Source: Acidisarcina sp. (lineage in GTDB: Bacteria; Acidobacteriota; Terriglobia; Terriglobales; Acidobacteriaceae). Taken from it: a DNA stretch of 64,000 bases. The DNA is taken from positions 434,001-498,000 of the forward strand of contig DATLIY010000009.1 in assembly GCA_035539175.1 (NCBI GenBank). The letters run 5' to 3'. The position numbers were made by a program, and so were the translations under genes. Below, in pieces: positions 1-64,000 of this stretch. The notes beneath the pieces are model-generated. The model ran no database searches. It was not told where the DNA came from and saw only the letters and a list, made by a program, of their open reading frames with translations. The first letter of the stretch is position 1, and every line of letters begins with the position of its first letter.

Positions 1-1
1 C

Positions 2-1930
2 GATTTCACCGTTCTGGAAAGTGGGCGACAGCAACGCATCGCCACCTTCGACTTCCAGAGCGTGGACCAGGCCGTCGCTCTGCAGGAAGCTACCGTAAGC
101 GGCACCTCCGGGCCGATCGTTTTGGGTAAGCCAGGAACTGGCGCAAACGACGAGCAACTGCGCAACCATCGGCTGATTGTTCTATTCTTCGATCTCACCT
201 CGATGCAAGTAGAGGATCTGGACCGCTCCGTTGCCGCTGCCCGCGACTACATCAACAAACAGATGCAGCCAGCCGACCTTGTTGCATTGGTCTCGCTCAG
301 CACTTCGCTCTCTCTCGATCAGGACTTCACCTCTAACAAAAAGTTGCTGCTTAGCGGAGTAGGCCGCTACAACGGCTCTGAAGGACAAGGCTTTGCCCAG
401 GGCGGCACTGGCAATGCGAGCGAGGATGCAAGCGGCTACACCGCAGACGAAAGCGAGTACAACTCCATCAATACGGATCGCGAACTCTTTGCTATCGCCG
501 CGGTCGCAAAGTCGCTCGCAGGCATCAACCAGAAAAAATCTTTGCTCTACTTCTCCGGAGGTCTAACTCGAAGCGGCATTGAAAACCAGGCATCGCTGCG
601 CGCGGTGGTCAATGCATCGGTTCGCGCAAACGTCTCCATCTATAGCGTCGATACTCGTGGGTTGGAGGCTATTTCGCCGCTGGGCGATGCCACCAAAGGA
701 AGCCTGCGCGGAACAGGAGCCTTCAACGGTTCCGCGATGCAAACAAACCTCGATGCAAACTTCTCCTCGCAGGAGACTCTCTCGACTCTCTCCGCCGACA
801 CCGGGGGCAAGGCCTTTCTGGATGCGAACGATTTTGCGCCGGCATTTCAACGCATACAGCAGGACACCTCGGCGTATTACGTCCTTGGTTTCCGCTCGAC
901 CAACCTGGTTCGTGATGGACGTTTTCGCAAGCTGACAATCAGGGTGAACCGGAAGGACGTCAAACTGGAATACCGGCCCGGCTACTATGCGCCGGCGGAC
1001 TTCCGTCACTCCAACAAGGAAGATCGCGAGCGCGAACTCACCGAGCAACTGCAGAGTGATCTGCCGGCAACCGATGTATCTGTGTATCTGCAGGCGCTCT
1101 ACTTCCGCCTCGACGAAAACCGCTTCTATGTGCCGGTATCAATCATCGTGCCCGGCTCGCAGATCCCCTTTGTCAAGGGCGGGGATCGCGACAAGGCGAC
1201 GCTCGACATCATTGGAGAGATCAAGGATGCGCAGGGTCACCAGATCAGCGATGCACGGGAAACGGTGAAGCTGGCCATTGATGAATCGCAGCAGATTGCG
1301 CGGAAGAATATCCAGTACTCGACAGCCTTCACGCTGCCCGCCGGCAAGTTCCATCTGAAGTTTCTCGTGCGCGAAAACGAAACCGGACGCATGGGTTCCT
1401 TTGAGGCAGACATCACGGTTCCCGACCTGAAGAAGATGCCCCTGAAGATGAGTTCCATTGTGCTTTCCAGCCAGCGTGTTCCCGCGGGAAAGCAGAAGTC
1501 CGAGAGCCCGCTTGTCCGGGATGGCCTGCAATGGGTTCCCAACGTCTCCCATGTATTCCGCGGAGATCAGCACCTCTATTTTCTCTATGAGGTCTACGAC
1601 CCCACCGCGGTGAAAGCGGCAACAAAATCAACGGTCAAAGTGCTGACCAGCATTGAGTTTCTGCAAGGTTCAACGAAGGTGTTCGAAACTCCGCTGGTCG
1701 AAGCCAATGCGACAAATGTTGCGGGACGAGATGCTGTCGCGTTTCAGTTCGACGTACCGCTCACCGATCTCAAAGCCGGGCTCTATACCTGCCAGATAAA
1801 CGTCATCGATGACGCCGGAGGCAGCTTCAGCTTTCCCCGCCTGGCGCTTTTAGTCCGCGATAGCAGCAGCGCTGCGGCTGCCCTTCCCGCACCCTCCTCA
1901 CATGTCTCCCCGGGAACCGAAAAACGTTAA
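2..1930 (+). CDS. VWFA-related domain protein (5' end outside window)
   Basis: The reading frame is open from base 2, and the residues before the first in-window GTG (position 62) read like the usual entry to this family (DFTVLESGRQQRIATF), so the true start lies left of the window. It resembles the acidobacterial VWFA-related family: a von Willebrand A domain with a degenerate metal-ion site (VLFFDLTSMQ, then LLYFSGG), a YYVLGF strand and a YRPGYYAP segment closing the domain. About 300 C-terminal residues form an all-beta region of unknown role. Members are normally secreted and probably act in adhesion or protein-protein contact, but the function is unknown. The family is nearly confined to Acidobacteriota and is the best taxonomic clue in the window. 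Confidence 0.8.
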   Translation, partial: DFTVLESGRQQRIATFDFQSVDQAVALQEATVSGTSGPIVLGKPGTGANDEQLRNHRLIVLFFDLTSMQVEDLDRSVAAARDYINKQMQPADLVALVSLSTSLSLDQDFTSNKKLLLSGVGRYNGSEGQGFAQGGTGNASEDASGYTADESEYNSINTDRELFAIAAVAKSLAGINQKKSLLYFSGGLTRSGIENQASLRAVVNASVRANVSIYSVDTRGLEAISPLGDATKGSLRGTGAFNGSAMQTNLDANFSSQETLSTLSADTGGKAFLDANDFAPAFQRIQQDTSAYYVLGFRSTNLVRDGRFRKLTIRVNRKDVKLEYRPGYYAPADFRHSNKEDRERELTEQLQSDLPATDVSVYLQALYFRLDENRFYVPVSIIVPGSQIPFVKGGDRDKATLDIIGEIKDAQGHQISDARETVKLAIDESQQIARKNIQYSTAFTLPAGKFHLKFLVRENETGRMGSFEADITVPDLKKMPLKMSSIVLSSQRVPAGKQKSESPLVRDGLQWVPNVSHVFRGDQHLYFLYEVYDPTAVKAATKSTVKVLTSIEFLQGSTKVFETPLVEANATNVAGRDAVAFQFDVPLTDLKAGLYTCQINVIDDAGGSFSFPRLALLVRDSSSAAAALPAPSSHVSPGTEKR

Positions 1931-1997
1931 CGACGCAGAGGACAGAGGAAGGTTAATATGTATCCTCTCTGGGGATCGCGGAAACGAAGGGAGAATT

Positions 1998-3020
1998 ATG
2001 GCTACGCTCACAATGGAATCTACTATCCAGTCGCTATTGGCTCCGGGCAAAGGCATTCTGGCTGCGGACGAGAGTTTCCCGAGCATCGCAAAACGCTTCA
2101 AGGAAGTGAATATTCCTTCGACCGAAGAAAATCGTCGGGCATATCGCGACATGCTCTTCGCAACTCCAGGGCTGAATGAGTTCATCAGCGGTGTCATCCT
2201 GTTCGATGAAACGCTGCGCCAAAAGATGAAGAGCGGCGTTCCGATGCCGGCAGCGCTCACAAAGCTGGGCATCGTTCCTGGGATCAAGGTCGACCTGGGA
2301 GCCATTGCTCTGCCCAACTTTCCCGATGAGAAATTCACCCAGGGCCTCGATGGCCTTCGCGAGCGGCTCGCGGAGTATGTGACCCTTGGAGCCAGGTTCA
2401 CCAAGTGGCGCGCCGTAATCAAAATCGGGGAGCAGTTGCCCACGCGAACCTGTATCCAGGCAAATGCCACGATGCTGGCCATATTTGCCGCGCTCAGCCA
2501 GGAGGCGGGACTGGTTCCCATTGTGGAACCCGAGGTGCTAATGGATGGATCTCACACTTTGGATCGCTGCGAAGAGGTCATCACGCACACCCTCCGGAGC
2601 GTCTTTGACACACTCTCTCACTATCGAGTGGTGCTGGAACAAATGGTGCTCAAATCCAGCATGGTGCTTTCCGGCAAGGATTGCCCGCAACAGGCCGATG
2701 TGCCAACCGTCGCCTCTGCCACAATCCGCTGCTTCCGCCGCTCAGTGCCGGCAGCCGTACCTGGAATTGTCTTTCTCTCCGGCGGCCAGCAGGACGTCGA
2801 GGCTACACAACGATTGAACGCGATCTGCAAGGTGACCGACGTTCCATGGAAGATCACTTTCTCTTATGGACGCGCGCTGCAGGCTCCCGCACTCAAGACC
2901 TGGCGGGGTTCCGAGGGCCAGATTGCCGCCGGTCAGGCTGCGCTCTACCATCGAGCGAAGTGCAACGGATACGCGGTTCAAGGTAAGTATTCTGAACAGA
3001 TTGAATCCGCCAAAAACTGA
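1998..3020 (+). CDS. Class I fructose-bisphosphate aldolase
   Basis: Glycolytic class I (Schiff-base) aldolase, 340 residues, converting fructose-1,6-bisphosphate to DHAP and glyceraldehyde-3-phosphate in the cytosol. Visible residues match the animal/plant-type family: Lys97 (IKVDLG), Lys136 and Arg138 (FTKWRAV), Glu177 and Glu179 (IVEPEV) and the Schiff-base Lys219 (VLKSSMV). A longer frame reaches back to 1902, overlapping the VWA gene. The ATG at 1998 is preferred because a purine-rich AAGGGAG lies just upstream and the family N-terminus starts near here. It is likely a single gene, since the next gene is about 540 bases away. Confidence 0.93.
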   Translation: MATLTMESTIQSLLAPGKGILAADESFPSIAKRFKEVNIPSTEENRRAYRDMLFATPGLNEFISGVILFDETLRQKMKSGVPMPAALTKLGIVPGIKVDLGAIALPNFPDEKFTQGLDGLRERLAEYVTLGARFTKWRAVIKIGEQLPTRTCIQANATMLAIFAALSQEAGLVPIVEPEVLMDGSHTLDRCEEVITHTLRSVFDTLSHYRVVLEQMVLKSSMVLSGKDCPQQADVPTVASATIRCFRRSVPAAVPGIVFLSGGQQDVEATQRLNAICKVTDVPWKITFSYGRALQAPALKTWRGSEGQIAAGQAALYHRAKCNGYAVQGKYSEQIESAKN

Positions 3021-3054
3021 TGACGATGTTCTACGAATCCCTGAATCCACGTCT

Positions 3055-3122
3055 CCTAAATCCACGCCGACTGTGCAGGAAGTTTCACACCACAATGCCT
3101 GCCCGGTAGACGTGGATTTAGG
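3055..3122. repeat. 12-base inverted repeat with a third partial copy
   Basis: CCTAAATCCACG at 3055-3066 is the exact reverse complement of CGTGGATTTAGG at 3111-3122, with 44 bases between. A near-copy, CCTGAATCCACGTCTCC, lies at about 3040-3056 and matches the reverse complement of the right arm and its flank at 16 of 18 positions. The pattern resembles a REP-like extragenic palindrome placed just after the aldolase stop. No T-run follows, so it is not an obvious terminator. Confidence 0.5.
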
Positions 3123-3285
3123 TACGTTCCTGTTACATTTTGGCTGCACCGGAGAGGAAATCCTTAGCGCAATAAAGCAAATCGAGCGGCAAGGAATAAG
3201 GCCGTTTAGACGCTGTTTTCACGCCAAAAATGCACAATTAGCGGTCCTCCCACTATCCATTCCCACCCGCTGACCGTGCACTCAT

Positions 3286-3303
3286 TTGTGATTGGGATCA
3301 CAA
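3286..3303. promoter_or_regulatory. Crp/Fnr-family operator-like palindrome
   Basis: TTGTGAT-TGGG-ATCACAA is a perfect dyad containing TGTGA-N6-TCACA, the consensus bound by Crp-type dimers. It lies about 260 bases before coxB, where a promoter is expected. A Crp/Fnr-family gene and two similar sites are found near 57.3-58.2 kb. Binding is inferred. Confidence 0.6.
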
Positions 3304-3561
3304 AAAATCCCCCAAACGGGGGCTAAATGTCATAGGATAAGTCTAGTAACAGTTCGTTGATGAGATCGTCTGGGGCCGGCCAATACCCCTCTCAAGACTT
3401 ACCTCAGAATTTCATCGTAGTGCTGTAGATGCTTTCTTATGCAGCTCTTAGTGTTCATCCATCAAGAGAGGGCTTCGTCTTCATTCTTCTTTTCCTGAGG
3501 GTGTATCATCCCTCCCGGGCAAAGCTGTCATTGTGGCATTACGGAGAAGGAACTCACGAAA

Positions 3562-4599
3562 ATGCTTGCGAAAGGACTCCAGGTAACTCGGGCGATCCTG
3601 CGGGGTGCGATGTTTTTGCCGCTGCTTGCGTGCCAACGCGCGCTGGCTGCGTCCTCCACCAGTATCTTTGCCCCAGGGTCCACCCCGGCAAAGTCGATCG
3701 TCGATCTGTCAATTTTCGTTATAGCGCTCACCGGCACAATCTTCGTGGTGGTGGCGTCTTTACTTGTCTATGTTATTGTCCGCTATCACCATCGCCGCAT
3801 GGATGACGAGAGCGAGCCTCCGCAGATTTATGGCAGCAGCCAGGTCGAAATGGCCTGGACGGTGGTGCCAGTACTTATCGTCGTCGTTCTTTTCCTCACC
3901 ACTGCCCGCGTCATTTTTGGGATTCAGGATGCACGCAAGCCCAAGAATGCGGTCGACGTGACGGTGATCGGGCATCAATTCTGGTGGGAATTTCGCTATC
4001 CCAAGCAGGGGATTGTCACGGCAAATGAATTGCATGTGCCCGTAAGCGATGCGCATGACCCCTCTCCCACGTTTCTCACCTTGCTTTCCGCAGATGTCGA
4101 TCACAGCTTCTGGGTGCCCGAACTGGCAGGAAAGACCGATCTGATTCCCAACCACCCGAACAGTATGTGGATTGATCCGCATACTGCGGGAGTGTACCTG
4201 GGGCAGTGCGCGCAATTCTGCGGTACCCAGCATGCCAAGATGCTGTTGCGTGTGGTCGTCCAGCCGAAGGCGGAGTTCGAGCAATGGGTACGCGATCAGA
4301 AGGCCGTAGCTCAGCAGAGCGATGCTGTGGCGGCAGGGCGTCATGTCTTCGAGACGCAGGCCTGCATCAACTGCCATACAATCTCCGGCACTGTGGGCAC
4401 GGGGCGTTTTGGACCCGACCTGTCGCACCTGATGAGCCGGGCAACCCTCGCCGCGGGTGCTGTTCCCAATACGCCGCAAGATCTGCGGCAATGGATCCGG
4501 GAACCGGATTCGATCAAACCGGGCTCGCTGATGCCGGCCATGAACCTGAGCGATCAGCAACTCGATCAGCTAACCGCTTATCTCTCAACGTTGCGCTAA
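3562..4599 (+). CDS. coxB: Cytochrome c oxidase subunit II with C-terminal cytochrome c domain (caa3 type)
   Basis: Subunit II of a heme-copper oxidase, 345 residues. It has an N-terminal signal or lipobox-like segment (LPLLAC), two membrane helices (about residues 50-75 and 95-115), and a periplasmic cupredoxin domain with the CuA motif CAQFCGTQHAKM near residue 216. The C-terminal domain carries one c-type heme site (CINCH, near residue 268), which marks the caa3/cao3 class and removes the need for a separate soluble cytochrome c. ATG at 3562 follows GGAGAAGGA. It is the first gene of a 9.7 kb respiratory operon, and a Crp-like palindrome lies upstream. Confidence 0.95.
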   Translation: MLAKGLQVTRAILRGAMFLPLLACQRALAASSTSIFAPGSTPAKSIVDLSIFVIALTGTIFVVVASLLVYVIVRYHHRRMDDESEPPQIYGSSQVEMAWTVVPVLIVVVLFLTTARVIFGIQDARKPKNAVDVTVIGHQFWWEFRYPKQGIVTANELHVPVSDAHDPSPTFLTLLSADVDHSFWVPELAGKTDLIPNHPNSMWIDPHTAGVYLGQCAQFCGTQHAKMLLRVVVQPKAEFEQWVRDQKAVAQQSDAVAAGRHVFETQACINCHTISGTVGTGRFGPDLSHLMSRATLAAGAVPNTPQDLRQWIREPDSIKPGSLMPAMNLSDQQLDQLTAYLSTLR

Positions 4600-4619
4600 A
4601 CATGTAGGGGCTCGATACC

Positions 4620-6305
4620 ATGGCTGATACCACCATCTCGATTGCCGCGCTGGATGAAACACCTCCGGAGCGGCCTCACGGTACGTTTCTGGAAGTGGTG
4701 CACGACTGGCTGATCACCGTCGATCACAAAAAGCTCGGCATCATGTATATCGTCTACGCTGTGTTCTTCCTGATAGTTGCCGGGTTGGAAGCGCTGGCGA
4801 TCCGTGTTCAGCTTGCCGTCGCGCACAATCACTTCCTGTCGCCTCAGGTCTATAACCGCATGTTCACCATGCACGGCACGACCATGGTCTTCCTGGTGGG
4901 CATGCCGATCCTCTTCGGGTTCGGGAACTACTTCGTCCCCCTGATGATTGGCGCGCGCGACATGGCGTTCCCGCGGCTGAATGCCTTCAGCTTCTGGATG
5001 ACGGCGATGGGCGGCCTCCTGCTGTATTACAGCTTTTTAGGAGGCGGTCTCTATGGCGCAAGCAGCGCGCCGGATGTCGGCTGGTTCGCTTATGCTCCGC
5101 TTACCGCCCGGGCCTTCTCGCGTGGCCATGCCACCGATTTCTGGACGCTCTCGCTGCTGGTCAGTGGTGTCGGTACGGTGGGCACGGCGATCAACATTAT
5201 CGCCACCGTCGTCTGCATGCGTTGCAAAGGGATGACGATGATGCGTATGGCCCTGTTCCCCTGGGTCATGCTGGTCATGTCGGGGCTGACGCTGGTAACC
5301 ATCACGCCCCTGACCGCAGCGCAGGTCATGCTGGTCATTGATCGCTACCTCGGCGGACACTTCTTCGACACCCAGGCCGGTGGTTCCGCCATTGTATGGA
5401 TCCACTTTTTCTGGATTTTCGGGCACCCGGAAGTATATGTGCTGGTCTTGCCCGCGTTTGCCTTCGCCAACGAGATCATCCCGGTCTTCTCCCGTAAGGC
5501 GATCTTTGGATATCCGGCCATGGTTGCGGCTTCCGCCGGCATCGCCTTCGTCAGCCTGGGCGTCTGGGCGCACCATATGTTCACCGTCGGCATGACCTCC
5601 GCGGGAAACACATTCTTCGTCCTGTCCACCATGCTCGTGAGTATCCCGACCGGCATCAAGCTCTTCAACTGGCTCGCCACTATGTGGGGCGGCAAGATCC
5701 GATTTGCGACTCCGATGCTGTTCAGCACCGGGTTCCTCTTCCAGTTCCTGATCGCCGGACTGACCGGCATCATGCTGGCCGTGGCGCCATGGAACTGGCA
5801 ACTCCATAATTCCTACTTCGTCGTAGCGCACTTCCACTATGTGCTGGTGGGCGCAATCGTATTTATGATCTTTGCGGCGTTCTATTACTGGTATCCCAAG
5901 GTTACGGGCCGCATGCTGGACGAAACACTGGGCAAATGGCACTTCTGGCTCTTCCTGATCGGGTTTCACGTCACCTTTGACCTGATGCACATCCCCGGCA
6001 TGCTTGGCATGCCGCGCCAGATTTATACCTACGAGCCCAACCGGGGATGGGAGGGCTGGAACCTCGCCGTCTCCATCGGGGGGTTCATCCAGGCGATCGC
6101 TGTCGCAATCTTCGCCTACAACCTTATCCACTCCTACTTCAAGGGCAAGGTTGCCGGGAACGATCCATGGGATGCCTGGACGCTGGAGTGGGCCACTACC
6201 TCGCCTCCTCCCGTCTATAACTTCGCCGTTGACCCTGTCGTCCGCAGCCGCCGTCCGCTGTGGGATCTAAAGCATCCGGAAGATCCGGATTGGAAGTACG
6301 AGTAA
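4620..6305 (+). CDS. ctaD: Cytochrome c oxidase subunit I
   Basis: Catalytic subunit of the heme-copper oxidase, 561 residues and about 12 membrane helices, reducing O2 to water at the heme-copper centre and pumping protons. Family hallmarks include the active-site HPEVY motif in WIFGHPEVY, where a CuB-ligand His and Tyr are cross-linked, WAHHMFT with the other two CuB histidines, and HFHYVLVG with the heme ligands. It starts 20 bases after coxB with GTAGGGG as ribosome binding site. The length and motifs are normal for an A-type oxidase. Confidence 0.97.
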   Translation: MADTTISIAALDETPPERPHGTFLEVVHDWLITVDHKKLGIMYIVYAVFFLIVAGLEALAIRVQLAVAHNHFLSPQVYNRMFTMHGTTMVFLVGMPILFGFGNYFVPLMIGARDMAFPRLNAFSFWMTAMGGLLLYYSFLGGGLYGASSAPDVGWFAYAPLTARAFSRGHATDFWTLSLLVSGVGTVGTAINIIATVVCMRCKGMTMMRMALFPWVMLVMSGLTLVTITPLTAAQVMLVIDRYLGGHFFDTQAGGSAIVWIHFFWIFGHPEVYVLVLPAFAFANEIIPVFSRKAIFGYPAMVAASAGIAFVSLGVWAHHMFTVGMTSAGNTFFVLSTMLVSIPTGIKLFNWLATMWGGKIRFATPMLFSTGFLFQFLIAGLTGIMLAVAPWNWQLHNSYFVVAHFHYVLVGAIVFMIFAAFYYWYPKVTGRMLDETLGKWHFWLFLIGFHVTFDLMHIPGMLGMPRQIYTYEPNRGWEGWNLAVSIGGFIQAIAVAIFAYNLIHSYFKGKVAGNDPWDAWTLEWATTSPPPVYNFAVDPVVRSRRPLWDLKHPEDPDWKYE

Positions 6306-6318
6306 GGAACAAGCGCGA

Positions 6319-6918
6319 ATGAGCACCATCCCTATTACAGCTATCGCTTCCGAAGATCGTCCGTGGGTGCTTCCCTCCCGTGGCCGTATCGGCATGTATT
6401 GTGTGATCATCGCGGAGTCGGCGATCTTCACCATCTTTGTGGTTGCCTATATCTACAACCTGGGCAAAAGCATCTATGGACCGACGCCACGCCAGGTTCT
6501 TGACATCCCGATCTTCAATACCGTCTGCCTGCTCTCAAGCAGCTTAACCATCATGATGGCGGAGCACCTGATCGAAAAGGGTCGTATACGCGCCTTCACA
6601 TTCTGGTGGGCGCTGACCTTCGTTCTCGGCGCAATCTTCCTGGTCGGTACCGGTATAGAGTGGCACAAGCTGATCTACCACGACGGATTGACGATCGCCA
6701 CCAACCTCTTCGGTACAACTTACTACTCCCTGGTTGGCCTGCATGCCTCGCACGTAGTCATTGGCCTCATCGGGCTGTTGACTGTACTGCTCTTCGCCCT
6801 TACGGGCCACATCAAGCAGCAGCACTCCGAACGCCTGCAGGTGTTCGCCATGTACTGGCACTTTGTGGACGCAGTCTGGGTCGTAGTATTCACGGTTGTC
6901 TATATCATCGGCCGCTGA
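6319..6918 (+). CDS. ctaE: Cytochrome c oxidase subunit III
   Basis: A 199-residue integral membrane protein with about five helices, the length of short bacterial subunit III. It has the family's YSLVGLHASHVVIGLIG segment and the terminal YWHFVDAVWVVVF segment. It stabilises the catalytic subunit and its proton uptake. It lies 13 bases after ctaD and is clearly co-transcribed. Confidence 0.93.
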   Translation: MSTIPITAIASEDRPWVLPSRGRIGMYCVIIAESAIFTIFVVAYIYNLGKSIYGPTPRQVLDIPIFNTVCLLSSSLTIMMAEHLIEKGRIRAFTFWWALTFVLGAIFLVGTGIEWHKLIYHDGLTIATNLFGTTYYSLVGLHASHVVIGLIGLLTVLLFALTGHIKQQHSERLQVFAMYWHFVDAVWVVVFTVVYIIGR

Positions 6919-6928
6919 CGGGAAAAAC

Positions 6929-7777
6929 ATGGATACATCTCACGAACATTCCGAAAATGACGTTGTCCAACTGCCTGCGCCGACCGCCTGGCCGTTCATT
7001 CTTGCGTTTGGTCTGACATTAAGCGCTGCGGGACTGGTAACCAATATGGGGATCGGCATGCTCGGCGGCCTGCTTACGCTCTATGGATGCGTAGGCTGGT
7101 TCCGTCAGGTGCTGCCGCACGAGCATCACGAAACCATCCCGGTGAAGGTGATCGATGTCCCCATCACCACCATGCGTCCGAAGGTCACGCATATCGAGAT
7201 CAGCGAAAGCCACCGCGCCCGTCTGCCGCTGGAGGTCTACTCCGTGGGTTCGGGCCTGAAGGGCGGAATCGCCGGCGGTATCGCAATGATCATTCCGGCC
7301 CTTCTCTATGGCGCCTTGAAATACCACAGCATCTGGTATGCGGTGAACCTGCTGGGCGGCGTAGGCATTATGGGAGAACCGAATCCCAGCACTGCCTACA
7401 TCGCGGCCTTCCATTGGCAGGCAGTCGCTGCAGCTACTGTCATCCACGTCGTCACATCTCTGCTCGTCGGCCTGCTGTATGCCGCCCTTTTGCCGATGAT
7501 GCCGCGCCGTCCTATCCTGATGGGCGGCCTGATCGCTCCCCTGCTCTGGACCGGCCTTATCTATTCGACCCTGAATATCGTTAATCCGATACTTGATCAA
7601 CGCATTGCCTGGGTCTGGTTCTTCCTTTCACAAATTGTCTTCGGCGTTGTCGCCGGATTGGTAGTAGCACGCCAGGGACGCATCCGGACCAGTCAGCATC
7701 TGCCTTTTGTCGTCCGCATGGGTCTGGAAGCACCTGGTCTGATTCAGTCTCACCATCAGGAGGATCTCCCGAAATGA
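6929..7777 (+). CDS. Unknown multi-helix membrane protein of the oxidase operon (subunit IV-like N-terminus)
   Basis: A 282-residue membrane protein not recognised as a named family. The first 70 residues (two helices, then VGWFRQVLPHEHHET) look like a small oxidase subunit IV or a similar assembly piece. The rest has five or so hydrophobic segments around GGIAGGIAMIIPALLYG and RIAWVWFFLSQIVFG. ATG at 6929 is preferred over an upstream start at 6896 that would overlap ctaE. It lies between the oxidase and bc-complex genes and its stop overlaps the next start by four bases, so a structural or supercomplex-linking role is plausible but unproven. Confidence 0.75.
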   Translation: MDTSHEHSENDVVQLPAPTAWPFILAFGLTLSAAGLVTNMGIGMLGGLLTLYGCVGWFRQVLPHEHHETIPVKVIDVPITTMRPKVTHIEISESHRARLPLEVYSVGSGLKGGIAGGIAMIIPALLYGALKYHSIWYAVNLLGGVGIMGEPNPSTAYIAAFHWQAVAAATVIHVVTSLLVGLLYAALLPMMPRRPILMGGLIAPLLWTGLIYSTLNIVNPILDQRIAWVWFFLSQIVFGVVAGLVVARQGRIRTSQHLPFVVRMGLEAPGLIQSHHQEDLPK

Positions 7778-8508
7778 TCGGACGTTTGCTCAACGGCAGC
7801 GCTTTGGCGCTGTCCACTCTGATCGTTCTGGGCTGCAGTCACATGCCAGGCGCACCTGGCCCGGCAGCGGAAGTCACACGGCCAGACGCAATCCATGACT
7901 TTGCCACGCTCTACAAGCAGAACTGCTCCGCCTGCCACGGTGCGCAGGGACGGAATGGTCCATCGCTCGATCTCGCGGATCCCGTCTACCAGTCGCTGGT
8001 CGACGATGCATCCCTGCATATGATCATCACGAATGGCTATCCCGGTACGCTGATGCCCGCATTTGCGCGCAGCGCAGGAGGCATGCTGACCGACCAGCAG
8101 GTAGATGTGCTGGTCAATGGCATGCGATCCGAGTGGCGGAAGGCTGGCACGTTGAATGGCCAGAACGCGCCGCCCTATGAAGCCAGCACAAAGGGAGACG
8201 TGCAGCGGGGACAGCAGGCCTACACTACGTTCTGCGCCTCCTGCCATGGCACCGGATCGCAACGGGGTCCCAAGGCAGGCTCCATCACCGATACCACCTA
8301 TCTTGGCCTGGTGAGCGATGATGCATTGCGCACCCTGATCATTGCAGGCCGCCCTGACCTGGGAGCGCCAGATTGGCGCAACGACGTACCCGGACATCCG
8401 ATGACGGACCAGGACGTGACCGACGTTGTTGCGTGGCTATCGTCCCAGCGCTCGAAGACGCCTGGGCAACCCTATCCAGCAGTAAGCACCAAAGGAGAAT
8501 CTGAATGA
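7774..8508 (+). CDS. Diheme cytochrome c lipoprotein
   Basis: A 244-residue exported protein with a lipobox (LIVLGC), suggesting anchoring in the membrane. It has two class I cytochrome c domains with heme sites CSACH (near residue 48) and CASCH (near residue 154), each followed by a G-P-x-L/K stretch and a later Met ligand region. The start ATG overlaps the previous stop (ATGA). Placed just before the Rieske gene, it probably carries electrons between the bc-type complex and the caa3 oxidase, standing in for cytochrome c1. That role is inferred from position. Confidence 0.88.
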   Translation: MIGRLLNGSALALSTLIVLGCSHMPGAPGPAAEVTRPDAIHDFATLYKQNCSACHGAQGRNGPSLDLADPVYQSLVDDASLHMIITNGYPGTLMPAFARSAGGMLTDQQVDVLVNGMRSEWRKAGTLNGQNAPPYEASTKGDVQRGQQAYTTFCASCHGTGSQRGPKAGSITDTTYLGLVSDDALRTLIIAGRPDLGAPDWRNDVPGHPMTDQDVTDVVAWLSSQRSKTPGQPYPAVSTKGESE

Positions 8509-9041
8509 GCGACAACAACACCTTTTCCCGTCGAACGCTGATGAAACTGGGGATGCTCCTCAATGGAGCCGTCGCCATCGCCATCGCGACGCCGGTAGTG
8601 GGCTACCTGCTGTCGCCGGTGAAACGGAAGGGCGCCTATAAATCCTGGATTACCCTTGGCCCGCTCGGCGATTTCCCTGAAGGCCAGACGCGGCTGGTGA
8701 ACTTCGAGAATCCCTCGACCCGCCCCTGGGACGGCCAGACGGCAAAAGCAGCCTGCTGGGTACGCCACCAGGAGGGCGAAAAATTCCAGGTATTCGCCAT
8801 CAACTGCGCACATCTCGGTTGCCCCGTACGCTGGTTCCCACAGTCGGGACTCTTTATGTGCCCATGCCATGGCGGCGTTTACTATGCGGATGGCTCCCGT
8901 GCCTCCGGCCCGCCGGAGCGTGGACTCTTCGAATACGACTACAAGGTTGAGGACGGCCAACTGCACATCAACGCCGGTCAAATGCCAACACTCTCAAACG
9001 AAGCAATGCTCAGTAAGGGGAATCGCCCATGCGCTGGCTGA
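8505..9041 (+). CDS. qcrA: Rieske [2Fe-2S] protein of a cytochrome bc-type complex
   Basis: A 178-residue Rieske subunit. A twin-arginine type N-terminus (SRRTLMK) precedes one membrane helix. The cluster-binding boxes are C101-x-H103-x-G-C106 and C119-P-C121-H122-G-G, giving the two Cys and two His ligands plus the disulfide pair. It passes electrons from quinol to the c-type hemes. The ATGA start overlaps the stop of the diheme cytochrome, and its own 3' end overlaps the cytochrome b start by 13 bases, showing tight translational coupling. Confidence 0.95.
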   Translation: MSDNNTFSRRTLMKLGMLLNGAVAIAIATPVVGYLLSPVKRKGAYKSWITLGPLGDFPEGQTRLVNFENPSTRPWDGQTAKAACWVRHQEGEKFQVFAINCAHLGCPVRWFPQSGLFMCPCHGGVYYADGSRASGPPERGLFEYDYKVEDGQLHINAGQMPTLSNEAMLSKGNRPCAG

Positions 9042-10519
9042 AAAATACCTTCGGCTGGGTAGAACGCCGCGTTCAGTTGGAAGAGTCTATCAAGGACGCT
9101 GCGTTGCACCCTGTCCCACGCAATACGGCCAGCTGGTGGTACGTATTCGGCAGCGCCTCGTTCGTGCTGCTGTTGCTGCAAATCGTCACCGGGGTCCTGC
9201 TGGCGATCGTCTATGTGCCCTCGGCGGGAAACGCGTGGAACAGTCTCGACGTGCTCAACCACCAGTTGACGCTGGGCTGGTTCCTGCGCGCCATGCACGG
9301 CTGGGGATCGAACTTCATGATCGCCGTGGTGCTGATCCACATGGCCCAGGTCTTCCTCTTTGGCGCATATAAGTTTCCCCGCGAGCTCACCTGGATCCTC
9401 GGCGTCTTCCTGCTGCTGATGACCTTGGGAATGGCGTTTACCGGCCAGGTGCTGCGCTTTGACCAGGATGCTTATTGGGGCCTCGGAATCGGCGCCTCCA
9501 TAACCAGCCGCATCCCATTTATCGGCGGCTCGCTGGTGCATCTCCTGCTCGGCGGTCCAATCATAGCCGGCGCCACGCTCTCGCGCTTCTTTGCGCTGCA
9601 TGTCTTCGTCATTCCCGGCACCATGCTGCTCTTCGCTTTCCTGCATGTGTGGATGGTGCTCAAGCTTGGAATCAATGAGTGGCCAATGCCGGGCCGCATC
9701 GTTCGCCGCGAAACCTATATCCAGGAGTACCACAACCTTACCCAGAAGGATGGCGTTCCATTCGTTCCCGATGCCTTCTGGAAAGACCTTGTCTTCTCCG
9801 GGATGATTCTGCTTGCGGTTGCGGTTTGCGCTGTCTGGTTCGGCCCCAATGGCCCCGGCGGCCAGCCTGACCCGACGATCATCCAGACCGCGCCAAAACC
9901 AGACTTCTTTTTCCTCTGGATCTACGCGGTTCTTTCCTACCTGCCCCCGAGTCTGGAGACTCCCTTTGTCCTGATCGCTCCCATCATCGGGGTGGCGATC
10001 CTGCTGGGGCTTCCCTTTGTTGCGGGACAGGGCGAGAAGAGCTGGCACCGCCGTCCAGTCGCGGTATTGACGGTGATGACGGTTGCCGTGGGCTTCGTGG
10101 TTCTTACGCATCTCGCCAGCTTCGCTCCCTGGAGCCCGCAGATGGATGCGTGGAGTGGCGACCCGATTCCGACAAAATATCTGCATGCTGCGACTCCGGT
10201 CGAGCGTCAGGGCGCAGTCGTCTTCCAGGCCAAGCAGTGCCGCAATTGTCATCAGCTTGGCGGAACGGGTGGCGAACGCGGTCCGGCGCTGGATGCCGTT
10301 GCCACGCGCCTCACGGAGGATCAGCTCATCCGCCAGGTCATCCAGGGCGGCGGGAATATGCCTGCGTATGGCAAGAATCTCTCGCCGGCAGAAGTGACGG
10401 CACTGGTGCGCTTCCTCGAAACGCTTCGCCCCGAAGGGGAGCAACCCGCGCGTGACGCATCGCAACAAGCTGTAACAACAGGTACTATGGGCCCGCAGCA
10501 ACCTGCCGGGCAACGCTAG
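9029..10519 (+). CDS. Cytochrome b with fused C-terminal cytochrome c domain
   Basis: A 496-residue core subunit of the quinol-oxidising complex. Heme b ligands are His90 and His104 in one helix and His191 and His206 in another. The 15-residue step of the second pair is the cytochrome b6f-like spacing rather than the mitochondrial 14. A subunit IV-like part follows, and then a cytochrome c domain with heme site C404-R-N-C-H408. At the place of the quinol-site PEWY/PDWY motif I read PDFF (about residue 291). With the Rieske and diheme genes this forms a complete bc complex. ATG at 9029 is used although it lies inside the Rieske gene. Confidence 0.92.
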   Translation: MRWLKNTFGWVERRVQLEESIKDAALHPVPRNTASWWYVFGSASFVLLLLQIVTGVLLAIVYVPSAGNAWNSLDVLNHQLTLGWFLRAMHGWGSNFMIAVVLIHMAQVFLFGAYKFPRELTWILGVFLLLMTLGMAFTGQVLRFDQDAYWGLGIGASITSRIPFIGGSLVHLLLGGPIIAGATLSRFFALHVFVIPGTMLLFAFLHVWMVLKLGINEWPMPGRIVRRETYIQEYHNLTQKDGVPFVPDAFWKDLVFSGMILLAVAVCAVWFGPNGPGGQPDPTIIQTAPKPDFFFLWIYAVLSYLPPSLETPFVLIAPIIGVAILLGLPFVAGQGEKSWHRRPVAVLTVMTVAVGFVVLTHLASFAPWSPQMDAWSGDPIPTKYLHAATPVERQGAVVFQAKQCRNCHQLGGTGGERGPALDAVATRLTEDQLIRQVIQGGGNMPAYGKNLSPAEVTALVRFLETLRPEGEQPARDASQQAVTTGTMGPQQPAGQR

Positions 10520-12799
10520 ATGTCTTCCGCAGTACAAGCGGCTCTCGCTTCCTGGGCCTTTCCGCCGTGGATCAGTGTCTCTCTGCTACTCACAGCACTG
10601 ATCTACTGGCGGGGATGGCGCAAGCTGCAGTTCACGCGCCCCGCATCCTTCCCGGTCTGGAGACTTGCCTGCTTCTGGACGGGGCTTCTCACCCTGTGGC
10701 TGGCGGTTGCCTCACCTCTCGACTCCCTTGGCGGCATGCTGCTTTTTCTGCACATGACACAGCACCTCGTGCTCATGTCTGTCGCTCCCCCGCTGATCCT
10801 GCTTGGAGCGCCCGTAGTGCCTCTGCTCCGCGGCCTTCCTCGCTCGTTTGTGCGCGAGGCACTTGGCCCATTTTTCAGCATGGGAGTTCTGCATAAGCTG
10901 GGCAGCTTCCTCACCCGCCCTGCCGTCGGTTGGCTGGCGATGAACCTCACCTACATAGGGTGGCATTTAACCCCGGCCTATGAACTCGCTCTGCACTCCC
11001 CCGCCTGGCATGAGGTGGAGCACGCCTTCTTCTTCTTTTCCTGCATCCTCTTCTGGTGGCCGATCATTCTCCCCTGGCCCAGCGTCGCCCGCGGTTCGCG
11101 CTGGCTGATCTTGCCATATCTGGTCACCGCCGACCTGGTGAACACCGGGCTCTCCGCATTCTTCTGCTTCGCTGGCCGGACGCTTTACCCCACCTACAGC
11201 GAAGTCCCGCGGCTCTTTGGCCTTACGGCATTGCAGGATCAGATCGCAGCCGGAGCACTCATGTGGGTCATCGGCTCGACTATTTTTCTGGTCCCCGCAG
11301 GCTGGATCACGCTGCAGTTGCTTTCGCCAAAGCTGACGTCCCGGCAAGAGGCTGCCGTTCCACGGCGCGTGCCGCGGCCCGTTGATTCGCGGCCCTTCGA
11401 CCTGTTGCGCGTCCCCCTGATCGGATGGCTCCTGCGCGCCCGCTACGGACGCATGGGCCTGCAGGCCATCACGCTGGCGATTGCCATTGTGGCGATTCTC
11501 CACGGCCTGTTTGGCCACCCCATGGGCTCGATGAACCTCGCGGGAATCGTGCCCTGGACCTATGCGCGTGCACTCGGAGTCATAGCTCTGCTTGCCGCCG
11601 GCAACCTCTTCTGCATGGCCTGCCCCTTCACCCTGCCACGCGAGCTGGGCCATCGGATGGGCCTGGCAACGCGAACCTGGCCTGTCTGGCTGCGGAATAA
11701 GTGGCTGAGTGCATTCCTGCTGGTCTTTCTCTTCTGGATGTTTGAAGCATTTACCTTCTGGGATCAGCCTGCACGCACGGCCTGGATCGTGATTGCCTAC
11801 TTTGTAGCTGCCTTTGTTACAGATACCTTTTTCCGCGGGGCGAGTTTCTGCAAATATGTCTGTCCCATTGGCCAGTTCAACTTTGTCAGTTCCCTGCTTT
11901 CTCCGCTTGAAGTGAAGTCCGCAAGTCCCAGCGTATGCTCCAGTTGCAAGACGCATGATTGCATCGCCGGAAATGAGCGGCAGCGCGGGTGCGAACTGCA
12001 GCTCTTCATTCCGCAGAAGACCGGGAACATGGATTGCACCCTCTGTATGGACTGCGTCAAGGCATGCCCCCATGACAACATCGTGATTGCGGCTGGGCCT
12101 CCCGCACGCGATCTGCTCATCGATCCTGTGCGTTCTTCCATTGGCCGGCTCTCTTCCCGCGTCGATATCGCAACAGTCGCTTTAGTGGTTGTATCGGCAG
12201 CATTCGCAACCAGCGCGGTCATGGTCGAGCCAGTCTCCGCCTGGCTGCAACATATCGGCGGTCTCATGCCCGGCTATAGCGCTCTGGCGACCAGCTTTGT
12301 AGCGTCCTTCCTGCTCCCCGCAACCCTGCTGCTTATAACTGTCGCCGCGGCCTATGCTGTTTGGAAGTTCTCCCAGTCACCACAGCCAGCACGCGTCCTC
12401 TTTTGCCGCCTCTCGCTAGCGCTGCTTCCGCTTGGACTGGGCATGTGGGCTGCACATCTTCTCTTCCACCTGCTCAGCGGCTGGAGCACGCTGGTTCCCG
12501 GGGTGCAACAGGCCGCCATCGACCTTGGCATCTTCGCCCTGGGCAGGCCGCAATGGGGCGCGGCTATGAGTAGCCCGTTGACCGCCAATGGTATGCTTCT
12601 GCTGCAACTGCTCATCCTCGATGGCGGGCTGCTGCTCTCGCTCTATGTGGGGTGGCGCGTGGTTCGCGGAATGATCGGCGGAATTGTGCGCCCGGCATGC
12701 TCTATGCTGCCGTGGGCCGCAGTGGTTGCTTCGCTCTATGCTGTGGGTATATGGATACTGCTGCAGCCAATGCAGATGCGAAACATGGTACATGGATGA
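10520..12799 (+). CDS. CtaG-like oxidase assembly protein fused to a NapH/CcoG-like polyferredoxin
   Basis: A 759-residue membrane protein starting directly after the cytochrome b stop. Residues 1 to about 290 match the caa3 CtaG family (seven helices, MTQHLVLMSVAPPL, WHLTPAYE), linked to copper delivery to the oxidase. The second half has helices with two C-x3-C-P motifs (CMACP near 365, CKYVCPIGQ near 444), as in NapH/NosR/CcoG proteins. It also has two likely [4Fe-4S] sites: C-x2-C-x4-C-x8-C near 473 and CTLCMDCVKACP near 508. More helices follow. Fusion of the two modules is unusual. A role in reducing copper or cysteines during CuA/CuB assembly is inferred. Confidence 0.85.
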   Translation: MSSAVQAALASWAFPPWISVSLLLTALIYWRGWRKLQFTRPASFPVWRLACFWTGLLTLWLAVASPLDSLGGMLLFLHMTQHLVLMSVAPPLILLGAPVVPLLRGLPRSFVREALGPFFSMGVLHKLGSFLTRPAVGWLAMNLTYIGWHLTPAYELALHSPAWHEVEHAFFFFSCILFWWPIILPWPSVARGSRWLILPYLVTADLVNTGLSAFFCFAGRTLYPTYSEVPRLFGLTALQDQIAAGALMWVIGSTIFLVPAGWITLQLLSPKLTSRQEAAVPRRVPRPVDSRPFDLLRVPLIGWLLRARYGRMGLQAITLAIAIVAILHGLFGHPMGSMNLAGIVPWTYARALGVIALLAAGNLFCMACPFTLPRELGHRMGLATRTWPVWLRNKWLSAFLLVFLFWMFEAFTFWDQPARTAWIVIAYFVAAFVTDTFFRGASFCKYVCPIGQFNFVSSLLSPLEVKSASPSVCSSCKTHDCIAGNERQRGCELQLFIPQKTGNMDCTLCMDCVKACPHDNIVIAAGPPARDLLIDPVRSSIGRLSSRVDIATVALVVVSAAFATSAVMVEPVSAWLQHIGGLMPGYSALATSFVASFLLPATLLLITVAAAYAVWKFSQSPQPARVLFCRLSLALLPLGLGMWAAHLLFHLLSGWSTLVPGVQQAAIDLGIFALGRPQWGAAMSSPLTANGMLLLQLLILDGGLLLSLYVGWRVVRGMIGGIVRPACSMLPWAAVVASLYAVGIWILLQPMQMRNMVHG

Positions 12800-13311
12800 A
12801 GCGCTGGATAGTCTTGCTGATGATGATCGCGCTCACTGGCACCGCCTATGCGGATGGCGGACGAGTGCGACTGCAGCAGGCTTCCGGGGATTTCGTCATT
12901 ACGCTGTTCACCTCTCCCGAGCCGCTCACGACGGGCGAAGCCGACTTCAGCGTTCTGGTTCAGGATCGCTCCACGCAGCAGGTTGTCCTCGATGCCCTGG
13001 TCGACCTTGAACTACGCTCTCCATCCGGAGAAGCGGAAACCTCCTTCCTGACGCACGGCGGCGCAAGCAACAAGATTTTGCAGGGCGCCACGGTCCGCCT
13101 GCCACGAACAGGAACGTGGCGGGCTACTGTCATGGTGCATCGAGGAGCGGAGAAAGCGGCATGTTCGACATCGTTCGATGTCGCGGCCAGTCACTCAAGA
13201 AGAACCCTCGTCCTGATCTTCCTGATCCTGCCACTGCTGGTAATTGCGCTCTTCCTCGTTCACCAGGCACAGCGCTTCCGGCAGGCTTCTCCGCTAAGAC
13301 AAGACAGATAA
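12796..13311 (+). CDS. Small exported protein with YtkA/FixH-like beta domain and C-terminal helix
   Basis: A 171-residue protein: signal peptide (MKRWIVLLMMIALTGTAYA), a beta-sandwich-like middle with the pattern FVITLFTSPEPLTTGEADF, and a C-terminal membrane helix. The pattern resembles YtkA-like or FixH-type domains found near oxidase and copper-assembly genes. A longer frame starts at 12652, but ATG at 12796 overlaps the CtaG-fusion stop by four bases (ATGA) and begins a good signal peptide. It probably helps oxidase or copper-site assembly, judging from the operon. It is the last gene of the respiratory operon and meets the next gene tail to tail after 16 bases. Confidence 0.75.
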   Translation: MKRWIVLLMMIALTGTAYADGGRVRLQQASGDFVITLFTSPEPLTTGEADFSVLVQDRSTQQVVLDALVDLELRSPSGEAETSFLTHGGASNKILQGATVRLPRTGTWRATVMVHRGAEKAACSTSFDVAASHSRRTLVLIFLILPLLVIALFLVHQAQRFRQASPLRQDR

Positions 13312-13327
13312 GACGCAGTTCTCCTGC

Positions 13328-13777
13328 CTATTTCGGCGCTGGCGTAATGTCCGTGACCGGTAGATCCCAGTGACTCAGCAATATCTCGAAGCGTCTCTGC
13401 TCTTCCCGCTTATATCTCTCCTTATCCGGCCAAAGCTGCCGGATCGATGCGTTCTCCTGCGGATCGGGAGTGGTTGCCGCGGTGGAGTTTTTAAACTGGA
13501 TCGTGACGCGATAATCCCAGCGCGCCTCTTCCGTCATGTGGTTGGCAGGAGTCTCAATCTTCACTGAGACCATCCTTCCCTCCTGCACTCCCTTTTGCAG
13601 CAGCGGGTAATGGTTGCGGAGAAAGAGGTCTAGGAATTCCTGCTGATGCCCCCACTGAACCTTGTAGTAGTACTCCATCGTGTAGGGGTGGTCCGCCGCA
13701 ACCTGCGGGGGAGCCCCTTGTGCGAACAACGGTATGGTAAACACCGCAAACAAGAGAACCATGACTGCACGCTTCAT
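13328..13777 (-). CDS. Exported protein of unknown function
   Basis: A 149-residue protein with a clear signal peptide (MKRAVMVLLFAVFTIPLFA, cut near AQG). The mature part is rich in aromatic and charged residues (YTMEYYYKVQWGHQQEF), with no cysteine or known catalytic pattern. The frame extends five codons further to a GTG at 13792, but the AGGAGG ribosome binding site lies inside that extension and fits ATG at 13777. It is a single gene between convergent and divergent neighbours. I do not recognise the family. Confidence 0.75.
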   Translation of the reverse strand: MKRAVMVLLFAVFTIPLFAQGAPPQVAADHPYTMEYYYKVQWGHQQEFLDLFLRNHYPLLQKGVQEGRMVSVKIETPANHMTEEARWDYRVTIQFKNSTAATTPDPQENASIRQLWPDKERYKREEQRRFEILLSHWDLPVTDITPAPK

Positions 13778-13985
13778 CCATCCCTCCTTCACTCCGGTAG
13801 AGTCCGCGAAATCCGTGGCGGGAGCACGTCATCATTCTTAGCTACAACCCCGCAACTGCACAACGGGAAACAGTCCGGGCGCGGCAACCATGCCCTGCGG
13901 AGCATCGGAGCCCCACGAGGAAATAGGGGATCTGCGGCGGTGTTCTCTGCGCCGCGATTGTGCAAAAATGAGAGGATAAACTCCC

Positions 13986-15668
13986 ATGCCGAACCCAAAT
14001 ACACCCGAGTCCGAACCCACCCCCGAGTCTAATGAGTCCTTTGGCGACCTTCTTTCTCAGTATGAGCAGAGCCATTCGCGCGAGGCAGAAGGCGGCGCGA
14101 AGCAGTTGCTGGGCACCGTCGTCGCTGTCACTGCCGATTCCGTGTTGCTCGATATCGGCTTCAAGAGCGAAGGCATCCTGCCCCTTGCACCGTTCCAGGC
14201 CGCCGGAGAAACGGTAACCCCCGGCGATACCTTTCAGGTCTCGGTCAAGGGCCGCGATGCCGATGGATACTACGAGCTATCCCGCTTTAAGACTGCCTTG
14301 CCGAAGGATTGGTCAGCGTTAGAGCGCGCCTTCGCGGACAAGACGACGATCATGGGAACAGTGACGGGCGTCGTCAAGGGTGGCCTGCACGTGGATGTGG
14401 GAGTACGCGCCTTTATGCCCGCTTCGCGAAGCGGGGTGCGCGATGCCGCCGAAATGGAGAAGCTCGTCGGCCAGGAGATTCGCTGCCGCATCATTAAGCT
14501 CGATGTCGCCGACGAAGATGTAGTTGTCGATCGCCGCGTGGTTACGGAAGAAGAAGAGCGCGCAACCAGGGAGCAGCGTTACTCCGCGATGAAAGAAGGC
14601 GATACGGTCCATGGCGAGGTACGCAGCCTGACCGACTATGGCGCCTTCGTCGATCTCGGCGGTGTGGACGGCTTGCTGCATGTGAGCGACCTGAGCTGGG
14701 CCCGCGTCACCAAGCCATCGGACGTGCTCACGGTAGGGCAGGAAGTTGAAGTCCGGGTCCTCAAAATCGATCAGGAGAAGCGGCGTATTTCCCTTGGAAT
14801 GAAGCAGCTTCAGCCCCATCCATGGGATTCTCTCGCCGAGAAGTACAAGGTCGGCGACCGCATACGCGGCACGGTAACGCGCGTTATGGACTTCGGTGCA
14901 TTCGTAGAGCTCGAGCCCGGCGTTGAGGGCCTGATCCATATCTCAGATATGTCCTGGGCCAGAAGAGTGCGAACTGCCGGCGATGTTGTGAAGCAAGGCG
15001 AGACGGTTGAAGCAGTACTCCTCGGACTGGATCTAGCCGAACGGCGGATTTCGCTGGGGCTCAAGCAGGCATTGGGCGATCCGTGGGCAGAAGCTGCTCA
15101 GAAATATCCCACGGGCACGGTAATCGAAGGCCCGGTTACCAGCATCACGAAATTTGGCGCATTTGTGCAGCTTGCTGAGGGCGTCGAGGGCATGATCCAC
15201 GTGAGTGAGATCAGCGCGGAAAAGCGCATCAATCATCCGCAGGATGTTCTTAAGCTGGGTCAGGTGGTCAAGGCCCAGGTGCTGGAGATCGACAAGGAAA
15301 AACGCCAGCTCCGCCTGAGCATGAAGCAACTCGTCCCCACCAGCCTCGACGAATTTCTTGCCGAACACAAGCCGGGCGATGATGTAACAGGTCGCATTCT
15401 CGAAGTCTCTAACGGAAAAGCGCGCGTAGAACTGGGGGAAGGCATCCAGGCAAGTTGCAGCCTTCCCGCCCAGAGCGCTGCTGCCACGCAACCGGAATCC
15501 AAGGCAGACCTTGCATCGCTCAGCGCAATGCTCAAGGCTCGTTGGAAGGGCGCCGCTTCCAGCAATGCGCCCGGACCGGATATCGTTCGCAGCGGAGAGA
15601 TTCGCAGCTTCCGAATAACGAAGCTGGATCCTGCAACGAAGGCTATCGAGCTGGAATTGCTGCAATAG
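13986..15668 (+). CDS. rpsA: Ribosomal protein S1 (six S1 RNA-binding domains)
   Basis: A 560-residue protein made of six S1 OB-fold repeats, beginning roughly at residues 38, 120, 205, 290, 377 and 465. Repeats 3 to 5 have the classic pattern G-A-F-V-D-L-G with G-L-(L/I/M)-H-(V/I)-S (for example DYGAFVDLGG and GLLHVSDLSWA). The first two and the last are more divergent, as in other S1 proteins that use them for ribosome contact. Length and domain count match bacterial S1, which brings mRNA to the 30S subunit. Tex-like proteins carry a single S1 domain, so that option is excluded. Confidence 0.9.
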   Translation: MPNPNTPESEPTPESNESFGDLLSQYEQSHSREAEGGAKQLLGTVVAVTADSVLLDIGFKSEGILPLAPFQAAGETVTPGDTFQVSVKGRDADGYYELSRFKTALPKDWSALERAFADKTTIMGTVTGVVKGGLHVDVGVRAFMPASRSGVRDAAEMEKLVGQEIRCRIIKLDVADEDVVVDRRVVTEEEERATREQRYSAMKEGDTVHGEVRSLTDYGAFVDLGGVDGLLHVSDLSWARVTKPSDVLTVGQEVEVRVLKIDQEKRRISLGMKQLQPHPWDSLAEKYKVGDRIRGTVTRVMDFGAFVELEPGVEGLIHISDMSWARRVRTAGDVVKQGETVEAVLLGLDLAERRISLGLKQALGDPWAEAAQKYPTGTVIEGPVTSITKFGAFVQLAEGVEGMIHVSEISAEKRINHPQDVLKLGQVVKAQVLEIDKEKRQLRLSMKQLVPTSLDEFLAEHKPGDDVTGRILEVSNGKARVELGEGIQASCSLPAQSAAATQPESKADLASLSAMLKARWKGAASSNAPGPDIVRSGEIRSFRITKLDPATKAIELELLQ

Positions 15669-15898
15669 ACTGACATGCAAAGAGTTATAAGGTCAGGCCA
15701 CCCTTCTCTGAGTTGGCAGCGGCAAGATCGCACAGTTGTGTGCGGCCGTGTGCTGTCAATGATTCCTGGATGAATAGATTCTCTGCGTGCTGGGGAATCA
15801 AGCCCAGGGTGACCGCAGTCACTTCTTCCCACGCAGCCAGAGGATACGATGGGGATCAGGCTCATAGGAGCCGAAGTCTGAGTTGGAAGGGAAGATGT

Positions 15899-17293
15899 AT
15901 GGATTTGGGGTTTATTGAGAGCAAGACATACGACGAAATTTCAATTGGTGATACCGCCCGGACAGAGCATGTTCTGACCGCGGATGACGCGATGGCCTTT
16001 GCCTCAATTTGTGGATTCGACTCTGTTCTGAATTCTGAGCAGCTTATCGAGCGTACGGGAGGAGTGCCTCCCACCGGACCAAACATGTGGTGCGCGTCGT
16101 TGATCTCCGGCCTCTTCAGCATGAATATTCCAGGTCCCGGATGCACGCTTACCAACGTATCGCTCTCCTTCCAAAATCGCATCCGCGTTGGAGAACGCAT
16201 CCTCGTCAAGGTGCAGGTTACTTCCAAGGAGGAGGCTACGAAAAGCGTCCACTTTGATTGCGAGGCAACTAGTAGTGATGGCAAACCTATCTTCTCGGGC
16301 AACGCTCAGCTCATCGCACCGCCTGTAAAGCTTCGCTGGTCCACGCTGCCGGTTCCCCAGTTGACTGTGCACGATCCTTATCGGCGCTACCATACCCTGA
16401 TCGCCCGTGCGACATCCAAGCCCACGGTTAAGACAGCGGTTGTCTGGCCATGCGACAAGGTATCGCTCGGCGGCTGCATGCAGGCATTTCGGGATAAGTT
16501 GATTGTGCCGGTGTTGGTTGGCCCTGCTGACAGAATCCGCAGCCTTGCAGAGTCCATGAAGATTGACCTGGGCGACGTCCAGATCGTGGATGTTGCCGAA
16601 AGCCGCACGGCTGCCGTGAAGGGGGTTGAGCTGGCTCGTAAGGGAGAGGTTCAGATGCTCATGAAGGGCTCCCTGCACACCGATGAACTCATGAGCGCCG
16701 TAGTTTCACGCGAAGGCGGAATGCGCACGGGACGCCGCATCAGCCACGTGTTTGCCCTGGACGTGCCGGCCTATCACAAGACGCTCTTCGTCACCGATGC
16801 GGCCATCAACATCCAGCCGGACCTGGAGACCAAGATCAGCATCCTGCAGAACGCGATCGACATGATGACAACGCTCGAGGTGCCGAATCCGAAGGTCGCC
16901 ATCTTGTCGGCGGTCGAGTCCGTAAACCCGGCCATCCCGTCCACCCTCGATGCCGCCGCCCTCTGCAAGATGGTCGATCGCGGACAGATCACCGGAGCTA
17001 TCGTCGATGGTCCACTGGCCTTCGACAATGCTATTTCAAGCGATGCCGCACGGATCAAGAAGATCAACTCTCCCGTTGCAGGCGATGTCGATCTGCTGAT
17101 GGTCCCCAATCTGGAAGCCGGAAATATCCTCTTTAAGCAGCTCCAATATCTGGCGGGTGCATTGGCAGCGGGAGTCGTGGTGGGAGCCAAGGTTCCAATC
17201 GTGCTGACCAGCCGCGCCGACGGAGAGCTGGCCCGAATGGCAAGTTGCGCCCTCGGCGTTCTGCTCGCTAAACCCGCCCCGGTCCTGGCCTAG
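15899..17293 (+). CDS. Bifunctional MaoC-like hydratase / phosphate acetyltransferase fusion
   Basis: A 464-residue protein in two parts. Residues 1 to about 140 are a MaoC-type hot-dog domain (FIESKTYDEISIGD, then DDAMAFASICGF with the Asp/His hydratase region altered to Asp and Cys). Residues about 160 to 464 are a phosphate acetyl/butyryltransferase domain (PVLVGPADRIRSLAE, VQMLMKGSLHTDELM, DGPLAFDNAIS, QLQYLAGALAAGVVVGAKVP). It probably converts acyl-CoA and phosphate to acyl phosphate. The ATG at 15899 follows GGAAGGGA; an open frame back to 15713 has no family resemblance. It stands alone, with a strong terminator after it. Confidence 0.88.
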   Translation: MDLGFIESKTYDEISIGDTARTEHVLTADDAMAFASICGFDSVLNSEQLIERTGGVPPTGPNMWCASLISGLFSMNIPGPGCTLTNVSLSFQNRIRVGERILVKVQVTSKEEATKSVHFDCEATSSDGKPIFSGNAQLIAPPVKLRWSTLPVPQLTVHDPYRRYHTLIARATSKPTVKTAVVWPCDKVSLGGCMQAFRDKLIVPVLVGPADRIRSLAESMKIDLGDVQIVDVAESRTAAVKGVELARKGEVQMLMKGSLHTDELMSAVVSREGGMRTGRRISHVFALDVPAYHKTLFVTDAAINIQPDLETKISILQNAIDMMTTLEVPNPKVAILSAVESVNPAIPSTLDAAALCKMVDRGQITGAIVDGPLAFDNAISSDAARIKKINSPVAGDVDLLMVPNLEAGNILFKQLQYLAGALAAGVVVGAKVPIVLTSRADGELARMASCALGVLLAKPAPVLA

Positions 17294-17314
17294 CCTCTCA
17301 ACCTGCAGTCTCTT

Positions 17315-17352
17315 GACACCGTGCCGTACTCGGCACGGTGTCATTTTCTTTG
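17315..17352. terminator. Bidirectional intrinsic terminator
   Basis: A perfect 12-base stem (GACACCGTGCCG, loop TACT, CGGCACGGTGTC) at 17315-17342 is followed by ATTTTCTTT. It sits between two convergent genes, the MaoC-Pta fusion (plus) and the beta-propeller (minus). Confidence 0.85.
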
Positions 17353-17360
17353 CGCAGTCT

Positions 17361-18425
17361 TTAGCGCCGAACAGCCCAGGCCAAGCCATCGGGCTGTGGC
17401 CCTGCGTCGATCTTTCCTGTGACTTCGAGGCTCTTCAGATCAACGACCACCACATAGTCATCGGGTGTACATGCAACGAAGGCGCGCGCGCCATCTGGTT
17501 GCATAAGGATTCCGGCCGCTCCGTGCCCAATCTTCAAACGCTTCACAGTCTGCCGGCTGGCCGTATCGAGAATGATCAGATCGCTCCCACGCAGCGTCGA
17601 GAGGAATGCCAGCCTGCCGTCTGGTGTGAACTTGAGGCGATTCGCTCCCACCGCATTCGCAGACAGTGTCTGTATCACTCGCTTCGTAGCGATATCGACG
17701 ATAGAGATGGTTCCGTCCAGCGCGTTCCCAACCCATAGCTCTTTGCCATCCGGAGAAACATCGAATCCCTCAGCGCCGTTGCCCACCTTCACCACCGTCT
17801 CATCCCAATCGTCTCTCGGTGGCCCCATTGGCCGTGCAGGCCCCGGCCCATTTGCTGGAGACATCCCCGGTCCCGCCGCGCGCGTGATCTTTTCGATAAA
17901 GCTCACCGTGCCCGAGCTCACGTTCGTCGTGATGATTCGCTTCCTGTCGTCGGCGACGTAGATCATGTGGGTCCGGTTCTGCCCCGTCCCCAGAATCCAA
18001 TCCACCTTTCCCGTCGCAGGACTGTAGCTGCCGATTACCTTGGCCGCTTCTGCTGTGAACCAGGTCTTTCCGCCCACAAACGCCAAGCCATGAGGACCGC
18101 CAAGGAGACCGAGATCAATAGATGGGAGCGCCCTTTGTCTCACCAGATCCACCACCGCAAGCGTGTGCAGGGCTCCTCCGCCATAGTTGGAGATATATGC
18201 GGTCTTCCCGTCGGTAGATGCAACCACTTCGTGCGGATCGTCGCCTACCGAAACTCGCGTAAGCACCTTCAGATTCGCAGGATCGACGATGGAGACGGTC
18301 CGGTCCTTCTTTGACAGGACGAGCAGAGCGTCTTTGGGTGTGCTCTGTGCATGGAGGACGCTGCCTGCGAACAAAGCTGCGGCAAGCACCAGCGCTCTCG
18401 GCTTCAGGCCCGTGCAGCAAACCAT
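17361..18425 (-). CDS. Exported YncE-like YVTN beta-propeller protein
   Basis: A 354-residue protein with a signal peptide ending near LHAQS and repeated blades such as VSVGDDPHEVVASTDGKTAY, GAEGFDVSPDGKELWVGN and PDGLAWAV. These match the YVTN/YncE seven-bladed propeller family, whose members are periplasmic or surface proteins. The true ligand is unknown; some bind DNA or act as scaffolds. There are no heme, quinone or nucleophile motifs. A linker near residues 180-205 is rich in Pro and Gly. It is a monocistronic gene on the minus strand. Confidence 0.82.
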   Translation of the reverse strand: MVCCTGLKPRALVLAAALFAGSVLHAQSTPKDALLVLSKKDRTVSIVDPANLKVLTRVSVGDDPHEVVASTDGKTAYISNYGGGALHTLAVVDLVRQRALPSIDLGLLGGPHGLAFVGGKTWFTAEAAKVIGSYSPATGKVDWILGTGQNRTHMIYVADDRKRIITTNVSSGTVSFIEKITRAAGPGMSPANGPGPARPMGPPRDDWDETVVKVGNGAEGFDVSPDGKELWVGNALDGTISIVDIATKRVIQTLSANAVGANRLKFTPDGRLAFLSTLRGSDLIILDTASRQTVKRLKIGHGAAGILMQPDGARAFVACTPDDYVVVVDLKSLEVTGKIDAGPQPDGLAWAVRR

Positions 18426-18497
18426 AAGAAGTACCTCCTCACAGCAGCGCTGTAAAACAGGAAGAAGGAACCATTCACGCCGAAACTACAGCCACAA

Positions 18498-20162
18498 TCA
18501 GGCGAGCGCGTTGTTCACAATCTGCTGCGCCTCATGCACGATCGTGTTCAGATGGGCCGCGTCCTTAAAGCTCTCCGCATAGATCTTGTAGATGTCTTCG
18601 GTGCCCGAAGGCCGAGCGGCAAACCAGCCACTCTCCGAGACTACTTTCAAGCCGCCGATTGGAGCATCATTCCCCGGCGCGCGTGTCAGCTTCGCCGTAA
18701 TGGGCTCGCCCGCGAGTTGCGACTCGTTCACCGCATCGGGAGATAGTTTGGACAGCCTGGCCTTCTGTTCCGCATTTGCTGCCGCGTCGATGCGCGTGTA
18801 ATACGGCATGCCAAACTCCGCCACCAAGGCAGAGAAATGTTCGCCCGGATCCTTGCCCGTTGTCGCGGTAATCTCGGCTGAGAGAAGCGCCAGGATGATG
18901 CCGTCCTTGTCGGTCGTCCACACCGTACCATCCCGCCGCAGGAAGCTGGCGCCAGCACTCTCTTCGCCGCCAAAGCAATACGATCCGTCAAAGAGTCCCG
19001 GCGCGAACCATTTAAAGCCCACCGGAGTCTCCGACAAACGGCGCGCAAGTTTGTGAACAACGCGATCGATCATGCTGCTGCTGACCAGGGTCTTGCCAAC
19101 AAATGCATCGGCCGGCCACTGCGAACGATGCGTCAGCAAATATTGGATGGCAACGGCCAGATAGTGATTGGGATTCATCAACCCCGAGGACGGAGTGACG
19201 ACTCCGTGCCGGTCTGCGTCCGGGTCATTGGCGAAGGCCACCTGGTACTGGTCCTTCAGCCCGACGAGACCGGCCATCGCATAGGGACTGGAACAATCCA
19301 TACGAATCTTGCCATCGTGATCGACCGTCATGAAGGAAAATGTCGGATCGATCACCGGGTTGACCACCTTGATCGCCAATCCGTAGACCGAGTTGATCGG
19401 CTCCCAATACGGCTCGGCTGCGCCGCCCAGCGGATCCACTCCCAGCTTCAGCCCGGCGGCGCGGATCGCATCCATGTCGATGACGTTCTTCAGGTCCTGG
19501 ACATACGGCATGACAAAGTCTTCCTGATGCGTCGTCGCCGCCTTGATCGCGGTGGAATAGGGCACGCGCTTCACGTCCACGTTCTTCGCGCGCAGCAGTT
19601 CGTTCGCGCGATCCTCAACCCATTTGGTTACGTCGGTGTCGGCCGGGCCACCATTGGTAGGGTTGTATTTGAAGCCACCATCCTCGGGCGGATTGTGCGA
19701 CGGCGTGATGACAATACCATCCGCAAGATGCTTGTCGCGCCTGCGATTGTAGACAAGAATGGCGTGGGAAATCACCGGCGTTGGAGTCACACCATCGTTC
19801 TGCTGAATCACCGTCTCGACTTGATTGGCCGCGAGAACTTCGAGCGCCGTGCGCTGCGCCGGAGCAGAGAGGGCATGCGTATCCTTGCCCATATAGAGCG
19901 GGCCATCGGTTCCCTGCTTTCGCCGGTAGTCGCAAATCGCCTGCGTAATCGCGAGGATATGCGCCTCAGTAAATGTGCCGCGTAACGGAGAGCCGCGGTG
20001 GCCGCTGGTTCCAAAGCTCACCATCTGCGCCGGATTGCCAAGGTCTGGCTGATGCTCCAGGTATTCCCGTTCCAGTTGCGCTACATCGATCAACATTGAC
20101 TTGGGAGCAGGTTTTCCTGCTAAGGGAGAGATACCAGGCTGTGTCTTTGCGTCAGTCGCCAT
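18498..20162 (-). CDS. pgm: Phosphoglucomutase (alpha-D-glucose phosphate-specific)
   Basis: A 554-residue alpha-phosphohexomutase interconverting glucose-1-phosphate and glucose-6-phosphate. It has the family sequence [15 protein letters not shown] near the N-terminus, the active phosphoserine loop [13 protein letters not shown], a metal-binding DPDADRHGV loop and a sugar-binding GGEESAGAS loop. A C-terminal phosphate-binding [10 protein letters not shown] segment completes the set. ATG at 20162 follows GAGGAG; a longer frame starts at 20189. It links glycogen phosphorylase product (glucose-1-phosphate) to the zwf, pgl and gnd genes upstream on the same strand. Confidence 0.95.
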
Positions 20163-20284
20163 TCCATGCTCCTCGATGCGTGCAGGCAAAATAGCTGGGG
20201 GGCCGGCACTATGCCATACGGAGAGATGCCATTGCAGACATCCCGGTTTTGTCCCCTTCGATCAATGGGCGAAAGTCGATTGTA

Positions 20285-20881
20285 TCAAGCGCTCAAGTGC
20301 CGCGTGTCATTCCACAATTGCACTACAGGATGATCGAGATCGCGCTCATAAGTTAGAGTGCTTACGCTTGCCGTGTTCAGCAAAAAATATCTGCCGCCAG
20401 CGGGTTCAAGCCCCAGCCAGCGGGCAACAAACACGCGCAGAAAATGCCCACTGGAAAACACCAGAACATTTCCCTCGATGGCACGGACGCGCGCCAGAAC
20501 TCGATCCGCCCGGGCGCCTACCTCTGCGGGCGATTCCCCTCCGGGACAACCGTCCCGAAAGATCTCCCAGCCAGGCCGCTTTGCTTGAATCTCAACGCTG
20601 CGCAGACCCTCGTACTCCCCATAATTCCATTCCACCAGGTCGGGATCTACGTATGCGACGTCACCAAATCCGGCAAGCTTACAGGTGGTGGATGCCCGTT
20701 GCAAAGGACTCGTGAATACGCGCGCAAAGGAAAGTTCGTGCAACCGCGGTCCCAGGCTCACGGCTTCTCGCTGCCCCTGTTCCGTCAATGGCAAATCAGT
20801 AAGTCCTGTATGTTGGCCGGACAGACTCCAGGCCGTTTGCCCGTGTCTGGCAAGGCAAACCATCGGAAGTTCTACGCTCAC
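20285..20881 (-). CDS. Histidine phosphatase superfamily protein
   Basis: A 198-residue phosphoglycerate mutase-like protein with the catalytic R-H-G motif (LARHGQTAW) near the N-terminus, the phosphate-pocket Arg in TSPLQRA, the general acid Glu region (EWNYGEYEGL) and the second catalytic His (SSGHFLRV). Its small size suggests a phosphatase acting on a sugar phosphate or a similar small molecule. The frame runs to 20935; GTG at 20881 is chosen because AGGAG sits seven bases before it. Position in the pentose-phosphate cluster hints at a sugar-phosphate substrate. Confidence 0.85.
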   Translation of the reverse strand: MSVELPMVCLARHGQTAWSLSGQHTGLTDLPLTEQGQREAVSLGPRLHELSFARVFTSPLQRASTTCKLAGFGDVAYVDPDLVEWNYGEYEGLRSVEIQAKRPGWEIFRDGCPGGESPAEVGARADRVLARVRAIEGNVLVFSSGHFLRVFVARWLGLEPAGGRYFLLNTASVSTLTYERDLDHPVVQLWNDTRHLSA

Positions 20882-20964
20882 CCGTCGCTCCTGTCGTTCC
20901 GAATCTCCCCTCTCAACACAGACAAGGGGCACCACGACTCATATCCATGAGTGTGTTTCTGCAA

Positions 20965-21675
20965 TCAGCTAACTTTTGCGGTACTATTTGCTTCTCCTGC
21001 TGCCGCTCGATCGGCAAGCACCTCGGCCTGATCCTGATTCACTCTTGCAGCAGGGATTGATTTGTCTCCTGCGAGCAGACGGCGAAACATGGTGGCCTTC
21101 TCACTGCCGGTAACCAGCCACAGGATCTGTCGTGAACGATTGAGGATGGGATAGGTCAGCGTCATGCGGCGCCTGCCCATGTAGGGACCAGTCAAAGCTA
21201 CATCTGCATCGGTCACGCTGAGGGCCGGGTCCCCAGGAACCAGCGAAGCTGTATGTCCATCGGGCCCCAGGCCAAGGTGCGCTATATCGAGGACCGGAGG
21301 CGCGCCAGCAATGCGCTGCAGAACCTGCTCGTATTGGCGTAGTGCGCCTTCGAGGTCTGAGGCTTCTACCGGCATGTCGTAGATCTGGTTTGGAGGAAGC
21401 GGCGCATGATCCAGCAAACTGGCGCGCAGGTGGGTCAGGTTTCGATCCGGATCACCCGCGGGCGCGATACGCTCATCGACCTGAAAGATATGGACGTCGC
21501 TCCAGGGAACCTCTTCTGCCGCAAGCGCGCGCAGCATGATCCACGGAGTTCTACCGCCGCTCACCGCCATAATGAAGCGGCCACGTGCAGCAACTGCAGC
21601 CCGGGCCGCCGCGGCAATGGTTGCCGCTGCGGCCTGAGCTACGGCATCAGCGTCAGGGAAGACTTCAGTCTTCAT
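20965..21675 (-). CDS. pgl: 6-phosphogluconolactonase
   Basis: A 236-residue lactonase hydrolysing 6-phosphogluconolactone, second step of the oxidative pentose-phosphate pathway. Family motifs are FIMAVSGGRTPWIML, the VDERIAPAGDPDRN loop and GLGPDGHTASLVPG with the catalytic His. ATG at 21675 follows GGGAG with an 8-base gap. It lies 50 bases downstream of zwf on the same strand, so the two are very likely co-transcribed. Confidence 0.93.
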   Translation of the reverse strand: MKTEVFPDADAVAQAAAATIAAAARAAVAARGRFIMAVSGGRTPWIMLRALAAEEVPWSDVHIFQVDERIAPAGDPDRNLTHLRASLLDHAPLPPNQIYDMPVEASDLEGALRQYEQVLQRIAGAPPVLDIAHLGLGPDGHTASLVPGDPALSVTDADVALTGPYMGRRRMTLTYPILNRSRQILWLVTGSEKATMFRRLLAGDKSIPAARVNQDQAEVLADRAAAGEANSTAKVS

Positions 21676-21725
21676 GGAAGGCACTCCCATCAACAAAATA
21701 ATGCGTTGCGCCCGTTATCCCAGCC

Positions 21726-23159
21726 TTACTTAGTCGCTGGAATCGAGGGAAATGCGAGTATCGGGGGCTTTCCGCATGGATCTTCGTCGTACATCACAGG
21801 ATCGTGCCATCCGCCCTGAGGAGTCACCCTCCTCTTGGGCGTGTCCTCTGGTCCCCAGGTGCCCGGCTCGTATTCTGTAACCGGGTCCTTCAGATCCAGC
21901 ACCGGATCGACGATGCGCCAAGCCTCTTCCACGTAGTCCTGACGGGCAAAGATTGTAGCGTCGCCCGCCATGGCATCCCCTAGAACCCGCTCATACGCAG
22001 CCACATCCGTAGAGCGAGGCTGACGGGTGAAGACCATCTCCGTCAGAATGCTCTGGTCCGTATTATGAGCCATCACCGTCACGCCCATGGCGATCGTCAT
22101 CTCTGGACTGACGCGAAAACGCAAGTAGTCGTGATGGGGGCCATGCCTCCTGAAGATGGTTGGCGGACGGCGGAAGCGCGCTCGAACCTCGGTGCAGGTA
22201 ATCGGCAGATTCTTACCCGCCCGGATGTAGATTGGCACCCCCATCCAACGCCAGGAATCAGATTCAAGACGGACGGCGGCGTAGGTTTCGATATTCGAAT
22301 TGGGAGCGACGCCTTTTTCATTCCGATAGCCTTTGAACTGGCCGCGAATCACGTCCTCCGGGGCGAGGGGGTGGATCGATTTGAGTACCTTCACCTTCTC
22401 ATCGCGGACGGTCTCGGCGTCTCCGCGCGGAGGCGGCTCCATCATCAGGTTGCACAAAATCTGGAAGAGATGATTCTGGATTACGTCGCGGATGGCGCCC
22501 GTCCTGTCGTAGAACGTGCCGCGCCCCTGCACTCCAAAATCTTCCGCCATGGTGATCTGCAGGCTCTCTACATAATTCCGGTTCCAGCTCGGTTCGACGA
22601 AGGCATTGGCAAAACGAAACACCGTCAGGTTCTGTACCGGAGACTTGCCGAGGAAGTGGTCAATCCGAAAGATTGATGACTCAGGGAAGGCGGCGAGCAA
22701 AATCCGGTTGAGCTTTTGTGCTGAGGCCAGGTCATGACCGAAAGGCTTTTCTACAATGACGCGACCGTTCCGCGAGCAGCCCAGGTGTGTCAACCGCCCG
22801 ATCACTTCCTCAAAAAGCACAGGAGGAATTGCCAGGTAGTGCGCAGGACACTTTGCGCTGCCGAGTGCGGTGCACACATCCTCGAAGGTTTTTCCATCGG
22901 TATAATCGCCATCGACATAACGGAGCAACGAGGAGAGTTTTTGCCAAGCCTCCCGATCCACACCGCCGTGCTTTTCCAGGCTATCCAGGGCACGAGCCTT
23001 AAGTTGGTCAAGGTTCCAGCCGGCCTTGGCTACACCAATGACGGGGACGTCAAGATGGCCGCGTTTTACCATGGCTTGCAGCGCGGGAAAGATCTGCTTG
23101 TAGGCAAGATCTCCAGTCGCTCCGTAAAAGACGAGGGCATCGGATTGCGTATTACTCAT
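21726..23159 (-). CDS. zwf: Glucose-6-phosphate 1-dehydrogenase
   Basis: A 477-residue enzyme oxidising glucose-6-phosphate with NAD(P)+. It has the Rossmann loop [11 protein letters not shown] in place of the usual GASGDLA and the catalytic RIDHFLGK box with active His. An EKPFGHD segment and a [11 protein letters not shown] stretch in the substrate domain are also present. ATG at 23159 has GGAG six bases upstream; a longer frame starts at 23201. It lies between gnd and pgl on the minus strand. Confidence 0.95.
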
Positions 23160-23266
23160 GACAGTCTCCATGGCGTGTGGGGTTGATTGAGGCTTCTGCA
23201 CCCTGAGACGGAGATCCGGTTAACCCCTCTGAATCCGGAACCCGCGATTTGGCCTTCTGCGTAAAC

Positions 23267-23313
23267 GGCTGGTGCCCTATTCTCGCAAGCACGCGATTCA
23301 TGGGGCACCAGCC
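23267..23313. repeat. 11-base inverted repeat between gnd and zwf
   Basis: GGCTGGTGCCC (23267-23277) and GGGCACCAGCC (23303-23313) are exact reverse complements with a 25-base loop, beginning five bases after the gnd stop. No T-run follows on the minus strand, so this may be an mRNA-stability or partial termination hairpin between gnd and zwf. Confidence 0.5.
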
Positions 23314-23317
23314 AGGA

Positions 23318-24340
23318 TTATTTCTGGGCGGGTTTCTCAAGATGTCCGCCGAATGCGAAACGCATCGCAGAGACGACCTTATTTGAGAATTCCGCCTCAC
23401 CACGCGAGGCGAATCGCGTCTGTACCGCCGAGGTGAGAACAGGAGCGGGGACAGCCTCATCGATAGCGGCCTTGATCGTCCAGCGGCCTTCACCGGAATC
23501 GGAGACCCTGCCGCCAAACTTCGCAAGCTGTGGGTCCGCAGCCAGCGCTGATGCGGTGAGGTCAAGGAGCCAGGAGGAGATGACGCTGCCGCGCCGCCAA
23601 ACCTCGGTGACATCGGTGAGGTTGAACTCGTACTGGTAGTGTTCTGGATCGCGCAGTGGAGTTGTCTCCGCATCGACCTCGTGTGTCTGCTTGCCTACAT
23701 TGGCCGCGCGCAGAATGCCCAATCCCTCGGCATAGGCTGCCATGATGCCGTACTCGATGCCGTTGTGCACCATTTTGACGAAGTGTCCGCCGCCGCTCTC
23801 ACCGCAGTGCAGGTATCCCTCTTCGGAGGTCCCGCCGAGTTTCTCGCGTCCGGGGGTGCGCGGAACATCTCCCACGCCTGGGGCGATGGACTTGAAGATC
23901 GGGTCCAGATGCTGAACAGCCTTGGTGGGGCCGCCGATCATCATGCAGTAGCCACGTTCGAGTCCCCACACTCCGCCGCTGGTTCCTACATCCACGTACT
24001 GTATGCCTTTGGCGGACAGTTCCTTGGCTCGACGGATATCGTCGATGTAGTAAGAGTTTCCGCCGTCGATCAGGATATCGCCGGATTCAAGATGAGGAGC
24101 GATCTCTGCGATTGTCTGGTCGACGACTGCCGCGGGAATCATGAGCCAGATAGCGCGCGGCTGCTGCAGCTTGCTGACGAGATCCTTAAAGGAGGAAGTT
24201 GCGATGACCCCCTTCTCCTTCGCCAGTTCGGCCACCGCCTTGGGCGACATATCGTACACGGGACATTCATGACCTTCCGCGACGAGACGCCTCACCATGT
24301 TGGCACCCATTCTTCCCAAACCTACCATTCCCAATTGCAT
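23318..24340 (-). CDS. gnd: 6-phosphogluconate dehydrogenase (decarboxylating), short form
   Basis: A 340-residue enzyme producing ribulose-5-phosphate. Motifs are the N-terminal dinucleotide fold GMVGLGRMGANMVRRL, the IDGGNS substrate segment, VGTSGGVWGLERG and the catalytic Lys/His region GGGHFVKMVHNGIEYG. At 340 residues it belongs to the short class, which is often NAD-preferring, rather than the 470-residue NADP enzyme. The Val-Tyr-Asp after the fold's second strand also fits NAD use, though this is only a hint. ATG follows GAGGAG. Confidence 0.93.
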   Translation of the reverse strand: MQLGMVGLGRMGANMVRRLVAEGHECPVYDMSPKAVAELAKEKGVIATSSFKDLVSKLQQPRAIWLMIPAAVVDQTIAEIAPHLESGDILIDGGNSYYIDDIRRAKELSAKGIQYVDVGTSGGVWGLERGYCMMIGGPTKAVQHLDPIFKSIAPGVGDVPRTPGREKLGGTSEEGYLHCGESGGGHFVKMVHNGIEYGIMAAYAEGLGILRAANVGKQTHEVDAETTPLRDPEHYQYEFNLTDVTEVWRRGSVISSWLLDLTASALAADPQLAKFGGRVSDSGEGRWTIKAAIDEAVPAPVLTSAVQTRFASRGEAEFSNKVVSAMRFAFGGHLEKPAQK

Positions 24341-24391
24341 GAATCGCTCCTCTGTTTAGAATTCCGTTACTAAAATGCCTGGTCCGTACCG

Positions 24392-26023
<1,632 letters not shown>

Positions 26024-26122
26024 CTTGATGCTCCTTTGGTCCTTCAATCTTCATTATTTCGACGGTACCATTTGCGCAGCAGTAGGGAAAAGCGGGGCGA
26101 AGCAACGCCGGCGGCGGTATCT

Positions 26123-26156
26123 GCCGTAGATTCCGCTTATTAGCGGAATCTACGGC
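26123..26156. repeat. 15-base perfect hairpin between tal and pgi
   Basis: GCCGTAGATTCCGCT (26123-26137), loop TATT, AGCGGAATCTACGGC (26142-26156). There is no T-run on either side. It lies about 20 bases after the tal stop, so it could slow or partly stop transcription into pgi or protect the tal message. It may also be a dispersed palindrome. Confidence 0.55.
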
Positions 26157-26177
26157 CCAATGCGAATGAATAGAGTT

Positions 26178-27266
26178 TCAAACAGTCTTCTGAAGGAGAG
26201 CGCTCTTGGATTCAACGACCGCCTTCAATTCTTTCCATGAATCGACGAATTGCTTGGCTCCATCGTTCTGAAGCCGGGCGGCAAGTTCCTGGAGATCCAC
26301 GCCAGCCTTGGTGAACTGATCGAGCACCTTCTGGAAGTCTCCGCCATCGGGCGGCATGACATCGCCGACTTCCCCGTGATCCCCAAAAGCCTTCAGGGTA
26401 TTTTCCGGCATGGTATCGATGGTGTCGGGTGCTGCCAGCGCCTTGACGTAGAGAATGTCGGAGGCCTTGGGGTCTTTGGTGCCGGTGCTGGCCCAGAGCA
26501 GGCGCTGTGGGTTGTAGCCAGCGGCGATAATCTTCTGCCAGCGCGGTGACTTCAGCAGTTCGCGATACGCCTTATAGATGGGCTGCGCGATTGCGATACC
26601 AAGCCGATTGGTAAGCTCCGGCGGAACCTTGCCCGCAACGGCTACATCCCAGCGGCTGATGAAGACCGAGGCTACGGACGTGACATTATCAGCGGGGAGA
26701 CCGGCTGCGATGCGCCGTTCGATGCCCTTAAGGTACGCTTCTGCAGCAGCAAGGTATTGATCACGGGAGAAGAGCAGCGTGACATTGATGGAAATGCCAG
26801 CAAAAATCGCCTCTTCGATCGCCGGAAGGCCTTGTGGCGTGCCCGGAATCTTGATGAAAAGGTTGGGGCGGTTGCCACGATTGTGCAGATCCTTAGCGGC
26901 AGCAAGGGTCTTTGCCGCGTCAAAAGCAAGCAAAGGGGAGACTTCCAGGGAAACCCAGCCGTCGACGCCACGAGTCTGGTCATAGACTGGGCGGAAGAGG
27001 TCTGCTGCGCGGCGGATGTCTTCGAGGGCGAAATCGAAGAATACATTCTCTCCGGTTACACCTTTGCTCAGGCTGCTGGCAATGCTGGCATCGTAGGAGG
27101 TGCTGCTCTTGACCGCGTGGTAGAAGATGGTGGGATTCGAGGTGAGCCCAGTTACGGACAGCTCGTCGATATAGCGCTTGAGGGTGCCGCTATCGAGCAG
27201 GTCACGCGTAATGTTGTCCAGCCACAGGCTCTGGCCAAGATTGTGAAGGGATTGGGTAGCTTTCAT
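26178..27266 (-). CDS. tal: Transaldolase
   Basis: A 362-residue transaldolase of the longer actinobacterial/plant-like class (the E. coli enzyme is about 317). It has the N-terminal GQSLWLDNITRDLLDSG, GLTSNPTIF, the Schiff-base Lys in LFIKIPGT, INVTLLFS and ASVFISRWD. It moves dihydroxyacetone units between sugar phosphates in the non-oxidative pentose-phosphate pathway. ATG has AGGAG five bases before it. It is the first gene of the minus-strand sugar cluster and divergent from glycogen phosphorylase. Confidence 0.95.
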   Translation of the reverse strand: MKATQSLHNLGQSLWLDNITRDLLDSGTLKRYIDELSVTGLTSNPTIFYHAVKSSTSYDASIASSLSKGVTGENVFFDFALEDIRRAADLFRPVYDQTRGVDGWVSLEVSPLLAFDAAKTLAAAKDLHNRGNRPNLFIKIPGTPQGLPAIEEAIFAGISINVTLLFSRDQYLAAAEAYLKGIERRIAAGLPADNVTSVASVFISRWDVAVAGKVPPELTNRLGIAIAQPIYKAYRELLKSPRWQKIIAAGYNPQRLLWASTGTKDPKASDILYVKALAAPDTIDTMPENTLKAFGDHGEVGDVMPPDGGDFQKVLDQFTKAGVDLQELAARLQNDGAKQFVDSWKELKAVVESKSALLQKTV

Positions 27267-27445
27267 ATTTTCTCCTGACGTGTGGGCCGCAAAACGTGGC
27301 AGCCGTTAACAATGCAATAAGAGCAGGACTTCAACCGTTTGTGAGAAGTGGAAGTTAGCGTTAAAGTCGTCCAATCGATAGATGATAAAAACCGTGGTAT
27401 CGGTGCATTGAAGTCTCAGGAATCTTTTTTTACCGGGGAGTAACA

Positions 27446-29938
27446 ATGAATCTCGACTGCGATCCAATCCGCGTGGCAAATAGCGTATCCGCATTAAAAC
27501 AATGCATCTTGGATAACCTCTACTTCATCCAGGGACGCGTGCCGGAGGTCGCAACCCCCATCGATTGGTATATGGCCCTGTCCTTCACCGTCCGCGACCG
27601 GATGATGACCGAGTGGGTGGAATCTTTTTCTCGTATCCGAGAAGAGAGTGTCAAGCTTGTTGCCTATCTCTCCGCCGAATATCTGATCGGACCGCAATTG
27701 GGGAACAACATTCTCAACCTTGGCATCCACAGTGAGATAGAGGAGGCGCTGCGCAGCTTCGGGCAGGACCTGCATCATCTGTTGCGCCAGGAGCCAGAGC
27801 CGGGATTAGGCAATGGAGGGCTGGGAAGGCTTGCGGCATGCTACATGGACTCCCTGGCCACGCTGAAGGTTCCTGCGGTTGGCTATGGAATCCGCTATGA
27901 ATTCGGGCTCTTCCGCCAGGAGATCGTCGATGGCTGGCAGGTGGAGGAAACCGACAAGTGGTTGAACTATGGAAATCCCTGGGAGATTGCCCGGCCGGAG
28001 ATCGCCTACACGGTACTCAGCGGCGGCCATACCGAGCTCTACCACGACGAGGACGGGGTGCTGCGGACTCGCTGGGTTCCTGAGCATAGTGTGAAAGGAG
28101 TTGCACACGACGTCCCCATTGTCGGATACGGCGGAAACGGAACGGTCGACTTTCTGCGGCTATGGAAATCGGAGGCTATTGAATCCTTCGATCTGCAGGC
28201 ATTCAACATCGGCAACTACTACAAGGCAGTGGAGAGCAAGGTCTCTTCGGAGACGATCAGCAAAGTTCTGTACCCTAACGATGAGCCCGAGGTGGGCAAG
28301 CGGCTCCGCCTGTCGCAGCAATACTTCTTCACCTCCTGTTCTCTGCAGGATATGATCCGGATTCTTCTGGCGCGGAAGCAGAGTCTCGACGTCTTTCATG
28401 AGCACTTTGCGGTGCAACTGAACGACACCCATCCATCGATCGCCGTAGCAGAGCTGATGCGATTGCTGGTGGATATCCATCGCATGGGCTGGGATAAGGC
28501 ATGGGAGATTACTCAAAAGACCCTGGCTTACACGAACCACACCCTTTTGCCGGAGGCGCTGGAGAAGTGGTCGCTGCCACTGTTTGCCAGCATGCTGCCG
28601 CGGCATCTCGAAATCATCTACGAGATCAATCGCCGTTTCCTCGAGGAAGCGCGGAAGATGTATCCCAAGGACGATAGCCGCATTGCACGCCTCTCCATCA
28701 TCGAGGAAAGAGACGGCAAGTTTGTAAGGATGGCGAACCTTGCAACGATTGGCAGCCATGCCGTGAATGGAGTGGCAGAGCTCCACTCCGACCTGCTGAA
28801 GAAAACGATCCTGCGTGACTTCTACGAGATGACGCCGGAGAAGTTCCTGAACGTCACCAATGGTGTGACGCCGCGCCGGTGGATCGCCCTCAGCAATCCC
28901 GAGCTGAGCGAATTGATTACCAGCAGGATTGGCGAGGGGTGGCTCACCAACGAAGGAAAATTGCGCCAGCTTGAACCATTTGTTGCGGATGCAGCCTTCC
29001 GCAAAGAGTGGCAGAACGTAAAGCAGACGCGGAAGCAATTGCTGGCGAAGTTGATCGAGCAACGGCTCGGCGTTGCCATCGATCCCACCTCGCTCTTCGA
29101 TGTCCAGGCTAAGCGAATCCACGAGTACAAGCGTCAACTGCTTAACGTCCTGTATGTGATCAGCCTCTACAACCAGATCAAGAAGGATCCGTCCACAGTA
29201 ACCACTCCGCGAACCGTGATCTTCGGTGGCAAGGCTGCGCCTGGATATGCAATGGCGAAGCGGATCATCAAGCTCATCAACTCCGTTGCGGAAGTAATCA
29301 ACCACGACCCAGCGGTCGGTTCGCGCGTGAAGATGGTGTTCCTGCCGAACTTCAATGTGACGAACGGACAGCTCATCTATCCCGCTGCTGATCTGTCGGA
29401 ACAGATTTCAACCGCAGGAAAAGAGGCTGCGGGGACAGGGAACATGAAGTTCGCGATGAACGGGGCTCTAACCATCGGCACGCTGGACGGAGCCAACATC
29501 GAGATACGCGAAGAGGTGGGAGCGGAGAACTTCTTTCTGTTTGGCCTGACGGCGCAGGAGGTCTTCGAGCACAAGTCCAGCGGTTACAACCCACGCGATT
29601 CGTATCAGGAGAATCCGGTGCTGCGAGAGGTGATCGACCAGATTGCCTCTGGAGTATTCTCGAAGGGAGACCGCACCCTGTTCCAGCCGATTGTGGATTC
29701 GCTGCTGAATCGGGATGAGTATATGCTGCTGGCGGATTTTGCATCGTATGCGGAGTGCCAGCACAGGGCCGCGGCTGCCTTTCGCAATCAGGATCAGTGG
29801 ACGAGGATGTCGATTTTGAATGTGGCACGCATGGGTAAGTTTTCGTCGGACCGCTCGATTCGGGAGTACTGCGCAAAGATATGGAACGTGCCTGTGGGCC
29901 TGGAAAAGGCGCCAGTAAAAACGGAGGTACTCAAGTAG
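27446..29938 (+). CDS. glgP: Glycogen phosphorylase
   Basis: An 830-residue phosphorylase of the glycogen/maltodextrin (GT35) family releasing glucose-1-phosphate from alpha-1,4-glucan. It has the NGGLGRLAACYMDSLATL and QLNDTHPSIAV segments, and the pyridoxal-phosphate Lys in EAAGTGNMKFAMNG. The length is normal for the bacterial and animal type. ATG follows GGGGAG with about seven bases. It diverges from tal across a 179-base shared promoter region and is followed by a mutarotase, so glucose-1-phosphate made here can go through Pgm to the adjacent pathways. Confidence 0.96.
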   Translation: MNLDCDPIRVANSVSALKQCILDNLYFIQGRVPEVATPIDWYMALSFTVRDRMMTEWVESFSRIREESVKLVAYLSAEYLIGPQLGNNILNLGIHSEIEEALRSFGQDLHHLLRQEPEPGLGNGGLGRLAACYMDSLATLKVPAVGYGIRYEFGLFRQEIVDGWQVEETDKWLNYGNPWEIARPEIAYTVLSGGHTELYHDEDGVLRTRWVPEHSVKGVAHDVPIVGYGGNGTVDFLRLWKSEAIESFDLQAFNIGNYYKAVESKVSSETISKVLYPNDEPEVGKRLRLSQQYFFTSCSLQDMIRILLARKQSLDVFHEHFAVQLNDTHPSIAVAELMRLLVDIHRMGWDKAWEITQKTLAYTNHTLLPEALEKWSLPLFASMLPRHLEIIYEINRRFLEEARKMYPKDDSRIARLSIIEERDGKFVRMANLATIGSHAVNGVAELHSDLLKKTILRDFYEMTPEKFLNVTNGVTPRRWIALSNPELSELITSRIGEGWLTNEGKLRQLEPFVADAAFRKEWQNVKQTRKQLLAKLIEQRLGVAIDPTSLFDVQAKRIHEYKRQLLNVLYVISLYNQIKKDPSTVTTPRTVIFGGKAAPGYAMAKRIIKLINSVAEVINHDPAVGSRVKMVFLPNFNVTNGQLIYPAADLSEQISTAGKEAAGTGNMKFAMNGALTIGTLDGANIEIREEVGAENFFLFGLTAQEVFEHKSSGYNPRDSYQENPVLREVIDQIASGVFSKGDRTLFQPIVDSLLNRDEYMLLADFASYAECQHRAAAAFRNQDQWTRMSILNVARMGKFSSDRSIREYCAKIWNVPVGLEKAPVKTEVLK

Positions 29939-29961
29939 TGGAGAGGAATCGAGAGCAAGCT

Positions 29962-30867
29962 ATGGGAACTATCTCTTCAGTGGAAGAACTGCAGGCCGCC
30001 TTTGGAATCGCGGGTGTGGCGAAAGTAATCGCAGGCAACGAAGGACTGCCGATGGTACGCATCACCAGCGCACATGCCTCAGGGGACATCTACCTGCACG
30101 GTGCGCATGTTACATCGTGGACCCCTTCTGGGAGCGCGGATGTGATCTTCCTTAGCGAGCGCTCGCAATGGGGAGAGGGACGGGCGATTCGAGGAGGCAT
30201 ACCGATTTGCTTTCCATGGTTTGGCGACAAGGCAGATGACGCAAAAGCACCGAAGCACGGATTCGTTCGCACGCGGACCTGGAAACTGGAAGAGATCGCC
30301 AGCAATGGTGATGCAGTGGCCATCACGCTGTCTACAGAGAGCAATGAGGAAACCAGAAAGCAATGGCCGCATGAATATCGGCTGATGTATCGTGCCACCT
30401 TTGGCAGAGAGCTGAAGCTGGAGTTGATCACCACCAACACCGGGACAACGCCCTTGCGCATCGAAGAGGCTTTGCACACCTATCACTGCATTGGGCAGAT
30501 TGAGAATATCCGGGTGCGCGGGTTGGCTGCCACCGCGTACCTGGACAAGGTAGACGGCTTTCGCAGAAAGGTACAGGAGGGCGATGTGGTTTTCACATCA
30601 GCCACCGACCGGATCTACCTGGATACCGATCACGCGGTGGAGATTGTCGATCCCGATCTGCATCGCAGCATTCTGATTGAGAAAGAAGCGTCTCGCAACA
30701 CGGTGGTATGGAACCCATGGAGCGAGGGCGCTCACTCGATGAGCGACATGGCAGACGACGAATGGCAGCAAATGGTGTGCATCGAAGCGTGTAATGTCAG
30801 GGATGCTGGCGTCGAAATTGCCCCAGGAGCGCAACACACCATGAGCGCGACAATACGGGTGGCGTAA
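29962..30867 (+). CDS. D-hexose-6-phosphate mutarotase (aldose 1-epimerase family, YeaD-like)
   Basis: A 301-residue galactose-mutarotase-fold protein. Family segments are GAHVTSWTP, AIRGGIPICFPWFG, KHGFVRTRTWKL with the catalytic His, EEALHTYHCIG and VVWNPWSEGA. Relatives interconvert anomers of glucose-6-phosphate. A longer frame starts at 29881 inside glgP; ATG at 29962 fits the family N-terminus. It lies 23 bases downstream of glgP and is very likely co-transcribed, speeding equilibration of sugar phosphates. Confidence 0.9.
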   Translation: MGTISSVEELQAAFGIAGVAKVIAGNEGLPMVRITSAHASGDIYLHGAHVTSWTPSGSADVIFLSERSQWGEGRAIRGGIPICFPWFGDKADDAKAPKHGFVRTRTWKLEEIASNGDAVAITLSTESNEETRKQWPHEYRLMYRATFGRELKLELITTNTGTTPLRIEEALHTYHCIGQIENIRVRGLAATAYLDKVDGFRRKVQEGDVVFTSATDRIYLDTDHAVEIVDPDLHRSILIEKEASRNTVVWNPWSEGAHSMSDMADDEWQQMVCIEACNVRDAGVEIAPGAQHTMSATIRVA

Positions 30868-30923
30868 CTCGAGATCCGGCTGTCTCGTTTAGCTTGGAAA
30901 ATACAGACTTGTTGCACAGGAGA

Positions 30924-30951
30924 GATGCCGCGTCAGCAATGGCGCGGCATC
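30924..30951 (+). terminator. Possible terminator hairpin after the mutarotase gene
   Basis: GATGCCGCG (30924-30932) pairs with CGCGGCATC (30943-30951) around a 10-base loop, about 55 bases after the stop. The following bases (TTCGTG) are a poor T-run, so this may be weak. A second 7-base GCTCGCC/GGCGAGC hairpin lies a little further on. Confidence 0.45.
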
Positions 30952-31054
30952 TTCGTGCGTGCAGAGAAATGCTCGCCGCAAGGAGGCGAGCAACGTGTCG
31001 TTCGGCGAGACAGGTTTTCCACGCGCTTTGCGATTACCATAGGCATTGGAACCT

Positions 31055-33325
31055 ATGACTGAAACTGCGACTCTCTCTCCCGAGGTACTCCTGCACATTG
31101 CACGGACACTCAATATTCCGCTCCACGGAATCGTGGCAGTGATTCAACTGCTGGATGAGGGAGGCACCGTGCCCTTCATCGCGCGGTACCGCAAGGAAGC
31201 GACAGGCAATCTTGATGAGGTGCAGATCCGCGACATTGAGGAGAAGCTCGCTTACTTCCGCGACCTGGCGGCGAGGCGCGACACGATCCTTGCTTCTATC
31301 GGTGAGCAGGGTAAGCTCACCGACGAGTTGAAGGCGCGCATTGAAGCAACCCTCGACAAGAGCGAATTGGAGGATCTGTATCTTCCCTATCGGCCGAAGC
31401 GCCGGACCAAGGCAACCATCGCACGCGAGAAGGGATTGGAGCCGCTTGCACTCTATCTGTGGCAACAGCAAATGGAGGCGCAATCGCTGGCTGATTTTGC
31501 AGCCACCTTTATCAGCGAAGAGAAAGGTGTAACGAGCAGCGAGGATGCACTCGAAGGAGCGCGGCATATCGTCGCCGAGATGATCAGCGAGGACGCGAAT
31601 CTTCGCAAGGCGTTGCGGCAACTGATGTTTGCGGAAGGCGTAGTGGTAAGTCGCAAGACGACCGATGGCATCGATGAACAGGAAAAGTTCAAGATGTACT
31701 ACGAATATCGCGAGCCGGTACGAACCATTCCCTCGCACAGAATGCTGGCGATCCGCCGCGGTGAGAGCGAAAAGATATTGTACTTTTTGATCGAATTGGA
31801 GCCAGCGCGCGCAGTGGAATTGCTGCGATCGCACATCCTGCGTGCGCAGGGAGACTGGACGCCCCAACTGGAACTGGCGATCGAAGACAGTTGGCAACGG
31901 CTGCTGAACTCGTCGATTCAGGGAGAGATCCGGTTGGAGTTGAAGACGCGATCCGACGCAGAAGCGATCCAGGTCTTCCGCGACAACCTGCATAATTTAT
32001 TGCTCGCTCCTCCGGCTGGACCAATCTCCGTACTGGGCATCGATCCCGGCGTGCGAACCGGATGCAAGATCGCTGTGGTGGATGAGACGGGCAAGTTTCT
32101 TGCGCACGACGTCATCTATCTGCAAACTTCGAAGAGCGCACTGGAGAGCGCCGGGCCTAAGCTGGAAGCACTCTTGCGCGCACACAATGTACGTGCGATT
32201 GCAATCGGAAACGGCACGGCATCCCGCGAGACGAATGCCTTTGTCCGCGACTTTCTCCATGAAAAGAACCTTGATGGAATCTTCACCGTAACGGTGAGCG
32301 AATCGGGAGCCAGCGTCTACTCCGCTTCGGACGTGGCGCGGCAGGAGTTTCCCGATCTGGATTTGACGGTGCGCGGAGCCATCTCTATCGCGCGACGCTT
32401 GCAGGATCCATTGTCGGAGCTGGTGAAGGTCGATCCTAAATCGATCGGCGTCGGGCAGTATCAGCATGATGTGGATCAGCGGCACCTGCAGCAATCTCTC
32501 GAATCCGTGATTGAGAGCTGCGTGAATCACGTCGGAGTGGATCTGAATACATCGTCGTGGACGCTGCTGCGCTATGTTTCCGGCGTAACCGAGCGCGTCG
32601 CCATGAACATCGTGAGCTTCCGCAACGAGCATGGACGCTTTCGTTCGCGGACGCAGTTGCATGAGGTTCCAGGGATTGGTCCAAAGACGTTTGAACAGGC
32701 CGCGGGCTTTCTGCGCATTCGCGACGGCGAAAACCCTCTGGACATGACGGCGGTTCACCCCGAGTCATACCCGGTGGTGGAGCAGATGGCCCAGACGCTG
32801 CATGCGCCGGTGGAAGAGCTGATCCGGAATCCCAGGTTGCTGGAGAGCATAGACCGCTCCGCACTTGGCGCAGGAACTTACACCGTCAACGACATTCTTG
32901 AGGAGCTAAAGAAGCCTGGGCGCGATCCGCGCGATACCTTTGTCGCACCAAGTTTCAACGAGCAGGTGCGCGAACTCTCGGATGTGCAGGCAGGCATGGT
33001 GCTCGAAGGCGTCGTCACCAACGTGACGAAGTTCGGTGCATTTGTCGATGTCGGCGTTCATCAGGACGGCCTGGTGCACATCAGCGAGCTTTCCAACCGC
33101 TTCATCAAAGATCCGTCCGATGCCGTGAAGGCGGGGCAGATCGTAAAGGTGAAGGTGCTCAGCGCAGATGCGAAGACGAAGAGAATCGCCTTGTCGATCA
33201 AGGCTCTGATGGAGCCCCAGCAGCGCACGCAGGCGAAGCCGTCGAAAGCTGCGCAGCAGCCCAGGAAGGAAGCGAGCTTGAGCGACAAGCTGGCGATGTT
33301 GTCTTCCAAGTGGAAGAGTCGTTGA
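31055..33325 (+). CDS. tex: Tex-family RNA-binding transcription accessory protein
   Basis: A 756-residue protein similar in size to E. coli Tex. It has an N-terminal helical region with GGTVPFIARYRKEATGNLDE, a YqgF/RNase-H-like domain (SVLGIDPGVRTGCKIAVVD), helix-hairpin-helix repeats (EVPGIGPKTFEQAAGFLRI) and a single C-terminal S1 domain (GVVTNVTKFGAFVDVGVHQDGLVHISEL). Tex proteins bind nucleic acids and influence transcription and RNA stability. The frame also offers TTG at 31046; ATG at 31055 is preferred. The gene is monocistronic and convergent with proA. Confidence 0.95.
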   Translation: MTETATLSPEVLLHIARTLNIPLHGIVAVIQLLDEGGTVPFIARYRKEATGNLDEVQIRDIEEKLAYFRDLAARRDTILASIGEQGKLTDELKARIEATLDKSELEDLYLPYRPKRRTKATIAREKGLEPLALYLWQQQMEAQSLADFAATFISEEKGVTSSEDALEGARHIVAEMISEDANLRKALRQLMFAEGVVVSRKTTDGIDEQEKFKMYYEYREPVRTIPSHRMLAIRRGESEKILYFLIELEPARAVELLRSHILRAQGDWTPQLELAIEDSWQRLLNSSIQGEIRLELKTRSDAEAIQVFRDNLHNLLLAPPAGPISVLGIDPGVRTGCKIAVVDETGKFLAHDVIYLQTSKSALESAGPKLEALLRAHNVRAIAIGNGTASRETNAFVRDFLHEKNLDGIFTVTVSESGASVYSASDVARQEFPDLDLTVRGAISIARRLQDPLSELVKVDPKSIGVGQYQHDVDQRHLQQSLESVIESCVNHVGVDLNTSSWTLLRYVSGVTERVAMNIVSFRNEHGRFRSRTQLHEVPGIGPKTFEQAAGFLRIRDGENPLDMTAVHPESYPVVEQMAQTLHAPVEELIRNPRLLESIDRSALGAGTYTVNDILEELKKPGRDPRDTFVAPSFNEQVRELSDVQAGMVLEGVVTNVTKFGAFVDVGVHQDGLVHISELSNRFIKDPSDAVKAGQIVKVKVLSADAKTKRIALSIKALMEPQQRTQAKPSKAAQQPRKEASLSDKLAMLSSKWKSR

Positions 33326-33337
33326 TGATTCAGAGGC

Positions 33338-34660
33338 TCAATGGGCGAGAGGCTTGTGAAGAAACCTGCGCGCGGATGTGCCGGAATAGTCCTTCACTAA
33401 CTGGCCTGATCCGCTGAGCTTGTATTTGTAAGTCACCAGGCCGTCAAGGCCAACGGGGCCGCGGGCGTGCAGTTTGCTGGTGCTGATGCCCACTTCGGCG
33501 CCAAATCCATAGCGGTAGCCGTCAGCAAAACGCGTGGAGCAATTGTGGTAGATATTTGCTGAATCCACTTCGTTGAGGAAGCGTTGCGCTGCCTGCGCAT
33601 CGGCCGTGACGATAGCATCCGTGTGATGGGAGCCATAGCGATCGATGTGTTCGAGCGCTGCGTCAAGGTCCTCAACGACGCGAATCGCCACAATGCGATC
33701 CGAATATTCCGTGTGCCACTCCGCGTCCGAGACGCGCTCCACGGGGAAAGCAGCCAGGAGCGCCTGGGTCTGCTGGCAACCACGAATCCGCACACCCGCG
33801 TCGATAAGCGATGCTGCCAGGCGAGGAAGCAGCGTCGCGGCGATCGCGGAGTGAACCAGCAAAGTCTCAACCGCGTTGCAGGCTGCGGGGTACTGCACCT
33901 TGCTGTCCACTGCGATGGCAATTGCCATATCGGGATCGGCAGCAGCATCGATGTAAACATGGCACACGCCATCGGCATGCCCCAGCACGGGAATCAATGT
34001 GTTCTTCTGGATGTGCTGTACCAGCGCGTTCGATCCGCGAGGAATAATCAGGTCGATGGTTTTGTCGAGCGCGAGCAGAGTGGTGACAGCTTCCCTGCCG
34101 TAGACGCCCATGACAGCGGCGGTCGGCAGATTGCCTTCCAGCGCGGAATGAATCGCCGCGAGCGTCGCCCGCATGGTGCGCTCCACCTCGCTGCCCCCCT
34201 TGAGGATGACCGCATTGCCGGACTTGATGGCCAGGGCGGTGATCTGCGTAATGGCATCTGGGCGCGACTCGAAGATAACCGCCAGCAATCCCAGCGGGCA
34301 GGTGACCTTTTCGAGGACCAGCCCTTCATCCAGCAAGGTGCGGGCCAGGATGCGCCCTGCGGGATCGGGCAGCTCCGCCACGGCACGCACACCGGCGATC
34401 ATACCGCGCAGCTTTTCCGGCGTAAGCACCAATCGTTGATAGAGGGCCTGCGACATCTCGCCGCGTTGAGCTAAAGGCTCCGCACGAGCGGCATCTTCCG
34501 CATTGGCGGCGAGAATGCCGGCTGCATGCTGCTCCAAGGCAACGGCGATCTGTTCGAGGATGTCATTCTTGCGCTCGGTGGAGAGCGTGGCGAGAGAGCG
34601 GCTTGCCTGCTTGGCGGCCTGCGCCTGCTCTGCAACCTCCGATATAGCCACGGAGCTCAC
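33338..34660 (-). CDS. proA: Glutamate-5-semialdehyde dehydrogenase (gamma-glutamyl phosphate reductase)
   Basis: A 440-residue NADPH-dependent reductase in proline synthesis. It has the segment GNAVILKGGSEVERTM, the active-site Cys in YPAACNAVETLLVH, and ADGYRYGFGAEVGISTSKLHARGPVGL near the end. It starts with GTG, and the GTGA start overlaps the proB stop by four bases, so translation is coupled. The length is normal. Confidence 0.95.
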   Translation of the reverse strand: MSSVAISEVAEQAQAAKQASRSLATLSTERKNDILEQIAVALEQHAAGILAANAEDAARAEPLAQRGEMSQALYQRLVLTPEKLRGMIAGVRAVAELPDPAGRILARTLLDEGLVLEKVTCPLGLLAVIFESRPDAITQITALAIKSGNAVILKGGSEVERTMRATLAAIHSALEGNLPTAAVMGVYGREAVTTLLALDKTIDLIIPRGSNALVQHIQKNTLIPVLGHADGVCHVYIDAAADPDMAIAIAVDSKVQYPAACNAVETLLVHSAIAATLLPRLAASLIDAGVRIRGCQQTQALLAAFPVERVSDAEWHTEYSDRIVAIRVVEDLDAALEHIDRYGSHHTDAIVTADAQAAQRFLNEVDSANIYHNCSTRFADGYRYGFGAEVGISTSKLHARGPVGLDGLVTYKYKLSGSGQLVKDYSGTSARRFLHKPLAH

Positions 34661-35511
34661 CGTGTCCCCTGGGGAGCGAAGACCGTACCGACATTTTCTC
34701 CGGCGCAGACACTCTCAAGAATTCCAGGCGTACGCCCGTTGGCGATGACGGCGACGCGTCCGTGTTCGGACACGATGCGGGCCGCCTCAATCTTGGTGGT
34801 CATGCCTCCGCGGCCGCGGCCATTGCCCTCTTTGGCAAAACTGACAAGCTCGGGCGTGAAGTCGTCAACTTCAGCGACGAACTCTGCGTCCGCCTCGCTC
34901 GGATGGCCAGTATAAAGTCCGTTGACGTCGGAGAGCAGGATGAGAAGATCCGCCTCGACCTTGGTCATGACAAGCGCGGAGAGCTTATCGTTGTCGCCGA
35001 AGACGCGGTGTGCGCTACTGGCCTGGCTGGGACGGTCCAGTTCCAGGGTGGAGACGGTGTCATTCTCATTGACGATGGGAAGGACGCCAAGCTTCAGAAG
35101 CGTATCGAGAGTAGCGCGGAGATTGGAATACCGCACCGGATCGAGGAAGTCGTCTTCCGTAAGCAGCACCTGCGCGGTGGTGATGTCGAAGTGGCCGAAG
35201 GCTTCCTCGTAGAGAGCCATCAGGCGGCTCTGCCCCACTGCTGCACATGCCTGCTTCACCGCGAGTTGGGCCGCCGAGGCGCGCAATCCCAGATGCCGGG
35301 CGCCAATCGCGATAGCTCCCGAGGACACAAGGAGAACCTCCTTGCCGTCGCGACGGATGTTGACCACCGATTCAACCAGCCCATACAGCAGACCCACAGC
35401 GGCTGCGCCATCGTCGCGCATGATGACATTGGTGCCAAGCTTGATGACAATGCGCTGTGCGCTGGCGACACGCTGCCGCGCGCGCGTGCCGGACTCGCTA
35501 AGTGTCTCCAT
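34657..35511 (-). CDS. proB: Glutamate 5-kinase lacking a PUA domain
   Basis: A 284-residue amino-acid kinase that phosphorylates glutamate in the first proline step. It has RIVIKLGTNVI, VSSGAIAIGARHLGL, FGDNDKLSALV and GGMTTKIEAARI segments. Many enzymes carry an extra C-terminal PUA domain (about 370 residues in total); here the protein ends after the kinase domain, as in other short forms. The change may alter feedback behaviour but the kinase motifs are intact. It is the first gene of the proBA pair. Confidence 0.94.
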   Translation of the reverse strand: METLSESGTRARQRVASAQRIVIKLGTNVIMRDDGAAAVGLLYGLVESVVNIRRDGKEVLLVSSGAIAIGARHLGLRASAAQLAVKQACAAVGQSRLMALYEEAFGHFDITTAQVLLTEDDFLDPVRYSNLRATLDTLLKLGVLPIVNENDTVSTLELDRPSQASSAHRVFGDNDKLSALVMTKVEADLLILLSDVNGLYTGHPSEADAEFVAEVDDFTPELVSFAKEGNGRGRGGMTTKIEAARIVSEHGRVAVIANGRTPGILESVCAGENVGTVFAPQGTR

Positions 35512-35513
35512 TG

Positions 35514-36951
35514 CTATTTTTCCGCGCTGACGGCGGCATGCACATCCTTACTTTGCGCCACAGTGCTGAGGTAATTGTTGATGGCAGCAGCGGCCTTCCG
35601 TCCCTCGGAGATGGCCCACACCACTAGCGACTGCCCTCTGCGCATGTCACCCGCGGCAAAGACGCCATCGACAGAGGACATGTAGTTTTCGTCAGTCGCC
35701 ACGTTTCCGCGAGCGTCCAACACCAGCCCGAGTTGCTCGATCATGCCGGCACTGACAGGACCGAGGAAGCCCATCGCCAACAGAACCAGATCGACATCCA
35801 TCACAAATTCGCTGCCGGCCTGCGGCTCAAACTTTGGCGGAGGCCCGACGCGCACAGCATGAAGCTGCTTGACGTTGCCGTTTTCATCGCCCGTAAACTT
35901 GACGGTGGAAACGCTCCAGTTCCGGGTACCGCCCTCCTCGTGCGCGCTTTCCGTGCGAAGCTGCATAGGCCAGAGTGGCCATGGCGTCAGCGGCGAGCGC
36001 TCCGTCGGTGGAGTCGGCATAATCTCGAACTGCTCCACCGACTTGGCTTTCTGGCGGTGGCTGGTTCCGAGGCAATCAGCGCCCGTGTCCCCACCACCGA
36101 TGATGACGACGCGCTTGCCCGTTGCGAGGATCTGATCCGGAACCTCGTCGCCTTCGCAAACGTGGTTCTGTTGCGGCAGGAACTCCATGGCGAAGTGGAT
36201 ACCCTTGAGTTCGCGACCGGGAAGATTCAGATCGCGCGGCTTCTCCGCGCCGCCCGCGAGCAGCACTGCATCGAATTCGCGGCGCAGCTCCTCAATGGCG
36301 ACGTTGACGCCCACGTGGGCTCCGGTAACAAACTTAACGCCCTCCGCAATCATCTGCTCGATGCGGCGGTCGATGACGTGCTTCTCCAGCTTGAAATTCG
36401 GAATGCCGTAGCGGAGAAGGCCACCAATGCGGTCGGCTTTTTCGTAGACGGTGACAGAGTGTCCGGCACGGCACAACTGCTGCGCGGCGGCAAGGCCCGA
36501 GGGACCAGAGCCGACGATGGCAATGCGCTTGCCGGTTTTAAACTCCGGCGGCTCGGGCTGGATGTAGCCCTCACCGAAAGCATGCTCGACGATGCTCTTC
36601 TCAATGGTCTTAATGGCTACCGGAGGCTTGTTGATGCCGAGAACGCAGGCGGCCTCGCATGGAGCTGGACAGATTCTTCCCGTGAACTCAGGAAAATTAT
36701 TGGTCGCATGCAGACGGCGGATCGCCTCCTGCCAGCGGCCACGATACACAAGATCATTCCAGTCCGGAATGATGTTGTTCACCGGACATCCGGTGTGACA
36801 GAAGGGGACGCCACAATCCATACATCGCGCGCCCTGCTCCTGCTGCTTCTCCTGGGGGAAGTCCTGATAAATCTCGAACCAGTCGTTCACTCGTTCCGCG
36901 ACCGGCCGACGTGTCGGAAGCTCGCGGGGAATCTCCATGAATCCGGTAATC

Positions 36952-36959
<8 letters not shown>
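35514..36959 (-). CDS. gltD: Glutamate synthase small subunit
   Basis: A 481-residue subunit that takes electrons from NAD(P)H and passes them to the large subunit. The N-terminal cysteine-rich part ([17 protein letters not shown]) binds [4Fe-4S] clusters. It is followed by FAD ([17 protein letters not shown]) and NAD(P)H ([15 protein letters not shown]) dinucleotide folds. ATG at 36959 is preferred over an in-frame TTG at 36974. It overlaps the gltB stop by eight bases. Confidence 0.95.
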
Positions 36960-41541
<4,582 letters not shown>

Positions 41542-41876
41542 TACTTCCTCCCCTGCAAACCGCCCATCCTTCAAAAGAGAATTCGAAAAGGTAGACGGAT
41601 CCTCGCTCGGCGCGAAGACCGGTTTCAGAATTCTTCATCTTTCGAACTTTGTTAACTCCGGATGGCCGCTGCAGTTCCTGATGGTTATCTCTCGATGATA
41701 ATCAAACTGGCTCCCGGATGCGAGAGATATTTCCCGGGTTGCATTACTTTTACCACATGTGGCGGGTCAACCATTCGGGCGAAGGCCAGAAAAACCGCAG
41801 AAAATAACGTGGCCCGGTCGCGGGTTTTACCTGAAGACCGGGCCAGAAAAATTATTGAGACTGCTGCTTATTGACG
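41542..41876. other. Divergence region upstream of gltB
   Basis: A 335-base stretch without a convincing gene. It contains the gltB leader and, on the minus strand, a possible promoter (TTGACC, 17-base spacer, GTAATG). A hairpin near 41811-41844 closes the neighbouring gene. No riboswitch pattern was recognised. Confidence 0.5.
41811..41844 (-). terminator. Hairpin downstream of a small exported protein gene
   Basis: GGCCCGGTC (41811-41819) pairs with GACCGGGCC (41836-41844) around a 16-base loop, and on the minus strand ACGTTATTTTC follows. It lies about 30 bases after the stop of the minus-strand gene at 41877. It is a moderate terminator candidate. Confidence 0.55.
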
Positions 41877-42338
41877 CTACTGCGACGAAACCGGCAACTG
41901 GGAAGAGGCAGCCGGCATATTAAAGGCTTCGGCCAGGCTATCCAGGTCTGCCCTCACCTTTGCCCAACTGGATATGGTTACAGCATCGTAGTCTTCATCC
42001 CGCAGAAGTCCTTCAATTCCCTGGGAGCTGTTGAGAACCATGCGGAGATTGTCGTCGGCCTGCTTTTTATCCCGGAAGTGGCTCAGCAAGTGGTCCGTCT
42101 GTACCTGAAAATCGCGGACCTGGGTCTTTGCGTCCCTTTCGCGGCTGGTTCTGCGAATCGGAGTGTGATGGATGCTGGCATCGAAGGCCGACCGGAAAGA
42201 CTTGGTATCTTCCCTCAGATTCTGCATCGTGTGGGCCACGTCGCGGTCGTTCATCCTGGATTGCGCGAGCGCGCTGGATGCGGAGAAGCCGGAGAAGAGC
42301 AACGCGCCGATCGAGATCGTCTGGAGCAAACGATTCAT
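41877..42338 (-). CDS. Small exported helical protein of unknown function
   Basis: A 153-residue protein with a signal peptide (MNRLLQTISIGALLFSGFSASSALAQ). The mature part is charged and predicted helical (MNDRDVAHTMQNLREDTKSF, RDFQVQTDHLLSHF, SWAKVRADLDSLAEAF), probably a coiled bundle. There are no cysteines or known motifs. ATG at 42338 follows AAAGGGG; the frame runs on to 42515 without family sense. Similar small periplasmic proteins occur in Acidobacteriota, but I cannot name a function. Confidence 0.75.
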   Translation of the reverse strand: MNRLLQTISIGALLFSGFSASSALAQSRMNDRDVAHTMQNLREDTKSFRSAFDASIHHTPIRRTSRERDAKTQVRDFQVQTDHLLSHFRDKKQADDNLRMVLNSSQGIEGLLRDEDYDAVTISSWAKVRADLDSLAEAFNMPAASSQLPVSSQ

Positions 42339-42504
42339 ATCTACCCCTTTCTGAATGCGCGCTTCGGGACGAGACAAGGTGCGAAGCTGCCAACCGAAGC
42401 TATAAAGCTTGGATGCAGCCTCCGGACCTGCCGCAACTATTCGACACAAGCCATTTAAATAGAGCGACTTGTGGCAGATCCCTCGCGTTGAAATGCCGAG
42501 TTTG

Positions 42505-43320
42505 CTAGTTGGCAATCTGCCACAGCGCGATTCCGCCGGTCAGCCCCTGCTCGTTTTCGATCAGGGTGACTTCAGGACGCGGCTCGATCTCCAGCTTGCG
42601 GGAGTTGCCGCCGCCGATATACAGGTGGTCCCAGTTAAAGAGTGCCTCAGTCTGGGCAATGGCGCGTTCCACCAGGCGATTCCATTTCTTGTGACCGATT
42701 TTGTCCAGCGCAGCTCTGCCGATCAGCTCCTCGTATGTCTTGCCCTTGCGCCAGGGATGGTGCGCGAGTTCGAGACCGGGACAGAGGCGGCCATCGGTAT
42801 AAAGCGCCGACCCGACGCCGGTGCCAAGCGTGAGAACCAGTTCAACGCCGCGGCCACGGATGGCGCCATACCCCTGCACGGCGGCGTCGTTGCAGACACG
42901 CACCGGCTTCCCCCATTTCTGCTCCAGCGTCTGCTCTAGGGGGAATCCAACCCAGCTCTTGTCGAGGTTGGCGGCGGTCAGGGTCTCGCCCTGCTTGATG
43001 ACTCCAGGAAAGCCCACAGAGACGCGGTCAAATGCGGGCATCTGCGCCTTCATCTCGTCGAGGATCGCCAGCATCTTGCCCGGAGAGGCGGGGTGGGGGG
43101 TAGGGACTCGCAGGCGCTCGCTGACGGAGTGGCCCTGGGAGTCGAGCGCCATCATCTTCAACCCACTGCCGCCGATGTCAATGGCCAGAGTAGTTAGATT
43201 GCGCCAATTCCCCTGCCTGCTTCGAGCGGCCTTGCCACTGCCTGTCTTCGTGGCTCGCCTGGTCTGGCCCTGTTTGGTTCCCGCTTGTTTCGATCTACCC
43301 TGTTTTGTGCCTGCCCGCAT
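42505..43320 (-). CDS. ROK-family, polyphosphate-glucokinase-like kinase with basic N-terminal tail
   Basis: A 271-residue sugar kinase. A 38-residue Lys/Arg/Gln/Thr-rich tail containing two AGTKQG repeats precedes the kinase core. The core has the phosphate-1 loop LAIDIGGSGLKMMALD, the catalytic Asp in VRVCNDAAVQGYGA and the phosphate-2 loop VLTLGTGVGSALY. The missing zinc-motif region and small core resemble actinobacterial polyphosphate glucokinases. The tail is probably real, as ATG at 43320 has GAGGAG seven bases before it. It likely makes glucose-6-phosphate, but polyphosphate use is inferred. Confidence 0.8.
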   Translation of the reverse strand: MRAGTKQGRSKQAGTKQGQTRRATKTGSGKAARSRQGNWRNLTTLAIDIGGSGLKMMALDSQGHSVSERLRVPTPHPASPGKMLAILDEMKAQMPAFDRVSVGFPGVIKQGETLTAANLDKSWVGFPLEQTLEQKWGKPVRVCNDAAVQGYGAIRGRGVELVLTLGTGVGSALYTDGRLCPGLELAHHPWRKGKTYEELIGRAALDKIGHKKWNRLVERAIAQTEALFNWDHLYIGGGNSRKLEIEPRPEVTLIENEQGLTGGIALWQIAN

Positions 43321-43579
43321 TGGGTTACTCCTCGCAGATAGAAATACGCCAGATCTTGAGAATCCGCACCGGATGCGCTGTCTCTTCGATTCGCTGCAGG
43401 ATCGTTGGCAGAACTTCTGGATTTAGAAGCCCCGGCGCGATCGCCGTACTATACCTCGCCATCATACGGTGGGTTTGCACCGGTCAGAAAGTCCCCCCAT
43501 GCGACCACTTGCGTATACACCGTATACTCAGGCTGCCATGAAGCCACACGCATTTGGCTTTTGCAGCTATCTGTAGCCC

Positions 43580-44404
43580 ATGGAGGAAAAAAGAAAGCCA
43601 ATGATTCTGCGAGTCCTGGAAGAGATGGCGGATTGGGATAGCAAAGAGGATACCGCGTGGCACCTGGTGCGGCAGAGCCAGAGTCGGAAGACGCTGCCCA
43701 TGCTGCTGATTCCCCAGCCCGCGCATGCCGTGCTGGCGGGCGATCTGGCAGCAGCGCTGCTTCCCGATGCATTTGGAGAACTGCCGGCGAATGTGCTGCA
43801 CGCGATCCGTATGCACGATACGGGATGGGGGATCCTGGACGCCGCGCAGATTCACCGGGTACGAAACCCCCAGGGCAAACCGGGTGGCAAAGTCCAGAAG
43901 GCGTCGGCGGTAGAGGTGGTTTCCTTCCTCGACGTTCCTCCATCGGAGGCAGTGGGGGCCTGGAAGTCCTCTATTGAAGAGATGGAAAAGGTAGCGCCGG
44001 AAAGCGCTTATATCGTGAGTCAGCACTTCTCTCTGCTGTCCGCCCACGAGGAAGATCGCGCCCATGTGGCCTTTCGTAAGCAGGAGAGCGCACGGCGCGA
44101 GCGCATCCTGAAGACCGCGAAATGCGGCGTAGCGGATTTGGAGCGGTGGACGGATGCGCTCGGCTTCTGCGACCTGCTTTCGCTGTACCTGTGCTGCGGA
44201 ACCACGGCAGCGGCCACGCTGCCACGCAGCCACCCTTCCCGTCCCACAGACGCGCCTACAGTACGGGTGCGTCAACAGGGACAGACCATCCTCATGAGCG
44301 AACCAATAATTCGCTCCGGAACGACGGTGGAGGTCCACGGAATTCGCCATCCGGCCCCTGCCGCCGGATCGGCAGCGCAGGGCGTGAACTGGATTTTTGC
44401 CTGA
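43580..44404 (+). CDS. DUF3891 family protein
   Basis: A 274-residue protein resembling DUF3891. The recognisable core is the segment HAVLAGDLAAALL, the His-Asp motif HAIRMHDTGWG and the later QHFSLL, a helical arrangement that looks like an HD-type fold. The last 60 residues form a separate beta-rich tail. The biochemical role is unknown. ATG at 43580 is used; a second ATG at 43601 has GGAGG within the first codons and could be the real start. It lies divergent from the ROK kinase. Confidence 0.75.
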   Translation: MEEKRKPMILRVLEEMADWDSKEDTAWHLVRQSQSRKTLPMLLIPQPAHAVLAGDLAAALLPDAFGELPANVLHAIRMHDTGWGILDAAQIHRVRNPQGKPGGKVQKASAVEVVSFLDVPPSEAVGAWKSSIEEMEKVAPESAYIVSQHFSLLSAHEEDRAHVAFRKQESARRERILKTAKCGVADLERWTDALGFCDLLSLYLCCGTTAAATLPRSHPSRPTDAPTVRVRQQGQTILMSEPIIRSGTTVEVHGIRHPAPAAGSAAQGVNWIFA

Positions 44405-45145
44405 AGACCATAAAACAGGGTCTTGCACCATGCCTGGTGCAGAGATGCGCTTCGAATAGGCACCTATTTGCACCGGAATGATGCATAATCGGACATCGAG
44501 CATGCAAGGTTTTGCACACCCAGTTGCCTGAAAATGTTATAGATAGTTACCAATTATCTAAAAAGTACCTACATTGTAAATCCCCAAAGTGACCTCCTCA
44601 TAGGACACTGAACACACGATCGTGCAATTGCTCCAGGTATGGTTCAAAACCGATGGGAGATGTGCGAGCTTTTCACTTTGTTTTCGCGCCTCTTTTCAGG
44701 ATGATCCCTAGACCGGGAACGGAATTTCAAACCCGGCACCGAGGGCGTGTAGAGGATCGGAACCGGTTATTTTTCCCGCGAAGATGCGGGCTTCTCAGGG
44801 TTGCGTTGACGGCTTTCGAGGTAGCAGTTTTTGTCCTCGTGTAGCGCGGAGGAACATGCAATGAGGACTCTGAGACCGGTCATTTGCGGATTTCATTCTC
44901 TCCATGATCCGCGCATTCAGGAACAACTGACTTTGAGCCTCCTCCGCGGACGGAGATGGAAAATCTACGCGAGTGGCAGGGGAGTTGCAAGTAGGCAGTA
45001 CGATCCGTGGCCTAACTTGCGTTTGCCATAACGACGGGCCCGGTTGAGAAGCACCAGGTTAGACGCCTCTACCGGATACTTGGCCTTGTTCCGCCTAGCG
45101 TCTAGGCACGAGCACACATACATGGAACTGACAGCGAGCGGACCA
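44405..45145. other. 741-base non-coding stretch before the giant NHL protein
   Basis: No gene is supported here. A 56- to 66-codon frame near 44831-45031 has GGAGG before ATG 44861 but no resemblance to anything. The left part has three TTGCAC hexamers between 44422 and 44515 and a small hairpin TGCACCA-TGCC-TGGTGCA (44424-44441). The AT-rich block 44530-44590 may hold the promoter. A long leader for the surface-protein gene is possible. Confidence 0.5.
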
Positions 45146-48100
45146 ATGATGAGCATGATCAATCGCGGATGGAAGCAGGCGGCCTTAGCGGGTCTTCGTT
45201 ACACGGCAATCCTGAGTGTTATCGCAACTCTGGGCGTATCGGTGGAGGCGCAGTCCGTGCGATCCATCCCCAGCGCCACGAAGGTAGCCGGGACCGGCTC
45301 CCACGGCTTTAATACCGATTACGGGCCGTCTTCCAGCGTGGAGCTCAATGCCCCGTCCAGCAACCTGTTTGATGCACAGGGCAACCAGTACATCTCGGAC
45401 TCCGGGAACAACTGCGTTCGCCTGGTGGATAGCAAGAGCGGAAATATGGTGACAGTGGCTGGACTGACGCAGTCCGGATCTACGGACACCTGCAACTCCA
45501 GCCTGAACTCCACGCCCACGGCAGCACAGGGTCTGCTTGCGCCGAGCGGGCTTGCGCTTGATTCAGCCGGCAACCTATACATCGCGGACACAGGCCACAA
45601 CTGCGTGCGCCGACTGGGTGCCGGAGCGACCGGATCGGCAAATCTGGTAACAGTGGCCGGTGATTGCACCCAGCCAGCCGCCTCTGCGGTGACGCCGGCT
45701 CCTTATGGGCTGGCATTCGACACCGCGGGCAACCTGTATGTCTCCACCCAGGACAATGCCAGCGGCGTGAACCAGGTTGTCCTGCATCGCCCTGCGGATG
45801 GCGCAACGACCGTCTGCCGCGTAGCGGGCGCAGCCTCCGCATTGGTGCCGACGGCGTGCAACAGCGGCACCCTACCCACTCTCAGCAAGCCTGCCGGCCT
45901 GGCCTTTGATCCGGTGGGCGACCTCTTCATCGCCGATAGCGGCAACGGCTGCGTGCGCGAAATGACCCCCGCCGGAGCCTTCAGCACGGCGGTTGGACTC
46001 TGCACCAACGACGGCACCGGGTCGAGCGCCACGGCGCTCTCCAGCCCCACCGGACTGGTCTTTAACCAGGCGGGCAAGCTCTTCGTCAGCGATACAACCA
46101 AGTCCCAGGTCTACGAATTCCTCCAGCCTGCAACGCTGAATCTGATTGCGGGTCTCTCGACCGGCACCTCAGGAACCTATGCGGTGAGCCAGGACGGCGC
46201 GCCAGCGATCACGGTTCCCCTGTCGTCGCCACAAGGTATCTCGGCGGATCCGATGGGCAACGTGATGGTGGTCGACTCGCAGAACAACATCGTCCGTATG
46301 CTGGCGGCGGGCTTCCGCTTCCCGGACACATCCGTGAATTCCGCCAGTCCATCGCAGACCGCATTCTTCGTCATTACCGCACCGGTAAAGCTCGCGTCCT
46401 CGGTGGGCAGCGGCTTCAAGATTGTCAGCAGCTCCTGCACTGGAACCCTGAAGGCTTCCACCACTTCCACTCCGACCACGTGCGGCGTTACGGTATCCTT
46501 TCAGCCTGTCTATCCCGGCGCCCTGCGCTCTCCTCTGATTCTTACCGACACGACTCCGAACACGAAGTACACCTGGGGATTGAGCGGCACGGGCCTGGGA
46601 GCGGAAGCAATCTTCTCTCCGGGTACGCTCAAGACCCTGCTGTCATCGCTGGCAAATCCTGCGGCGGTGCGTCTGGATGGCGCAGGGAATGTCTATTTCG
46701 CCGAGGGAGGGACTTCGGGCAATGGCGATCTCAAGGTCATTCCCGCAGGATCGACGACTCCATCAACGCTGATCGCTCCCGGCGCAGGTTTGAATACGCC
46801 CACCGCCATTGCACTGGACTCCGCTGGCAATATCTTCATCGCGGATAAGGGGACCAACAGCGTTTACCGATATGACGCAAATGGCGCACTCACTACGCTC
46901 GCTTCCGGCCTGAGCGATCCCGAGGCAATGGCGATCGACATTTTTGACAACCTGTATATTGCCGAGTCGGGCACGACTCCCGCGGTACGGGAGATCTACG
47001 CGGGTGGGCAGCAAGCGATCCTGGCCGGGCAGGGACCGATTGCCAACGCGAACGGTGTACCGGCAATTCAGGCCAAGCTGCTTACGCCAAGCGGGCTGGC
47101 AGTGGATGACCATGGGATGATCGTCGTCTCGGACGCCACAGGCTATCGCGTCTACTCCATAGACACCGGACGCATCATTCATTACCTGGTGGGGAACGGC
47201 ACCACCACGGATACTGCCCCTGGCACAGCCCTGGGAACGGCACTCCAGAATCCACGCGATCTGGCGATGGATGCCGCGGGCGACGTCTACATTGCAGACG
47301 GAACCGGTAACAGCACAATCCTCGTCTACAGCAGCTCGCAGCAGAATCCGACCGTCACCACAATCGCCGGCACAGGAAGCGCAGGCAACACCAGCGGACC
47401 CAGCACCTCTGCCCAGTTGAACAACCCCATCTCGCTGGCGCTGGACGGCAAGTCGGATATCTACATCGTGGACGCTGGCAATCTGGCGCTGCGCGAGATC
47501 GTCTACAACCCGCCCGTGCTGGACTTCGGCACGATCAAGGTTGGCGATGTATCCCCTGCAATGACCGTGACGCTGTGGGACACGGGCAACAAGAACCTGA
47601 CGCAGGTTTCTTCGTTGCTGATGAGCGACACGACAAACTTCTCACTGGACACTACAAGCACGCTGTGCGGCACTACGGTGCTCTCTGGCGCGACCTGCGA
47701 TTACGGCTTCCGCTTCAATCCACAGTCAACTGGAGCCTTCACGTCGACAGCAACCCTGACCGACAACTCCTACAACACCACGCAGGTGATCACTTTGAAG
47801 GGTGGCGCCACGGCCGGGAACATCACGCCCTCCACGATCAACACGGCGACCTATACCGGCGTCTATGGCACTCCCTACACCTGGACCGCGGGTGTGACGG
47901 GCGATGGAACGCATACCCCCACGGGAACCTTGACCTTCACGATCAATGGCAATCCTGTGTGCCCGCCGCTGACGCTGAACGGATCGGCCCAGGTGAGCTG
48001 CTCTCCCTCGCCTACGGGATTGGCTGCCGGCACGTACACAATGACGATCAGCTACTCCGGCGACAGCGTGTACGCAGCGAACTCCACCACGGCTACGGCG

Positions 48101-49438
48101 ACAATTCTGCCCGCACCGGTGACAATCACCGCCAATAGCGCCTCGCGTCCCTATGGACAGCCGAATCCTGTCTTCACCGGAACCATCACCGGAGTTGTAC
48201 CCGGTGAGACCATCACCGCCACATACTCCACCACTGCTACGCAGTACAGCGCTCCCGGGATCTACCCGATTACGCCGGTTGCAGCGGCGGGTCCGGGTAC
48301 TTCGCTGAGCAACTACGCCATCACAATCGTGAATGGAACGCTGACGATCACGCAGGCCGGGCCGGTCACGATCACGGTTGCCAATGCAACTCGCATCTAC
48401 GGCGTGCCGAATCCAACATTCACGTCCACCACTGTGAACGGAGCGAACGGCGATACGATCACGGTTACCTACTCCACGACAGCGACGTTGAACTCGCCGG
48501 TCGGGACCTATCCCATCAACGCAACGCTCAGCGGACCATCGGCAACGGACTACAGCGGAGCGACCGTGGTTGCGGGCGTGCTGACGATTACCCAGGCTCC
48601 CACGAGCATGACGTTGACGAGTTCGAACAGCTCCCCGAAGACGGGCGACGCGGTCACCTTCACGGCAGTGGTCACCTCAACTTCGCAGATCACTCCGGAT
48701 GGAACCGTGACCTTCGCCAATGGAGGCACCCCTCTTGGCACAGGGACGCTCGATGCCACCGGGCACGCCACCTTTACCACCTCGGCCCTGACTGCGGGCA
48801 ACCATACCATCACGGCTACCTATCCGGGCACGGTGAACTTTATGCCGAGCACGGCTAGCCTCTCACAGGGTGTTGTGACGCCCGGATCCAACGGAAGCTT
48901 CGCCATTACGGCGACTCCGGCGTACCAGGAAGTGAAGGGAGCCGGCAGCAACGTCTACCAGGTCACGGTGAAGTCGCTGGACGGCTTCTACGGCCCGGTA
49001 ACCCTGAGCTGTGCCGGACTGCCTGCCGACGCAACTTGTGCGTTTAGTCCTGCGACCGTGACGTTGACCGCGGGCGGAACCGCTACAACGACGCTGACCA
49101 CCACAACCACGCTGAAGGATGCAGCGACAGCAGGCGTGAAGCTGCCAGCTCCGGGTGGGCAGGGCATGTTGCCTCTGCTGGCATGGACCATGTTCCCAAT
49201 GCAGCTGAGCGGTGCAGCAACGCTGCTGGCAGGCGGACTGCGCCGGCGCAGGAAAGAGAGCTTCTGGAAGCGGCTGATGTTCCTGCTTCCTGTTGCGCTG
49301 CTTGTTCTGGGGCTATCGGGTTGCGGATGCACGGTAACCCAGTTCCACACCTACACGATTACAATTTCGGGGACCGGAACTTCGGGCGGTGCTCCGTTGA
49401 CTGAGACGACTACAGTGACGCTTTCCGTCATTCAATAG
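45146..49438 (+). CDS. Giant exported NHL-repeat / Ig-like / MBG-domain surface protein
   Basis: About 1430 residues. A signal peptide (ending VSVEA) is followed by roughly ten NHL-type propeller blades with NLYIADTGHNCVRRL patterns in two groups, separated by an Ig-like choice-of-anchor domain. Then come a second Ig-like domain (PVLDFGTIKVGDVSPAMT), a bacterial Ig-like domain, two MBG-type repeats (SRPYGQPNPVFTG and TRIYGVPNPTFTS) and another Ig-like domain. The tail has two membrane helices around RRRRKESFWKR and ends in LSGCGC with a small beta stretch. Starts at 45044, 45122 and 45146 are possible. It is probably a surface or adhesion protein. Confidence 0.85.
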   Translation: MMSMINRGWKQAALAGLRYTAILSVIATLGVSVEAQSVRSIPSATKVAGTGSHGFNTDYGPSSSVELNAPSSNLFDAQGNQYISDSGNNCVRLVDSKSGNMVTVAGLTQSGSTDTCNSSLNSTPTAAQGLLAPSGLALDSAGNLYIADTGHNCVRRLGAGATGSANLVTVAGDCTQPAASAVTPAPYGLAFDTAGNLYVSTQDNASGVNQVVLHRPADGATTVCRVAGAASALVPTACNSGTLPTLSKPAGLAFDPVGDLFIADSGNGCVREMTPAGAFSTAVGLCTNDGTGSSATALSSPTGLVFNQAGKLFVSDTTKSQVYEFLQPATLNLIAGLSTGTSGTYAVSQDGAPAITVPLSSPQGISADPMGNVMVVDSQNNIVRMLAAGFRFPDTSVNSASPSQTAFFVITAPVKLASSVGSGFKIVSSSCTGTLKASTTSTPTTCGVTVSFQPVYPGALRSPLILTDTTPNTKYTWGLSGTGLGAEAIFSPGTLKTLLSSLANPAAVRLDGAGNVYFAEGGTSGNGDLKVIPAGSTTPSTLIAPGAGLNTPTAIALDSAGNIFIADKGTNSVYRYDANGALTTLASGLSDPEAMAIDIFDNLYIAESGTTPAVREIYAGGQQAILAGQGPIANANGVPAIQAKLLTPSGLAVDDHGMIVVSDATGYRVYSIDTGRIIHYLVGNGTTTDTAPGTALGTALQNPRDLAMDAAGDVYIADGTGNSTILVYSSSQQNPTVTTIAGTGSAGNTSGPSTSAQLNNPISLALDGKSDIYIVDAGNLALREIVYNPPVLDFGTIKVGDVSPAMTVTLWDTGNKNLTQVSSLLMSDTTNFSLDTTSTLCGTTVLSGATCDYGFRFNPQSTGAFTSTATLTDNSYNTTQVITLKGGATAGNITPSTINTATYTGVYGTPYTWTAGVTGDGTHTPTGTLTFTINGNPVCPPLTLNGSAQVSCSPSPTGLAAGTYTMTISYSGDSVYAANSTTATATILPAPVTITANSASRPYGQPNPVFTGTITGVVPGETITATYSTTATQYSAPGIYPITPVAAAGPGTSLSNYAITIVNGTLTITQAGPVTITVANATRIYGVPNPTFTSTTVNGANGDTITVTYSTTATLNSPVGTYPINATLSGPSATDYSGATVVAGVLTITQAPTSMTLTSSNSSPKTGDAVTFTAVVTSTSQITPDGTVTFANGGTPLGTGTLDATGHATFTTSALTAGNHTITATYPGTVNFMPSTASLSQGVVTPGSNGSFAITATPAYQEVKGAGSNVYQVTVKSLDGFYGPVTLSCAGLPADATCAFSPATVTLTAGGTATTTLTTTTTLKDAATAGVKLPAPGGQGMLPLLAWTMFPMQLSGAATLLAGGLRRRRKESFWKRLMFLLPVALLVLGLSGCGCTVTQFHTYTITISGTGTSGGAPLTETTTVTLSVIQ

Positions 49439-49544
49439 AAATCGATGAATTCACGCCGGATTCTTGCATCGATAAGGGTCCGGCGGATTTACTATCTCGT
49501 TATATTTTCATTCTTTAGTATTTGTCCCGCGGAGGGTTCCCGAC

Positions 49545-51242
49545 ATGCAATCTCGCTCTATCCGTTCATTCGCAGTGTTGCTCCTGGCCGCAGTAACCGC
49601 TACGGCTGGAGCGCAGCAGGCTGCGCCGAACGCACACCCAGCGAAGCAACCTTCACCGTACTCGCGCGTTGATCTCTACGGCGGATATGCTTTCCTGGCT
49701 CCGAGCGGCAGTGTGGAGGGATTCAACTACCAGCGGATTACCACGGGGGCGGTGACAAGCGCCGCGTTTTACTTTAAGAAGAAAGTGGGCGCCCAGGTAG
49801 AAGCGGGCTTTCACCCTTACGGCTATGAGTCTCTAAAGAATCCCTACCTGGTGCCTGGCAGCGACTGCGCGTACACCGCACAGGCCGGACCGATCATCCG
49901 CTTCCCTTCCACGCATCTGGTTCCCTTTGTTCACGTGCTGGGAGGCGCAGCGAAGGTGGGTGGACCGCGCTTTCAGCCTTGCACCTGGGGACTGGGACTG
50001 ACGGCCGGCGGCGGCCTCGACTACATTCTCCCGTTCTGGAGAAACCATCTCGCGGTGCGCGTCTTTCAGTTGGATTACGAGTACATGCACGTCGATTTCG
50101 GACCGACCAATCCTTATGGGCTCGCGGGCGGCAAGGCAAATATCAATGCTTTGCGCGCAAGCGGCGGAATGGTTTTGCGGTTTGGCGATCTGGCTCCTTA
50201 CCCCCCGGTATCGTTTGAGTGCAAGGCAACACCTTCCGAGGTGTTCCCGGGAGACCCGGTGAATGTTACAGCGACTCTGACCAACGTTCTGGGAAACAAG
50301 AAGATCAACTACAAATGGACCTCCAGCAATGGGCCGGTCAGCGCGACTTCCCCGGAGATTTCAGTCGAGACCAAGGGACTGGCGGCAGGCACCTACAGCG
50401 TTACGGCGCATGCCTACGAAAACGGCAAGAACCAGGAGTTCACCTCCTGCACCGCGAGCTTCTATGTGAAGCCGATTGGGCCGCCGACGATCTTCTGCTC
50501 AGCCAGCCCGACGACCATCGCCCCGGGAGACAGCTCGACAATTACCAGCATTGCAACCAGCCCGGCCAATCGTCCGCTCACGTATTCTTACACCGCTTCC
50601 GCCGGACAGATCAGCGGCACCACGAACACTGCGCAGTTGACGTCGGCAGGCGTTCCTCCGGGGGTTATCACGGTGATATGCGCGGTGCAAGACGATATCG
50701 GGCAGAAGGCAACGGCGCCGACGAACGTCACGGTTGGCACACCGCCGATTCCTCCGGCTCCCAAGCCACAGGCTCTCTGCTCGCTGGCCTTCTACCGCGA
50801 CAAGAAGCGCCCGGTACGCGTAGACAACGAAGCCCGCGCCTGCCTGGATGACATCGCGCTGACCATGCAGCATCAGCCGGATGCCCGTCTGGTCGTCGTG
50901 GGTGAACACTCGGCCGACGAACCGGCAACCACTGCCGCGGAGCGCGCCGTCAACACCAAGGCCTACCTGACTAACGAAAAGGGTCTGGATCCGGGCCGGA
51001 TCGATGTTCGCACCGGAAACCGAGTGGGCAAGACCGCGGAGAACTATCTCCTGCAGCCGGGAGCCACTTTTGAGGACGTCCCGACAGCGCCGGTATCCAA
51101 TACGCCAGTCAGTAAGCAGGCATACAGCACGGCAGCAAGCTACGCGGCAGCGGAGGCAAGAAAGCATCACAAGGCAACCACGCCCAAGCCGGCAGCCACT
51201 CAACCGAAGTCGATGGAAGGACAATCGACTCCTAAGAAGTAA
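49545..51242 (+). CDS. Outer-membrane protein: beta-barrel, Ig-like domains and OmpA-like C-terminus
   Basis: A 565-residue protein. The signal peptide ends at GAQQ, and a beta-barrel domain of about 190 residues (RVDLYGGYAFLAPSG to ASGGMVLRFGD) follows. Two Ig-like segments each begin with a cysteine-containing FxCxAxPxxxxPGD pattern. An OmpA-like domain comes last (LAFYRDKKRPVRVDNEARACLDDIA, LVVVGEHSADE, AERAVNTKAYL), with the Asp and Arg positions used for peptidoglycan contact roughly conserved. The tail is Lys/Ala/Pro rich. It probably tethers the outer membrane to the wall. ATG follows GGAGGG. It starts 106 bases after the giant surface protein and ends at a very strong terminator. Confidence 0.85.
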   Translation: MQSRSIRSFAVLLLAAVTATAGAQQAAPNAHPAKQPSPYSRVDLYGGYAFLAPSGSVEGFNYQRITTGAVTSAAFYFKKKVGAQVEAGFHPYGYESLKNPYLVPGSDCAYTAQAGPIIRFPSTHLVPFVHVLGGAAKVGGPRFQPCTWGLGLTAGGGLDYILPFWRNHLAVRVFQLDYEYMHVDFGPTNPYGLAGGKANINALRASGGMVLRFGDLAPYPPVSFECKATPSEVFPGDPVNVTATLTNVLGNKKINYKWTSSNGPVSATSPEISVETKGLAAGTYSVTAHAYENGKNQEFTSCTASFYVKPIGPPTIFCSASPTTIAPGDSSTITSIATSPANRPLTYSYTASAGQISGTTNTAQLTSAGVPPGVITVICAVQDDIGQKATAPTNVTVGTPPIPPAPKPQALCSLAFYRDKKRPVRVDNEARACLDDIALTMQHQPDARLVVVGEHSADEPATTAAERAVNTKAYLTNEKGLDPGRIDVRTGNRVGKTAENYLLQPGATFEDVPTAPVSNTPVSKQAYSTAASYAAAEARKHHKATTPKPAATQPKSMEGQSTPKK

Positions 51243-51260
51243 GCAAAGATCGGCAGTAGA

Positions 51261-51305
51261 AGAAAGAGACCCGGCCGCGAGATTCGCGGCCGGGTCTCTT
51301 TCTTT
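51261..51305 (+). terminator. Very strong intrinsic terminator
   Basis: A perfect 21-base stem (51261-51281 with 51285-51305, loop GAT) contains GACCCGGCCGCGA and its complement, and ends in CTCTTTCTTTG. It closes the OmpA-like gene on the plus strand and could work in both directions. Confidence 0.9.
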
Positions 51306-51812
51306 GTGGCGTACCGCCCCCTAATATGCTCTACATGCCCTCATACTAGAGCACTGCCCCGTTGGGCCTATACGGAAGGAGTTTTTGCCTATGCTGCCGT
51401 TCTTAACGAGCCTCTGCAGTCCATCGATTCGCCACGTTGCACCGATTCTTCCTTCGCAAAGGATGAGACGACGGATATCTCGATGCGCACGCTGAAGACA
51501 ATTCCTCTTGTAGTAGCAGAAGTCCCCGGAAGCACCCACACAGCCCCCAGAAAAACCGACAAGCGAGAGAACGCGGAGGGAAGCAGGCCCGAGTTTCGAT
51601 GTGTATCGTAATTTCGTAATTTCGCAGTCGATATCGGGGTGCTTCGAGGCATTGCCTCAAAACAGAGCGAATCCCGGCGCAGAAGGCAGACACGCCGCAG
51701 CCTGGTTCAGAAGAGAGACGTCGATCCAATGGCACACGGGATCGCGGACAAAGCAATCATCCGCCCACGGGTTGGGTACCATTCGCACAGGATTGCCTGC
51801 AATACATAGCAA

Positions 51813-51847
51813 AAGAGGTGCTCTCCTATTTACGGGGAGCACCTCTT
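51813..51847 (-). terminator. Terminator of the cytochrome conduit operon
   Basis: AAGAGGTGCTCTCC (51813-51826) pairs with GGGGAGCACCTCTT (51834-51847) with one G-U-type mismatch and loop TATTTAC. Read on the minus strand, TTTTGC follows. It lies 74 bases beyond the NapC-like stop. Confidence 0.8.
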
Positions 51848-51920
51848 CTATACCAGCGCAAATAAAGTCCGATTGGAACAGCCTGTGCGGCAGGTTGAAT
51901 CAGTTAAAGAACGTCCTGAT

Positions 51921-53348
51921 CTACTGCATACCAATCTCTGTGAGCAGTTTCGGCTTCGCCTCGTCCACAGCCAACAGGTTGTGGCAGGCTGCGCAATCCT
52001 GCGTAATGGCCTGGCCGCTCTTGGCGTTGTGGCTGCCGTCATGGCAGCGGAAACAGCCAGGGTAACTGGTATGCCCAACATTGTTCGGGTGGGTTCCCCA
52101 CGTTACCTTCATATCGGGGAAGACGTTCACCTTGTAGATGGAGTACAGGGATGCCGCAGCTTGCTTGACAAGATCGGCATGAGCGGACAGAACCTCGGGG
52201 CGCTGCGAACGGTAAAAGCTCTCGAGACCCGCCTTGATCTTGGTTTCCGCGTCTGCCTGGGAAGCGTAGGTCCCCTTCAGCAGTTCAAGCCCTTCCTTAT
52301 GCACAAAAGGGAGTGTGGGGCTGATGCCGCCCTCGGCCATGATGCGGTTGACTGCGTCTTCCGGCGTCTGAAAGGTGTGAGCCGCACGGTTATGGCAATC
52401 AATGCAATCCATCACCCGCTTCTCACCCTTCACGGGGCCGGTCGCATCCGCTGACACAAACTCCGTTGTGCTGCCGTCAGGATTGCGCCTGCTTACCCAG
52501 GGAATGACCTGGCGCTGTGGGTCCGTCGAGATGTATTCGATGTGTCCGAGATGCACACCATGGATTCCCGTCAGGTGAGAGACGGAATCGCGCCCGCCCA
52601 GATGGAGCAGAACGAGGGTCTTGGTCATGGTGTTCGTTTCATCGTCGGCGAAGCTGGTCTTCACCAGCATTTTCTCTCCGATGTATTTTGCGGGTGTGTG
52701 GCAGCCCTCACAGATCTCACGTGCCGGCCGGAGACTGAGAACCGGGGAGTGAATCGGGCGCGGATAATTGTTGAGCCCTACCTCGATCAGCTGCTTAGTG
52801 CCGTTAACTTTGGCCCTCACGTAGGATCCGGCGCCTTCCCCCACGTGGCAGGCAACGCAATCTACATGGGAATGGCTCGATACTTGATATGCCGTAAATT
52901 CCGGCCGCATCACCACGTGGCAGGATTGACCACAAAATTGCGGCGTATCCATGTAGGAGACACCACGATAGCTTGCCATGCCGACGATGAGCAGATTGAC
53001 GATGGTTGCCAGCAGCACCATATCGAACGCGCGGAGCAGGACCGGATCCGCCAGGTCGATCTTTGGATAGACGCTGGGCAGCATGCCCGCTTGCTTAAGG
53101 TGCTTGCGCCTTTGATAGATTCCTATCGGGATGAGGATCAGCCCGAAGATAAACAAAACGGGCAAAATCAGAAAAAAGATAATGCCCTGATACGGGTTAA
53201 TGGCAACGTGGCCCAGAACCTGAAGGCACCAGAAACCGAGAAGCGTAAGAGCAGAGGCGCTTGTCAGTCCGGCACCGATCAAACTGATCGGGTTCTTACC
53301 CAGGTGGAAAAACGGTTGCAGCCACTTCTCTTTAAACCTGCCAGCCAC
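51921..53348 (-). CDS. NapC/NirT-like inner-membrane multiheme cytochrome c (six heme sites)
   Basis: A 475-residue protein with three hydrophobic membrane segments (about residues 23-50, 57-80 and 105-125), then a periplasmic part. Five canonical heme sites are CVACH, CEGCH, CIDCH, CFRCH and CAACH. The first heme site reads CGQSCH, that is C-x3-C-H. The segment MRPEFTAYQVSSHSHVDC is typical of NapC/NirT-type quinol dehydrogenases. It probably takes electrons from menaquinol and passes them to the small cytochrome. The start is GTG with CGGAG about ten bases upstream. It is the last gene of the conduit operon. Confidence 0.87.
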   Translation of the reverse strand: MAGRFKEKWLQPFFHLGKNPISLIGAGLTSASALTLLGFWCLQVLGHVAINPYQGIIFFLILPVLFIFGLILIPIGIYQRRKHLKQAGMLPSVYPKIDLADPVLLRAFDMVLLATIVNLLIVGMASYRGVSYMDTPQFCGQSCHVVMRPEFTAYQVSSHSHVDCVACHVGEGAGSYVRAKVNGTKQLIEVGLNNYPRPIHSPVLSLRPAREICEGCHTPAKYIGEKMLVKTSFADDETNTMTKTLVLLHLGGRDSVSHLTGIHGVHLGHIEYISTDPQRQVIPWVSRRNPDGSTTEFVSADATGPVKGEKRVMDCIDCHNRAAHTFQTPEDAVNRIMAEGGISPTLPFVHKEGLELLKGTYASQADAETKIKAGLESFYRSQRPEVLSAHADLVKQAAASLYSIYKVNVFPDMKVTWGTHPNNVGHTSYPGCFRCHDGSHNAKSGQAITQDCAACHNLLAVDEAKPKLLTEIGMQ

Positions 53349-53394
53349 GTTGCACTAACTCCGTTACTACGAATTAATGTTGCACTTCAAACAG

Positions 53395-53706
53395 TTATTT
53401 GACGAGGGATGTGTGAATATACGTCGCGACATCCTTGATCTGCGCATCGGTCAGCTTGCCATTGTAAGACGGCATCTTCCCTTTGCCATTCTTGATCACG
53501 GTGGTCATATCTGCGACAGTCGACTTGGTAAACGGTACGACCTTCATGGCCTTACCGGCAGGCGTATCGCCAGTGCCCGTGGCCCCGTGACACATCTGGC
53601 ACTTGGCTTTGTATGTTGCCTCGCCCGTACCCTGGGCGAAACTCATCGTTCCAGTTGCCAGAACCATCAGACCAAGAATCCCAAATCGCTGAATCCGGTT
53701 TGTCAT
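53395..53706 (-). CDS. Small periplasmic monoheme cytochrome c
   Basis: A 103-residue class I cytochrome c with signal peptide (cut near SFAQ). It has one heme site (CQMCH) and an axial Met region (GKGKMPSYNGKLTD). The ending DVATYIHTS is typical of the fold. It lies between the beta-barrel gene and the NapC-like gene, 46 bases before the latter, so it probably shuttles electrons between the inner-membrane and outer-membrane cytochromes. Confidence 0.92.
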   Translation of the reverse strand: MTNRIQRFGILGLMVLATGTMSFAQGTGEATYKAKCQMCHGATGTGDTPAGKAMKVVPFTKSTVADMTTVIKNGKGKMPSYNGKLTDAQIKDVATYIHTSLVK

Positions 53707-53763
53707 AAGAAAAGTTCTCCTTCTCCAAAATACGTGACCAGCATTACTTTATCAGCCCTGCTG

Positions 53764-56193
53764 TTAGAACGCATACTTCACGCCAAGGGTGTATACATTT
53801 CCACGGAAACTGCGCGGCGATGTCGGACCGATGGGTGATCCTTCTCCATAGCCGTAGTAATTCCAGTTCGCCTTCCAGGTCCACTGCGGAGCCAGGTCAA
53901 AGGCGATATTGGCATACGGCTGTTGATATTGCGACTGCAGCGATCCCGGAACCTGACGGGGATTCAGCATCGTATCGTGCCCATTGACTGCACTCATACG
54001 GTAGCCGAGGTTGGCATGCACACGCTTGACGGGCGCCAGCATAATGCTGACGGTGCCAAATTGTGTGGGAACCGAATAAATCGCCGGGGAATATACGGCT
54101 GTTGTTGTCGTGTAGATGCCGGCCGAAACCGCAGCCGCGCAACCCGTTCCGTTGACAACCGCACCCGCCGGAACCGTAGCGTCTACATAGCACACATCGG
54201 TCCGCGAGTAAACGTCGTCATAGGAGTAGCCGAAGTCCAGCGACCACTTTTCTCCAGGTGCGATCGAAGCGCCAAACGAGTAGTCGCGCGCGTGATCCAG
54301 ATGGCGGGCATCGGATACGTTGTTGCGGCTTTCGTGCAGGTTGACAGCGCCGGAAACGTTGGCCCAGGTCCTCGGTTTATACATCGCGCGCACCCGGTAG
54401 TGCTGCTGCTGGCGCGGGCTGATGCGGGTAAAGGCGTTATCCGCATACATGGCGTCGGCGTTGAAGTTGACGCGCAGTTTGTCGGTTGGCTGGAAGGAGA
54501 GTCCAAAAAGCCCACCTTGCTCGTGGATCGGAATCGTATCCGCACCACTGACTGGCGTAGGTCTCGCAGTACAGGTACCGTCCGAATTCACCGTGTTCGA
54601 AACCTTCGAGCCTACCGCACAGTCTCCGCGCTGGGCCAAGAGCGGGGTGTAGGTTTCAACTGTGGTTAAGAGCGTGGAATCGTGGATCGTCCGGGTACGA
54701 TAGCGATACCCCAGCGACAGTTTCAGCTTTGGCACTGGATCCCAATTTGCGAGAACCGTGTTGGTCTTGGCGTTCTGGCCAAGGAAGTTGTTGCTCATCG
54801 ACAACAAATTGTCCGGACCGCTCCCCTTGGCGTGATACGGGCATGTGGCTGCCGTGTACGGCGGCGGGCAGGTCGAGGGATCAAAGGTCTGCGTCGGGGA
54901 GATCAAACTCGTTCCATACAGGCTCGATTCGCTGAAGCTGTTCCCTGCCGGATCGCGGAAAGCCCAGAAATCAAAGACATCTGAGATGGCAATCTTAGGT
55001 GTCACCTGAACCGTCACACCATAATCTCCGAGTACATTGATCCGTTTGAGCGAAGCCAGGTGGCCATTTTTGCCTGTTCCTACATCGACAATCTGGCGCT
55101 GTCCGGTACGGGCAAGATAACCCTGATAGAACTCGCTGTAGTTATTGACGTCACCATTTGCGCCGGTATAAAGGATCCGGCCGTTCATGCTGACAATCCC
55201 CTCCTTACTCGAGAAGCGAAACTGTTCGGTGGGGAACAGGGTACGGGTCGGCGAGTAACGAGTATGCGCGAATTCGCCAGAGCAGGTCGGCTTGATCGTA
55301 TTGGTCGTGCCCGCGAGAACACAACTGGTGGCTGCAGGTGAAAAAATTTCGAGGCCGAGACTCACCGGAAGAGCCTGTGTCCCATTCAGAACCTGGTAAT
55401 TCAGGCCTGTGAGTTTCAGCGTTGTATCGCCCCTGTAGTGCGTTACAAACTGGTCATAGCTCAGGGTGGTGTGCGGCGTCAGCTTGAAGTCGATACCGCC
55501 AGTGAAGGAGTCAGTGCTGTTTCTCCACCATTGATTGAGAAGTGCGTCGACAGCGCTGTGAATCGTACTATAGGTCGGTCCCTCAGCAGTATTCTTCGAA
55601 TATCCGACGCGGAAACTCACTTTTGACAGTGGTAACACCGTCAGGTTCACATCCGTCATGCGGCGCACCGTATTGAAGAGGTGTGGCGTATCCAGGATGG
55701 GCACCTGAGGCACAGCCGTCGGCGGAATCAACGGGTTTGCCAGCAGATCGTAGTCAAAGTACTGCCGGTCGCGACGAAAACTGCTGTTGAACTCATAAAT
55801 CCTGCTCTTGGACATGCGCAGCATGGTGACGTTGTTCGGGTCGCCTCCATAACCAAAACTGCTGGTCATCAGGTCGTCGAAGAACGGCGTCTTTTTGCTG
55901 TCTACCGAGTGCAGATTGAGTGAATGGCTGAGGATTCGCGGGCCGCTGTGCAGGTTGACCAGCGTGTCCCACATCGCTCCGCTGCCGGAGTGATCGTCGA
56001 TATGTCCGCCAAGTTCGATGCTCTGGTGGGTGGCATAACCGCCAATAACCTTCTCCGTGGTGGGCGGCGCTTCTTGCGCACCGATTGGAAGAGTGGCGAT
56101 GGCGAGTGCCAGCGTGGAGAGCCCAGCTAAGGCGCTCCCCTGAATCCGGTTCTTGCGGCCGGTTTGCAACTTCGAAAACAAAAGATTTCTCAT
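53764..56193 (-). CDS. Large outer-membrane beta-barrel protein (MtrB/PioB-like)
   Basis: An 809-residue protein with a signal peptide (ending PIGAQ). The body has alternating hydrophobic/polar strands throughout and ends in Phe (VKYAF), the usual outer-membrane insertion signal. The size suits a barrel of about 26 strands, as in MtrB (about 700 residues) and PioB. It lacks the N-terminal CxxC pair of MtrB. Identification as MtrB/PioB-like relies on size, its terminal signature and its position 15 bases after the decaheme gene. The predicted role is a sheath holding the decaheme wire across the outer membrane. TonB-receptor features (plug, TonB box) are absent. Confidence 0.68.
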   Translation of the reverse strand: MRNLLFSKLQTGRKNRIQGSALAGLSTLALAIATLPIGAQEAPPTTEKVIGGYATHQSIELGGHIDDHSGSGAMWDTLVNLHSGPRILSHSLNLHSVDSKKTPFFDDLMTSSFGYGGDPNNVTMLRMSKSRIYEFNSSFRRDRQYFDYDLLANPLIPPTAVPQVPILDTPHLFNTVRRMTDVNLTVLPLSKVSFRVGYSKNTAEGPTYSTIHSAVDALLNQWWRNSTDSFTGGIDFKLTPHTTLSYDQFVTHYRGDTTLKLTGLNYQVLNGTQALPVSLGLEIFSPAATSCVLAGTTNTIKPTCSGEFAHTRYSPTRTLFPTEQFRFSSKEGIVSMNGRILYTGANGDVNNYSEFYQGYLARTGQRQIVDVGTGKNGHLASLKRINVLGDYGVTVQVTPKIAISDVFDFWAFRDPAGNSFSESSLYGTSLISPTQTFDPSTCPPPYTAATCPYHAKGSGPDNLLSMSNNFLGQNAKTNTVLANWDPVPKLKLSLGYRYRTRTIHDSTLLTTVETYTPLLAQRGDCAVGSKVSNTVNSDGTCTARPTPVSGADTIPIHEQGGLFGLSFQPTDKLRVNFNADAMYADNAFTRISPRQQQHYRVRAMYKPRTWANVSGAVNLHESRNNVSDARHLDHARDYSFGASIAPGEKWSLDFGYSYDDVYSRTDVCYVDATVPAGAVVNGTGCAAAVSAGIYTTTTAVYSPAIYSVPTQFGTVSIMLAPVKRVHANLGYRMSAVNGHDTMLNPRQVPGSLQSQYQQPYANIAFDLAPQWTWKANWNYYGYGEGSPIGPTSPRSFRGNVYTLGVKYAF

Positions 56194-56208
56194 TAGACTC
56201 GGCCCCCC

Positions 56209-57192
56209 TTATTTGAAGAAGAAGGAATTGGAATTGGATCCGTGAACCTGCGTGTGGCAAATCGTGCAAGCCTGATATTGAACCGCCTGATTGTGGAACG
56301 ACGGGATGCCAGGAGCCGTAAAGGAGGAAGCCGTATGGCACTGCATGCACAGCGTGTTTACATTGCTGCGCGCCAGAAGTCGCGGATTTGGCGAGCCATG
56401 AGGCGTGTGGCACGAGGTGCAACCTTCGGTCTTTACCGGGGGATGCTCATAGACAAACGGACCTGCCGTTTCGGTGTGGCACTTGACGCAGACGGCATCG
56501 CCCTGGGCAGCCGTATGCAGACCCTTTGCCTGGAAGGTTCCATGAGGATCATGGCAATCGCTGCATTTCATCAGGCCTTCGTTCACCTTGTGGTGGAAGG
56601 GCTTGGAGAAATCCGGCTTGATATCTGTGTGGCACCCGTAGCACAGCGTTGGCTGGGATGCCTTGAGCAGGTGCTCCTTTTCGCCCTGTACGTGAATCCC
56701 GTGGCAATTGAGGCAGCTTACGTTTGCCTCTCCGTGGGCGGAGCGCTCAAAGTTGGCGTGCTTCCCCTGGTGGCATCCCAGGCACTTGTCGTCAATCTGC
56801 TTGGCGTTGGCCTTGGTAAAGCGGAAGATCTTGGTCACATCTCCGCCGCCGTCGACGTGGGCCTTGCCCGCTCCGTGACAACCCTCACACGTGGCGGTTT
56901 TATCGCCGTGCATTAGCGCAATCTTGCTGTGCGGATTGCCGCCGAGTCCTTTGGCGATATCTGCGTGACAGGTAGCACATGTATCTGACCCGACATAGTC
57001 TGCCGGATTTGCCGCTGGTTGGTGAGTGGCTGCCATGGTCTGAGGCTTTGGAGCATCCTTGGCATGAGCCAAAGGACCTCCCGCAAGGCAACTGCCCAGT
57101 GTGAATGCGAGGAAACCATATGCGCCTGCACGTAGCAGACGGGCTGTAGCGTTCAATGAGTCTTCCTTCGATCTGAAGAGGGTCATGAGCAT
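56209..57192 (-). CDS. DmsE/MtrA-like decaheme c-type cytochrome
   Basis: A 327-residue exported protein with ten C-x2-C-H sites: CATCH, CEGCH, CLGCH, CLNCH, CYGCH, CSDCH, CVKCH, CTSCH, CMQCH and CTICH. Size, site number and spacing match the MtrA/DmsE/PioA class, in which hemes form a wire from periplasm into an outer-membrane barrel. Distal His ligands occur in the usual pattern (HGEANVSCLNCH). ATG at 57192 gives a good signal peptide; the frame extends to 57273 and would run into a Crp-type palindrome. It is the first gene of the four-gene minus-strand operon. Confidence 0.93.
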   Translation of the reverse strand: MLMTLFRSKEDSLNATARLLRAGAYGFLAFTLGSCLAGGPLAHAKDAPKPQTMAATHQPAANPADYVGSDTCATCHADIAKGLGGNPHSKIALMHGDKTATCEGCHGAGKAHVDGGGDVTKIFRFTKANAKQIDDKCLGCHQGKHANFERSAHGEANVSCLNCHGIHVQGEKEHLLKASQPTLCYGCHTDIKPDFSKPFHHKVNEGLMKCSDCHDPHGTFQAKGLHTAAQGDAVCVKCHTETAGPFVYEHPPVKTEGCTSCHTPHGSPNPRLLARSNVNTLCMQCHTASSFTAPGIPSFHNQAVQYQACTICHTQVHGSNSNSFFFK

Positions 57193-57274
57193 GGATTTGC
57201 GCCCCCGGATAAAACTGGCCTTCGAGTTTCGATTTATTGCGCCTGATGTTAGCATGCGATTTACCCCAAACACC

Positions 57275-57290
57275 CGTGATGTCTGTCACA
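57275..57290. promoter_or_regulatory. Crp-type palindrome, decaheme promoter side
   Basis: CGTGA-TGTCTG-TCACA, one base from the TGTGA-N6-TCACA consensus, centred about 90 bases before the decaheme start. It is likely a control site for the conduit operon; binding is inferred. Confidence 0.55.
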
Positions 57291-57362
57291 TTCCAGCAAA
57301 TTAAGCGACAAATTGATTCATCACTCGCGCCACAGCGGCTCCCCCGTTGGCCCGAAATAAGC

Positions 57363-57378
57363 TGTGAGGGCTGTCACA
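57363..57378. promoter_or_regulatory. Perfect TGTGA-N6-TCACA palindrome in the divergent promoter
   Basis: TGTGA-GGGCTG-TCACA lies about midway between the decaheme gene and the Crp/Fnr-family gene, 88 bases from the first site centre to centre. It could bind the regulator encoded next to it, giving autoregulation as well as control of the cytochromes. Confidence 0.6.
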
Positions 57379-57485
57379 GACTTCAATTTCATGGATTGCG
57401 AAAATTACTGGTTACCGTCTTCCTGCCTCCGGCCGTAAGGGAGTAGGCGAAGGGATGAGCCGCTGTGACACCAGAAGCTTTTGAC

Positions 57486-58232
57486 ATGATGTTGAGCAAG
57501 CCTGCCAGACGATCGACTCGCCGCCTGGGCCGGGAAGAGGCAGCCCTGGCTGGCTGCGCTGCCTGCCCCAATCGCAAGCCGGGATGGTTCTGCAGCCTGG
57601 GGAATGACGTTCTCGCCGATCTTGACGTAGTCAGTAACCCGATCACCGCCGCAACCGCGCAGAATGTCTTCTCTCAGGGAGACGACTCGGACCACGTCTT
57701 CGTGCTCTGTGGGGGGTATGTCAAGTTAACGGCAAGTTCCAGCCGAGGCCGCAACCTCATCGTTCGCATCGCCGGACCGGGCGCAATTCTTGGGCTTCAC
57801 GCCGCCATGTCTCAGCGCCCTTATGAAGTCTCTGCCGAAGCGCTTTCTGAAGCGCGCCTGCGCTCCATCAGCCGCGAAGATTTCATGGGGTTCCTCCGCC
57901 GCCACAAGGAGAGCCAGCTTCGTGCCGTACAGTGCGTCTGTCAGGAGTATCGCTTCGCTCTGCAGGATGCCTGCCGCATAGCTCTCACTGAATCCGTCGC
58001 TGCGCGCCTGGCACGGCTGCTCATCGAACTGGCACAGCAGATTGGGGAGTGGGATGATGGCGAGTATCATGTGCCGATCCTGCTCACGCACGAGGAGATG
58101 GCCAGCATGACCTGTACCACGCGCGAAACCATCACCCGCACCCTGGGCCAGCTTCGCAAGGAAGGAACTCTTTCAATTCACGACTCAATCCTCACCCTGC
58201 ACGACCCGGAGAAGCTGCACAGCTACTTCTGA
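57486..58232 (+). CDS. Crp/Fnr-family transcriptional regulator
   Basis: A 248-residue regulator with an N-terminal cysteine cluster (C24, C27, C36 in CAACPNRKPGWFC), a cyclic-nucleotide-type beta-roll with another Cys at 75, a dimerisation helix and a C-terminal winged helix. The recognition helix TTRETITRTLG has the Arg-Glu-Thr-x-x-Arg arrangement of Crp (RETVGR) rather than Fnr (VETISR), predicting TGTGA half-sites. The Cys equivalent to the fourth Fnr ligand is absent, so the cofactor is open. GTG at 57465 and ATG at 57486 are both possible starts. It is divergent from the cytochrome operon. Confidence 0.88.
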   Translation: MMLSKPARRSTRRLGREEAALAGCAACPNRKPGWFCSLGNDVLADLDVVSNPITAATAQNVFSQGDDSDHVFVLCGGYVKLTASSSRGRNLIVRIAGPGAILGLHAAMSQRPYEVSAEALSEARLRSISREDFMGFLRRHKESQLRAVQCVCQEYRFALQDACRIALTESVAARLARLLIELAQQIGEWDDGEYHVPILLTHEEMASMTCTTRETITRTLGQLRKEGTLSIHDSILTLHDPEKLHSYF

Positions 58233-58323
58233 GAGCGGTCTTCACCGGACGCAGCTGACCGGGAATCATGGCGCGGCATCTGGGCACGGCGCAGCCAGGA
58301 AGCGCAGCCATGGTAGAAGCAGC

Positions 58324-59259
58324 TTAGGATAAGAGCGCTTCGCCCAGGACGCTGGCTCGCAGGCTCTCTCTATCCAGGCCGCTGTGCAGGGTAATGACGG
58401 GACAGCACGTCTGGGTAACAATCCTGTAAATCAGCCCCTGATGGAGGCCACCCACTGGCTTTCTTCGCAGATCTTCCTGCTGCACGGCAAGAACAATGGC
58501 CACCGCCCCAATGGAGGCAGCTACAGAAGCGATCGTCTCTCCAAGCTGCCCATGCTGCACCAGGCAATGCACCCGCTGGGTCAGCTGAACCTGCGTTCTT
58601 GCCATCTGCTCCAGCTTCTCCATCGCTCTCCGGACGCTTTCCGGACGGTCCGCCGCCGGCAGCGCAACGTGTAACAGATGCAGTTCTGCACCCAGGTAGT
58701 GCGCCATAGCGTCCGCAAACGGAAGCGCACCAATCGAATGCGTTGAGAATCCCGTGGCGAACAAAAGCCGTGGCGATTTTGTGCCCAGCGGGATGGATGG
58801 CATGGCATTCGATCCCACAGTCATGACCGGGCAAGGCGCAACCCGCAAGATCTTTTCGGCAACGGATCCGACGACGTCGCGATCGAATCGGCTTTCGCCA
58901 TGGGTACCGATGACCAGCAGGGACGCGCCGTACTCCTCCACCAAATCGCATAGGGCATCGCGAATCATTCCTTCGCGCACTACCAGCTCATAAGGAATCC
59001 GTTCGCGCCGCAAGAGGGATGCAGCCATCTCCAGCCGCGCCTTCGCATTCTGCTCAATCTGGCGCGGGACAAATGGCGCGCCATTCAGGGAGTTGGAGTA
59101 AAACAGGGGATCTATCACATGGGCCAGAATGACCCTCGACTGCAGACTACGCGCCATCTCCACCGCTTTCAGCAGCGCGCGCTCTGCAAAAGGAGAGAAA
59201 TCCGTCGCAACCACTATGGTTTCGAAACCGAGGGGGACACCACGCCCACTGGACCGCAT
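58324..59259 (-). CDS. Universal stress protein, two UspA domains
   Basis: A 311-residue tandem UspA protein. The first domain keeps the ATP-binding motif G-x2-G-x9-G-S (GTHGESRFDRDVVGS) and starts IVVATDFSPFAERAL; the second is degenerate. Such proteins respond to starvation, redox or oxygen stress. A TTG at 59271 is an alternative start. It lies between the Crp/Fnr-family gene and another Usp gene, on the opposite strand to the regulator. Confidence 0.88.
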   Translation of the reverse strand: MRSSGRGVPLGFETIVVATDFSPFAERALLKAVEMARSLQSRVILAHVIDPLFYSNSLNGAPFVPRQIEQNAKARLEMAASLLRRERIPYELVVREGMIRDALCDLVEEYGASLLVIGTHGESRFDRDVVGSVAEKILRVAPCPVMTVGSNAMPSIPLGTKSPRLLFATGFSTHSIGALPFADAMAHYLGAELHLLHVALPAADRPESVRRAMEKLEQMARTQVQLTQRVHCLVQHGQLGETIASVAASIGAVAIVLAVQQEDLRRKPVGGLHQGLIYRIVTQTCCPVITLHSGLDRESLRASVLGEALLS

Positions 59260-59458
59260 ACCTGCCCCCAAACCTGAATTATCTTTCTGTGAACTGTAGG
59301 TTGATGATGCAGCCTCCGCGCTACGCGTTGCCCCTCAAAAAAATAAAAGGTCGCTTCCACGAAGGGTTGTTGCCCTGGCAGTCTATCGCCCTGCTGCCAG
59401 ATTTCAGATTCGGTGCGGCACCTTTTCGAGAGGGACCGCACGCCTGCAAACGCAGGTT

Positions 59459-60409
59459 CTAACTCGCCTTGGTCGCACCTGCGTGTTCGGGTTCGAACTT
59501 TCTTGCCTCCCTGGCCATAGCAGCGGGAGACAACGTCAACACCGGGCAAGGAGCGTGCGCCAGAACCTTATACACGACTCCATGCCTGGTCAGGGTGGCA
59601 ACCACCGAGGCTTCCTGCGCACCAAGGACCATAAGATCCACATGCTGCGACTTCGCCTGGAAGAGAATTTCCTCAGGGGGCTCGCCCAACACAACCATGG
59701 GTTCAATCACGAGTTGCGAACGCAGCTCTATGGGGATCAAAGACTTAACATCTTCCTCAATCTGCTGAATCGTCCTGCGCGCGAGCAGTTCCGCGCTCTC
59801 CGATGGCTTCATCACATGGAGCAGCAGCAGCCGCGCACCGGCGTGCAAAGCAACTTCCGCAGCCAGCGCCACCGGTCCAAAGCAGGACTCGCCGAGCGAC
59901 GTCGCGCAGAGAACGTTTTTGATCCGGTAACCGTCAAACGCCTTATTGACTACTTCCGGCCCCACCACGTAGACGGGGACGTCCGAGGAGCGAAGCACCT
60001 CTTCGGCTACCGAGCCGAGAAGAATCTTCCCAATGGGGCCCGGGCAGCGGGTTCCCACGACGATGCGATCGGCGTTCTTCTCGTGCGCGCAGTCCACGAT
60101 CATACGAGGCGCAAGTCCTTGGCGGACAATGATTTCGCATTCAATTCCCGCCGCTTGAGCCTTTTCTGCAAAGGGCTCAAGGTGCCTGGTTTCTGTCTTC
60201 GCCGCCGCGGCATAGTCGTAATAGCGCAGCCCGCTGGTTTCAGAGGCGGAGACGACCAGGGTGTCGTATGCATGGAAGAGGATGAGCTTGGCTTTCGTTT
60301 CTTTCGCCTGCGCGAGGGCGAAGGCAAATACCAGGTCATTCACCGGTATTTCTGTTGCAAGCAGGATTGTCTGGGGGACACTCCAGCGCTGATTCGTCAG
60401 AGGGGTCAT
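59459..60409 (-). CDS. Universal stress protein, two UspA domains (divergent)
   Basis: A 316-residue tandem UspA protein. The first domain begins QTILLATEIPVNDLVFAFAL and has GTRCPGPIGKILLGSVAEEVL, which departs from the ATP motif at the second Gly (Cys instead); the second domain has VLCATSLGESCFGPVALA. The chosen ATG at 60409 is strongly supported by GTAGGAGG six bases upstream, although the frame runs to 60472. It is near cydAB and may be co-controlled with low-oxygen respiration. Confidence 0.87.
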   Translation of the reverse strand: MTPLTNQRWSVPQTILLATEIPVNDLVFAFALAQAKETKAKLILFHAYDTLVVSASETSGLRYYDYAAAAKTETRHLEPFAEKAQAAGIECEIIVRQGLAPRMIVDCAHEKNADRIVVGTRCPGPIGKILLGSVAEEVLRSSDVPVYVVGPEVVNKAFDGYRIKNVLCATSLGESCFGPVALAAEVALHAGARLLLLHVMKPSESAELLARRTIQQIEEDVKSLIPIELRSQLVIEPMVVLGEPPEEILFQAKSQHVDLMVLGAQEASVVATLTRHGVVYKVLAHAPCPVLTLSPAAMAREARKFEPEHAGATKAS

Positions 60410-60554
60410 AAGAAACCTCCTACGGGCGCAACGATGGCACTCGTAGGAGATTCTAGCAGTGCGGCAGGGCACAAGTCATTGTGATAAGAGCTGCTCTAAA
60501 TCGATAAAATAATGCTTCTATCAAAATGAAAAACAGCGCCACTTCGAATGGCCT

Positions 60555-61601
60555 TTAATGGCCGTATCCCGTGGAACTTACATCCACTTTCCCGCGGAAC
60601 ATCCGGTAGATGAACACGAAATACCCGATGGCCAGCGCCATCCCGAATGCCCACCAGACCAATCCGACATGTAGTGTGTGAGGACCAGACAGCGCCTTGT
60701 CGATGGTGATGTTGAGATTCGAATCCGTGCTCGACGGCATCAGTGTTGGATAGAGACCGCTGACCGCTCCCACCATCATGAAGACGAGATATCCAGCCGA
60801 GCAGAGGAATGCGGTGAAGTCGCGCCCGACGCGGCTGAAGGAAAGAATGCCTGCCAGGCACGCCACCACCAGCACCGGAATCGCGAAGGCAATCGGATAT
60901 GCGTAGTAGTTGTGCAGGCTGCCGGGGCGCACCGCGACGGTAGCAATCAGGCTGATGATCGTCAGCAGCACCAGCGCTGCCCACAGCGGGCGGACGATGG
61001 CGCGAGCCCGTTGCTGCAGAGCCCCCTCCGTCTTCACCGCCAGATACAGCGCTCCATGCAGCGTCAGTGCCACCAGCGCAACCAGGCCGCCGATCACGGT
61101 GTACCAGTCCAGAATGCCGGGATTGGGGCCTACCTTCCAATTCGTCCATAGCGGCAGGAAGAAGTAGGAGTCCGAGCCCAGCGGCACGCCGCGAATCACA
61201 TTCGCCAGAGCCGCTCCGTAGAAGATGATCAGCAGCGCGCTCGAGAAGCTGAACAGCCCATCAAAAAAGCTGCGCCAAACGTTGAGAGTTAAGTGACCGC
61301 GCAACTCCACGCTCACCCCGCGCAGGATGAGCAGCCAGAGCACGATCATCAACGGCAGATAGAAGCCGCTGAAGGCCGACGCATACAGCAGCGGAAAGGC
61401 GAAGTACAGAGTGCCGCCAGCCGCCAGCAGCCAAACCTCGTTACCATCCCACACCGGGCCAATTGCGCGGATCGTCATTTGACGCTCCGCGTCATTGCGC
61501 GTCAACAACAGGTGGAGCACTCCTACGCCAAGGTCGAATCCGTCGAGCACCACATAGCCGACGAGCATGATTGCAACCAGCCAGAACCAGATAAATCCCA
61601 T
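60555..61601 (-). CDS. cydB: Cytochrome bd quinol oxidase subunit II
   Basis: A 348-residue integral membrane subunit with about nine helices. The N-terminus MGFIWFWLVAIMLVGYVVLDGFDLGVG and the IGPVWDGNEVWLLAAGG segment are family signatures. It pairs with CydA to form the bd oxidase, which oxidises quinol and reduces O2 with high affinity without proton pumping. It lies 15 bases after cydA. Confidence 0.95.
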   Translation of the reverse strand: MGFIWFWLVAIMLVGYVVLDGFDLGVGVLHLLLTRNDAERQMTIRAIGPVWDGNEVWLLAAGGTLYFAFPLLYASAFSGFYLPLMIVLWLLILRGVSVELRGHLTLNVWRSFFDGLFSFSSALLIIFYGAALANVIRGVPLGSDSYFFLPLWTNWKVGPNPGILDWYTVIGGLVALVALTLHGALYLAVKTEGALQQRARAIVRPLWAALVLLTIISLIATVAVRPGSLHNYYAYPIAFAIPVLVVACLAGILSFSRVGRDFTAFLCSAGYLVFMMVGAVSGLYPTLMPSSTDSNLNITIDKALSGPHTLHVGLVWWAFGMALAIGYFVFIYRMFRGKVDVSSTGYGH

Positions 61602-61616
61602 CTCCGCACCTTCCGC

Positions 61617-62963
61617 TTAGTTGACCGTTACCGTCGAGGGGGCCGCTTCCTTGTGCGGACCATGCTGGATCTCTCGATACACCAGAACCAGGAACAAGAT
61701 CGAAAGCACAACGTAGAGCCCCATAAAGCCCAGCAGCGTGAACAGGCTGTTGCTCGCCGACACATACTTGGAGTAGCCCTGTTCGGTGCGCATCAGCCCG
61801 TAAACCACCCATGGCTGACGCCCAATCTCCGCCGTCATCCATCCCGCCGTATTGGCGATGTATGGCAGCGGGAAGCTCAGCATCAGCGGCCACTGGATCC
61901 ATCTCGTCGTGTATAACTTGCCGCGCCACAGCAGAAACGCGGCCAGCAGCATCACGGCTACGAAATACGTCCCCAATCCGGCCATGATGTGGTACGCGTA
62001 GAAGAGAAGCGGCAGAGTTGTCGGCCACTGGTCTTGCGGAAAGTGGTCCAGTCCCTGCACCTCTGCCTTGGTCGTGCCATAGATCAGAAAGCTCAGCAGG
62101 TTATTCACCACGATGGGATTGTCCACTTTGCCGCTGGCATAGTCCGGCTGCCCCACCAACACCACATCGGCGCCCTTTGCGGAGTGGAAGAGCCCTTCCA
62201 TTGCCGCCATGCTCACCGGCTGATGGTGGGCTACATATTTACCGTGCAGGTCGCCAGTGGGGAAGATCATGGCCGTGCATGCAATCGCTCCGGCGATGAC
62301 TCCCGTCTTGAGGAAGATGCGGCCGTACTCCTGGAATTGCTTCTCCAGCATGTAGAACGCGCCCACTGCTGTCATCACAAAGGCCGCGGTCACCACGGCT
62401 CCGCACATATTGTGGGCATACTGCAGGAGTGCCCACGGATTCAGCAGCAGCTTCCAGAAGCTGGTCACTTCATACTGCCCGTTGGCCATCATCCGGTACG
62501 CCACCGGATGCTGCATCCATGCGTCCGTCACGATGATGAAAAATCCCGAAAGCCATGAGCCGAAGAACACCATGAACGCGGAGAACCAGTGCATCGTCTT
62601 CGACACACGCTTTTCTCCATAGAGCAGCAGGCCCAGGAACGCCGATTCGAGGAAGAAGGAGAAGACTCCTTCCATCGCCAGCGGTTGCCCGATAACTCCG
62701 CCTGTCAGACGGGCAAAGTGTGACCAGTTGGTTCCGAATTCGAACTCCATCGGAATACCCGTCACGACGCCCATCACAAAATTAATTCCGAAAATCTTGC
62801 CCCAGAATCGTGCTGCTTCGTTATAGCGCTCATCGTTGCGCCGGAGGCCGATGGTCTTGAGCACAAGGATGAGCAGGGCCAGGCCCATCGTGAGTTGAGG
62901 AAAGAGGTAGTGATATGTGATAGTGAACGCAAAATGAAGACGGTGCAGCGTTAACGCATCCAT
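61617..62963 (-). CDS. cydA: Cytochrome bd quinol oxidase subunit I
   Basis: A 448-residue catalytic subunit holding three hemes. It has the N-terminal LHRLHFAFTITYHYLFPQLTMG segment with the heme d/b595 His, the GRQPWVVYGLMRT motif and a short Q-loop after LFHSAKGADVVLVG, placing it in the short-loop class (E. coli CydA is about 520 residues). It functions in the cytoplasmic membrane for microaerobic or stress respiration. It is the first gene of cydAB. Confidence 0.96.
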   Translation of the reverse strand: MDALTLHRLHFAFTITYHYLFPQLTMGLALLILVLKTIGLRRNDERYNEAARFWGKIFGINFVMGVVTGIPMEFEFGTNWSHFARLTGGVIGQPLAMEGVFSFFLESAFLGLLLYGEKRVSKTMHWFSAFMVFFGSWLSGFFIIVTDAWMQHPVAYRMMANGQYEVTSFWKLLLNPWALLQYAHNMCGAVVTAAFVMTAVGAFYMLEKQFQEYGRIFLKTGVIAGAIACTAMIFPTGDLHGKYVAHHQPVSMAAMEGLFHSAKGADVVLVGQPDYASGKVDNPIVVNNLLSFLIYGTTKAEVQGLDHFPQDQWPTTLPLLFYAYHIMAGLGTYFVAVMLLAAFLLWRGKLYTTRWIQWPLMLSFPLPYIANTAGWMTAEIGRQPWVVYGLMRTEQGYSKYVSASNSLFTLLGFMGLYVVLSILFLVLVYREIQHGPHKEAAPSTVTVN

Positions 62964-63168
62964 TGAAGCCCCTGTTCATGAATGACAGCTTTCAGCGCTC
63001 AATATATACCTTCGCAGGAGATTGCGCAGTGCCAACTCCTTCCAGCTAAAGGACAAACGCAGCCGGCATCTCGACCGATCCGGGCCGGAATGCATCTCAC
63101 TACAGACTCGCCTGGAGAGCATGAGCGTGCCCGCCAACTCTGCGTACTGGAAGGAGAGAATCGGCACC

Positions 63169-64000
63169 ATGATGCATCGCTTCAAAGTATGGGCGCCTCG
63201 GGCAAGACGAGTTGAAGTTCAACTTGCAGGGCGGCAGTTTCCACTCGCGAAAGAGGCTGCGGAGCAGACCGGCTGGTGGTCGGCCACGATCGACACTATC
63301 GATACGATCAATACGATCAATACGCAGGCTGGAGACGTCGATTACGCCTATCTCCTCGACGAAGACCCTACGCCACTTCCCGATCCGCGCTCGGCCTGGC
63401 AGCCATACGGTGTGCATGGGCCTTCCCGTCTTCTCGATCACAGCCGCTTCCAGTGGAGTGATGCCAACTGGCAGGCCCCGCCGCTCTCCTCCGCGGTGCT
63501 CTACGAGCTGCACATCGGCACCTTTACGCCCGAAGGGACGTTTGATGCGGCGATCGGGAGGCTCGATGATCTGGTTGATCTCGGTGTCACCCACATAGAG
63601 ATTCTTCCTGTTGCCTCTTTTCCCGGGAGGCGCGGCTGGGGGTATGACGGTGTCGATCTCTTCGCTCCCCAGGAATCCTATGGAGGCCCCGAAGGGTTGA
63701 AGCGACTGGTGGATGCCTGCCACAACCGGAATCTCGCGGTCCTGCTCGACGTTGTCTATAACCACTTCGGTCCGGTGGGAAACTATCTGCAGAGATTCGG
63801 TCCCTATCTGACGCCGAGCCACATAACCCCGTGGGGAGATGCGGTCAATCTTGAGCAGGCAGGGTCAACCGAGGTGCGCCGCTTCTTCTGCGATAACGCA
63901 CTCATGTGGCTGCGCGAGTATCACTTCGACGGCCTGCGGCTGGATGCCGTGCATGCCTTTATCGATCGCTCGGCAGTGTCTTTCCTGGAGCAGCTGGCGA
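63169..64000 (+). CDS. treZ: Malto-oligosyltrehalose trehalohydrolase, 5' part (cut by window end)
   Basis: The frame is open to the window edge. It begins MHRFKVWAPRARRVEVQLAG, an N-terminal carbohydrate-binding E-set domain. It continues into a GH13 domain with YELHIGTFTPEGTF, VASFPGRRGWGYDGVDLFAPQ and the catalytic region FDGLRLDAVHA, with the nucleophile Asp. The enzyme releases trehalose from maltooligosyl-trehalose made from glycogen. An in-frame ATG at 63121 is a second start option. The N-terminal domain contains a Thr-Ile-Asp/Asn tandem repeat. Confidence 0.9.
   Translation, partial: MMHRFKVWAPRARRVEVQLAGRQFPLAKEAAEQTGWWSATIDTIDTINTINTQAGDVDYAYLLDEDPTPLPDPRSAWQPYGVHGPSRLLDHSRFQWSDANWQAPPLSSAVLYELHIGTFTPEGTFDAAIGRLDDLVDLGVTHIEILPVASFPGRRGWGYDGVDLFAPQESYGGPEGLKRLVDACHNRNLAVLLDVVYNHFGPVGNYLQRFGPYLTPSHITPWGDAVNLEQAGSTEVRRFFCDNALMWLREYHFDGLRLDAVHAFIDRSAVSFLEQLA
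63286..63321 (+). repeat. Four 9-base tandem repeats inside treZ
   Basis: Units ACGATCGAC, ACTATCGAT, ACGATCAAT and ACGATCAAT encode Thr-Ile-Asp, Thr-Ile-Asp, Thr-Ile-Asn and Thr-Ile-Asn. The frame is kept and the repeat lies in a surface loop of the N-terminal domain. Confidence 0.7.

Follow-up and report, generated by a model that had tools for sequence, protein, structure and literature searches.

The stretch of Acidisarcina sp. DNA analysed here (the window; 64,000 nucleotides) carries four adjoining genes that probably form an operon moving electrons from quinol through an ImcH-type protein, a monoheme cytochrome and a decaheme cytochrome seated in an outer-membrane barrel to an outside acceptor. 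In this proposed path, the ImcH-type protein would draw electrons from the inner-membrane quinol pool, the monoheme cytochrome, perhaps with others, would ferry them over the periplasm, and the decaheme protein, a wire seated in the 26-stranded barrel, would take them through the outer membrane. The electrons would then reach an outside acceptor such as Fe(III) or humic matter; no MtrC-type surface cytochrome was found. A neighbouring redox- or oxygen-sensing Crp/Fnr regulator probably switches the operon. The earlier note had proposed a porin-cytochrome conduit from the sequence, a reading that is supported by the family of the decaheme protein, the predicted MtrB fold of the barrel and the conserved order of the genes.

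The host is a soil-type acidobacterium, and its four genes look like an electron wire from the inner to the outer membrane. All lie on the minus strand in a single run, as first described, and encode a decaheme c-type cytochrome (56209..57192; 327 aa, ten CXXCH motifs), an outer-membrane beta barrel (53764..56193; 809 aa, no CXXCH), a small monoheme cytochrome c (53395..53706; 103 aa, signal-like N-terminus) and an ImcH-type membrane cytochrome (51921..53348; 475 aa, GTG start), with successive gaps of 15, 57 and 46 bases. A scan of the window with Rfam gave no matches.

The decaheme protein was scored by TIGR03508 (DmsE family) at 262.9 bits against a cut-off of 192.2, which, with its ten heme motifs, confirms the original MtrA/DmsE-like assignment. 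A phmmer search matched it to 6r2q_A (E 4.7e-39), a multiheme chain of an Mtr complex entry, although that chain is labelled cystathionine beta-synthase in the file. Model NF041028 gave 222.5 bits, under its cut-off of 325. The monoheme cytochrome, whose place in the set was likewise upheld, matched PF13442 at 58.8 bits, its nearest solved chains being cytochrome c6 and CcoP.

The barrel falls outside the MtrB sequence models. In the window's genome, TIGR03509, a model for which no control exceeded the cut-off, had no matches at E <= 10, and PF11854 had none at E <= 1. The latter model does work, since 3 of the 13 genomes scanned had a match above its cut-off; it was silent at that cut-off in all seven tested genomes with a window-type barrel, so that surveys relying on PF11854 would miss such genomes. 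When the barrel was searched against the PDB by sequence and by profile, one search found nothing at E <= 1 and the other had a best E of 0.32. Model NF041027 matched weakly (24 bits, cut-off 350), and membership of the GSU2204 family proper was rejected on this score. Compared with Geobacter GSU2203-GSU2204, then, the decaheme protein matches its model well and the barrel weakly, both below the curated cut-offs, and the window barrel lacks the CXXCH named in the NF041027 description.

The predicted structure of the barrel (pLDDT 74) has 26 membrane strands by our own count, which omits four short strand pieces, and the protein ends in Phe, in keeping with the large C-terminal-Phe outer-membrane barrel recognized earlier. 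Using Foldseek against the PDB, the best match was MtrB (6r2q_B, E 5.5e-12), with a TM-score of 0.59 versus <=0.40 for the remaining rows listed. By VIA-align, the same chain was aligned over 569 residues (Z 19.9, rmsd 4.0, 11% identity), as against only 253 residues for the second-ranked row (Z 15.8); many further barrels followed at Z 13.6-15.8 over 212-311 residues, and these we read as reflecting shared barrel geometry. The barrel is thus predicted to have an MtrB fold, at an identity to MtrB of only 10-11%. It might instead be an ordinary nutrient porin or transporter with cytochrome neighbours by chance, as its lack of a match to any MtrB/PioB sequence model and the siderophore receptors that rank close behind MtrB in Foldseek (1.6e-10) would allow. 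We regard this as highly improbable given the length and score of the MtrB fold match and the TM-score; moreover, the barrel gene keeps its position beside the decaheme gene across loci, and in locus L193 a canonical MtrB (PF11854, 249 bits) takes the place of the window-type barrel. As a partial check on whether the barrel is an unrelated transporter, the predicted fold, closest to MtrB, thus speaks for the conduit.

A natural fusion in the same genome suggests that the decaheme and barrel halves act as one unit. The window's genome (contig C8) and at least 25 MAGs carry this single-chain decaheme-barrel protein, whose barrel holds one heme motif in addition to those of the decaheme domain (28 fusion loci counted, with L170, in two frames, left out). 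Among the neighbours of 29 fusion loci, many on short contigs, the most shared family occurred in just 4. A model of the fusion protein of L144, rather than of the window genome's own, was too weak to use (pLDDT 48.8, decaheme part unplaced); with it, Foldseek ranked MtrB first (E 1.4e-13), and VIA-align ranked MtrB ninth (Z 12.5) and BtuB first (Z 14.2). Because this model is too poor to place the cytochrome, that the decaheme protein lies inside the barrel lumen is something we infer. Like Cyc2, the contig C8 fusion joins a cytochrome and a porin in one chain; unlike Cyc2, which has one heme (available part of PMC10734462) and about 17 strands (available part of PMC10654088), it has a decaheme domain and the extra barrel heme motif.

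To assess conservation, every place outside G000 with an ImcH-type match was taken as a locus, pieces of one gene being counted once. The decaheme, barrel and ImcH-type genes were collinear in 22 of these 55 loci, spanning ten genera, with one genus supplying half of the 22, and the four-gene set is therefore more than a chance run; the monoheme gene was present in 20 of the 22. In five further loci the barrel lay at a region or contig edge with the decaheme gene out of view; the barrel of L051 is in two frames and the decaheme gene of L095 is cut. Among the best 80 of 331 confirmed loci, many of them cut by contig ends, the tight gene order was also seen in L193 and L208, outside the host's taxonomic order. 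In L193, on a deltaproteobacterial contig, the decaheme, barrel and monoheme genes are followed by an ImcH-type gene that is truncated where the contig stops. The same cluster is carried by L071 (contig C1, about 526-533 kb) in G084, a putative Acidobacterium capsulatum. This partial check of gene order thus favours the conduit reading. As 28 of the 55 loci have no decaheme-barrel pair beside the ImcH-type gene, including L048 (shortened decaheme) and L089 (decaheme, no barrel seen), the ImcH-type protein serves other partners too, often an 11-heme protein. In 14 named loci with both genes, the ImcH-type gene was on the opposite strand in 5, and most were 2-9 kb apart. Three of the 28, L066, L068 and L069, have a monoheme gene alone beside the ImcH-type gene. 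These arrangements, the share of the collinear set that comes from one genus, the low identity of the barrel to MtrB and the negative search for a surface cytochrome count against the conduit.

Divergent to the operon lies the gene for the Crp/Fnr-family regulator (57465..58232, plus strand; PF13545, PF00027), which possesses an N-terminal CxxC-x8-C motif and a Crp-like reading helix (RETITR). Of the 22 collinear loci, 10 have a regulator relative scoring >250 bits next to the operon; these ten belong to a single genus, and each keeps the motifs. Two unstranded palindromes, TGTGACAGACATCACG (57275..57290) and a perfect TGTGA-N6-TCACA (57363..57378), are found between the regulator and decaheme genes. 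Over the two strands of the window, the palindrome pattern had six matches versus 0.29 expected. These fall at four places, one of which, at 3287, is upstream of a terminal oxidase operon. Sites were present upstream of the decaheme gene in 10 of the 24 relatives listed, one of which has no upstream sequence; for these a regular expression wider than the window pattern was used, with background by the same expression and estimated gene starts. No operon-type palindrome was found upstream of the contig C8 fusion or of the paralogous pair on contig C3, behind which lie two genes for Cu/Zn superoxide dismutase.

The membrane cytochrome had been called hexaheme and NapC-like. The six motifs (one CX3CH, five CX2CH) and a match to PF03264 NapC/NirT (41.2 bits, cut-off 24.1) stand, and the assignment can be refined to the ImcH architecture, described in the available part of PMC6295460 as three N-terminal helices, an adjoining CX3CH and more CX2CH, with 6-10 hemes in total. 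The window protein has each of these features, its three N-terminal helices being hydrophobic. Homology was established via the copy in L071 (50.6% identity over 474 aa), the only G084 match at E <= 1e-20; A. capsulatum ImcH served as a template in PMC6295460 (available part), and Geobacter ImcH was compared by description only. Among 69 homologues of the membrane gene, exactly one CX3CH was present in all, and five to seven CX2CH in 65; a crude hydropathy count gave three helices in 58, two in 8 and four in 3.

By analogy, these features favour an ImcH-type protein with a putative quinol-oxidising role. ImcH homologues are implicated in quinol oxidation only (PMC6295460, available part), and outward flow is therefore favoured. 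The same conduit might work inwards, in the manner of mtoABD-cymA or pioABC; the electron donor would then be Fe(II), a mineral or a partner cell, and the quinone pool or the oxidases would receive the electrons. The decaheme, barrel, monoheme and NapC-type quinone proteins do parallel mtoABD-cymA of Sideroxydans, whose Mto has been given a role in Fe(II) oxidation (PMC10654088, available part), and the terminal oxidase operon in the window shares the upstream palindrome. We nevertheless consider this direction unlikely in view of the role ascribed to ImcH homologues and of A. capsulatum, the relative with known physiology, which is reported to reduce iron under micro-aerobic conditions (PMC8790237, available part). 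The mto set has a tetraheme CymA where the window has a three-helix, six-heme ImcH-type protein.

The observation that no MtrC was in view extends genome-wide as far as TIGR03507 can tell: this model of MtrC/OmcA-family decahemes had no match in the whole genome at E <= 0.1, and the idea of an MtrC-type surface partner was rejected on that basis, 0 of 14 control genomes being over cut-off, hence no positive control. Another earlier suggestion, DMSO-type reduction, is unlikely, and DMSO respiration was rejected because no protein of the genome reaches the DmsA cut-off (TIGR02166; best 253.5 bits versus 777.7; 0 of 4 places in the window). Near ImcH-type genes in relatives we identified 34 extra multiheme proteins (9-19 hemes), none of which is claimed as a surface protein. 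A lipobox-like string occurs in 10 of the 34. Two of these ten, from L074 (9 hemes) and L090 (11 hemes), have a hydrophobic N-terminus ahead of the string and could therefore be lipoproteins; in several of the remaining ones it lies on a heme motif.

With no surface cytochrome found by TIGR03507, PF09699 matching in only six open frames of the genome, and superoxide dismutase genes following the contig C3 pair, the operon might serve small-scale surface redox work rather than mineral respiration, such as reductive iron mobilisation, oxidant removal or passing surplus electrons to dissolved humics. We think this quite unlikely, since electron entry from quinol through an ImcH-type protein and the Crp/Fnr-type neighbour better fit a respiratory chain, and the superoxide dismutase genes do not adjoin the window's operon.

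The outward, respiratory conduit that we prefer resembles Shewanella MtrAB/DmsEF in its TIGR03508-family decaheme and its barrel with a predicted MtrB fold and 26 strands. It differs in that neither an MtrC-family nor a DmsA match exceeds its cut-off in the window's genome, the barrel is outside the MtrB sequence models, and the quinol protein is ImcH-type and not CymA. With ImcH of Geobacter and its acidobacterial homologues, the membrane protein shares three helices, an atypical CX3CH first heme and further CX2CH motifs; the window gene differs in sharing an operon with an MtrA/MtrB-type pair, and the available part of a 2018 survey reports mtrAB beside imcH as not found (PMC6295460). The parts are thus of known kinds, and the new side is the decaheme-barrel-monoheme-ImcH combination and the one-gene fusion, descriptions of which were not found in the literature searched.

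Acidobacteria rank among the most common bacteria of soils, and some of them reduce iron. An earlier genome survey reported mtrA/mtrB homologues in them, but a complete mtr/omc operon lacking (PMC5900883, available part). In the window, one conserved operon provides a candidate route that begins at the quinol pool and ends at the outer membrane, and since the cluster is also present in the putative A. capsulatum, a cultured species, the question is directly testable. More tentatively, and with slightly less than even confidence, we propose that Acidobacteria evolved a compact one-gene outer-membrane conduit, in which a decaheme is fused to an MtrB-type barrel with an eleventh heme motif and no surface cytochrome, the window operon, with its start at the quinol pool, being its counterpart made of several genes. 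If this is true, the fusion would offer a simple component to those who engineer electron transfer, and nature's own test of the minimum that a conduit requires.

The earlier note had described a decaheme cytochrome, a barrel, a monoheme cytochrome and a membrane cytochrome encoded in succession. This set was confirmed in Acidisarcina sp. genome G000 (3.9 Mb, 99.96% complete), which holds the window contig C9. The genes for the decaheme (56209-57192), the 809-aa barrel (53764-56193), the monoheme (53395-53706) and the membrane cytochrome (51921-53348) lie on the minus strand in the order described, with gaps of 15, 57 and 46 bases. The decaheme passed the curated cut-off of the DmsE family model TIGR03508 (262.9 bits, cut-off 192.2) and resembled 6r2q_A, a multiheme chain in the Mtr complex entry (E 4.7e-39). 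Decahemes of that kind are common in the phylum, at least one being found over the TIGR03508 cut-off in 159 of 396 genomes.

The membrane cytochrome had been labelled a hexaheme NapC-like protein. PF03264 agrees with this label, and the layout of the protein narrows it further, to the ImcH type: from N to C terminus there are three hydrophobic helices, one CX3CH and five CX2CH motifs, and ImcH homologues have been described with three helices, a CX3CH and then CX2CH motifs (PMC6295460). Exactly one CX3CH was present in all 69 homologues tallied and five to seven CX2CH in 65 (fewer in the other four), while by a crude hydropathy count 58 had three helices, 8 had two and 3 had four. In G084, taken as Acidobacterium capsulatum ATCC 51196, the sole match at E <= 1e-20 was 50.6% identical to the window protein; ImcH of A. 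capsulatum has served as a search template in a study which states that no mtrAB/mtoAB was found beside imcH (PMC6295460). At the G084 locus L071, however, a decaheme, a barrel and a monoheme are encoded with the ImcH-type gene directly behind. PF11854, an MtrB/PioB model, had no match in G084, and the adjacency may have been overlooked for this reason.

The window barrel is, by sequence, nearly an orphan. It matched NF041027 weakly (24 bits, cut-off 350) and PF13505 below threshold (24.1 bits, cut-off 28.7), whereas the MtrB/PioB models TIGR03509 and PF11854 had no match in G000 at E <= 10 and E <= 1, respectively. PF11854 functions as a model, exceeding its cut-off in three of the 13 genomes searched, yet it did so in none of the eight belonging to the window's order; its match in G110 (21.9 bits, cut-off 23) was distant from the operon of that genome. 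As these family models fail, the MtrB/PioB sequence family was rejected as the home of the barrel. The structure of the mature barrel was predicted from an alignment to which named loci contributed 25 rows, some truncated by contig ends. The model (mean pLDDT 74) had 26 membrane strands by our own count, which omits four short strand pieces; 26 strands are also reported for MtrB (PMC7198977). In a Foldseek search of the PDB, MtrB (6r2q_B) ranked first (E 5.5e-12, TM-score 0.59), followed by siderophore receptors (E 1.6e-10 and weaker, TM-scores no higher than 0.40 among the rows listed). VIA-align likewise superposed the model on MtrB (Z 19.9, rmsd 4.0, 569 residues, 11% identity), its second row reaching Z 15.8 over 253 residues only. 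Given these ranks and the absent PF11854 and TIGR03509 matches, the barrel is predicted to have an MtrB fold, in a family whose sequences go undetected by the standard models.

Of 120 genomes from the order, 54 carried the ImcH-type gene, and we compared 55 neighbourhoods from the 53 other than G000. Decaheme, barrel and ImcH-type genes were collinear in 22, at least one monoheme gene being present in 20 of these; the 22 loci span ten genera of one family, with 11 from a single genus. In five further loci a barrel was visible at the contig or region edge, and the remaining 28 lacked an adjacent decaheme-barrel pair, including L048, with a shortened decaheme, and L089, with a decaheme but no barrel seen. 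In many relatives (L078-L094 and others) the ImcH-type gene instead adjoins proteins with 11 hemes (~670 aa) or 19 hemes (~700 aa). Among the best 80 of 331 named loci, 14 contained an ImcH-type gene: 12 from MAGs labelled Acidobacteria or its subgroups (five Pyrinomonadaceae/Blastocatellia) and two from Deltaproteobacteria. It lay on the same strand as the decaheme gene in nine of these 14 and on the opposite strand in five, in most cases 2 to 9 kb away; only L208 and L193, among those best 80, had the tight order of the window. The most telling locus is L193, a deltaproteobacterial contig in which decaheme, barrel and monoheme precede an ImcH-type gene that encodes three helices and runs off the contig: the slots are as in the window, and a canonical MtrB (249 bits to PF11854) occupies that of the barrel.

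Next to the operon, and oriented divergently, is a Crp/Fnr gene (57465-58232). Its relatives scoring above 250 bits lie beside ten of the 22 collinear loci, all in one genus, and all ten retain a CxxC-x8-C cluster of the kind seen in Fnr-type sensors, together with RETVTR in a reading helix close to Crp's. Palindromes of the form TGTGA-N6-TCACR were found at 57275 and 57363, between the Crp/Fnr and decaheme genes, and one of this type at 56874, inside the decaheme gene; a perfect TGTGA-N6-TCACA (3287-3302) lies ahead of the COX2, COX1, COX3 and Rieske genes of a cytochrome c oxidase operon. On both strands the window held six matches at these four places, compared with 0.29 in shuffles, and the same motif before the oxidase and decaheme operons suggests a shared regulator. 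Ten of the 24 relatives listed (one untestable), from seven genera, had such a site within ~500 bases upstream of the decaheme, against an expected frequency of ~0.04 per relative (binomial 9e-9, overstated since relatives were treated as independent). With sites in seven genera and regulator relatives in one, the site is conserved more widely than the neighbouring regulator. Just past the Crp/Fnr gene, the minus strand encodes a tandem pair of universal stress proteins as well as a cydAB-type oxidase (58324-62963).

The window copy is the only ImcH-type match in G000, and a decaheme search of that genome identified two additional close relatives, on contigs C3 and C8. The C3 decaheme-barrel pair (L010:9215-13941; 54% and 43-46% identity to the window pair) has two Cu/Zn superoxide dismutase genes behind it on the same strand. 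On C8, decaheme and barrel are joined in one 1089-codon open frame (L011:9943-13212): a decaheme makes up the first third (222.8 bits to NF041028; 215.5 bits to TIGR03508, over cut-off), and the remainder is a barrel (NF041027, 42.1 bits over residues 404-618, under cut-off) with one additional heme motif and a C-terminal Trp. Its barrel half was matched in 12 of 299 genomes of the class, nine with the full fusion (three families), one (G035) with separate genes and two with short frames only. Single-frame fusions also occurred at 28 loci from 25 MAGs among the best 80 of 331 named loci, a set that overlaps with the class genomes and includes three contig-end-cut and some nearly identical loci. 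Given this recurrence, an assembly slip is unlikely. The ten-plus-one heme layout was kept in 28 of 28 fusion loci, the last motif being CX2CH in some and CX3CH in others. Elsewhere the two parts are separate but adjacent genes (e.g., L166, L172, L175, L177). No conserved neighbours of the fusion gene were found across these loci, and the structure model of a fusion, the L144 protein (pLDDT 48.8), was too poor to locate the decaheme. The names of a few fusion MAGs (palsa, Chersky) suggest a peat or permafrost origin. Contig C7 of G000 also encodes an eight-heme cytochrome (L012:6820-8073) with a PF13447 match and a hydrazine dehydrogenase-like match far under that model's cut-off.

Decaheme or mtrA/mtrB homologues in Acidobacteria have already been published (PMC3669403, PMC5900883, PMC7399161, PMC10654088). 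The mtoABD-cymA operon has parts of the same kinds as the window operon, but with CymA in place of the ImcH-type protein (PMC10654088). As far as the open-access literature searched shows, two features are new: the single-chain decaheme-barrel, and an operon that unites an MtrA/MtrB-type pair with an ImcH-type gene.

An Mtr system with MtrC was rejected as the class of the operon, a genome-wide search of G000 having found no MtrC/OmcA-type protein, as was a DmsAB-type system, no G000 protein reaching the DmsA cut-off. Contact with the acceptor must thus fall to the decaheme itself, to a soluble shuttle or to some protein that went unrecognised. Outward electron flow is favoured, since the ImcH homologues discussed in PMC6295460 are implicated in quinol oxidation only and A. 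capsulatum reportedly reduces iron when oxygen is scarce (micro-aerobic; PMC8790237). In the path that we propose, each step of which is put forward as probable, electrons would enter from quinol at the ImcH-type protein, be carried onward by the monoheme, and pass through the decaheme held in the barrel to an acceptor outside.
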